From positions 1 to 38,611 of the forward strand of contig REEN01000041.1 in assembly GCA_007695015.1 (NCBI GenBank): a stretch of DNA of 38,611 bases. The letters are read 5' to 3'. Origin of the DNA: Marinilabiliales bacterium. GTDB taxonomy: Bacteria; Bacteroidota; Bacteroidia; Bacteroidales; PUMT01. A program made the translations under genes and the position numbers. Below the pieces are notes generated by a model. It was given only the letters and a program-made list of their open reading frames with translations. It made no database searches and was not told where the DNA came from. Shown here one piece after another: positions 1 to 38,611 of this stretch; within the stretch, counting starts at the first letter, position 1; each line of letters starts with the position of its first letter.

Positions 1-735
1 GGCCGCAGCACCCATTCCCGAATAGTCGTCAAAAAGATTGAAAGGCTCGGGAAAATCAACACCCTGGAAACGGTTGAGATATTTCGGACCCGGTTCCCAC
101 TCACGGTGAGGTGCCTTGTGGTGCATCATAACCATAAAGGGCCCGGGGTTATTCACCTGGCCCTTAAGCCATTCAATGGTTTTGTCGGTTATGATATCGC
201 TTACATAACCATGTACATCATAGCGGCCCTCCTTGTTAATGAAGGTGGGATTGTAATAATGCCCCTGGCCGGGAAGTATATCCCAGTGGTCGAACCCTGT
301 CGGTTCTGAACCAAGATGCCACTTGCCTATCATGGCAGTCTGATAACCAACATCCCGGAGAAGCTTCGGGAATGTCTGCTGACTTCCGTCGAAATCTCCC
401 GACCTATATACATTGCCGACCATGCCGTTGAGGTGGCTGTACTTGCCGGTAAGTATGGCAGCACGGGAAGGACCGCAAATGGAGTTGGTAACAAGGCAGC
501 GGTCAAAACGCATCCCATCCTGTGCTATACGATCAATGTTAGGTGTCGGGGCAACATACTGGAGTCTTTCATTATATGCACTTACTGCCTGCCAGGCATG
601 ATCGTCGCTCATTATAAAGATAATGTTGGGGCGGAGTGGTTCTTCGTGTTGGTTACCGCAGGCCGCCATAATACCAACGGAGCAAAATCCGATGGACTTT
701 GCAAGGGCAGATGCTTGTTTGTTTTTTATCAGCAT
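1..735 (-). CDS. Cys-type sulfatase lipoprotein (C-terminus beyond window)
   Basis: Family S1 (alkaline-phosphatase superfamily) sulfatase that removes sulfate esters from glycans. The first 245 codons are visible and the 3' end lies off the window. Residues 1-26 form a lipoprotein signal ending MAAC (Cys26), so the enzyme is probably anchored outside the cytoplasm. Metal-binding SDDH is at residues 43-46, TPNID near 64-68, and the formylglycine site is C87-GPSR. GKWHLG, a conserved sulfatase motif, follows. The start at 735 is the ATG that gives the complete signal peptide. It is probably the last visible gene of a minus-strand run, 58 bp behind the next sulfatase. The sequence [12 protein letters not shown] recalls GlcNAc-6-sulfatase-like enzymes (S1_11), but that subfamily call is from memory and weak. 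The sulfatase call is firm; the substrate is not known. Confidence 0.93.
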
Positions 736-793
736 GGTGGTGAATTAAATTCGTAAAGGGGTTTAATTGGTTTTGTCGATCTCCGGAGTTTTG

Positions 794-2284
794 CTATTCA
801 TGGATCCATTTGTTTATCCAGGGGTCGCCCGTCCTCTCCTGGTAATATTTTATTCTTTCCTTCATCTCTTCCAGAATTGCGGCATAGGCCGGGTTAAAGG
901 CCAGGTTAATCGTTTCGTGGGGATCATCAGACATATTGAAGAGCTCAAACGGGGGCCGCTCAAGGTAATTGGCTACAGGCCGGGGGCCGTAGTTTTCAGC
1001 ACCAGAATCAATTATGTATCGCCATGTTGATGATTCCCAAAGGTCACTGGCATGAGGGTAGGAGAGTCCGCTTGCAATATTCCATATCAGCTTGAACTCC
1101 CTGTTTTCGACAACCCTCATCGGGTAGTACATGGTTATTTCATGAAATGTATGTGAGGCAAATATCTCATCATATCCTTCGGTATCAGGGTCATTGAGCA
1201 CCGGCAGGAAGGTTCTGCCATGGAAATCATCATGGTGTGCAGGTACGGCCCATGACGGTTCCCGGGGCAGGTTCTGTCTGTATTCCAGCTCATTTTCAAG
1301 CGCCCCTGCCATATCGAGGATCGTTGGTGTAAGATCGGCCCAGGTTACCATGGCATCTGTCACCCGTCCGCCATTCTTGCCATCAGGCATCTTAACAATG
1401 AACGGCAGCCGCATGGCTGGATCATACAGGTTGGTCTTGGCCCCGTGAAAGGCAATCCCGTTATCTGAAAAATACATCACTACCGTATTATCCCATAACC
1501 CTTCTTCCTTAAGGATATCAAACAGTGTTCCTATGCCCTGGTCCATGCGGGCGACGGACTGGTAATACTGTGCCAGCTCTGCCCGGGTTGCCGGGGTATC
1601 GGGCAGGTACCAGGGAACTTCCACTTCATCAGGGGTGAAAAAGGTCTCGGTTATACCTTCGTAGCCCTGATCCCTGTTCCCGAACCTGTCGGGCCTGTAA
1701 GGATCATCCTCAACCACGCCGCCGCCCCTGTGGGGGTCGCTGGTGCAGAAATACAGGAAAAAAGGTTTATCCCGGTTTCCGCTAAGGAATTCCCGGCTGT
1801 TTACCGCCATCTCGTGTGGATTGCGCTGGTTCCCGGGAATGACATCTTCGAAAAAATAAACCGATTCAGGGGCAATGTGGTACTTTCCCACCCTACCGGT
1901 CCGATATCCGTTATCTGCCAGGATAACGGGGAGGCTCCTAACGTTTTCAAATGTGCTGAAATGGTGAAAAGAGTGTTCGTGGCCGTACTGACCGGTGGCA
2001 TGATTATAGAGCCCCGTAAGTATGACCGACCGGCTTGCACTGCATGATGCCGAGGTGCAGTAGGCATTTGTAAACCTTATTCCTTCAGCGGCAAGGGCAT
2101 CAAGATTCGGAGTTTTGATGGCAGTATTTCCGTAGCAACCGAGATCATCGGTGCCGTGATCGTCTGATACGATCATAACGATGTTGGGCCGGAGATCGGC
2201 CGGTGCCTCCTCCGAAGTTGAACAGGAGGCGGCGAGAATGGAAAGCGGAAGGATCTGTACAAGGTTGTTTTTTAGTAGGCTCAT
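794..2284 (-). CDS. Sulfatase lipoprotein with CSASR active site
   Basis: Complete 496-residue S1 sulfatase. A lipoprotein signal ends LAASC (Cys21). Metal ligands sit in SDDHGTDD (40-47). The formylglycine motif is C81-SASR85: Ala replaces the usual Pro at +2, a variant tolerated by anaerobic sulfatase-maturating enzymes and seen in heparan N-sulfatase-like proteins (S1_8), which this resembles in its GLYNHATGQYGH segment. MYFSDNG is the conserved late metal-binding region, and the C-terminal part carries the usual MSDDPHET block. The gene follows the GH29 fucosidase on the same strand with a 164-bp gap, so it may be transcribed with it or have its own promoter. Sulfatase activity is well supported; whether it cleaves O- or N-sulfate cannot be told from sequence alone. 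Confidence 0.94.
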   Translation of the reverse strand: MSLLKNNLVQILPLSILAASCSTSEEAPADLRPNIVMIVSDDHGTDDLGCYGNTAIKTPNLDALAAEGIRFTNAYCTSASCSASRSVILTGLYNHATGQYGHEHSFHHFSTFENVRSLPVILADNGYRTGRVGKYHIAPESVYFFEDVIPGNQRNPHEMAVNSREFLSGNRDKPFFLYFCTSDPHRGGGVVEDDPYRPDRFGNRDQGYEGITETFFTPDEVEVPWYLPDTPATRAELAQYYQSVARMDQGIGTLFDILKEEGLWDNTVVMYFSDNGIAFHGAKTNLYDPAMRLPFIVKMPDGKNGGRVTDAMVTWADLTPTILDMAGALENELEYRQNLPREPSWAVPAHHDDFHGRTFLPVLNDPDTEGYDEIFASHTFHEITMYYPMRVVENREFKLIWNIASGLSYPHASDLWESSTWRYIIDSGAENYGPRPVANYLERPPFELFNMSDDPHETINLAFNPAYAAILEEMKERIKYYQERTGDPWINKWIHE

Positions 2285-2448
2285 GTTTTTTTGACTGCTG
2301 AAGGCGGATTTTATGTAATTTTTTTTGTTGGCCGGGACTTCTAACCCGGATCCTGTGCGTTTTATTCCCCGTAAGGGTAATTATGTCATAAGAAACGGCC
2401 CGGGAACAGGGATAGATTTTTCCGGGCAGCCTGAGAGCCGGCCGGCAT
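2285..2448. other. Intergenic gap with GC-rich hairpin
   Basis: This 164-bp gap separates the fucosidase and sulfatase genes, both on the minus strand. It contains the inverted repeat CCGGG/CCCGG at 2332-2336 and 2345-2349. On the minus strand the hairpin is followed by an A-run rather than a T-run, so it is not a normal intrinsic terminator. A processing or mRNA-stabilising hairpin inside a polycistronic transcript is possible. Confidence 0.35.
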
Positions 2449-3825
2449 TTAATCGTACAAAAACAGTTCGATGACCGGGATCTCAACATTCGGTTTGTTT
2501 ACCGGAAGGCGAAGGTTAAGGTCCGCTTCGGTGGCAATATCGCCCACTCTCTGGTGGCCGTAAGGCTCTGTCATCAATACCTCCGATGCATCATGCAGGA
2601 ATTGGGCGTATCTGACCCTGCCCTTCATTCCCGGCAGCAGGAAATTGGTGATCGGATAGTCTATAAGGTGTACATAAAGCCTGTTGGTTTCAGGGTTATA
2701 GGTAAGCAGCGAATGCTCGGGCACCTCAAACTCTTCAGGAGCCTGGGTGCAGCCGTATATCGAGCGGCTGTTGTACTTCATCCATTCTCCCATTTTTGCA
2801 AGCGCCTCTTCTGCACGGTAGTCGATCGTTCCCCGCGCCGTCGGCCCAACATTAAGGAGCACGTTGCCCCCCTTGCTCACGCTTTCGATCAGCAGCACAA
2901 GCAATTGTTTGTTGTCTTTCCATGTATGTTCATCACGGTAGTAGCCCCAGCTCCCGGAGAAGGTCTGGCATGTCTCCCAGGGGATCTTCTCGCCGTCTAT
3001 CTCGGGCCAGCTCTGCACCTTGAACTGTTCGGGGGTGACAAAATCCCAGCCGTCCCTGTATTCCATCAGGTCCAGGCGGTTGTTGACAAGTATGTGCGGC
3101 TGGAGCTCCCGTACCATCTTTAGCAGCTCTACCGAGCCCCACTCCTCGCGGCCTTTCCCGAATTCGCCGGGATATGAGAAGTCGAGCCAGATGATGTCTA
3201 TTTTTCCGTAATTGGTTAATAGTTCGCGAACCTGGTTTTTCATATATTCCCTGTAAATAGCCATATCCCGCCCCCTGTTCATTCTTTCATACTCCTCTGC
3301 TGAGGTGGTGCGTTGCGGATGGACCCTGTCGATCGTAAAATGAGGGTGATGCCAGTCAATCAGCGAATAATAAAAACCCACACCCATCCCTTCGGCCCTG
3401 AATGCATCGACATACTCCCTTATCAGGTCTTTGCCGTAAGGGGTGTTGCCGGCATGGTAATCGGTGTAATCGGACTCGAAAAGGCAGAATCCGTCATGGT
3501 GCTTGGCTGTCAGTACTACATATTTCATTCCGGCATCCTTTGCCATTCTTGCCCATTCGGCAGGATCGTAAAGATCGGGATTGAAATTGTCGAAATACTT
3601 CTGGTAATCTTCATTTGTCAACCTTTCCCGTTGCTTGACCCATTCGTGTCTTGCAGGCAAAGCATATATTCCCCAGTGGATGAACATGCCGAACCGGTCG
3701 TTTGTCCACCATTGCATTCGCTCTTTTCTCTGTTCAGGGGTTTCATCCCAGATGATATTCTGGGAAACAGCTTTCTGGCAGGCCAGCGCCAGAATAATAA
3801 GTAGTAATGTAGTTTTTTTGAACAT
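2449..3825 (-). CDS. GH29 alpha-L-fucosidase, exported
   Basis: Retaining alpha-L-fucosidase (glycoside hydrolase family 29) that releases terminal fucose. From the chosen start the protein has 458 residues. The ATG at 3825 begins a proper signal peptide (MFKKTTLLLIILALA, cleavage likely near AVSQ); an ATG 14 codons earlier would add a polar, AT-rich tail in front of it, so I prefer 3825. Hallmarks are FGMFIHWGIY (45-54), TAKHHDGF (106-113) and IDIIWLDFSYPG, whose Asp215 is the expected nucleophile. The C-terminal third is the usual small beta-sandwich. It lies 60 bp behind a sulfatase gene and upstream of two more, which suggests stepwise desulfation and defucosylation of a sulfated fucose-containing glycan. 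The acid/base residue cannot be assigned by eye, as it is poorly conserved in GH29. Confidence 0.95.
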   Translation of the reverse strand: MFKKTTLLLIILALACQKAVSQNIIWDETPEQRKERMQWWTNDRFGMFIHWGIYALPARHEWVKQRERLTNEDYQKYFDNFNPDLYDPAEWARMAKDAGMKYVVLTAKHHDGFCLFESDYTDYHAGNTPYGKDLIREYVDAFRAEGMGVGFYYSLIDWHHPHFTIDRVHPQRTTSAEEYERMNRGRDMAIYREYMKNQVRELLTNYGKIDIIWLDFSYPGEFGKGREEWGSVELLKMVRELQPHILVNNRLDLMEYRDGWDFVTPEQFKVQSWPEIDGEKIPWETCQTFSGSWGYYRDEHTWKDNKQLLVLLIESVSKGGNVLLNVGPTARGTIDYRAEEALAKMGEWMKYNSRSIYGCTQAPEEFEVPEHSLLTYNPETNRLYVHLIDYPITNFLLPGMKGRVRYAQFLHDASEVLMTEPYGHQRVGDIATEADLNLRLPVNKPNVEIPVIELFLYD

Positions 3826-3885
3826 GATGTAATATTTAATGGGTTGGTTTTTAGTGTTATTGATCATGTGGAGCCATGAGCCGGT

Positions 3886-5778
3886 TCAGCGCTGAACCTC
3901 CACATCTATACCGCAATTGATCATGGCCTGATCCAGCGCCATCCCGATGAACATCGGGTAGCTCCAGGTCCGGTACCTTCCCCATACATTTCCCGAGTAT
4001 TTAGGCATTATCCTGTTTTCTATGGCAGGCAAGAGCGGTTCTGCCTTTTCTTCAAGCTGCCTCACGCTTATGGCCGCCTGCAGTACCACCGGCTCATATT
4101 CATGGCCGAGAACCTCTTCGAGTACACGGTAGGCTTCCTTACTGCCGTACCTCTTTATTGAGATCTCCGCCGCTTTAACGGCCACATCGGGTGAAGGATC
4201 ATGCAGCAGGTCTTCCAGGAGGTGATCAACTGAAGATATATCTCCCTCAAAAGCATCAAGGGCAACAAGCGCCCAGAAACGGACGAAGCTGTCGCCGGCT
4301 GTAAAAAAAGACTCAAGTCCGGCAGGGTCATCTGCTTTGCCCACCATTTGGGCTGCTTCCAGTATTTTCTGCATGTCACCGCGGGAGTATTCCCTTGCCA
4401 TTTCATAGACGCTGGTATTGTTTTCATATGCCCTGATCATCATCTCCCCTTCGGTCATCAGTCCGGTATCATGATAATCCAGCATCCATGTATTTAGTTT
4501 TCCGCGAAGGTGGCCAACCAGTTCCTCCAGTCCGGGATCATCTATTAAATTGTTCTCTTCCCAGCGGTCGTTTTGAAGGTCGAACAGCTCCTCCGCGGGT
4601 TTTCTTTCAAACATCCGACGGGTTCCTTCCGGCAGCAGTCCCAGGTTCCGCAGCCGGTGGATCTCCTCATAGCTGCCTTCTTTCTGCGGGCCGAATATTA
4701 CTGCCTGCTGGAAATAGGGCAGCTGCGGCATAAAATGTCTTACATAAAGGTACCTGCCGTCATAAACCGAGCGGGAAACCTCGTAGCAGTCGTCCGCCCT
4801 GTCCCTGTAACCGTAAATATATTCCTTCGGTTCGGTGCCTGCGCCCAGGAAATTTCTTCCTTCCATTATTTCGGGAACTTCGGCGCCTGCCAGAGTGATG
4901 ACAGTGGGTGCAAAATCGACAAAGCCTACCATCCGGTCAGTTACGGGTGCGGTAAGGTTTTCGGCCAGATGTTTGTATTTATCGGGAACGTGAAGGACAA
5001 ACGGCACCTGCAGTCCCGCGTTGTTGAGCCATCGCTTGTGCCCGGGAAGTCCGTGCCCGTGATCTGAAAACACAAAAACAATCGTGTTTTCGTAAAGTCC
5101 GTCTTCCTTCAGCTGATCGAGCAGTTCACCCACGCCCTGGTCAAATACCGCCAGAAGGTCATACATATGGGCCCATATTTCTCTCATTTTGGGGCTATCG
5201 GGCAGGTATGGGGGGAGCTCCGCCTTGTCAGGGTCACTCAGAACATCAAGCGATTCGGTGTCGGAGCTTCGCAATGCATTGATAGGGCCCTCATGGGTTA
5301 TCATGAAGTTGAACACACTGAAGAAAGGGTTTCCTTCCGGGCCGTTTCTCCAGTGGGCCTCATTGCTGCTCTCATCCCATCTTCCTGAATGATCAAAGTT
5401 GTAATCGGTTTTTACATTGTTTGTGGTGTAGTATCCTGCCTCCCTTAGAACTTCAGGCAGGATCTTCATGCCGGGCGGGACCGGTATTTCAGACCTCAGG
5501 TGCTGTGTTCCGAGTGAGGTGGCATACATTCCGGTGATCAGGGTGGAGCGTGCAGGGGCGCTTATGGGTGCATTTGAAAATGCGTTTGTGAACCGGTAAC
5601 CTGACTCGGCGAGATGATCGATATTCGGGGTACGGGCATAATCATCGCCATAGCAGCCGTAAATAGGGCTCAGGTCCTCATGCGTGATCCACAATATGTT
5701 GGGAGGGGGGAGATCTTTTTTGCCGCCGGTGCATGAGATCATTCCCAGTGCAACAGGAATTACAAATAATCTGTTCAT
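3886..5778 (-). CDS. Ser-type sulfatase lipoprotein with C-terminal helical repeats
   Basis: A 630-residue sulfatase with a lipoprotein signal ending MISC (Cys16). The metal-binding segment reads ITHEDLSP (31-38) instead of the usual DD pair, and the modification site is S73-APAR77. Serine-type sites are converted to formylglycine only by the radical-SAM anaerobic maturase, none of which is in this window. FSDHGHGLPGHK is the late metal-binding block. The catalytic part ends near residue 480. The remaining ~150 residues look like HEAT-type helical repeats (segments such as HDPSPDVAVKAAEIS and HEYEPVVLQAAISVRQL), probably a binding or scaffolding appendage. It is the first gene of the minus-strand run and lies divergent to the dehydrogenase at 5874. 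The sulfatase call is strong, the repeat call moderate, the substrate unknown. Confidence 0.92.
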   Translation of the reverse strand: MNRLFVIPVALGMISCTGGKKDLPPPNILWITHEDLSPIYGCYGDDYARTPNIDHLAESGYRFTNAFSNAPISAPARSTLITGMYATSLGTQHLRSEIPVPPGMKILPEVLREAGYYTTNNVKTDYNFDHSGRWDESSNEAHWRNGPEGNPFFSVFNFMITHEGPINALRSSDTESLDVLSDPDKAELPPYLPDSPKMREIWAHMYDLLAVFDQGVGELLDQLKEDGLYENTIVFVFSDHGHGLPGHKRWLNNAGLQVPFVLHVPDKYKHLAENLTAPVTDRMVGFVDFAPTVITLAGAEVPEIMEGRNFLGAGTEPKEYIYGYRDRADDCYEVSRSVYDGRYLYVRHFMPQLPYFQQAVIFGPQKEGSYEEIHRLRNLGLLPEGTRRMFERKPAEELFDLQNDRWEENNLIDDPGLEELVGHLRGKLNTWMLDYHDTGLMTEGEMMIRAYENNTSVYEMAREYSRGDMQKILEAAQMVGKADDPAGLESFFTAGDSFVRFWALVALDAFEGDISSVDHLLEDLLHDPSPDVAVKAAEISIKRYGSKEAYRVLEEVLGHEYEPVVLQAAISVRQLEEKAEPLLPAIENRIMPKYSGNVWGRYRTWSYPMFIGMALDQAMINCGIDVEVQR

Positions 5779-5873
5779 TGTGAATGGGAGGTTTAAAAAA
5801 ATCCACTAGTTTTATCATCATAAATAACAAGCTTTTTATGGAAAGAATCAATTTAATTTAAACTCTTTTCAAT

Positions 5874-6629
5874 ATGGATAAGGAAATAGTATTGATAACC
5901 GGTGCGACAGCTGGAATTGGTGAGGCCACCGCCCTGTTGCTCGCAGAGAACGGATACCGCCTCATTATTACCGGCAGGAGGGAGGAGAGGCTTAAAGAGC
6001 TGAAAGTCCGGCTTGGAAAGCTGACCGATGTACATACTCTCTGTTTTGACATCCGTAACCGCAGTGAGGTTGAAAACGCCATTGATCACCTGCCTTCACG
6101 ATGGGAGGATATAGGGGTTCTTGTCAATAATGCCGGTCTGGCAGCCGGTATGGACTATTTTCATGAAGCAGATAGCGATGATTGGGAACAGATGATCGAT
6201 ACCAACCTTAAGGGGCTGCTATACATGACAAGGAAGGTGGCGCCTGGAATGATAGCCCGGGGCTCCGGGCAAATAGTCAATGTAGGCAGCATAGCCGGCA
6301 GGGAGATGTATGAGAGGGGCAATGTCTATTCGGCTACCAAGCATGCCGTTGAGGCGCTTTCGCGCGGAATGCGGATTGACATGCTGAAGCACGGGATAAA
6401 GGTGTCTACCGTTTCTCCCGGACTTGTAGAGACGGAGTTTTCGCTGGTAAGGTTCAAGGGCGACAGTGAAAGGGCTAAGCAGCCATACATGGGAATGAAG
6501 CCGCTCACAGGCAGGGATGTTGCTGAGGCTGTCCTTTTTATGATCAACCGCCCGCCGCATGTAAGCATACATGACCTTCTTATCATGCCGGCCGCTCAGG
6601 CGGCGGCGATGACAGTTCACAGGGATTGA
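5874..6629 (+). CDS. Short-chain dehydrogenase (YdfG / serine dehydrogenase-like)
   Basis: Classical NAD(P)-dependent SDR of 251 residues, a cytoplasmic soluble enzyme. The cofactor loop TGATAGIG is at 9-16, NNAG at 85-88 and the catalytic Ser139-Tyr152-x3-Lys156 set is intact (SIAG, YSATK). GRREERL after the second strand suggests NADP(H). Overall sequence and the C-terminal LLIMPAAQAA resemble the YdfG/3-hydroxy-acid dehydrogenase group, which oxidises L-serine, L-allo-threonine or 3-hydroxypropionate-type substrates. It is monocistronic, transcribed away from the sulfatase run and convergent with the sensor kinase. A second, degenerate copy of its last codons follows the stop (see findings). 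Family assignment is certain; the natural substrate is a guess. Confidence 0.93.
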   Translation: MDKEIVLITGATAGIGEATALLLAENGYRLIITGRREERLKELKVRLGKLTDVHTLCFDIRNRSEVENAIDHLPSRWEDIGVLVNNAGLAAGMDYFHEADSDDWEQMIDTNLKGLLYMTRKVAPGMIARGSGQIVNVGSIAGREMYERGNVYSATKHAVEALSRGMRIDMLKHGIKVSTVSPGLVETEFSLVRFKGDSERAKQPYMGMKPLTGRDVAEAVLFMINRPPHVSIHDLLIMPAAQAAAMTVHRD

Positions 6630-6693
6630 TTACCGGCGTTTCTTTTCTGTTACGGCACCGGCAACGGCCTTGATGGTTCACAGGGAGTGACCG

Positions 6694-8046
6694 TCAAAAC
6701 ATCAGCCTGACGGTTGTTCCCCGGTCTTTTTCTGAAATGATTATCAGATCGCCATTGTGAAGCCGCATTACCTGCCGGGAGAAAAAGAGTCCCGATCCCG
6801 TTCCCTTTTCTCTTGTGGTGAAAAAGGGTAATGCTAGTTTTTCCAGCGTAGCTGTGTCCATCCCGTGACCGTTGTCCCGGACTTCTATTACCTGCCTGCC
6901 GTTGCTGCTGTATGCAGATAGATTTATGACGGGAGATTCAACCGGTTTTAAAGCTTCACAGGAGTTGAGAACAAGGTTGATAAGCACCTGTTCGACCAGT
7001 TTCCTGTCGGCGATCACACTTTGGATCTTGTTGTCGCGCGTGATTTCAAGCCTGATTTCCTGTTTGTTTAACTGCTCTCTGAAAAGGTAACCTATATGCT
7101 TGAAGATATCATCAATATCTGTTTCCTGTAATACGGGTTCAGGAATGTTATATGTTTTTTTGAAACTTTCGACAAATGCAGCCAATCCTTTGCTTCTTTT
7201 TTTTACGGCATCAAGAATATCCAGTGCTTCATTGTCGTGTAACCCTTTTATGCTCCCGCATTCGCTGCACCGAGAACCTTCACGGTGCCTCATTATAAGT
7301 CCGGCTGCCATCAGATTGATAGGGGTTACAGAGTTCAAAATCTCGTGACTCATCATCCTGACAAAGCGCTGCATGGTTTCAACCTGCTGGATTGCCATTT
7401 CATTGCTGATATCCTCTATTGCGAGTATACGTATTATCCTGCCGTCCTGCCGGAAAACACTAATGCTTATATATATTTTCAGGATTTTTCCATTATTGAC
7501 CACTGTGATCATTTTCCTGGTCTCTGCATTGACGGAACTTATAAAATCACCCAATCCCTCTTTCAGGTCATTTAATTTATCCAGTGATTCGATCTTGTCT
7601 TTTCCAAGTATTGAGGAGAAAGCTTTATTGGAAGCAAGGATTTTCCCGGACTCATCAATGGCCAGTAATCCCGTAAGAGCATTTTCAATGCACTTATGGT
7701 AAAGCTGGTATTCTTTCTCTTTCTGGATTCTCAGGCTGCTTATTGACTCTGTGATCCGCTTCAGTTCTTTCCCAGCCTGGATGCCGAAGATCTCTTTTTT
7801 GCTTTCAGGGGGTGCAGATAAAGTTGTGATGCCACTGAATGATTTCAATAGAGCGGACAGTTCACGGGTTGGCTTGTGCATGTAATAGATCAGGTATCCA
7901 ACCTGGAAGGTCCATATTATTATAATATTCAGCCTGGTAATAACAAGGTTTTCATTGCCCATTGTAATGGCGAATATCACCGGGGTGATTGCCAGCAGAA
8001 CAGCCTGGCTTATCAGCATAATGCTGAAATATCCTGATTTTATCAT
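6694..8046 (-). CDS. Membrane sensor histidine kinase (PAS-HisKA-HATPase)
   Basis: A 450-residue sensor kinase of the NtrB-like type. Two membrane segments (about 9-28 and 38-55) leave almost no periplasmic loop, so the signal is probably membrane-borne or cytoplasmic. A PAS domain spans about 115-215, then the H-box MMSHEILNSVTP with His234, N-box VLINLVLNSCEAL, G1 RDNGHGMD and G2 GTGSGLFF. Just after the H-box a CSEC pair (Cys260, Cys263) lies in an insertion between the two dimerisation helices, a possible metal or redox site. The gene starts 16 bp after the stop of the NtrC-type regulator and surely forms an operon with it, so it should phosphorylate Asp64 of that regulator. The signal is unknown. 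Confidence 0.94.
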   Translation of the reverse strand: MIKSGYFSIMLISQAVLLAITPVIFAITMGNENLVITRLNIIIIWTFQVGYLIYYMHKPTRELSALLKSFSGITTLSAPPESKKEIFGIQAGKELKRITESISSLRIQKEKEYQLYHKCIENALTGLLAIDESGKILASNKAFSSILGKDKIESLDKLNDLKEGLGDFISSVNAETRKMITVVNNGKILKIYISISVFRQDGRIIRILAIEDISNEMAIQQVETMQRFVRMMSHEILNSVTPINLMAAGLIMRHREGSRCSECGSIKGLHDNEALDILDAVKKRSKGLAAFVESFKKTYNIPEPVLQETDIDDIFKHIGYLFREQLNKQEIRLEITRDNKIQSVIADRKLVEQVLINLVLNSCEALKPVESPVINLSAYSSNGRQVIEVRDNGHGMDTATLEKLALPFFTTREKGTGSGLFFSRQVMRLHNGDLIIISEKDRGTTVRLMF

Positions 8047-8062
8047 TATTTGTGCTTTTGAA

Positions 8063-9478
8063 TTAGTTATTACCCGGCACCGGAGTGTTGTATTTTTTTA
8101 TTTTTTCATACAGGGTAGACCGGTTTATTCCCAGTTCCCTGGCAACCCGGCTCATGTTTCCATCAAAAGTTTCAATTGCCGATTCAATCAGATGTTTTTC
8201 ATTTTCGCTTAGATTGAATGAGCCGGGAATGCGGCCGTGCTTTTTAACTTTGTCATTGAGGGTGAAGTCATCCGGTTTCAGAATTTTGTCTTCTGCCAGA
8301 ATAACCGCCTTTTCAATCGTGTGCATTAACTCCCTGATATTGCCGGGCCAGTTGTATGATAAAAGCTTTTCTGCAGCTTTTTCAGAGAGAGCCGGGACAT
8401 CTGTTTTATACCGTGCTGAAAACCTTTTCAGAAAATAATTTGCCAGTCCGCCGATATCCTCTTTTCTCTCCCTCAGGGGCGGAACCTCTATCTGGATTGT
8501 ATTGATCCTGAAGTAGAGGTCTTCCCTGAAGCTTCCTTCTTTAATCATTGTTTCAAGGGGACTGTTCGTCGCTGAGATCAGTCTGACATCAACCCCGACC
8601 GGGCGGGTGCCTCCTAGCGGGACTATCTCCTGGTTCTGGATAACTGAAAGCAACTTGGTCTGCAGGTGTAAGGGCAGGTTGCCGATCTCATCAAGTAACA
8701 GGGTTCCGCCCGATGCAATTTCAATTCTACCCGGTTTGTCCTCCTTTGCATCTGTAAAAGCACCTTTTTTATAACCAAACAGTTCGCTTTCAAAGAGTGG
8801 GTCACTTAGTGAACCAAGGTCAAGATGGACGAATATATTGTCCGAACGATTTGATAATCTGTGTATTTCTCTTGCAACAATCTCTTTTCCCGTCCCATTT
8901 TCACCAAGTATGAGGATGTTGGCATCAGTAGGAGCAGTTTTTTCAATACATCTCAGGATACCTGTCATTGACCGGGCCCTGCTGTTAAAAATAGAATGCC
9001 CTTGATCTTCCTGAACAGAAAGGTGTTTTTGCTGTGTTTTGAGTTTCTTGATCTCTTTTTTGGAATGACTTAGCTTTAGCGCACTGATCAGGGTTGAGAG
9101 GATTTTCTCCTCATCCCACGATTTGCTTATGAAATCTGCAGCTCCTTCTTTTACAGCCTTCACGGCCAGTTCAATATCACCGTAGGCGGTAATCATTACG
9201 ACAACTGCATCGGGATCTGATTCAACAATCTGTCTCAGCCAGTATATTCCCTCGTTGCCAGATGTAATTTCGGCCGTAAAATTCATGTCCAGCAATATTA
9301 CATCATACCGGGAGCTTTGGATCCTTGATGGAATAAGATTGGGATTACGGATTACATCTATACTGTCGAACCACGGATTAAGAAACAATTTCAGCCCCGA
9401 CAGCAATTCTGCGTTATCATCGACCAGAAGCAGGGATGCTGATCTGTGACCCGTTTTTTTGGCAGGATAATTTTCCAT
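8063..9478 (-). CDS. NtrC-family sigma-54 activator (REC-AAA+-Fis HTH)
   Basis: Response regulator of 471 residues that should activate RpoN-dependent promoters. The receiver domain carries Asp64 in VILLDMNF; the AAA+ domain has Walker A GENGTGKE (192-199), the sigma-54 contact loop GAFTDA (239-244) and the GG-T-LLLDEIG Walker B region; the C-terminus is a Fis-type helix-turn-helix (ARELGINRSTLYEKIKKY). The contact loop differs from the consensus GAFTGA at position 5. It is the first gene of an operon with the sensor kinase and divergent to the permease at 9812, whose upstream region holds a candidate -24/-12 promoter and the palindrome TACACCGGTGTA, so the permease gene is the likeliest target. 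Cluster arrangement of this kind is common in Bacteroidota. Confidence 0.95.
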   Translation of the reverse strand: MENYPAKKTGHRSASLLLVDDNAELLSGLKLFLNPWFDSIDVIRNPNLIPSRIQSSRYDVILLDMNFTAEITSGNEGIYWLRQIVESDPDAVVVMITAYGDIELAVKAVKEGAADFISKSWDEEKILSTLISALKLSHSKKEIKKLKTQQKHLSVQEDQGHSIFNSRARSMTGILRCIEKTAPTDANILILGENGTGKEIVAREIHRLSNRSDNIFVHLDLGSLSDPLFESELFGYKKGAFTDAKEDKPGRIEIASGGTLLLDEIGNLPLHLQTKLLSVIQNQEIVPLGGTRPVGVDVRLISATNSPLETMIKEGSFREDLYFRINTIQIEVPPLRERKEDIGGLANYFLKRFSARYKTDVPALSEKAAEKLLSYNWPGNIRELMHTIEKAVILAEDKILKPDDFTLNDKVKKHGRIPGSFNLSENEKHLIESAIETFDGNMSRVARELGINRSTLYEKIKKYNTPVPGNN

Positions 9479-9555
9479 GTACGAGGTATATTTATTTACA
9501 GATATTTACCGGAGACCATTGTATTGTAAAAATAGGCCTAATTGTTGTCTTTTGA

Positions 9556-9567
9556 TACACCGGTGTA
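9556..9567. promoter_or_regulatory. Candidate activator-binding palindrome
   Basis: TACACCGGTGTA is a perfect 12-bp palindrome about 75 bp upstream of the GG of the -24 element, the usual distance for an NtrC-type enhancer site. Binding by the adjacent regulator is inferred only from position. Confidence 0.4.
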
Positions 9568-9633
9568 GGAAAATCCAACAGCAAATATCAGGTATTGTGA
9601 CCTAATGCTCAAAAGGACAGCGCTATACAAAAA

Positions 9634-9648
9634 TGGCACTAAATCTGC
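9634..9648 (+). promoter_or_regulatory. Candidate sigma-54 promoter for the permease
   Basis: TGGCACTAAATCTGC matches TGGCAC-N5-TTGC except for one base of the -12 box, with exactly 10 nt between GG (9635-9636) and GC (9647-9648). Transcription would start near 9660, leaving a leader of about 150 nt before the permease ATG. Confidence 0.6.
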
Positions 9649-9811
9649 CTGAATACTATTGATTTTAGGCCCTGTATTATTGAAATTGCAGTTTGAAAAT
9701 GGTATTTGTACTTTGCACGTACAAATGGTACAAAGGCAACATGGAAGATGCCTTTAATCCTGCAAGCAGGGGTCATGGACATTGTTTTTGGAATCCTATT
9801 AAAAACCGGCT

Positions 9812-12196
9812 ATGTATAAGCATTTATTATTAAACACATTGAGAAACCTGGCCCGGGGGCCATGGTTTCCCGCCATAACTTTGTTCGGGCTGACGATTGC
9901 TTTCGCATGTTCATTCACGGCCATGATTTTCATTTTCAACGAACTTTCGTATGACCGTTTTCATGAAAACAGAGACCGTATATACCGGGTAATTCATTTC
10001 AATGAATCACTAACCCTGGATTTTGCAGGTGCGCCCTATATAATCTACTCAAAAGCAGCAAGTGAGATACCCCAGATTAAGAAGGCTGCCATTAAAGGAT
10101 TTATGAGAGATTTTGTTGTTCTTGATAAAGACAGGCAACCGGTTTCGTCAAGGTTACGTGCGCAATATGCCAGCAGGGAGATATTTGATATCCTGACATT
10201 TGACTTTTTACATGGAGACGAGAGCAATATGCTTCTGAACCCTGATGAGCTCATATTGAGCAGATCGGCTGCTTCTATGTTCTTCCCCGGCACTGATAAT
10301 CCTGTGGGCCTGCAGGTATCTGCCATGATAAATAATCGCGAGGAACTTTTTGTTGTAGCCGGCGTGTTTGAGGACTGGCCCGAACTGTCTACCTTCAGGT
10401 TTGATATCATATGTCACGAGGACTGGCTCGGTGTCAATTTTCCCGGTACTTTCCGGACTGGCCTGGAGACCAACTGGGAAGCCCGGTTCATGAACCTGCT
10501 GGTTCTTCTGAATGAAGATGCGGATCCGGATGATATTGAGAAAATACTTAACAGGTTTGTGCCTGAAGATGATGACCTGACCCCGGTGACATATAAATTG
10601 CATGCTATGAAAGATTTTTACCTGGGATCGGATCATATCCATAACCTGGGTTACAAAACAGGCAACAGCTCGGCAATCTTCCTTATTGCCGGAATTGCAG
10701 CGCTGATTTTGTTCATAGCGGTTACCAACAGTATTCTTTTTCTTCTGGCTCGTTTCAGCTCACGTACACGCGAAATCGGGATCAGGAAAGTGATCGGTGC
10801 ATCCAAACGGGATGTTATCAGGATGTCTGTGATAGAATCAGTATTAATATCGGCAGCCTCATTTCTGCTGGCTGTAATGCTTATCGAGCTGCTTTTACCC
10901 CAGATTAATGAATTTTTCAGAAATAATCTCTATTACCATACCCTGGGGAGTTACAGGTATGTCATGGCTTTCGCTTTTTTGACCGTGTCAATTGCCCTGA
11001 TAACCGGTATAATTGGCGGGTCACGTTTCTCGGCCACCGGACCGGTTGAATTGATATCAGGAAAGTTTTCAGGGAGCCGGCAACAGAGATTTGGAATTGC
11101 CAGGATCCTGCTTACCCTGCAGATTGCCATTCTTATCGGGATGTTTTCAGCATCGGGGGTTATCGTATTGCAGCTCAGGTACCTCATCAATATGGATACC
11201 GGTTATGATATCGATAAATTACTAAAGATAGTGGTAAGACCGGACAATGTGCCTGTCTACGAGCCTTTGAAGCAGGGGATCAGGCATGTTCGCGGGGTTG
11301 AATCGGTAACAGGGGCTTTCTCTTCTCCTCCTGCCTACAGCCGGATGGTAAACGAGATAGTGAGTCCGGATGATCCGGAAAATAAGGTTGTTGCTCATTA
11401 TATTAATGTTGATTTTGATTTTTTTGAAACATTCGGTATAGAAATATCGCAGGGAAGGGCCTTTTCTGAGGATTATCCTTCCGACAGGGAGAATGCAATA
11501 ATTTTGAACCGTACTGCCTTGAATCAGCTCCGGATAAATGATCCCATAGGCAAGGACCTGAAAGGGTCTGTTATTATCGGTATTTCTGATGATTTTTACC
11601 TGCAGTCGCATCATGAACCTGTTTTGCCCATGGCAATTGCCCTGGCCAGTCCCCAGCATATCAGGGAGATGATCGTGAGGTATGACCCGGAGAAACTTGA
11701 TGATGTCTTATCAGGGATAGATGAAGTATGGCAGGAAGTTTCAGCATCGGGAGAGCTGATTATTGTGCATCCCGACCGGGCTGTCAAACAATTTTACAGG
11801 GAGGAGGAGACCATGCGCAAAATGATTATAAGGCTCACAATAATTGCCGGTCTGATTGCAATATCGGGGCTTTCGGTTATGGCTGTCTTTACGGCCAGGC
11901 GCCGCAACAAGGAAATTGGTGTAAGAAAAGTAAACGGCGCCACCACAACTGATATATTCAGGTTATGGTCACTTGAATACATGCGCCTTGTATTAATTGC
12001 ATTGCTTATTTCAACGCCCGTGGTTTATTATATCCTTAACAACTGGCTGCTCAATTTTTCAAACCGTGTATCACTGAGCTGGTGGATTTTCCTGCTGGCC
12101 GGACTTGTTGCGGCACTTACGGTCTGGATATCAACATCTGTACAGATCTACAGGGCTGCGTCACAGAATCCGGTGAACCTTCTCAGGTATGAGTAG
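9812..12196 (+). CDS. MacB/FtsX-family ABC transporter permease
   Basis: Integral membrane protein of 794 residues with the duplicated FtsX layout common in Bacteroidota: an N-terminal membrane segment (about 16-40) followed by a large MacB_PCD periplasmic domain, a first bundle of three membrane helices (about 285-400) with the coupling sequence SRTREIGIRKVIGASK, a fourth helix leading to a second periplasmic domain, and a C-terminal bundle of three with RRRNKEIGVRKVNGAT. Such proteins transmit ATP hydrolysis to periplasmic partners for efflux or lipoprotein/peptide handling rather than forming a classic channel. No ATPase, HlyD-like adaptor or TolC-like partner is adjacent, so the ATPase must be supplied from elsewhere. 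It faces the sigma-54 two-component operon and probably depends on it. Substrate unknown. Confidence 0.94.
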   Translation: MYKHLLLNTLRNLARGPWFPAITLFGLTIAFACSFTAMIFIFNELSYDRFHENRDRIYRVIHFNESLTLDFAGAPYIIYSKAASEIPQIKKAAIKGFMRDFVVLDKDRQPVSSRLRAQYASREIFDILTFDFLHGDESNMLLNPDELILSRSAASMFFPGTDNPVGLQVSAMINNREELFVVAGVFEDWPELSTFRFDIICHEDWLGVNFPGTFRTGLETNWEARFMNLLVLLNEDADPDDIEKILNRFVPEDDDLTPVTYKLHAMKDFYLGSDHIHNLGYKTGNSSAIFLIAGIAALILFIAVTNSILFLLARFSSRTREIGIRKVIGASKRDVIRMSVIESVLISAASFLLAVMLIELLLPQINEFFRNNLYYHTLGSYRYVMAFAFLTVSIALITGIIGGSRFSATGPVELISGKFSGSRQQRFGIARILLTLQIAILIGMFSASGVIVLQLRYLINMDTGYDIDKLLKIVVRPDNVPVYEPLKQGIRHVRGVESVTGAFSSPPAYSRMVNEIVSPDDPENKVVAHYINVDFDFFETFGIEISQGRAFSEDYPSDRENAIILNRTALNQLRINDPIGKDLKGSVIIGISDDFYLQSHHEPVLPMAIALASPQHIREMIVRYDPEKLDDVLSGIDEVWQEVSASGELIIVHPDRAVKQFYREEETMRKMIIRLTIIAGLIAISGLSVMAVFTARRRNKEIGVRKVNGATTTDIFRLWSLEYMRLVLIALLISTPVVYYILNNWLLNFSNRVSLSWWIFLLAGLVAALTVWISTSVQIYRAASQNPVNLLRYE

Positions 12197-12235
12197 CAGG
12201 AGAGAGAGCCATCAGGCGACAATGTGATCTGAAGG

Positions 12236-14593
12236 TTACCGGCCGATATATTCAAGTTCAAGTCTCAGGTTGGGCATGGCCATGTTGGAGTGGAGCGATA
12301 CAGGGTCATGCAGGTGCCAGCTGACCTGTTGTCCGGCCTGCCCTGACAGACTGAACCCGTCAAGCGTCTTACGGTATAGTAACTGCGGGGTGTCATAGCC
12401 GGCCGCAAAGGCCGTTGTACGGCCAAACCTGTTGTAGAACTTGACAAGCAGTTCGTTGGGGCCGGCGATGAGAGGAAGCAGCACGATATCTTCGACAAGT
12501 TCATCCTTCCCGGGGTTATTGTGCAGATATATTTCACTGCCGTTGAGGAAAACCTGCACCCCGTCGGTCCGCCGCAGCCTTACCAGCAGATCCTGCTCCG
12601 CTTCAGACCTGATCTCCTGCCAGAGGTACCAGCAGTGGTTCCGGCCGGCCGGTTTCCTGGTCAGCCCGTCCTCACCTGTAACCAACGCCTCCCATTCCCT
12701 GCCGCCAGGTCCGGGCCAGGGCCGGCCGGTGTCAACATTGCCTTCCATGCCGGTTATCCTGTCAATACGCATGCTATGGGGGCCGTTAACGTGCTGTTCG
12801 CCAAAGCTTATGCCGGAGGGTATTCCCGCAGGGTGGTCACCATCCGGCCCGCCTCCTGTTGCATTACCTCGTTCGATGGCTGTAAATCCCGCGTTTGTAT
12901 TGCTGCTCCGCTGTTGGGGACTGTCCCGGTCAAGCCAGACCTCTTCCCCGCCGCTGAGTTCGACAAGCCTTATGCCTTCCGGGGTGACAATCTCCAGCTT
13001 CCGGCCCTTTTCGGCGCTGCTGTACCAGAGATAAGGCTTCCAGGTACCTGCCGCCTCCCCGTCGAAGGTCCACGATTCCCTTACAATGCTCCTGAAGCTG
13101 CTGTAGTAGTCCACTCCCGAAAAACTGAAGTGTTGGTGACTGTTACGGCGGTCGAGGACTTGCGTTTCCCCGAAAGGGTAAAGGCCGACAGTATTTTCAG
13201 GAACAGCCGTGAAGCCATCTTCAAACTCAAGTACAGCAACACGAATATCGCTGAAGTCCCCACCGGCAGGGAGAGAGATGGTTATGGTGCTGCCGGGGTC
13301 GCTATTACCGATGCTGATGTTGCTGTTTCGGTTGCCTGCGTTGCTGTTACCGATGCCTGTGGCGGGGTTGTCAAGCATGTATGCACCGGTAACCCGGCCC
13401 TGTATCCCCTGCAGGCTGATCATGCCGTTGGCGGGTGGGTCAAAAATGTGAAGGTAGAGCCTGTTGCAGGCCGAGGTGATCTCACCCCAGGGGGGTGAGC
13501 CGTAGATCCCTGCAGGCCGGGTGCCGTAAATGGCTTCGCCGTTTACCTCCAGCCACCGTCCTATACCGAGAAGCACCTCCCTCTCAAACTCCACTACCGA
13601 GCCGTCGCCGCGCGGGCCGATATTGAGGAGGTAATTACCGCCCCGGCTAACAACCGTGATCAGGTCCTCCAGTTTTTCACGTATTTTCACGGCCGGGTCG
13701 CCACGCTCCTGCCATGAGCGGTAGCTCCAGGTTTCGTGAAACATGGAGGCCGGGGTTTGCCACGGCGTGTCAAGGGTGTAGTCGGGTACCTCGTTATCGC
13801 CCAATACCGTGAAGTCGCCCATGTCATTGCCCAGGCGGCCGCTCACCATGGTCTCCGGCTGCAACTCATGCACCAGGTCACGAAGCTCGCGGCTCTGCCC
13901 GGGTCCGAGCGATCCCATGTCGAACCAGAGCTCCGATATGGGGCCGTACCTGGTGAGAAGCTCGCGAACCTGGTTCATATTGTAGCGGTGGTGCTCGTCT
14001 GGTATCGGATCGGCGTTATGGCTTGATATGGGGTATGCCGGGGGATAGTGCCAGTCGATCAGCGAAAAGTAGAGTCCGAATCTCAGCCCGTGCCTTTCGC
14101 AGGCTTCGGCCAGCTCCTTTATCACATCCCTGCCGTACGGGGTAGCTTCAGCCACGTTATAGCCGGTGTGGTCTGACCGGAACATGCAGAAGCCGTCATG
14201 ATGCTTCGAGGTGATGACGACCGACCGCATGCCGGCCGCTTTGGCAAGCAGCACTATGGAGTCGGGATCCCACCGCTGCGGATCAAATCTTTCGGCGAGG
14301 GCTGCATATACATCCGAGTATATGCCCGCGTGTGCCTGTATCTGCTCAGAGTAGCCGCGGGACACCGGTTCACCATCCCACACGCCTCCGGGAACCGAAT
14401 AGATGCCCCAGTGGATAAACATCGAGAACTTGTCGTCATACCACTGCCCGGCATCCTTTCCGGCCCGTCCTACCGGCACCGGCTCCGGCCGGCTGCAGGA
14501 CAGGGAGGCATGGAGAAAGAGCAGGGTCAGAAACATGGAAAGAAGATGCTGAACAGGTGACAAACAGGGGGATTTTAAAAAAGGCGCTGACAT
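12236..14593 (-). CDS. GH29 alpha-L-fucosidase, long form with C-terminal modules
   Basis: A second GH29 enzyme, 785 residues against about 450-500 for a plain family member. An N-terminal hydrophobic segment ending HASLSC (Cys33) suggests export, perhaps as a lipoprotein. FSMFIHWGIY (57-66), TSKHHDGF (128-135) and ISELWFDMGS with Asp225 as predicted nucleophile mark the catalytic domain, which ends near 400. Then come a beta-sandwich interrupted by an Asn/Gly/Ser-rich triplicated heptad (encoded at 13,295-13,357), and a C-terminal region of about 250 residues with LYLHIFDPP-type and VQVFLNGSEIYL segments that look like carbohydrate-binding beta-sandwich modules. It is convergent with the permease and not in the same run as the first fucosidase. 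Fucose removal is well supported; linkage specificity and the appended modules are not resolved. Confidence 0.92.
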   Translation of the reverse strand: MSAPFLKSPCLSPVQHLLSMFLTLLFLHASLSCSRPEPVPVGRAGKDAGQWYDDKFSMFIHWGIYSVPGGVWDGEPVSRGYSEQIQAHAGIYSDVYAALAERFDPQRWDPDSIVLLAKAAGMRSVVITSKHHDGFCMFRSDHTGYNVAEATPYGRDVIKELAEACERHGLRFGLYFSLIDWHYPPAYPISSHNADPIPDEHHRYNMNQVRELLTRYGPISELWFDMGSLGPGQSRELRDLVHELQPETMVSGRLGNDMGDFTVLGDNEVPDYTLDTPWQTPASMFHETWSYRSWQERGDPAVKIREKLEDLITVVSRGGNYLLNIGPRGDGSVVEFEREVLLGIGRWLEVNGEAIYGTRPAGIYGSPPWGEITSACNRLYLHIFDPPANGMISLQGIQGRVTGAYMLDNPATGIGNSNAGNRNSNISIGNSDPGSTITISLPAGGDFSDIRVAVLEFEDGFTAVPENTVGLYPFGETQVLDRRNSHQHFSFSGVDYYSSFRSIVRESWTFDGEAAGTWKPYLWYSSAEKGRKLEIVTPEGIRLVELSGGEEVWLDRDSPQQRSSNTNAGFTAIERGNATGGGPDGDHPAGIPSGISFGEQHVNGPHSMRIDRITGMEGNVDTGRPWPGPGGREWEALVTGEDGLTRKPAGRNHCWYLWQEIRSEAEQDLLVRLRRTDGVQVFLNGSEIYLHNNPGKDELVEDIVLLPLIAGPNELLVKFYNRFGRTTAFAAGYDTPQLLYRKTLDGFSLSGQAGQQVSWHLHDPVSLHSNMAMPNLRLELEYIGR
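13295..13357 (-). repeat. Three imperfect 21-bp tandem repeats inside the fucosidase gene
   Basis: Read on the coding strand the units encode GIGNSNA, GNRNSNI and SIGNSDP. The frame is kept, so the array inserts an Asn/Gly/Ser-rich loop in the beta-sandwich after the catalytic domain. Confidence 0.75.
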
Positions 14594-14675
14594 CGGATAA
14601 AGATTTAATTGGGTTTAGCTACCTGTAAATTTACATTTTTACGCCTATATAGAACAATACCCCTGTTTAATCTGT

Positions 14676-14683
14676 TATCTTTG
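14676..14683 (+). promoter_or_regulatory. Candidate -7 box for the flavin reductase gene
   Basis: TATCTTTG fits the Bacteroidota TAnnTTTG -7 consensus, 38 bp before the ATG at 14721. A good TTG -33 box at the expected distance is not seen, so support is partial. Confidence 0.35.
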
Positions 14684-14720
14684 AAAATAAACACAGTTTA
14701 ATCACAAATAAACAATATAG

Positions 14721-15440
14721 ATGCAATACGTACGAATTAAATCAATAGACAAGGTGACGCATGATACTCTTCGGATAGTGACTGAAAAGCCCGAAGGGCT
14801 CACATTCAAACCAGGACAGGCTACCAGCATCGCGATCGACCGGAAAGGATGGGAAGAGGAGAACCGGCCCTTTACATTCTCATCGCTTCCTGAAGACGAC
14901 AACCTCGAGTTCATCATCAAGACCTATCCCGATCATGACGGGACAACCGACAAGCTGCTCGATGTGGAGCCCGGCGAGCGACTGATACTAAATGGCATAT
15001 TCGGTGCAATTGAGTATAAGGGTGAGGGGCTGTTTATTGCGGGCGGTTCGGGCATTACCCCGTTCCTGTCGATACTGCGCGATCTGAAGAAGAGGGGTGA
15101 GATCGGCGGCAGCAGTCTCATTTTTGCCAACAAAACCGAAAAGGACATCATACTGAAGAACGAACTGGAAGATATGCTGGGCGATAATTTTGTGAACGTC
15201 CTTTCGGAGGAAAAGAACGATCGGTACGAGCACGGCTTCATTACCAGGGAGCTGGTTGAAAAAGTTGTTGCAGGATCCGGGTCTGGTAAAAGCGGTGCTG
15301 CCGGGTCAGGTGACGGCAGGGATGACATCAACTCCGGGTACTACTACCTTTGCGGCCCCCCGCCAATGATGAAGGCTCTGGAAGAGATCCTTGCAGCCAT
15401 GAAGGTGGACAGCAGAAAAATAGTCAAAGAGTCTTTCTGA
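14721..15440 (+). CDS. Ferredoxin-NADP reductase-like flavoprotein
   Basis: A 239-residue FNR-superfamily oxidoreductase, probably cytoplasmic. The N-terminal FAD-binding barrel carries RPFTFSS (49-55). The NAD(P)-binding half has GGSGITPF (108-115) and CGPPPMM (211-217). No 2Fe-2S ferredoxin motif is present, so its electron partner is a separate protein, as in flavodoxin/ferredoxin reductases. Between the last two motifs is a Gly/Ser-rich stretch (about 184-202, including AGSGSGKSGAAGSGDGRDD) that family members lack and that reads like a flexible linker. It stands alone, divergent from the long fucosidase and convergent with the DoxX fusion gene. Family is secure; the partner is not known. 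Confidence 0.9.
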   Translation: MQYVRIKSIDKVTHDTLRIVTEKPEGLTFKPGQATSIAIDRKGWEEENRPFTFSSLPEDDNLEFIIKTYPDHDGTTDKLLDVEPGERLILNGIFGAIEYKGEGLFIAGGSGITPFLSILRDLKKRGEIGGSSLIFANKTEKDIILKNELEDMLGDNFVNVLSEEKNDRYEHGFITRELVEKVVAGSGSGKSGAAGSGDGRDDINSGYYYLCGPPPMMKALEEILAAMKVDSRKIVKESF

Positions 15441-15462
15441 GAATCACAGGCTGGCTTCGTTG

Positions 15463-16995
15463 TCATGCATACCAGCCTCGTTTCCTGTTTTCCATGCTGT
15501 TAAGCACATCGATGGTTATGTTCACATCCTGTACTATCTGGAAATCGAACATACCCACACAGATAAAGTCTGAACCATTCTCAAATGCCCACCTGAAGCC
15601 GTCTTCAGGCCGTATTGCACCGGCGGCAAGCACCTTGAATCCCATTACGGGCACAGTGGCCCGGTTTACAAATTCGGCGGCCCTTTCGGGGAAGAGGCAG
15701 AAGATGTTGTCGTGAAACCTGCCGTGTTCCGCGTGCCTTTGTCCGTCAACCTCAAAGTCGATCCTGTTCTCCCTGGGGTGGGCTGACCAGTAGTTATCAT
15801 GGTGCATGGTAACCATATAGTAGTCTGGAATGATTCCGTTCTCCTCACATACCCTTAGCGCCAGATCACTGTGGGCGCCAAGTCCCGCCGTATATCCCTG
15901 ACCCCTTATCCTGTCCATCATTTTAACGATCACATCAAGCCTGTTGTCGCGTACCAGCCAGTCGCACCAGTTGCCCTGTATCTGCAGTATATCAGCACCC
16001 TCGTCAATGGCCCTGTTAATGTTTTCGTAAATATCGCCGTTATTCATGTTTGGCGCCACCTGGGTAATGACCTTTATCCTGCTGCCTGTCATCTTCTTGT
16101 ATTTGGCCATCAGCGGTCCCGAAGAAGCGCCGATGTTGATGGAATCGATGCCGGCATTCTCTGCAAGACCCAGTGTTTCATAAACTTTTCTTTCTGTATT
16201 GTACGCCCTGAAAAGTGATGAGGCATATATCAGGTCACGGGCATGTGCCCAGCCGCCAATCAGGTTGCCGCCCAGTACAAGCCTGCTGATCTTGTGCGTT
16301 CCGATCTTCCCCTTTGGCAGGGGCCCTTTCAATTCGGCAAGCGAGGCCCTGTCGATCTGGATTGTTGCACCTGAAAGCACATCGATGTCATAGCGGCCCC
16401 TGAGCCTGAACGTGCCAAACCCCAGAGCACCAAGGAAAGGCAGTGTAGCAAGGTTTTTAAGTATCTCGCGCCGGGACTGCACAGCAGCTGTCCCTTCACC
16501 GGAAACCTCCTTAATATTGCGGGTCAGTTTTGAGGCAATCAGGTTCCTCAGGGCATCAATGCCATATCCCCTTTCGGCTGCAAAAACAAAATAGAGCATA
16601 ACCATCGCCTCGATAAAGTTCCTGTCGACAATATAGAGCTGTCCTTCCGTGGGCCACAGCATCGAAGGCCCGAATGGCGGATAGGCGAAATAGTAAAGGG
16701 CAAGCATTGCAAATCCTCCCATGGCCGCTGCACGCACAAACAGTCCGGTAAACAGCGCGATGCCCACCAGGATAAGTCCCCACACATTAAGGGTGTCAAC
16801 GATTCCGAGAGTTACCGGGTCTGAGGCCAGCCAGTGGTAGAAACCCGACAAAAATCCCGATGTATTTGAAAGGTAACCGAATGATGTCCATCCGGGGTTG
16901 AACAGCTTGATCAGTCCCTCATAGAGGAAATGCCAGCCCACGGCAATCCTCACGGCGGTTACGATTATCCTGGTAACAGTTTTTTTATCCGGCAT
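15463..16995 (-). CDS. DoxX membrane domain fused to a TIM-barrel-like oxidoreductase domain
   Basis: From the ATG at 16995 the protein has 510 residues; an upstream ATG at 17040 would add 15 residues of AT-rich, unlikely sequence. Residues 1-145 are a four-helix DoxX-type membrane domain (YEGLIKLFNPGW, GIALFTGLFVRAAA, EAMVMLYFVFAAERG). Residues about 174-196 hold SRREILKNLATLPFLG, a Tat-like twin-arginine segment followed by a hydrophobic helix, so the rest may be translocated folded. The C-terminal ~300 residues look like a TIM barrel of aldo/keto-reductase type (SRLVLGGNLIGG, GIDSINIG, ADILQIQGNW, GLGAHSDLALRVCEENG). DoxX domains are linked to quinone-coupled redox chemistry in other proteins, so a membrane-tethered redox enzyme is plausible but inferred. 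The barrel call is by eye and moderate. Confidence 0.8.
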   Translation of the reverse strand: MPDKKTVTRIIVTAVRIAVGWHFLYEGLIKLFNPGWTSFGYLSNTSGFLSGFYHWLASDPVTLGIVDTLNVWGLILVGIALFTGLFVRAAAMGGFAMLALYYFAYPPFGPSMLWPTEGQLYIVDRNFIEAMVMLYFVFAAERGYGIDALRNLIASKLTRNIKEVSGEGTAAVQSRREILKNLATLPFLGALGFGTFRLRGRYDIDVLSGATIQIDRASLAELKGPLPKGKIGTHKISRLVLGGNLIGGWAHARDLIYASSLFRAYNTERKVYETLGLAENAGIDSINIGASSGPLMAKYKKMTGSRIKVITQVAPNMNNGDIYENINRAIDEGADILQIQGNWCDWLVRDNRLDVIVKMMDRIRGQGYTAGLGAHSDLALRVCEENGIIPDYYMVTMHHDNYWSAHPRENRIDFEVDGQRHAEHGRFHDNIFCLFPERAAEFVNRATVPVMGFKVLAAGAIRPEDGFRWAFENGSDFICVGMFDFQIVQDVNITIDVLNSMENRKRGWYA

Positions 16996-17090
16996 GAGAT
17001 GTGGTGTTAATTGATAAAATATTATATCATTATTATTCACAATTATAGTGAAAATATTGAAAACAGGACCTCCACCGGCCCGGATCAGAA

Positions 17091-17126
17091 ATAAAACATG
17101 CCGGCCCCCTCAACAGGAACCGGCAT
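17091..17126 (-). terminator. Candidate intrinsic terminator beyond trpB2
   Basis: On the minus strand ATGCCGG (17120-17126) pairs with CCGGCAT (17098-17104), followed by GTTTTATTT. The first arm overlaps the outer stem of the cloverleaf-like repeat, so the two folds exclude each other. Confidence 0.45.
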
Positions 17127-17249
17127 TCAGGCACATTCCTTTTGGATGCAGGAGTTGCGAAGCAACGGGCTTACAAAAGTTCAGCTTTAGCTGAATCGAT
17201 GGCAACTTGTTGCCTGAGATCGGCGAAGCCAATGTGCCTGAACTCCGGT
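17119..17249. repeat. Cloverleaf-like nest of inverted repeats
   Basis: Outer arms TTCAGGCACATT (17126-17137) and AATGTGCCTGAA (17231-17242) are perfectly complementary over 12 bp. After a 2x2 mismatch the pairing continues with ACCGG (17119-17123) and CCGGT (17245-17249). Four hairpins lie inside: GTTGC-GAA-GCAAC (17154-17166), TTCAGC-TTTA-GCTGAA (17180-17195), GGCAA-CTTG-TTGCC (17201-17214) and GGC-GAA-GCC (17222-17230). No coding capacity is evident. It may be a non-autonomous mobile element, a structured 3' UTR of trpB2 or another folded nucleic-acid element. Confidence 0.7.
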
Positions 17250-17255
17250 ATAAAA

Positions 17256-17273
17256 ACCCCGGGTTATTGGGGA
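17256..17273 (-). terminator. Weak terminator overlapping the trpB2 stop
   Basis: On the minus strand CCCC (17269-17272) can pair with GGGG (17257-17260) across a loop that contains the stop codon, followed directly by TTTTT. The stem is only 4 bp, so efficiency is doubtful. Confidence 0.35.
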
Positions 17274-18637
17274 TTCGGATAATTTTTAAGCACCTCGGTG
17301 AATTTTTTCAGGTCCTCTTCAGACATGCTGTGGTCTGTCAGCTCGCCATTAAGGTACTTGTCGTACCCTACGAGGTCCATCAGTCCGTGACCGCTCAGGT
17401 TGAACAGTATGACCTTCTCGCGGCCCTCTTCCCTGGCCTTTTTTGCTTCCCGTATGGCCTGTGCAACGGCATGACCCGTTTCCGGTGCAACTATAATGCC
17501 CTCCGTGGTGGCGAAGGTTATCGCTGCCTCGTAGCATTCGAGCTGGTCTATCGCCTGCGGGTTCATCAGTCCCTGTTTCACCGAATGGCTTATAAGCGGC
17601 GATATACCATGATAACGCAGTCCCCCTGCATGGATGGGTGGCGGTATGAAGCTGTGGCCCAGAGTATGCATGGCCAGCAACGGGGTCATCCCTGCGGTGT
17701 CGCCATGGTCATAGTGGAACGGCGCCCGGGTGAGGGTGGGGCATGAGGTTGGCTCTACCGGAATGATATCTATTTCGGCCCCGTTGATCTTGTCGTAGAC
17801 AAACGGAAAGCTGATACCGGCAAAGTTGCTTCCTCCGCCGGCGCAGCCTATAACAACGTCCACCTTCTTTTCGTTGGCTATCTCAAGTTGTTTCTTAGCT
17901 TCAAGTCCGATAATTGTCTGGTGCAGCATTACATGGTTGAGCACGCTTCCCAGGGAGTACCTGGTTTCACCCGATGTGTCGGTGACCGCCTCTTCAACAG
18001 CCTCGCTGATTGCTATGCCCAGGCTGCCCGGAGTGTCGGGGTTTTCGGCAAGGATATCGCGGCCCGATTTGGTCTCGTTACTGGGACTTGCAATGCAGTT
18101 GGCGCCCCAGGTCCTCATCATGAGCTTCCTGAAGGGCTTCTGGTCAAAGCTTATCCTCACCATATACACCTTGCATTCAAGTCCGAGCAACGAACACGCG
18201 AAAGCAAGCGCACTGCCCCATTGGCCGGCACCTGTTTCGGTAACAAGTTTCTTTATTCCGAACTCCTTGTTGTACCATGCCTGCGCAACAGCCGTATTCG
18301 GCTTGTGGCTGCCTGCCGGGGAAATGCTTTCATTCTTATAATATATACGTGCCGGGGTGTTCAGTGCCTTTTCCAGGAACCGGGCGCGGACAAGCGGGGA
18401 GGGCCTCCACCTGAAAAGCATCTCAAGTATGCCTTCGGGTATATCGATCCATCTTTGAGTGCTGACCTCTTGTTCTACCAGGTTCATCGGGAATACCGGT
18501 GCGAGCATGTCGGGGGTTACCGGCTTCCCGTCCGGCCCCAGGGGAGGGTTCATTTGTCCCGGAAGGTCTGCAGCGAGGTTGTACCACTGCCTGGGCATAT
18601 CCTTCTCGCTCAGAAAAATTTTGTAACTCTTGTCCAT
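17264..18637 (-). CDS. trpB: Tryptophan synthase beta chain, TrpB2 type
   Basis: PLP enzyme of 457 residues that condenses indole with serine to give tryptophan. The Schiff-base lysine is Lys112 in AGSHKPNTA, the catalytic Glu region is [11 protein letters not shown], and the PLP phosphate is held by [11 protein letters not shown]. The extra N-terminal region (about 1-75, including [16 protein letters not shown]) and the length mark the TrpB2 subgroup rather than classical TrpB1 of about 400 residues. TrpB2 enzymes usually do not bind TrpA and are thought to salvage free indole; no trpA or other trp gene is near. A tryptophan-rich leader peptide and attenuator lie immediately upstream, so expression should rise when charged tRNA-Trp is short. 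That fits a real role in tryptophan supply. Confidence 0.95.
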
Positions 18638-18661
18638 TGATTTAATTATTAATAGGTTAAT

Positions 18662-18692
18662 AAAAAAAGGGCATGTTTTTCACAACATGCCC
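18662..18692 (-). terminator. Attenuator terminator of the trpB2 leader
   Basis: On the minus strand GGGCATGTT (18684-18692) pairs perfectly with AACATGCCC (18669-18677) over a 6-nt loop and is followed by T7 (18662-18668). It lies between the leader peptide stop and the trpB2 ATG, where a regulated terminator should be. Confidence 0.85.
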
Positions 18693-18717
18693 CCGGTTAA
18701 TTAAAAAGGTTTTATGA

Positions 18718-18804
18718 TTACTGGTCCGTACCAGGCATGCTGCTCTTCTTGGTCCTCACGAACCAAAACCAGCGCCACCACCATACATGAACCAGGCTGT
18801 TCAT
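18718..18804 (-). CDS. Tryptophan-rich leader peptide of trpB2
   Basis: A 28-residue open frame starting MNSLVHV and continuing WWWRWFWF, then a short basic/polar tail to a TAA stop. Five of 28 residues are Trp, with three in a row. Ribosomes lacking charged tRNA-Trp should stall there and leave free the segment encoding SSMPG, which can pair with the left arm of the terminator. The transcript should start about 18 nt upstream of this ATG. The gene is too short to be found by length-based calling and was read directly from the minus strand. Function as a leader, not as a stable protein, is inferred from the full set of attenuator parts around it. Confidence 0.88.
   Translation of the reverse strand: MNSLVHVWWWRWFWFVRTKKSSMPGTDQ
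18734..18743 (-). promoter_or_regulatory. Antiterminator arm within the leader
   Basis: On the minus strand GCAGCATGCC can pair with GGCATGTTGT, the left part of the terminator stem, over about 10 bp counting G-U pairs. A ribosome that reaches the leader stop codon would cover this arm and allow termination. Confidence 0.7.
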
Positions 18805-18828
18805 TTTATTTCATTTGTTATACCGCGA

Positions 18829-18858
18829 CAAACATATGAAAATAATTTGTAGGTGCAA
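18829..18858 (-). promoter_or_regulatory. Bacteroidota-type promoter of the trp leader-trpB2 transcript
   Basis: Minus strand: TTG (18856-18858), a 19-nt spacer, then TATGTTTG (18829-18836), which fits the TTTG-N19-TAnnTTTG pattern. The predicted start, near 18822, precedes the leader ATG (18804) by about 18 nt. Confidence 0.7.
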
Positions 18859-18998
18859 ATATTTCGCAAAATAATTATCTTTAAAATACCAAAACGCTTA
18901 TTTCAGTATTGCATTAAAGTATTTTGTTTAACTTGTTTTTTATTAACTTGTCCGCATTCAGTGCTGATCCTATTATTTTAAACTTAAATACCCAAACC

Positions 18999-20339
18999 AT
19001 GACCCAGATGCAAAACCCCCTTTCAAGAAGGAAGTTTCTCGGCAATGCCGCCGCAATCGGCGCCATTGGTGCCGTTTCATCAGCTGCGCTTCTATCATCA
19101 TGCAGCAGGAAACCAAAATATTCAGCACCAGTTTTTCCCGACAGGGCGCCTGACGGTCCGGTGCTGAGGGCCGGACTGATAGGATGTGGCGGGCGTGGCA
19201 CCGGGGCCGCGGTAAATTTTCTTGATGCCGGGCCAAACCTGCAGATAACCGCACTGGGTGATGTATTTCAGCACAGGATAGACCAGTGCCGTGAAGAGCT
19301 GAGGAATTCAAGAGGGGTTGAAATACCCGGGGCCAACTGCTTTACAGGTTTTGATGCATATAAAGGGGTTATTGATTCTGACATAGATATAGTCCTTTTG
19401 TGTGAACCGCCTCATTTTCGCCCGCTGACCTTTGAGTACGCCGTCCAGGCCCGCAGGCATATCTTTGCCGAAAAGCCTGTAGGTGTAGACCCGGTTGGGG
19501 TCCGCTCGGTAATGGCATCGGGAAGGATGGCTGAATCGGCCGGACTGAATGTTGTTGTGGGTACCCAGAGGAGGCATCAGCGCGACTATGTCAAGACCTT
19601 CGAAATGGTCAAAAACGGTACAATTGGCGATATTATTTCAGCCAATTGCTACTGGAACCAGGGAACATTATGGTTTACCAGGTGGCAGGAGGGTTGGAGC
19701 GACATGGAGGCTATGGTAAGGGACTGGTACAACTGGCACTGGCTCTCAGGCGACCATATCGTTGAGCAGCATATCCATAATATTGACATAGTAAACTGGT
19801 TTGTTGGCAAGCATCCTGACAAAGCGGTGGGATTCGGCGGCAGGCATTCACGGCCCACCGGCAACCAGTACGATTTCTTCAGCGTTGATTTCGGCTATGA
19901 TGACGGCAGGCATATGCACAGTATGTGCCGTCAGATTGACGGATGCGCCAACAACATCTCAGAACTGGTTTTCGGGACAAAAGGCTATACAAACGCCAGC
20001 AATACGATATGGGACTATGATGGGAATGTTGTATGGCGTTATCAATATCCTGTCGGAGAAGACGGGCAATCAACAGGCAGGGTTGCGGTAAATCCATATG
20101 ACCAGACCCACATCAACCTGGTAACGGCAATCCGCACCAACAGCTATATCAATGAAACCCAGAATATATGCGAAGCCAACATGGTTGCGATCATGGGGCG
20201 TGTGTCGGCATATACCGGCCGGCAAACAACATGGGAGGAGATGATGAATTCAAACATGAGGCTGGGGCCTTCGGTTTACGAGATGGGTCCGGTCGATGTA
20301 CCCAGGGTGCCTCCGGTTCCGGGATCTTCTCCGGCATGA
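18999..20339 (+). CDS. Tat-exported Gfo/Idh/MocA-family oxidoreductase
   Basis: NAD(P)-dependent dehydrogenase-like protein of 446 residues from the ATG at 18999, chosen because it starts a Tat signal with SRRKFLG (9-15) followed by a hydrophobic stretch and a lipobox-like LLSSC (Cys35). Residues before this ATG in the same frame are AT-rich and untypical. The Rossmann motif is GLIGCGGRGTG (59-69), EKPVG follows as in the family, and the C-terminal half is the alpha/beta substrate domain with DHIVEQHIHNID. Export folded with bound cofactor is typical of Bacteroidota members acting on sugars or sugar acids in the periplasm. It stands alone, divergent to trpB2. Family is certain, substrate unknown. 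Confidence 0.92.
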   Translation: MTQMQNPLSRRKFLGNAAAIGAIGAVSSAALLSSCSRKPKYSAPVFPDRAPDGPVLRAGLIGCGGRGTGAAVNFLDAGPNLQITALGDVFQHRIDQCREELRNSRGVEIPGANCFTGFDAYKGVIDSDIDIVLLCEPPHFRPLTFEYAVQARRHIFAEKPVGVDPVGVRSVMASGRMAESAGLNVVVGTQRRHQRDYVKTFEMVKNGTIGDIISANCYWNQGTLWFTRWQEGWSDMEAMVRDWYNWHWLSGDHIVEQHIHNIDIVNWFVGKHPDKAVGFGGRHSRPTGNQYDFFSVDFGYDDGRHMHSMCRQIDGCANNISELVFGTKGYTNASNTIWDYDGNVVWRYQYPVGEDGQSTGRVAVNPYDQTHINLVTAIRTNSYINETQNICEANMVAIMGRVSAYTGRQTTWEEMMNSNMRLGPSVYEMGPVDVPRVPPVPGSSPA

Positions 20340-20419
20340 GACCCGTTAAGGGAACGTGTTTTACGATATAATCGGTTAGGCCGGGCACGGGTCATGCGCG
20401 CTTAAGATATCGATTAACG

Positions 20420-21505
20420 TCATCGGATAGCGTTACGGATCAGGAAGAACTCATTTATACCTTCAAGCTCAATTATTCCGGCGAATTTGCCCTTTTCTGT
20501 TACAGGCACTATATCAAGCTTTTTCATCTGCATTTTTTTGAAAGCATCGAATAGTACCATATCTGTGTCTATATCTTCTTCAGTGCCACCGGCCAGATCA
20601 CCAACACGGCCCTCTTTACCATTTGTGTTCAGTCCGCGAATCAGGTCGTTCCTGGTCAGGATCCCGGCATACTTTCCGCCTGAAGTGACCACAAACCCCC
20701 TTGGTGATGTGTGGGCAAACTTCTCGGCAGCTGTCGCGAGATTATCGTTTTCATCAAGCTCTTCGTAATCCTTTTTTATCACATCCCTTACTGTATAGTT
20801 ATTAAGGATGTCACGGTACTTCATCATCTCGTATTCGCCTTTGGCCCCCAGCAGTATGAAAAAACCGATAATTATCAGGAAGGGGTTGTGGAAGAAGCCT
20901 GTTATGATGAACATGATTGCAAATATCTGTCCGATATCCTTTGCAATGCGTGTAGCCTTGAGCTTACTCATTCTGATTGATAGGGCCGACCTGAAAAGGC
21001 GTCCCCCGTCCATCGGGAAAGCCGGTATAAGATTGAATGCGACTATAAACAGGTTGGCGGTCAGAAGCATTACCAGGAAGTTCCCCGGGGTGATCACTTC
21101 GTAAGTGATTTCACCCATATCAATCGGACTGATAACTGACAGGTAGAACCAGATAAGACCGGCAATCACCACGTTTACCAATGGTCCTGCAGCCGAAATA
21201 AGAAATTCGTCCCTGGGTTTTTCAGGCATTTCAGATATACTGGCCATACCGCCTATCGGCAGCAGGGTAATGCTCTGCACCTTGCCTCCCAGCTTAATTG
21301 CCGCCAGGGAATGTCCGAGCTCATGCAGCAGCACACAACCGAAGATTGCCAGTATGAATAGGATGTGCATCATTATCTGCCCGAACTCCAGTCCCCTGTT
21401 CACGCTTATAAATACTATCCATGCTATCAGCAATGAGAAGGTCCAGTGTATCGAAACCTTTATCCCGAAAGGTTTGCCCAGTTTTAAGGAGAATCTGCTT
21501 TGCAT
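20420..21505 (-). CDS. Site-2 protease family (M50) metalloprotease with CBS pair
   Basis: Intramembrane zinc protease of 361 residues. HELGH (61-65) supplies two zinc ligands and the catalytic Glu, and NLIPAFPMDGGR supplies the third ligand (Asp) in a membrane segment. About six hydrophobic segments cover residues 15-225; the C-terminal 130 residues form two CBS domains (NYTVRDVIKKDYEEL and DIDTDMVLFDAFKKM regions), which usually sense adenosine nucleotides. This is the SpoIVFB-like S2P architecture. Such enzymes cleave membrane-bound regulators such as anti-sigma factors, but no candidate substrate is adjacent. The gene is convergent with the oxidoreductase. Confidence 0.94.
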   Translation of the reverse strand: MQSRFSLKLGKPFGIKVSIHWTFSLLIAWIVFISVNRGLEFGQIMMHILFILAIFGCVLLHELGHSLAAIKLGGKVQSITLLPIGGMASISEMPEKPRDEFLISAAGPLVNVVIAGLIWFYLSVISPIDMGEITYEVITPGNFLVMLLTANLFIVAFNLIPAFPMDGGRLFRSALSIRMSKLKATRIAKDIGQIFAIMFIITGFFHNPFLIIIGFFILLGAKGEYEMMKYRDILNNYTVRDVIKKDYEELDENDNLATAAEKFAHTSPRGFVVTSGGKYAGILTRNDLIRGLNTNGKEGRVGDLAGGTEEDIDTDMVLFDAFKKMQMKKLDIVPVTEKGKFAGIIELEGINEFFLIRNAIR

Positions 21506-21847
21506 TGTTCAATAATTTTTAAGTCTGTTAGATTTTATTACAAAAGTTATTCCGTTTAAAATTAATAGCAGTTAATGTATTGTGGATTAGGTAAGCGATT
21601 TGTTGAATATGGCTGCATTGTGTGAATATTTTCCTCACTTTCTCCCGGACCTGATAAATATTTGATCATTATCTGCATTAACAAACTGTTATTATAAGAG
21701 ATTGCTGTTGATATAAGATGCAGTTGCACCGGTATGCAACTTTTGCATTAAATGCCTTTATCAAGTGAGGAACCGGAAAGTTTGGTATGAGGGTTGGTAG
21801 ATATTTGATTAGTGAAGTGACTAACGATATGTGGAAAATAAGTTCAA
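21506..21847. other. AT-rich intergenic region with nested inverted repeat
   Basis: A 342-bp region between divergently oriented genes with no convincing coding frame. At 21708-21764 three nested complementary pairs occur: TTGATA/TATCAA, ATGCA/TGCAT and GTTGCA/TGCAAC around a CCGGTA loop. The rest shows no clear signal; promoters for both flanking genes must be here, but no good TTG/TAnnTTTG pair stands out. Confidence 0.5.
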
Positions 21848-22216
21848 ATGGATGAACAGATTGACAAATACGCAGTATTAAGGGCTATGATATCTGTCAT
21901 TAAGGATGATGCAGAACCGGATAAAATACTTGCACGGGATTTGGAAGGATACGAAAGTCCGCAAAAGATAGTCCTGGGAGATAAATACACAGGATTTGTT
22001 CCTGACATGATTGTGTATTATGATGAGGCCGTTGATATTTATGAAGTTGAAACAAGCAGCGAAATACATATTGAAAAATGGCAGGATATGCAGTCATATG
22101 CCAGGAAACATAATGGGAACTTATACCTGGTGGTTCCTGATGTAGCGGTGGATGTCATAAGAAAAGCTTTGGAAAACAATGATGTGAACGCCGGGCTTTT
22201 ATACTTCAATACATAG
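21848..22216 (+). CDS. Small PD-(D/E)xK-fold-like protein of unknown function
   Basis: I do not recognise this 122-residue protein by name. It is soluble, acidic and has no signal peptide. The predicted order is helix (5-21), strands around 27-43, FVPDMIVYY (50-58) and AVDIYEVET (61-69), helix IEKWQDMQSYARKH (75-88), strand NLYLVVPD, helix, strand. That is the alpha-beta-beta-beta-alpha-beta core of restriction-endonuclease-like proteins, with Asp53 and Glu66 where the PD and D/E of the motif would be; the Lys position is Glu68. Neighbours give no hint: it lies between the site-2 protease and a sigma-54 activator, flanked by palindromes. It could be an inactive relative or a nucleic-acid-binding protein. 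The gene seems real because codon use and start context are normal. Confidence 0.7.
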   Translation: MDEQIDKYAVLRAMISVIKDDAEPDKILARDLEGYESPQKIVLGDKYTGFVPDMIVYYDEAVDIYEVETSSEIHIEKWQDMQSYARKHNGNLYLVVPDVAVDVIRKALENNDVNAGLLYFNT

Positions 22217-22318
22217 AAAGACCTTATCCCCGGCCGGTGGATTATACCCAATTGTCGGTTTGAGATATTACCGCGGTGTTAATAATCAGTGGTTATATTA
22301 TATTTCTCCTGTACAACA

Positions 22319-22357
22319 GCATAAATTTTGTCTTATCAAAATATTCAAAATTTATGC
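22319..22357. repeat. 12-bp perfect inverted repeat
   Basis: GCATAAATTTTG (22319-22330) and CAAAATTTATGC (22346-22357) flank a 15-nt loop. It may act as a bidirectional terminator after the small gene that ends at 22216, or pair with the second palindrome 26 bp downstream. Confidence 0.7.
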
Positions 22358-22383
22358 TTACAGTCGGAACCGCTTCGCTTTCT

Positions 22384-22436
22384 CATAAAATTTTTTCATC
22401 TTGCCTGTGTGTAATCTAAGATGAAAAAATTTTATG
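22384..22436. repeat. 19-bp perfect inverted repeat before the regulator gene
   Basis: CATAAAATTTTTTCATCTT (22384-22402) and AAGATGAAAAAATTTTATG (22418-22436) are perfectly complementary and enclose a 15-nt loop. The repeat ends 41 bp before the ATG of the sigma-54 activator at 22478, so it could be a leader hairpin, operator or terminator. Confidence 0.75.
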
Positions 22437-22477
22437 TTTATTTGTATTATTAATACCCTGGAACGAACCCTGATTTT

Positions 22478-23845
22478 ATGCCAAAGAATAATTACATCCT
22501 GGTAATTGACGATGATACATACATCTGCAATATTCTTAAAAAGTATCTGGAGCAAAATGATTTTAAAGTTGATATAACCTATAAAGGTGCGGCCGCCAAG
22601 GAACTGATAGCTCAAAATCATTACGATATCATATTATGTGATTACCGTCTTCCTGACTATGACGGCATGCATATACTCAGGTATACGCGGTCGGTAAAAC
22701 CTTTAATCCCGGTTGTCATTATGACAGCCTATGCTGAAATAAGCAAAGCCGTAGAATTGATCAAATCAGGTGCTTTCGACTACATAGTCAAGCCCATGCA
22801 ACCTGAAATGGTAATTGAGGTTTTAAACCGGGCACTGGACAGGAACAGCCAGGTAAAGTCAGTCGCGTCATTTTCTGAAAGCTTTATCCAGGGTAACAGC
22901 GAAAAAATGCTTGAGGTCATGCAACATGTTGAGATTGTTGCATCAACCGATATTACCGTGATGATAGAAGGTGAGACCGGCTCAGGCAAGGAATTCATTG
23001 CCCGCGCAATTCACCATTCCAGTAATCGCAGCAAAGCACCTTTTATACCTGTCGATTGCGGTGCAATTCCGGGAGAGCTTGCCAACAGTGTTTTGTTCGG
23101 ACACGTAAAAGGGTCATTTACAGGAGCCGTCAATGACAAGACCGGTTATTTTCAGGAAGCTAAAGGCGGCACCCTCTTCCTGGATGAGGTCGGAAACCTT
23201 TCCTATGAAAACCAGGTTAAGATTTTACGGGCACTTCAGGAGAAAACGGTTACCAGGATTGGAGACAACAAGGCACAGAGGGTTGATATACGACTGATTG
23301 CTGCCTCCAATGAAAACCTTCATGAAAAGGTTGAAGCCGGTGAATTCAGGGAAGATCTGTATCACCGGTTAAATGAATTCATGATAAAGGTTCCTGCTTT
23401 GCGTAGCCGCAGGGAAGATATTATTGAATTTGCCGGACAATTTATAAATCAGGCCAATAAGGCTTTTAACAAGAGCGTGCAGGGCTTGGATGATGAGGCA
23501 AGAGAACTTCTGCTTAAATATGAATGGCCCGGGAATATACGCGAGCTTCAGAATGTTATAAAAAGGGCAGTTTTGCTCAGCCCGGAGGATGTTATAAACC
23601 CCGGATTGTTTCCTGATGAGCTAAGGCTGCCCTTATCCGGCCTGAGCAGCGGGTTATCCGAAAAACCTTCCGGCGCAGAATTTACAGACCTCAAATCAGC
23701 AACCTATGTAAATGAAAGGGAACTGATACAGAATGCTCTTGAAAAAACAAATAATAACAAGTCACGGGCTGCACGGCTCCTTGGCATTGACCGTAAAACG
23801 CTATATAACAAAATAAGGTTATATAATCTGAAACAAAAGGATTAG
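22478..23845 (+). CDS. NtrC-family sigma-54 activator (REC-AAA+-Fis HTH)
   Basis: Second RpoN activator in the window, 455 residues. Receiver Asp55 lies in IILCDYRLPDYDG; the AAA+ domain has Walker A GETGSGKE (165-172), contact loop GSFTGA (212-217, close to consensus GAFTGA) and GGTLFLDEVGNL; the C-terminal Fis-type helix-turn-helix ends with SRAARLLGIDRKTLYNKI. No cognate kinase is adjacent, so it is an orphan regulator here; the hybrid kinase at 25,214-27,580 is a possible but unproven partner. The following gene on the same strand begins behind a very good -24/-12 promoter, which makes it a probable direct target. AtoC/ZraR-like by overall sequence, but the signal is unknown. Confidence 0.95.
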   Translation: MPKNNYILVIDDDTYICNILKKYLEQNDFKVDITYKGAAAKELIAQNHYDIILCDYRLPDYDGMHILRYTRSVKPLIPVVIMTAYAEISKAVELIKSGAFDYIVKPMQPEMVIEVLNRALDRNSQVKSVASFSESFIQGNSEKMLEVMQHVEIVASTDITVMIEGETGSGKEFIARAIHHSSNRSKAPFIPVDCGAIPGELANSVLFGHVKGSFTGAVNDKTGYFQEAKGGTLFLDEVGNLSYENQVKILRALQEKTVTRIGDNKAQRVDIRLIAASNENLHEKVEAGEFREDLYHRLNEFMIKVPALRSRREDIIEFAGQFINQANKAFNKSVQGLDDEARELLLKYEWPGNIRELQNVIKRAVLLSPEDVINPGLFPDELRLPLSGLSSGLSEKPSGAEFTDLKSATYVNERELIQNALEKTNNNKSRAARLLGIDRKTLYNKIRLYNLKQKD

Positions 23846-24008
23846 AAGCGCCTTATGCGTGGTCACTACCCTGCAGACTGTGTATTAATTCTACACTTCA
23901 CGGGTTTCCTGATGTAAAGATCAACATTTTATTCCAACCTCTGCCTGTAAATAACAACGGCCTTACCACCCTGAACAGAAATGGTTTTCAGGAATATGAT
24001 GAATTTGT

Positions 24009-24023
24009 TGGCATAAAGCTTGC
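24009..24023 (+). promoter_or_regulatory. Sigma-54 promoter of the coiled-coil gene
   Basis: TGGCATAAAGCTTGC, preceded by T, fits the -24/-12 consensus closely, with 10 nt between GG (24010-24011) and GC (24022-24023). The start would be near 24035, 49 nt before the ATG. The sole gene between it and the preceding activator's stop is the coiled-coil gene itself. An inverted repeat GTGTA/TACAC at 23880-23884 and 23892-23896 is a possible upstream activator site. Confidence 0.72.
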
Positions 24024-24083
24024 CTTATATCCTGGTATCTTATTAACCTGTTTTACAAAGAGTTTATTTCTAAAAAATTAGTT

Positions 24084-24986
24084 ATGGAAAACTTCAGAGA
24101 AAAACGACTTGAGAAAAAACTGGAGACACAACAGACTGTCAGTATTGTTGTGTCTATCATTCTGCTTCTGTCTTTGCTTGGTAATGTATTCCTTTTTGTG
24201 CGTCAGGGTACAATAACCGGGGAGAAAGATGAGCTTGAAGCCGAATTGAGCACCGTTTCCCAGCAACAGAGAGTTGCTGAGGCCTCAAATGTTCAGCTGA
24301 AAGCTGATATCGAGACGTTAAATACCAAAATTGAAGAACTTGGTGAAACCGCGGCCGGTCTTCAACTCGAAATTAACGCAAAAAGAGCCCGGATTAACCG
24401 GTTGAGCGGGGAAGTGTTTGAGATGGACAATCTGCGTGCACAAATAACAGAACTGGAGTCTTTTGAGGCAATGTACAGGGAGGTTCTTGAAGAAAAAGAG
24501 GAACTCATTGCAGAAGTTGCTTTGTTAAAAGAAGAACTCACCGGTGAGAAGGAGAGATTCGGTCTGCTTGAAGAAAAAGTTGAAAAAGCTTCATTTTTAA
24601 AAGCGTATAATATTTGTGTACATAACTTCAAAGAAAGGTGGATCTGCCGACCGGTAAAGATGGATGTTGCCAGGAGGGTTGACAGAACAACTGTCAGCTT
24701 TGAGATCAATGACAATATTTTTGTCGAACCCGGTGAAAGGGATGTCAACATGGTCATTACCGGTCCCCAAGGCAACGTTGTCAGTCCCTCGACCGACACC
24801 TTCCTTATTGAGGAAACCGGAGACTCAAGCTACTTTACCGGACAGCGCACTATGATGTATGAAAACGAACCGGTATCAATGTCTTTTACGGTTGATCATG
24901 CAACAAACCTTGAGAGCGGTACATACCTGGTAAAAGTATATATAGACGGAGAAGAAGCAGGTGGTAAAGAATTTTCGCTTGAATAA
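24084..24986 (+). CDS. Single-pass membrane protein with coiled coil and C-terminal beta domain
   Basis: Unnamed 300-residue protein. A short basic cytoplasmic tail is followed by one membrane segment (about 18-39), a long heptad-rich coiled coil (about 45-170, rich in Glu/Leu, e.g. EEKEELIAEVALLKEEL) and a C-terminal domain (about 175-300) that looks like an Ig-type beta-sandwich (TVSFEINDNIFVEPGE, YLVKVYIDGEEAGGKEF). By the positive-inside rule the coiled coil and beta domain are periplasmic, so it could span or brace the periplasm or bind envelope components. It lies behind a sigma-54 promoter and next to an activator gene, which suggests an envelope-stress or surface response. Function is not known; architecture is clear. 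Confidence 0.88.
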   Translation: MENFREKRLEKKLETQQTVSIVVSIILLLSLLGNVFLFVRQGTITGEKDELEAELSTVSQQQRVAEASNVQLKADIETLNTKIEELGETAAGLQLEINAKRARINRLSGEVFEMDNLRAQITELESFEAMYREVLEEKEELIAEVALLKEELTGEKERFGLLEEKVEKASFLKAYNICVHNFKERWICRPVKMDVARRVDRTTVSFEINDNIFVEPGERDVNMVITGPQGNVVSPSTDTFLIEETGDSSYFTGQRTMMYENEPVSMSFTVDHATNLESGTYLVKVYIDGEEAGGKEFSLE

Positions 24987-25029
24987 TGATGATACTGGTA
25001 TACCTGATTAATAACCTAAAAATAAAACC

Positions 25030-25218
25030 ATGACACTACTACAAATTATTTTTGCTGTTCTTGGAGCATTGTTCGTTGGCACAATGTTCTACTATATCTT
25101 TAAATATGCCGGCCCATGGGGTAACACCTGAAATTAATCCTTGTGCTAATTCTTGCAGGGATAGCAGCTGCTGACTGGGTCGGGCATGTAGTACCCGTAG
25201 TTCGAGGTGATGGCTATT
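25030..25218 (+). pseudogene. Small membrane protein gene, apparently frameshifted
   Basis: An intact 33-codon frame (25,030-25,131) encodes MTLLQIIFAVLGALFVG, a membrane helix, then FKYAGPWGNT and a TGA stop. Reading on one frame back, directly after Thr33, gives LKLILVLILAGIAAADW, a second membrane helix, followed by VGHVVPVV. A helix-GPWG-helix-G-VxPV layout is what I recall of small Bacteroidota membrane proteins of about 80-140 residues, so a single missing base near 25,127 would restore the protein. The second part runs into the antisense 3' end of the hybrid kinase gene. It lies 43 bp behind the coiled-coil gene, perhaps in its sigma-54 operon. Alternatives are a genuine 33-residue small membrane protein or sequencing error. 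Confidence 0.5.
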
Positions 25219-27580
25219 GTTCCTCTGAAGGCGTAATCTCCTTTTTTAATTCAGACAGCACCTTTTTCATTTCAGTGATCGTATCATCAACCAGTTTCTC
25301 AATACCTTCATGGTTTTTTGATATTAAAGCATTTTTCTTGAGAATTAGTAATTTGCGCACTACTGCCTGAGCCTCCAGATGCCTGTATGAGGGCAGTAGC
25401 TTATGGGCTGTTTCTCCAATCTGCTCAAGGTTTCCCTCCGAAATATAGTACCTGAATCTTTCAATTGCCTGATTTGAGTTATCAATGAATAGTTTGAGTG
25501 TCTGCTTCATGAATTCTGTGTCATTGCCTGCCATTTTCTGAAGCTCTGCCAGGTTGTAAGGCTTGGGACTTATCTCCTTTTTGAGGATTATTTCGGTTTT
25601 TGATTCTTTAAACCCGGTTGGTTCCCGGCCCATAACGTAACATATTTTATTAAAAAGGTATTCCTCTTTAAAGGGCTTTATTATAAAATCATTGATGCCG
25701 GTTTTTTCAAATTGCATTACATCATCCCTTAGGGCGGCAGCTGTCATGGCGATAATGCGTGTTTGATTGTCCTTTAATTTAACACGGACGTGTTTCGCAA
25801 CTTTTATTCCGTCAATATCGGGCATATGAATGTCAAGGAGTATCAGGTCATACCTGTTGTTTTTGATCTTATCCAAAGCCCGCGATCCGCTGTCTGCAAT
25901 ATCATAAGTGCAGTTTAATTTATCAAGGATCGTCTTGCCGAGCAGAAGGTTCAGGCTGTCATCATCAACCAGGAGTATTCTGATCCCTTTTAACTTCTCT
26001 TTGTTATCGTTATCATTGCCGGAGGAAAGCATATCCTTCTCACTCGCTTTCTCATATGTAAGAGTAAAACTGAAAGTGGTCCCGGTTCCTTTCCGGCTTG
26101 AGACTGAAAGACTTCCGTTTTGCAGCTCAATCAGGTTTTTGCATATGGCAAGTCCGATCCCGGTCCCCTCATAAATCTTCTCAATTTCCTCATCTCCGCG
26201 TTTATACTGGTTGAATATATCTTTAAGGTGTTTTTCGGAAATACCTATTCCGGTGTCAATAACATCGAACCTGATACTTATATCCCTGTCAGTTTCCTTT
26301 TGTGTTGAACATGCCAGCTCAACATCTCCCTTTTTTGTAAATTTTATGGCATTGCTCAGCATATTCATTAGTATCTGCTGCAGCCTGATGGGGTCGCCCC
26401 TTATGACCCTGTCTGCTTTTTCATCTATTTTGTATCTGAAACCTAAATTTTTACGTTCGGCCTTCGACGACAAGGCTTTGAATACAAACTCCACAGAGTT
26501 TCGTAAACTGAAAACATTCCTTTCAAAGCTGATCTGGCCAGCCTCGATCTTTGACATCACAAGTATATCATTCACAAGTGAAAGCAACAGCTCGGAAGAC
26601 CTGTCGATAATTTTTACATATTTTTTTTGTGTTGGAGAAAGTTCAGTGTTGCTTAATTGTTCAGTAAAGCCCATTATTGCATTAAGCGGAGTTCTGATCT
26701 CATGCGTGACCCTCGCCAGAAAACGATTTTTTGCCTTTCCTGCTTTTACAGCTTCATCCTTTGATCTTTTCAGAATTTTCTCTGTAAGTTTTTCTTCAGT
26801 AATATTTCTAACAATTATTATACCGGTGCTTACCTGATTATCTTCGAAAGTGAGGGGCTGGCCAATTAAGAGGTAATGATTACTCTTTAGTTTGTATTCT
26901 TTTTCTATTCTCTTTCCGTCAAGAACTTCCGGTAAATATTCCTCCCATTTCTTCGCCAGATTCCTGTCAGGTATCTCATTTAACTTTTTATCAATGAAAT
27001 ACTTCGATGAAGGTCCCGATTCTTTCAATCTGTTTCCTTCGGCCAGGATGAACCTTAATTCATTGTCAAAAACAAAGATATTCAACCCGGGAATTGTGTT
27101 CAGAATTACACGGTAGAGGTCAAAGTCTTTTTTGAGGATTTCACTGGTTCTGGAATATTCAGTAAAATCTTTCCCGGCAATCAGGATTCCTTTGATAGTG
27201 CCGTCTTCATCAACTTTAATTGTTTGTGCCTCAATGATACGCTCACTTCCGGAACGTGATTGCAGCCTGTATGAAGATTTCATGCTTTGAGCTTGTCCGC
27301 CGGCCAGAAGACTGTTGATCCCGGATTTCACCCTTTCTTTTTCATCCTTATCTATAAGCAGGTCGGTAAAACTGAGTTCTGACCAGACATCGGCACCTGG
27401 CATTTCCAGGACTTCACATGCCCTTTTATTCATGAATACAATTCTTCCGTTAATGTCTGCTGCAAGAATAAAAACCCCGAGTACATCAAAACTGCCTTTA
27501 ACAATAAGTGCAGTCTCTGTTTCGGCCTGTCCTGATTTAAACAACTCTCTCAAATACCTGATCTCATTTGGATTGTTCAT
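25214..27580 (-). CDS. Hybrid sensor histidine kinase (PAS-PAS-HisKA-HATPase-REC-Hpt)
   Basis: A complete phosphorelay in one 788-residue soluble protein. Two PAS domains (about 30-140 and 150-262), dimerisation/phosphoacceptor region with His293 in THEIRTPLNAIMGF, ATPase domain with N-box MLSNAIKFT, G1 DTGIGIS and G2 GTGIGLAI, a receiver with Asp583 in ILLDIHMPDIDG, and a C-terminal Hpt domain with His726 in ETAHKLLPS. No membrane segment is seen, so the signal is cytoplasmic. The Hpt output must pass to a separate response regulator; none with only a receiver is adjacent. It lies 111 bp behind the membrane glycosyltransferase on the same strand and might be cotranscribed with it. All phosphotransfer residues are present. 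Confidence 0.95.
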   Translation of the reverse strand: MNNPNEIRYLRELFKSGQAETETALIVKGSFDVLGVFILAADINGRIVFMNKRACEVLEMPGADVWSELSFTDLLIDKDEKERVKSGINSLLAGGQAQSMKSSYRLQSRSGSERIIEAQTIKVDEDGTIKGILIAGKDFTEYSRTSEILKKDFDLYRVILNTIPGLNIFVFDNELRFILAEGNRLKESGPSSKYFIDKKLNEIPDRNLAKKWEEYLPEVLDGKRIEKEYKLKSNHYLLIGQPLTFEDNQVSTGIIIVRNITEEKLTEKILKRSKDEAVKAGKAKNRFLARVTHEIRTPLNAIMGFTEQLSNTELSPTQKKYVKIIDRSSELLLSLVNDILVMSKIEAGQISFERNVFSLRNSVEFVFKALSSKAERKNLGFRYKIDEKADRVIRGDPIRLQQILMNMLSNAIKFTKKGDVELACSTQKETDRDISIRFDVIDTGIGISEKHLKDIFNQYKRGDEEIEKIYEGTGIGLAICKNLIELQNGSLSVSSRKGTGTTFSFTLTYEKASEKDMLSSGNDNDNKEKLKGIRILLVDDDSLNLLLGKTILDKLNCTYDIADSGSRALDKIKNNRYDLILLDIHMPDIDGIKVAKHVRVKLKDNQTRIIAMTAAALRDDVMQFEKTGINDFIIKPFKEEYLFNKICYVMGREPTGFKESKTEIILKKEISPKPYNLAELQKMAGNDTEFMKQTLKLFIDNSNQAIERFRYYISEGNLEQIGETAHKLLPSYRHLEAQAVVRKLLILKKNALISKNHEGIEKLVDDTITEMKKVLSELKKEITPSEEQ

Positions 27581-27691
27581 GTCTTAAAGATACTTAAAAC
27601 ATAAATTAATCCATTAAGTTAATCATTAAACCGGTAAAGCAGGTAAATTAAGATCATTGTTAAATTAGCGGTTTTGATCCCGACTTAATGG

Positions 27692-29782
27692 TTATATTTC
27701 ATAGATAAAAATTTCAAAATCATCTATATAACCTTTATCATTGTCAGGATTCCATATATAAATTTTCAGAACTGAATTACTCTTGATCTCCTCGTTTTTG
27801 ACCAATAAATCAAATTCCAGATGATGCCATGTGTTAAATACTCTGATGTCCTGACCCAGGCTCCTGCTCTCCCAGGAATAGACACCTTCGTCATCTTCTA
27901 TTGAGAAAACAAGCATAGATGAAGGCCTGGAAGAGAAATACCATTGGAATCCGGTTTTGATATACAGGTTTTTGTTTTTATCAACTTCTAAAGAATCCAG
28001 TGTGACATAAAAGGATGCTGAAAATTCATGTAGTTCCTGGGCCCTATGTCCGGAAAAAAATGTTTTTTCTGATAATGTGTACTCCTCATAAGTCCAGTTT
28101 TCATATACGTTTTGAAAATCATTTTTAGTTTGTAACAGCTTTTTACCCGACAATTCGGGGATAATGATTTCTGGTATTTCATAAATATATATCCCATGCT
28201 TACTGTTTTCAAAAATCAAAACATATGAACTGTCAATGTGCTTTGCAAAAAAGGGTAATCTGCCAGGTATATCTGAATAAAACCGGGTATGCCAGTTTAA
28301 AAACAGGTATTTCCTGTATTCATCTTTAATGTCACAGGCTGAAATGTTTGTGTAATCAACAAACTTACAGTTATCTGTATTATCAAATGCTGAATAATAA
28401 TTCCCGATATTCTTTTGCATGGGATCGGTAAATACGTAACACTTTTCTTCTGCACCAATAAAATATTGAAATACAATTTCTTTCTGCATTCTATATTTTA
28501 CTGTTGAAACTGAATAGATAAAAAACCTGAAAGGGGTTATTGACAATATGATAATAAATAAACCTATAAAAACAGTTCTGCGAGGCCTGGTCTGTTTATT
28601 AATTAATAAATAGAACACAAAAAGAACTGATAAAGGGAAGTACAGGGTATAAAAAACGGTTCTTTCAATTATAAAAGTAAAAATTGAAATCAAAACCAAT
28701 AAGCCGGTTATCTGATATTTATACTTTTTCTTAAAAATGAATTCCGTTAGAACAAATGAGGCAGCAATTGCAGCAATTGGAATCAAAAACAAGGTGTGTC
28801 TCGGGTCTGTCGGAACGGGATGATATGAAAAAGGGGAAATCGTCATAAAGTTAGCAGAAAGTAACAGGGTTACCGAGGAAACGAAATATAAAGAAAAGGT
28901 GTTATTAATTTTTAAGAGCTCCTTTAAGTTTTTCGCGAAAAATGCAGATATGATTAGAAGGTAAGAAACCAAAATACCCTCAATAGTATATGTTTCAAAT
29001 AGATCGTAGAATAATCTTTTCAGTTTAACAATCAGTGGCTGCTTGTCATAACTGTATATATATGATTGAGCTTGATTGGTTAACGATAAAACTTCAAAAC
29101 GTTTGAAAAAATCGCCGGTCAACAGCCATATGGTAATTAAATAAAGAGTCAGGATACAAACACCAAGGATAATCGAATAGATCCAGAACTTTAAATTACG
29201 TTTTTGCAAAATATCCGTTGCAAAAAGAACAAATGGTAAGGGTAAAAACAATACAGCAGTCTCTTTTGAAGAAAATGCCAGGAATAAGGAAACTGAAAAC
29301 AGAAAAGCATATTTTAATTCATTGGTCTTAGCATAAAATCTATATCGGTCTATCCAGTATATTGATAAAAGAAGAAAAAATGCAACATATATATCGGGCA
29401 TTATTTTATCCGTATAAAACAAAAAAACATTTATCAGCAGAGTTAGGGATAAACCAATGACAGTATGAGTTACACTGAATTTTTTTAAAGTATCATAAAC
29501 TATGTACAGTATTGATACAGAAATTAATAAAGATGGTAACGAGGATGAAAAATCGCTTATCCCGAAAATCAGGTAAGATAATGAGGTCAGTAGAATTATG
29601 GTAAACCGGAAACTAAAAGAATTATCGTACATGGTAACTCCATTCAGGAAATTTCTTGCAATCCTGGAGTATAGCATATCATCGTATCCGTAATGGCCAA
29701 AATATCCGAAAATATGGTTCAGAATAATTAGAACAACGAAAAACAGAAAGATGTAAATAGAAGTTAGCCTGCTAATAATCAT
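27692..29782 (-). CDS. GT-C type membrane glycosyltransferase (PMT/ArnT-like), AT-rich
   Basis: Polytopic membrane protein of 696 residues with about 10-12 hydrophobic helices in the first 430 residues and a hydrophilic C-terminal third. The first periplasmic loop holds YGYDDMLYSRIA with Asp34-Asp35, the usual metal/acceptor acidic pair of GT-C enzymes that use polyprenyl-phosphate sugars (families GT39/GT83 and relatives). KIMPDIYVAF and SSKETAVLFLP fit conserved positions of this superfamily. The C-terminal region (about 560-696, e.g. FSASFYVTLDSLEVDKNKNLYIKTG) looks like a beta-sandwich. Base composition and codon use are much richer in A and T than in the flanking operons, which suggests later acquisition. 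The acceptor (protein, lipid or glycan) cannot be told. Confidence 0.75.
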   Translation of the reverse strand: MIISRLTSIYIFLFFVVLIILNHIFGYFGHYGYDDMLYSRIARNFLNGVTMYDNSFSFRFTIILLTSLSYLIFGISDFSSSLPSLLISVSILYIVYDTLKKFSVTHTVIGLSLTLLINVFLFYTDKIMPDIYVAFFLLLSIYWIDRYRFYAKTNELKYAFLFSVSLFLAFSSKETAVLFLPLPFVLFATDILQKRNLKFWIYSIILGVCILTLYLITIWLLTGDFFKRFEVLSLTNQAQSYIYSYDKQPLIVKLKRLFYDLFETYTIEGILVSYLLIISAFFAKNLKELLKINNTFSLYFVSSVTLLLSANFMTISPFSYHPVPTDPRHTLFLIPIAAIAASFVLTEFIFKKKYKYQITGLLVLISIFTFIIERTVFYTLYFPLSVLFVFYLLINKQTRPRRTVFIGLFIIILSITPFRFFIYSVSTVKYRMQKEIVFQYFIGAEEKCYVFTDPMQKNIGNYYSAFDNTDNCKFVDYTNISACDIKDEYRKYLFLNWHTRFYSDIPGRLPFFAKHIDSSYVLIFENSKHGIYIYEIPEIIIPELSGKKLLQTKNDFQNVYENWTYEEYTLSEKTFFSGHRAQELHEFSASFYVTLDSLEVDKNKNLYIKTGFQWYFSSRPSSMLVFSIEDDEGVYSWESRSLGQDIRVFNTWHHLEFDLLVKNEEIKSNSVLKIYIWNPDNDKGYIDDFEIFIYEI

Positions 29783-30041
29783 ATTAATAAGCTGAATTGG
29801 TCAAAAGCTGATATGATAGTCAGGTATCACGGCTAAAAATACATACTATTACCTGAAAATCCCATTGATTCAATCCGGATTACAAACAAGAATGACAAAA
29901 CAGATAAGGAAACACGAAAGGCAACATTCCCTGTTCTTCAGGTATGTAACCATCGGGGACCGCGAAAACCGGCGCAGGGGTACAAAAGGACAAATTGAAG
30001 GCATTAAATCCTTCAATTTGTCTGATGGACCGTTAATGTTG
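29783..30041. other. Intergenic region with lpd terminator
   Basis: 259 bp between two minus-strand genes. Apart from the hairpin at 29989-30022 nothing is recognised; a short open frame from 29865 crosses the terminator and enters the antisense of lpd, so it is not credible. Confidence 0.5.
29989..30022 (-). terminator. Terminator of the pyruvate dehydrogenase operon
   Basis: GACAAATTGAAGG (29989-30001) and CCTTCAATTTGTC (30010-30022) form a 13-bp stem with an 8-nt loop. On the minus strand it is followed by CTTTTG, a short T-run, 20 bp beyond the lpd stop. Confidence 0.7.
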
Positions 30042-31475
30042 CTATTTTTTCCTTTTATGGATATGGGTTGCGTGGCCGTAGTAGACCTCGGCGGCTTCCA
30101 TGATCGTCTCTGAGAGGGTGGGGTGGGGGTGCACCGTAAGTTCCAGGTCCCGCGCCACAGCTCCCATCTCAATGGCCAGTGTGGCCTCCGATACCAGGCT
30201 GCCGGCATCCTTACCCACCATTGCCGCACCAAGCAGACGGTCGGTCTTCGGATCTATTAAAAGCTTGGTCAGACCGTTCTTTACCCCGAGTGTAACGGCC
30301 CTGCCCGACGCTGCCCAGGGGAATTTAGCCACTTCATACTCAATCCCCTGTTCCTTCGCTTCGGTCTCGGTAAGTCCGGTCCACGCGATCTCAGGATCGG
30401 TAAATACCACGGCAGGGATTGCCTTAGGTTCGTATGCCGTCTTGTGCCCCGCGATATGTTCGGCTGCCACCCGGCCCTCATGCGATGCCTTGTGGGCCAG
30501 CATCGGCTGACCGGTAACATCGCCTATGGCATAGATGCCGTTCACATTGGTGCGGCGAACCAGATCGACTTTTACAAAACCCCTGTCATCGGCCTCAACT
30601 CCCGCCTCTTCAAGTCCGATACCCGAAGTGTTTGGCCTGCCGCCTATTGAAACAAGCACCCTGTCAAAGGTGCCGCTGCTTTTTTTACCATCTGCATTCT
30701 CAAATTCAACGGTGACCTTTTTGCCCTTGACGGAGCCGGAGGCGACCTTTGTGTTGAACATAATCTTTTCCATCAGGTCCTTGCGCTCCTTTTTGAACAC
30801 CTCCCTGAGGTCGGCATCGGTACCCGGCAGTATGTCGGGTGTAAACTCGGCAATTGTAATATCCGATCCGAGAGACTTATATATTACGCTCATCTCGAGT
30901 CCGATATAACCGGCGCCCACCACCAGGAGTTTTTTGGGCACGTCCTTCAGTTCGAGGGCTGCCTCGGCATTCATAACCCTGTCGCCGTCAAAGTCCAATC
31001 CCTGAATTTCGCTGGGTGTGGCACCCGTGGCAATGATAAGGTTTTCAAACTCAATCTCCTGCTTCTTGCTTCCTGACCCGCCTTTTTTGCCATCAACGGG
31101 AGTGAATTCAATACTGTTGCGGCCTGTAAGTATGGCCGTTCCCTGCATGTAGCTTACTTTCCGGCTTTTCGCCAGCTGTCCCAGTCCCCCAGTCAGTTGT
31201 TTGACAACCGACTCCTTCCAGGCCCTGACCTTGTCAATATCCACTTTCAGCCCTGAAAAACTGAGTCCCCATTCACCGGCATGCTCCGCCTCCTCCCTGA
31301 TACGTGCAAAATGGAGAAGCGCCTTTGTGGGTATGCAGCCATGAAAGAGGCACACTCCCCCGGGGTCGGGTTTGGGGTCTATGAGCGTTACGTCAATACC
31401 GAGGTTGGCCGCCTGGAACGCAGCGGCATATCCCCCCGGTCCGGCACCCAGAACTATAAGTTGCTTTTTGTCCAT
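30042..31475 (-). CDS. lpd: Dihydrolipoamide dehydrogenase (E3)
   Basis: FAD disulfide oxidoreductase of 477 residues that reoxidises the lipoyl groups of the E2 subunit and reduces NAD+. The FAD motif is GAGPGGYAAAFQAA (10-23); the redox-active pair is Cys42/Cys47 in GGVCLFHGCIPTKAL, a Bacteroidota-style variant of GGTCLNVGCIPSKAL. The NAD-binding motif VVGAGYIGLEM and the second FAD segment YAIGDVTGQPMLAH are present, and the catalytic His-Glu pair is in HPHPTLSETI near the C-terminus. It is the last gene of the aceE-aceF-lpd operon, 102 bp after aceF. The gap contains imperfect CTGCAGTCA repeats but no clear terminator or promoter. Confidence 0.97.
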   Translation of the reverse strand: MDKKQLIVLGAGPGGYAAAFQAANLGIDVTLIDPKPDPGGVCLFHGCIPTKALLHFARIREEAEHAGEWGLSFSGLKVDIDKVRAWKESVVKQLTGGLGQLAKSRKVSYMQGTAILTGRNSIEFTPVDGKKGGSGSKKQEIEFENLIIATGATPSEIQGLDFDGDRVMNAEAALELKDVPKKLLVVGAGYIGLEMSVIYKSLGSDITIAEFTPDILPGTDADLREVFKKERKDLMEKIMFNTKVASGSVKGKKVTVEFENADGKKSSGTFDRVLVSIGGRPNTSGIGLEEAGVEADDRGFVKVDLVRRTNVNGIYAIGDVTGQPMLAHKASHEGRVAAEHIAGHKTAYEPKAIPAVVFTDPEIAWTGLTETEAKEQGIEYEVAKFPWAASGRAVTLGVKNGLTKLLIDPKTDRLLGAAMVGKDAGSLVSEATLAIEMGAVARDLELTVHPHPTLSETIMEAAEVYYGHATHIHKRKK

Positions 31476-31577
31476 GTTGATTGTTTTGATCGTTTATATC
31501 CTTTTCCCGCTGCAGTCAGGTAATACCTGCACACCAATGCTGCCTGGCAGTTACCAGTCCCTGCAGTCACCAGCCTC

Positions 31578-33020
31578 TTACCGGAACATTGTCAGCAGAG
31601 GATTCTCCATCGCCTCGCACAGCCACCTGAGGAACCTGGCCCCATCGGCGCCATCTATTATCCTGTGGTCGTACGACAGCGAAAGCGGCAGCATGAGCCT
31701 GGGTTTGAACTCACCGTCAATGTAGACAGGCTCCATCTGCGATCTTGATACACCAAGTATTGCCACATTCGGCCTGTAAACTATCGGGGTGAAGTTTGTC
31801 CCTCCTATGCCGCCAAGATTGCTTATCGCAAAATTGCCTCCCTGGAGATCGTCGGGCATTATTTTCTTTTTGCGGGCTTTCTCTGCCATTTCATTCAGCT
31901 CGACCGAAAGCTCTGTAATCGATTTCTTATCAGCATCCCTTATCACCGGCACAAGGAGTCCCCGCTCCGTATCAACAGCCACTCCTATGTTCACGTAATC
32001 TTTGTAGACTATCTCCTCGTTTTTCATATCGAGGCTGGCGTTGAATCTTGGAAAGGCCTTCAGGGCTTCTGCCGTTATCTTCAGCAGGATTGCCGTCAAG
32101 GTGAGCTTAGCCCCCTCTTTCTCAACCTGCTTCGAGTATTTCTTCCTGAAATTCTCGAGCTCGGTTACATCGGCCTTGTCGAACTGGAAGACGTGGGGTA
32201 TTGATTGCCACGATTCGGCCATTGTTTTTGCTGTGATCTTCCTGATCGAATCCATTTTCTCACGCCTCACGCCTCCGTATTTTGAGAAATCAGGCAGTTC
32301 GTAGTCGCCCGCTGCCGTTGCAGGCCTGCCTCCTTCAAGCATCTTTTTGGCATGGGCTTTCACATCTTCAACAGTGATCCTGTCGTAGGGACCCGATCCG
32401 GCAACATTGTATATATTGACCCCTATCTCCCTGGCGAGGCGCCTTACCGAAGGGGCTGCGGGCACTTCAACAGCCGGTTTGCCGGTCGGACTTTCCCCGG
32501 CCGGACGGGCCCCGGAATACTGGTCCGCATCGGGTTTTTCGTCCCTTGCCGGTTTTTCGTCTGCCGGCGCTGCAGCAGGTTCGCTTTTCCGGGCAGGCTT
32601 TTCCTCTTCAGGCTCTTTATCCCCTGCAGTTGCCTCGCTGTCTGCTTCCGATTTTTCCTCTCCGGACTTCTGAGCCTTTTCGGACTCCTCATCCTTTTTC
32701 TTTTCAGGCTCTTTCGCCTTTTCCTTTTCCGACTCTTCAGCTTTTTCCTTCCCGGACTCCTCCTCTTTGGGTTCTTCCCCTGCTTCGGTGTCGATGGTGA
32801 ACATCACCTGTCCCACTTTCACCTCATCTCCTTCTGACACTTTAACTTCCTTAACGACACCTGATGCATCCGATGGCAGTTCAAAGGTGGCCTTGTCGCT
32901 CTCCATCTCGGCCAGGGTGTCGTCGGCTTCGACTTTGTCGCCCGCTGAAACAAGTATCTCCAGCACTATGGCAGTGGTGACATTATCGGCAATCTCGGGC
33001 AGTTTTATCTCTTTGATCAT
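31578..33020 (-). CDS. aceF: Dihydrolipoyl acetyltransferase (E2) of pyruvate dehydrogenase
   Basis: 480-residue core subunit that takes the acetyl group from E1 and gives it to CoA. One N-terminal lipoyl domain (about 1-78) has the modified Lys43 in EMESDKATF. A long linker (about 80-190) is unusually rich in Glu and Lys repeats instead of Ala/Pro. The peripheral subunit-binding domain is at about 188-228 (PSVRRLAREIGVNIYNVAGSG). The catalytic domain follows, with the active-site His-Asp in YDHRIIDGADGARFL and TNFTPIVYRPN upstream. The gene begins 13 bp after aceE ends, so the two are tightly coupled. A single lipoyl domain contrasts with three in E. coli. Confidence 0.96.
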   Translation of the reverse strand: MIKEIKLPEIADNVTTAIVLEILVSAGDKVEADDTLAEMESDKATFELPSDASGVVKEVKVSEGDEVKVGQVMFTIDTEAGEEPKEEESGKEKAEESEKEKAKEPEKKKDEESEKAQKSGEEKSEADSEATAGDKEPEEEKPARKSEPAAAPADEKPARDEKPDADQYSGARPAGESPTGKPAVEVPAAPSVRRLAREIGVNIYNVAGSGPYDRITVEDVKAHAKKMLEGGRPATAAGDYELPDFSKYGGVRREKMDSIRKITAKTMAESWQSIPHVFQFDKADVTELENFRKKYSKQVEKEGAKLTLTAILLKITAEALKAFPRFNASLDMKNEEIVYKDYVNIGVAVDTERGLLVPVIRDADKKSITELSVELNEMAEKARKKKIMPDDLQGGNFAISNLGGIGGTNFTPIVYRPNVAILGVSRSQMEPVYIDGEFKPRLMLPLSLSYDHRIIDGADGARFLRWLCEAMENPLLTMFR

Positions 33021-33033
33021 TTTTGTTCCGTTT

Positions 33034-35691
33034 TTAGATATCTAATGGATTTGCTTTGTTGCTGTCGATCTTGAAGCTCTTTTTAGCTTTCAGGACACTC
33101 TTTTTATCCAGCTTGCCTTCCCTGTAAAGGCTGTGGATGGCAGCATAGGCTATATGACGGTCGTCAACCTCAAAGTAGTCCCTCAAAGCCCTGCGGTTAT
33201 CGCTTCGTCCGAAACCGTCGGTGCCCAGAACGGTAAGTACGCCCGGGAACCAGCGGCAGACCGTCATCGGTATTGCCTTCATATAGTCGTGGGCTGCTAT
33301 GCATAGCCCTTCATCCCCTTCCATGCACTCCTCAATATATGTTTTGCGGGGTTTCTTGTCGGGGTTCAGCCTGTTCCACCTGTCGGTCTCCCTGGCATTG
33401 TCATAGAGCTCCTTGTAGCTTGTCACGCTCCATACGTCTACAACAACGCCGAAATCCTTCTCCATCATTTCGGCGGCCCTCAGGGCCTCGTTCAGTATGG
33501 CACCGCTACCGAAGAGGTGTATCTTTTCTCCCTTTCTTTTGCGTGATTTCCTGAACTTGTACATGCCCTTCAGAATGCCTTCCTCAACCCCATCGGGCAT
33601 TTTAGGCATTTTGTACTTTTCATTCAAAACGGTTATATAATAGATCAGGTCTTCCTGGTCGACGAACATCCTTTTCATACCTTCCTTCACTATCACTGCA
33701 AGCTCGTATGCGAATGCAGGGTCGTAAGCCTTAACTGATGGTATTGTCATCGCCATCATATGCGAGTGTCCGTCCTGGTGCTGCAGTCCCTCTCCGGCCA
33801 GGGTGGTACGCCCCGATGTTCCTCCGATAAGGAAACCTCTTGCACGGGTATCGGCAGCAGCCCATATCAGATCGCCTACCCTCTGGAACCCGAACATGGA
33901 GTAGTAGATGAACATGGGGATCATATTCAGCTTATGGGTTGCATATGAGGTCCCTGCTGCAATAAATGAGGACATACATCCGGCCTCGGTAATACCCTCT
34001 TCCAAAATTGCTCCGTCTGTAGCTTCCTTGTAATAAAGGAGACTGTCCCTGTCAACGGGCTCATAATTCTGGCCTGTGTGGGAGTATATTCCAAACCTGC
34101 GGAACAGCGCGTCCATGCCGAAGGTGCGTGATTCATCGGGTACGATAGGAACAACCCTTTTGCCCATGTTCTTGTCCGCCATCATTTTGGCCATCAGCCC
34201 CACCATCGACATGGTGGTTGCCATCTCGCGGTCGCCCGATCCCTCGATCAGTTCATTATATATTTTCTCATCGGGAAGGTTGATGGGCTCAGCTTCCGAA
34301 ATCCGCCTGGGAAGGTAACCGCCCAGCTCCTCCCTCCGTTTTTTAAGGTACTGTATCTCCTCGCTGTCGTCCGGCGGCCTGAAGAAGGGCGCCTTTTTCG
34401 CTTCCTCGTCCGAAAGCGGTATTCCGAACCTGCTCCTGAAATGGAGCAGCTCCTGCTCGTTCAGTTTTTTCTGCTGGTGGGTGATGTTCCTTCCTTCGCC
34501 GGCTTCACCAAGTCCGTATCCTTTAATGGTCTGTGCAAGAATAACCACAGGTTCGCCCTGATGTTCAACCGCCTTTTTGAAGGCATTAAAGACTTTTTTC
34601 GGATCGTGTCCGCCCCTGTTCAGCTTCTTCAACTGATCATCCGAATAGTTCTCGACCATTTTAAGCAGTTTATCGCTCCGCCCGAAAAAGTCCTTCCTGA
34701 TATATTCACCAGACGAAACGACATATTTCTGGAACTGTCCGTCAGGCGTCTCTTCCATGGCTTTGATGAGATCTCCCGTTTCATCCTGTGCAATGAGCGG
34801 ATCCCAGTCCTTTCCCCAGATAACCTTGATGACTTTCCACCTTGCACCCTTAAAAGCTGCCTCAAGCTCCTGGATTATTTTGCCGGTACCTCTGACCGGA
34901 CCATCGAGCCGCTGAAGGTTGCAGTTCACTACAAAAATAAGGTTGTCCAGCTTTTCACGGCTTGCCACGGTAATTGCTCCGAGAGATTCAGGTTCATCCA
35001 TCTCGCCGTCACCCATAAAGGCCCATATCTTCTCTCCTGTTTTCTCTTTGAAACCCCTGTCCTCCAGATATTTGTTAAACCTGGCCTGGTATATCGCCAT
35101 GAGTGGACCGAGTCCCATCGAAACAGTCGGAAACTGCCAGTATTCAGACATCAGCCTGGGGTGCGGGTAGGAGGGAAGTCCCCCGTCCTTCCTGAGCTCC
35201 TGCCTGAAATTGTGCAGGTCCTTCTCGCTGAGCCTTCCCTCAAGGAAGGAACGGGCATATATGCCCGGGGAGCTGTGGCCCTGGAAATATACTATGTCGG
35301 CAGGTCTTTCTTTTTCACCGCCCCTGAAGAAATGGTTAAACCCGACTTCAAGGAGGGTTGCGGCCGACGCATACGTTGATATATGACCGCCAATCCCTTC
35401 TGACTCAAGGTTGGCTCTTACGACCATTGCCATGGCGTTCCAGCGGATAAGGCTTTTTATCCTTCGTTCGATCTCTGCACTCCCAGGATAGGGTATTTCC
35501 TTGCGGGGAGATATGCTGTTTATGTAGGGTGTGTTTCCCGGGCAGCGAAACGGTATGCCCGCCTTGTGTGCCTTGACCTGTAGCAGTCCGAGCAACTCGC
35601 GCACCCTGGCAGGGTCCTCATTCTGAATAATGTATTCAAGGGAGTCAAGCCACTCCCGGTTTTCAATTTCGTAATGATCTTTCTTGCTCAT
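33034..35691 (-). CDS. aceE: Pyruvate dehydrogenase E1, homodimeric (AceE)
   Basis: 885-residue thiamine-diphosphate enzyme that decarboxylates pyruvate and reductively acetylates the E2 lipoyl group, close to the E. coli AceE length of 887. The ThDP/Mg motif is GDGEMDEPES through NLIFVVNCNLQRLDGPVRG. The region EGITEAGCMSSFIAAGTSYATH and the C-terminal DGFGRSDNRRALRDYFEVD are characteristic of the AceE family. This is the alpha2 type, not the alpha/beta E1 found in many bacteria. It is the first gene of the operon, divergent to the trehalose gene across 233 bp. An A-rich leader lies before the ATG, but no clear -33/-7 pair was found. Identification is firm. Confidence 0.97.
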   Translation of the reverse strand: MSKKDHYEIENREWLDSLEYIIQNEDPARVRELLGLLQVKAHKAGIPFRCPGNTPYINSISPRKEIPYPGSAEIERRIKSLIRWNAMAMVVRANLESEGIGGHISTYASAATLLEVGFNHFFRGGEKERPADIVYFQGHSSPGIYARSFLEGRLSEKDLHNFRQELRKDGGLPSYPHPRLMSEYWQFPTVSMGLGPLMAIYQARFNKYLEDRGFKEKTGEKIWAFMGDGEMDEPESLGAITVASREKLDNLIFVVNCNLQRLDGPVRGTGKIIQELEAAFKGARWKVIKVIWGKDWDPLIAQDETGDLIKAMEETPDGQFQKYVVSSGEYIRKDFFGRSDKLLKMVENYSDDQLKKLNRGGHDPKKVFNAFKKAVEHQGEPVVILAQTIKGYGLGEAGEGRNITHQQKKLNEQELLHFRSRFGIPLSDEEAKKAPFFRPPDDSEEIQYLKKRREELGGYLPRRISEAEPINLPDEKIYNELIEGSGDREMATTMSMVGLMAKMMADKNMGKRVVPIVPDESRTFGMDALFRRFGIYSHTGQNYEPVDRDSLLYYKEATDGAILEEGITEAGCMSSFIAAGTSYATHKLNMIPMFIYYSMFGFQRVGDLIWAAADTRARGFLIGGTSGRTTLAGEGLQHQDGHSHMMAMTIPSVKAYDPAFAYELAVIVKEGMKRMFVDQEDLIYYITVLNEKYKMPKMPDGVEEGILKGMYKFRKSRKRKGEKIHLFGSGAILNEALRAAEMMEKDFGVVVDVWSVTSYKELYDNARETDRWNRLNPDKKPRKTYIEECMEGDEGLCIAAHDYMKAIPMTVCRWFPGVLTVLGTDGFGRSDNRRALRDYFEVDDRHIAYAAIHSLYREGKLDKKSVLKAKKSFKIDSNKANPLDI

Positions 35692-35888
35692 TGCTTATTT
35701 GTTTGTTGTTATAGAAATAATATCATGGTTTTCCAACTACATAAAGGAAAAAACGGCAAAAAAGTTTACCTCATCAGCCGAAATTCTGCCTGTTATTGCA
35801 CTTTGACAGTATAAAATTACAATTTACGAAATATTTGCCGGAATCGGAAAGCATGTCAAACAGGTTTTTCATTGTAGGAAGTATTTGG

Positions 35889-35896
35889 TAAATTTG
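35889..35896 (+). promoter_or_regulatory. Candidate -7 box for the otsA-otsB fusion gene
   Basis: TAAATTTG fits TAnnTTTG and lies 29 bp before the ATG. No TTG at 19-21 nt upstream is seen (the nearest, at 35872-35874, is only 14 nt away), so the assignment is tentative. Confidence 0.35.
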
Positions 35897-35924
35897 CTGA
35901 AAGGGAAAATGTTAACAATAGTAT

Positions 35925-38111
35925 ATGAGACTTCTTATCATATCGAACCGGCTGCCTGTTTCGCTGATGCACAGGGACGGGGAGTTCTTCCTGGAGAAGA
36001 GTGCCGGGGGACTTGTTTCGGGACTCAGCGACTATCTTGAATCACTTGGAAGATCGGAATCGGATATCAGCGAATACCTGTGGCTTGGTTGGCCGGGTAT
36101 ATCCGTTAAGAAGAGGCACAGGGAACTTGTCAGTGACAAGATCAACTCCGGCTTTAAAGCATCACCCGTTTTTTTGTCCGAAAAGCTGATGGACAAGGTA
36201 TACCTGGGCTTCTGTAACAAGACGATATGGCCCCTTTTTCACTATTTTCCTAGCTATACGGTTTTTGACAGCGAGTACTGGGACCAGTACAAAAGGGTTA
36301 ACAGGATATTCAGGGATGAGCTTCTTTCTATCATACAGCCTGATGATATAATATGGGTACATGATTACCACCTGATGCTGCTTCCTGAGCTTCTCAGGGA
36401 AAAGGTCGCCAATCCGATCGGCTTCTTCCTGCACATCCCCTTCCCTGCGTATGAGATATACAGGCTTTTGCCCGACGAGAGCCGGAGCGGCATCCTCAGG
36501 GGCCTGATGGGCGCTGATCTGATAGGATTTCATACACACGACTATTCCCAGTATTTTCTGAGGTGTGTACTCCGTATTCTTGGCCACGATCACCACATGG
36601 GCAGGATTGACCTGCCGGGCAGGGTTGTAAAGGTGGATACATTCCCTATGGGGATTGATTACAATAAATTCAATCAGTTAATAACTCCTGAGACGGATAT
36701 GCCTTCCGGTGATTGCCCCCGTATGGTATTGTCGGTCGACCGTCTTGACTACTCCAAGGGAATACTGAACAGGCTGAAGGGATTTGGGCTCTTTCTTGAG
36801 CAGAACCCCGAATGGCTTGGCAAGGTATGCCTTAATATGATAGTTGTCCCTTCACGCACTGGTGTCGAATCCTACCAGGAAATAAAAAGAGGGCTTGATG
36901 AGCTGGTAGGTTATATTAACGGGGCATACGGAGGCCTTAACTGGACACCTGTGATCTACCAGTACCGGTCACTTCCTCACGAGACGCTTATATCCCTCTA
37001 CCGCCGGTGTGATGTGGCCCTTCTTACACCTCTGAGGGACGGGATGAACCTTGTTGCCAAGGAGTATGTCGCTTCCCGTAATGACAAAAAAGGAGTTCTG
37101 ATACTAAGCGAGTTTACCGGTGCATCCAAGGAGCTCAGCGAAAGCATTATAGTAAACTCCAACAGTATTGACGAGATTGCTTCTGCCATCAGGCGGGCGC
37201 TCGACATGCCGGTTGATGAGCAGATACGCAGGAATGAAGCCATGCAGCAACGGCTCAAAAGATATGACGTCACAAGGTGGGCTACCGATTTTGTCGGGGC
37301 GCTGAATGAGATCAGGGAAATATCCGAATATACCTTCAGTAAAAAATATTTTAATACAGAGTCACTCGAAAAACTCGTTGCCGGATATAAAAAAGCTGAA
37401 AGAAAGCTGATAATTCTTAACTATGATGGAACCCTGGTTCCTCTGACAGGTGATCCGGCAGATGCAAAACCCTCACCTGAATTGCTTGGTCTTTTGAAGA
37501 GATTCAGGACCCAGGCCGGAACAGATTTGGTTATACTGAGCGGAAGAAGCAAAGAGGACCTGCAGAGATGGCTCGGTGATATGCCTGTCAACCTTACCGC
37601 TGAGCACGGGAGCTGGATAAGGGAGCTTGGTGCTGACCGGTGGACACAGTTGAAGCCGCTTTCGGGTGAATGGAAAAAGGATCTTATGCCAATTCTGGAA
37701 ATCTATACGGACCGGCTTCCCGGAGCACGAATAAAGGAGAAGGAGTTTTCAGTAAGCTGGCATTACCACAATGCTGATGTTGAGCAGGCTTCGTTCATTG
37801 CAAAGGAGTTGTACGATCATCTTATCAGCATTACGGCAACTATAGATATCCAGGTTTTTCGCGGCAGCAGGGCCCTGGAGATAAGCAGCTCGGGGATAAA
37901 TAAGGGAGATCTTGCCAGGCACTGGCTGAACATCAGGGATTATGATTTCATTCTTGCAATAGGGGCAGGCTGGACTGACGAGCTGCTTTTCAGGTCATTG
38001 CCTGATAATGCGTGGTCGTTTAAAGTTGGTATGGTCCAGACCGGGGCAAGTTTTATCATTAAGGACCATAGTGATGTTATGGCATTGCTTAAAAACCTGA
38101 ACAGTATATGA
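35925..38111 (+). CDS. otsA: Trehalose-6-phosphate synthase fused to a degenerate phosphatase domain
   Basis: 728-residue fusion. Residues 1-475 are a GT20 synthase that makes trehalose-6-phosphate from UDP- or GDP-glucose and glucose-6-phosphate; its active site looks complete: RLLIISNRLPVS, SAGGLVSGL, WVHDYHLMLLPE, HIPFPAYE, SVDRLDYSKGI and LRDGMNLVAKEYV. Residues about 485-728 are an OtsB-type HAD phosphatase domain, but motif I reads ILNYDGTL with Asn499 in place of the nucleophile Asp, and motif IV reads IGAGWTDE (679-686) instead of IGDDxTDE. SGRS, AEHGSW and INKGDLARHW are kept. Hydrolysis of trehalose-6-phosphate by this domain is therefore doubtful and it may be regulatory or structural. 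Trehalose serves as an osmolyte. Gene is monocistronic and ends 42 bp before a sigma-54 promoter. Confidence 0.95.
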   Translation: MRLLIISNRLPVSLMHRDGEFFLEKSAGGLVSGLSDYLESLGRSESDISEYLWLGWPGISVKKRHRELVSDKINSGFKASPVFLSEKLMDKVYLGFCNKTIWPLFHYFPSYTVFDSEYWDQYKRVNRIFRDELLSIIQPDDIIWVHDYHLMLLPELLREKVANPIGFFLHIPFPAYEIYRLLPDESRSGILRGLMGADLIGFHTHDYSQYFLRCVLRILGHDHHMGRIDLPGRVVKVDTFPMGIDYNKFNQLITPETDMPSGDCPRMVLSVDRLDYSKGILNRLKGFGLFLEQNPEWLGKVCLNMIVVPSRTGVESYQEIKRGLDELVGYINGAYGGLNWTPVIYQYRSLPHETLISLYRRCDVALLTPLRDGMNLVAKEYVASRNDKKGVLILSEFTGASKELSESIIVNSNSIDEIASAIRRALDMPVDEQIRRNEAMQQRLKRYDVTRWATDFVGALNEIREISEYTFSKKYFNTESLEKLVAGYKKAERKLIILNYDGTLVPLTGDPADAKPSPELLGLLKRFRTQAGTDLVILSGRSKEDLQRWLGDMPVNLTAEHGSWIRELGADRWTQLKPLSGEWKKDLMPILEIYTDRLPGARIKEKEFSVSWHYHNADVEQASFIAKELYDHLISITATIDIQVFRGSRALEISSSGINKGDLARHWLNIRDYDFILAIGAGWTDELLFRSLPDNAWSFKVGMVQTGASFIIKDHSDVMALLKNLNSI

Positions 38112-38152
38112 GGCGCGTCAAGATGCCGGTGAGGTGAAATTATTTGGCTTTG

Positions 38153-38168
38153 TGGCACGACTATTGCA
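38153..38168 (+). promoter_or_regulatory. Consensus sigma-54 promoter of the stress-protein gene
   Basis: TGGCACGACTATTGCA matches the -24/-12 consensus TGGCACG-N4-TTGCA at every defined position, with 10 nt between GG (38154-38155) and GC (38166-38167). Start expected near 38179, about 32 nt before the ATG at 38211. Confidence 0.85.
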
Positions 38169-38210
38169 TTTTAATGGTCTGTAGATATTAACTGACATAA
38201 AATTCCAGTC

Positions 38211-38611
38211 ATGAAGGATCTTTTAGTTTATGTACATTCCCCTGCCAGGTCGCAATTGTTTATGACCTATGCCGCCTATGTTGCACGGGATCTTGGCTTG
38301 TCTGTAAAATACCTGTTTGTTCATACACCGCCCAATTTTCCCCTGGGCATGCCCGGCAGCCTCAGTGCTGCGGCAGTAATTCGCCAGCAGGATATTGACA
38401 GGGAAATAGACCGTGTAAAACACCATTTTGAACTTCAGGTTGAAAAGCTAAATGCTTCCGATCCGGAGCTGCCTCTCCTGGAATATAAAATTGAGATCGG
38501 GTTTCCCGCTGAGGTACTGAAGGCTTATTGCCGGAGCGATATGGTTGATACCATTATGCTCAGCAGTTCAAAAGAACATGTGACATTTGGCGACGATACC
38601 GATAACATTGA
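38211..38611 (+). CDS. Universal stress protein-like, partial (runs off the window)
   Basis: The first 133 codons of an open frame starting MKDLLVYVHSPARSQL. It begins with a short hydrophobic strand, followed by a helix (FMTYAAYVARDLGLSV) and a second strand (KYLFVHTP), then a helix-rich stretch (RQQDIDREIDRVKHHFE) and YKIEIGFPAEVLKAYC...VDTIMLSSS. This matches the alpha/beta order of a UspA domain, where the last visible segment corresponds to the conserved region before the nucleotide-binding loop, which lies off the window. The ATP-binding motif cannot be checked. It is preceded by a consensus sigma-54 promoter, so induction by one of the RpoN activators is likely. Many Bacteroidota Usp proteins have two tandem domains of about 280 residues. 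Confidence 0.75.
   Translation, partial: MKDLLVYVHSPARSQLFMTYAAYVARDLGLSVKYLFVHTPPNFPLGMPGSLSAAAVIRQQDIDREIDRVKHHFELQVEKLNASDPELPLLEYKIEIGFPAEVLKAYCRSDMVDTIMLSSSKEHVTFGDDTDNI

Follow-up and report, generated by a model that had tools for sequence, protein, structure and literature searches.

Sequence evidence supports the presence of a complete ribosome-mediated tryptophan attenuator preceding a genuine, stand-alone trpB2 gene in the window (the whole 38,611 nucleotide stretch of Marinilabiliales bacterium DNA that was analysed), and the arrangement was found to be conserved in relatives. The explanation favoured for this element, to which we assign a probability of roughly 85%, is that trpB2 is switched on by tryptophan starvation, recovering leaked or external indole in this organism and serving indole salvage in relatives that lack the tryptophan pathway. 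Within this explanation, we infer the response to tryptophan, the stalling of ribosomes and the activity of TrpB2 in this organism.

Organisation of the trpB2 locus

An earlier note on this DNA had described all the parts of a classic attenuator on the minus strand, and each was recovered where it had been placed, in the order promoter, leader, arm, terminator and trpB2. The promoter (18829..18858, minus strand) is of the Bacteroidota type, TTG-N19-TATGTTTG, as assigned by what we take to be the consensus of that phylum (TTG/TAnnTTTG), and its spacing is identical at the two closest orthologous loci, L003 and L004. The element TAnnTTTG was found near 25 of 52 Trp leaders (duplicates included), compared to 9.9% in shuffled sequences, while TTG-N17-21-TAnnTTTG was found near 16 of 52 (duplicates again included), compared to 1.0% in shuffles.

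The leader ORF (18718..18804, minus strand) consists of 28 codons and a stop codon and encodes the peptide MNSLVHVWWWRWFWFVRTKKSSMPGTDQ, in which codons 8, 9, 10, 12 and 14 specify tryptophan, giving the run WWWRWFW. Segment 2, the 5’ arm of the putative antiterminator (GCAGCAUGCCU; 18733..18743, minus strand), lies within the end of this ORF, with GCAGCATGCC corresponding to 18743-18734. Segment 3, which is common to antiterminator and terminator, was placed at 18682..18692 (minus strand) on the basis of sequence and folding. The intrinsic terminator (18662..18692, minus strand) possesses a 9 bp core stem (GGGCATGTT/AACATGCCC; -14.5 kcal/mol) and a T7 run, with the ATG of trpB2 (18637) beginning 24 bases past this run. 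A consensus terminator scan of the region returned six terminator-like sites, with 2.5 being obtained from shuffles. This independent scan recovered the same intrinsic terminator before trpB2, together with a terminator-like hairpin 3’ of the gene (17098..17126, minus strand), which is the probable end of a one-gene trpB2 transcript.

No Rfam family scored above threshold in the window, with neither Trp_leader (which we take to be RF00513) nor the T-box being matched. Furthermore, no Trp_leader match at E <= 1 was found in eight loci, and Phe_leader, Thr_leader and DapZ appeared at chance level, far below the gathering threshold. A known Rfam element was rejected on the basis of the results for the window and the eight loci, and a T-box on the basis of the result for the window.

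The trpB2 gene (17264..18637, minus strand) encodes a protein of 457 amino acids and was identified by profile scores. It scored 710.6 bits with NF009057 (cut-off 366) and 633.5 bits with TIGR01415 (cut-off 518.85), while its score on the TrpB1 model TIGR00263 (165.1 bits) was below the cut-off of 392.45. The motifs GSHK, ETGAGQ and GGGSN, presumably representing the PLP lysine, the catalytic glutamate and the phosphate loop, respectively, are intact and are common to the TrpB1 of the same genome. The nearest solved chains were 6hul_B, 4qys_B and 6hte_B.

No trp genes were found near trpB2 in the available flanks of 108 loci, in a test that covered at most 5 kb, often ended by the contig, and that disregarded TrpB1 matches of less than 45% identity. 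Where a leader-bearing genome possesses trpA (27 genomes), trpB2 was located on another contig or, in G280, approximately 380 kb away. Coordinates placed trpB2 inside a trp cluster, between trpB1 and trpA, in three genomes (G147:C1, G320:C11 and G383:C2), and these have no Trp leader directly upstream of trpB2. The trpB2 of locus L112 (G131) was observed to contain three in-frame stops; its upstream terminator remains, and a Trp leader was not found there.

Predicted folding and the proposed switch

The 187 nt leader was found to fold with a z-score of -3.37, with an equally good fold occurring in 1 of 200 shuffles. In the window, pairing of segment 2 with segment 3 amounts to -18.0 kcal/mol. 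The two alternative states envisaged in the earlier note were reproduced provided that segment 4 was still unmade in the stalled state. With a ribosome halted at codon 10 or codon 14, the antiterminator was formed (-17.8 and -17.5 kcal/mol, respectively), and with a ribosome at the stop codon, the terminator alone was formed. On the complete leader, however, the terminator was kept in every state folded, that with a stalled ribosome included, and in the minimum free energy structure of the whole untranslated leader segment 2 pairs with upstream sequence and the terminator is kept as well. The switch must therefore be decided during transcription, as in known attenuators.

In the proposed mechanism, transcription would start just downstream of 18829, judging from the promoter, resulting in a leader RNA that encodes a 28 residue peptide with five Trp codons. 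With ample charged tRNA-Trp, the ribosome would reach the stop codon and cover segment 2, allowing segments 3 and 4 to pair and causing RNA polymerase to halt at the T7 run. With charged tRNA-Trp being scarce, the ribosome would stall on the Trp codons and the pairing of segments 2 and 3 would precede segment 4, so that no terminator would form and trpB2 would be transcribed. TrpB2 would then form tryptophan from indole and either serine or one of its derivatives.

Conservation in close orthologues

The two nearest TrpB2 orthologues (L003 and L004) share 95% protein identity with that of the window. Their leaders (MKNMVHTCLWRWWWFNTTNRCSMPGADQ and MKIMVHTCLWRWWWFITTDRCGMPGTDQ, respectively) occur with promoter spacing, arm and terminator as in the window, and the Trp run was found to be kept in these close orthologues while its codons move (WWWRWFW, LWRWWW). 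DNA similarity to L003 and L004 begins at 18847/18848 and stops where trpB2 ends, with an identity of 82-83%. The region of the hairpin behind trpB2 (17132-17093) matches L004 with 80% identity over 40 bases, with no such match being found in L003. Apart from the promoter to trpB2 stretch and this 40 base match to L004, no other stretch matching the compared loci was found in the rest of the 6 kb of the window that was compared. As the neighbours differ while promoter, leader and trpB2 are shared (18848-17263), this unit appears to have been relocated or rearranged as a whole. Within the same genus, trpB2 genes without such a leader were identified in G007 (71% identical) and in G002, G005, G011 and G012 (59-61%).

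Survey of trpB2 upstream regions

Upstream regions were covered for 192 trpB2 genes, 188 of which are distinct (130 from Bacteroidota and 58 from other phyla or unassigned, sorted by record titles and kinship). Locus L009, at a contig end, was left out, and L011, L012 and L086 were dropped along with four further duplicates. The order contributed 143 genomes with trpB2 among 393 sampled evenly from a larger set, 111 with the upstream region covered and 32 without. A strict leader was defined as having three or more Trp within six residues and, in this survey, a strong terminator as having an energy of -9 kcal/mol or better.

Strict leaders were identified in 48 of the 130 distinct Bacteroidota regions, compared to 0.06 expected from shuffles, and were missing in 82. 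At least two Trp in six residues were found in 63 of these 130 regions, compared to 6.3 in shuffles. Outside of the Bacteroidota, strict leaders were found in 3 of 58 regions (L056 of KSB1, L073 and L077), with the leader of L040 being situated farther upstream. No strict leader was found among the controls (0/192 for the reverse strand and 0/101 at 800-1100 nt upstream, duplicates being partly retained), where two Trp in six residues occurred in 5 of 192 reverse strand and 4 of 101 distant upstream regions (duplicates partly retained here also). Chance or artefact was rejected on the basis of the shuffles and of the reverse-strand and distant-region controls.

A strong terminator was found after 47 of the 51 strict leaders from all phyla, with a rate of 0.8% in shuffles. 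The Trp codons and the terminator, on whose conservation the earlier note had made its reading depend, are thus kept in relatives. With regard to the covarying stems that it had named as a further check, the terminator stems of 18 loci showed paired changes on both sides at several positions (e.g. GC/AT, AT/TA and TA/GC) with pairs retained; each stem was paired by its own fold, the 3’ arms being misaligned in the MAFFT alignment.

The antiterminator was found to beat 95% of shuffles in 30 of 47 loci and was outside the best 5% in 17, clearly so for L111, L119, L125 and L013. Comparison of each locus's own partner with the terminators of other loci gave a weaker result (best 5% in 19 of 48), perhaps because many terminators resemble each other. 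On a tree of 80 trpB2 genes, which rests on about 130 residues, the leader required 17 changes, compared to 23 with shuffled labels, with six of the changes being forced by well-supported branches. The leader tracks ancestry only loosely, with frequent gains or losses.

Additional features were observed among these loci. Strong terminators occur after the Trp leaders of L040, L056, L073 and L077 (KSB1 and unassigned bacteria), and the leader peptides of L056 and L073 are related (NWL..WGWWW..FSHSG). Loci L111, L119, L123 and L125 possess a leader and a terminator with no convincing antiterminator, and their mechanism is less sure. A second type of leader, with WAWW or WSWWW upstream of trpB2, was identified at L137, L146, L158, L166 and L168, followed at close distance by a shared CCCC(C)-TGGGAG-loop-GCTC element and by a short terminator or none; its mechanism may differ. 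The sequence CATGTTG(G/T)TTACAGCATG was found to recur in trpB2 terminators (L038, L093, L099, L109 and others), which are more alike than termination needs.

A second attenuator before the trp operon and alternative explanations

The genome of the window was found to possess a complete trpEGDCFBA on contig C51. A second, different Trp attenuator is situated before its trpE (L118:16210-16400), consisting of a leader that contains WWW (MTGINTNNIWWWHGTIKSYVKRRCV, followed by a stop codon), the terminator GAGCCCGCTTAACATAGCGGGCTC and a 13 base arm complementary to the terminator, as read from the sequence. Trp leaders were found before trpE at 21 of 24 loci (that of the window's genome included), all 21 with a terminator; among the three loci without a leader, L204 is ended by its contig and L220 has coding sequence directly upstream.

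The pattern TGGTGGTGG occurs at 57 sites in this genome, compared to 64 for the reversed pattern, and is therefore not enriched. The only sites at which it lies in a short frame (60 codons or fewer) with a strong terminator behind it were those of trpB2 and trpE, the search being based on this pattern only, so that leaders such as WRW would escape it. The site at L266 has a weak hairpin (-10.4 kcal/mol). From the two sites recovered, both units should answer tryptophan starvation. With the trp operon also preceded by a tryptophan attenuator, expression of the two would be expected to increase in parallel, with TrpB2 in this genome recovering indole that has leaked or is of external origin.

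Since this Trp signal is common to trpB2 and trpEGDCFBA in one genome, and can most simply be read as control of trpB2 by the product of its own enzyme, it is unlikely that a real attenuator controls a TrpB2 that mainly performs another reaction (e.g. serine deamination), with tryptophan being merely a signal. It has been proposed that trpB2 acts as a serine deaminase, and for the orphan trpB2 of Pyrococcus horikoshii the selective function was described as not yet identified (PMC1854888). The same paper reports that two TrpB2o enzymes deaminate serine poorly, and a further report describes a Bacteroides TrpB2 that let an E. coli trpA mutant grow beside the wild type (PMC11535334), both of which argue against another main reaction.

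That the leader is left over from an old trp operon and no longer works in the species of the window is considerably less probable again. While such a relic would suit a genome that already has a complete trp operon and a trpB2 that stands alone, as well as the absence of a strict leader from 82 of 130 Bacteroidota trpB2 regions, the promoter spacing, five-Trp run, 11 bp antiterminator and terminator persist despite changed surroundings and codons. Additionally, the leader of trpB2 differs from that of the trp operon in the same genome and is therefore not a recent copy of it.

The least probable alternative is a TnaC-like leader that stalls at abundant free tryptophan and induces trpB2, since, although a short Trp-rich leader does precede a Trp-metabolising PLP enzyme here, TnaC possesses one Trp at a fixed place and is Rho-dependent with no intrinsic terminator (the ground on which this type was rejected), whereas the elements described here have a Trp codon run, an intrinsic terminator (after 47 of 51 leaders) and a competing antiterminator, and TrpB makes rather than degrades tryptophan.

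Tryptophan gene content and proposed indole salvage

The preferred reading, a trpB2 switched on by tryptophan starvation, was considered in relation to trp gene content. The earlier note had held that attenuation by tryptophan makes trpB2 a true tryptophan-supply gene as opposed to one for salvage. The attenuator itself was found to be genuine, but the contrast with salvage did not hold, as trpA over the cut-off was missing in 25 of the 52 leader-bearing genomes, these being drafts. The 52 genomes include 37 with a strict leader followed by a strong terminator (-9 kcal/mol or better). The weaker ones have two Trp in six residues (G145, G246, G150, G189, G037, G323, G017, G306, G279 and G082), a terminator that was not found (G391 and G047), a leader 411 nt upstream (G171) or a weak hairpin (G377 and G235).

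The presence of trpA and trpB1 was tested in 80 of 115 genomes, that of trpC and trpD in 36 and that of trpE in 30. Fifty of the 80 trpB2 genomes were found to have trpA over the cut-off. Among the 25 leader-bearing genomes without it, trpC was found in none, trpD in one (G021) and a trpB1-type gene in two (G006 and G143). Nineteen of these 25 have a strict leader, with the antiterminator being in the best 5% of shuffles in 12 of the 19. Four genomes (G302, G219, G120 and G055) have a strict leader and a good antiterminator, are 99% complete and are without trpA and trpB1. G006 and G010, the genomes most closely related to that of the window, are without trpE, trpD, trpC and trpA but are only 90% complete, and, as trp genes are clustered, one lost contig in an incomplete draft can remove them all. 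The trpE gene was lacking in 6 of the 30 genomes tested, all six being leader-bearing.

Missing trpA was found to be more frequent in leader-bearing genomes (25/52) than in the others (5/28; Fisher p = 0.0085), but this excess was not significant once relatedness was allowed for using the tree. The claim is therefore limited to repeated occurrence of the attenuator in pathway-less genomes and does not extend to co-evolution. A lower-scoring TrpB1-type gene (525-533 bits) was observed in G006 (C134), G007 (C13), G012 (C256) and G143 (C81); G006, G007 and G143 are without trpA over the cut-off and in G012 the TrpB1-type gene is a second copy, and it is possibly another stand-alone TrpB.

Without the trp pathway, TrpB2 can make tryptophan only from indole. 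As many of the attenuator-bearing relatives are without trpA and trpC, and nearly all of these without trpD, their TrpB2 would supply tryptophan only from indole that is taken up or made by others. In most of the trpA-less leader genomes, trpB2 looks like the only tryptophan-making gene, and the switch would there govern what is apparently the sole remaining tryptophan-making step, namely indole salvage. This fits an indole salvage that is switched on by tryptophan starvation in trpA-less genomes, and supply and salvage are one job here.

On balance, we lean towards a broader view in which, in many tryptophan-auxotrophic Bacteroidota, a classic attenuator on an orphan trpB2 constitutes a starvation-triggered indole-scavenging module for cross-feeding on the indole of neighbours. 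In this view, promoter, leader and gene look like a portable unit in the lineage of the window, since close relatives have little else in common there. A tryptophan attenuator would indicate what the cell uses a stand-alone TrpB2 for, namely supplying tryptophan when it is short, and would link a switch for amino-acid starvation with indole, which is a common signal among microbes living in communities. Tryptophan leader-peptide attenuators are common in this Bacteroidota order, before trpE and trpB2 alike. If the broader view is true, an RNA switch known for biosynthetic operons serves cross-feeding on indole, and clear predictions follow for cultured Bacteroidota.

Comparison with known systems

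The trpL system of E. coli consists of a leader with Trp codons, a mutually exclusive antiterminator and intrinsic terminator, and placement of the terminator just before the gene, and the trpB2 attenuator is alike in each of these respects. It differs from trpL in having no match to Rfam Trp_leader, in its Bacteroidota promoter, in its target being a stand-alone trpB2 and in occurring also in genomes without a trp pathway. The indole salvage of Chlamydia (trpRBA) is similar in its tryptophan-responsive control, its indole-using tryptophan synthase and the tryptophan auxotrophy of its host. It differs in relying on the repressor proteins TrpR and YtgR and on trpBA, with neither a leader peptide nor trpB2 featuring in the available parts of the sources.

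Candidate tryptophan attenuators have been described in Actinobacteria, including one ahead of trpB2A of Corynebacterium diphtheriae (PMC1262725), which likewise precedes a gene named trpB2. According to the available part of that paper, however, this gene is with trpA in a biosynthetic operon, belongs to another phylum and is ‘trpB2’ by name. A survey from 2010 gave leader-peptide systems as known in Proteobacteria and Actinobacteria only and added Firmicutes, as stated in its available part (PMC2965389). Among Bacteroidota, indications that leader peptides attenuate operons for amino-acid biosynthesis from upstream have been reported for Flavobacterium psychrophilum (PMC9723704), a likeness to the system described here. 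The difference is that the main text of that report names neither tryptophan nor trp, and that its available part describes no stand-alone salvage gene.

As in the window, TrpB2o, T. maritima TrpB2 and BT_RS23500 (TrpB2 of B. thetaiotaomicron) are encoded outside of the trp operon, and they differ in that no attenuator is described for them in the available parts of the reports (PMC1854888, PMC11535334). Formation of tryptophan from indole is reported for T. maritima TrpB2 and was inferred for BT_RS23500, according to these parts (PMC1854888, PMC11535334). Overexpressed BT_RS23500 helped an E. coli delta-trpA strain only when this was spotted with the wild type, an effect attributed by the authors to secreted indole (PMC11535334). 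The open-licence literature, in the parts of it available, yielded no description of an attenuator preceding a stand-alone TrpB2-type gene, and subscription reviews may hold one. The mechanism is that of the known trp attenuator, and its target and physiological setting appear to be new in the open-licence literature.
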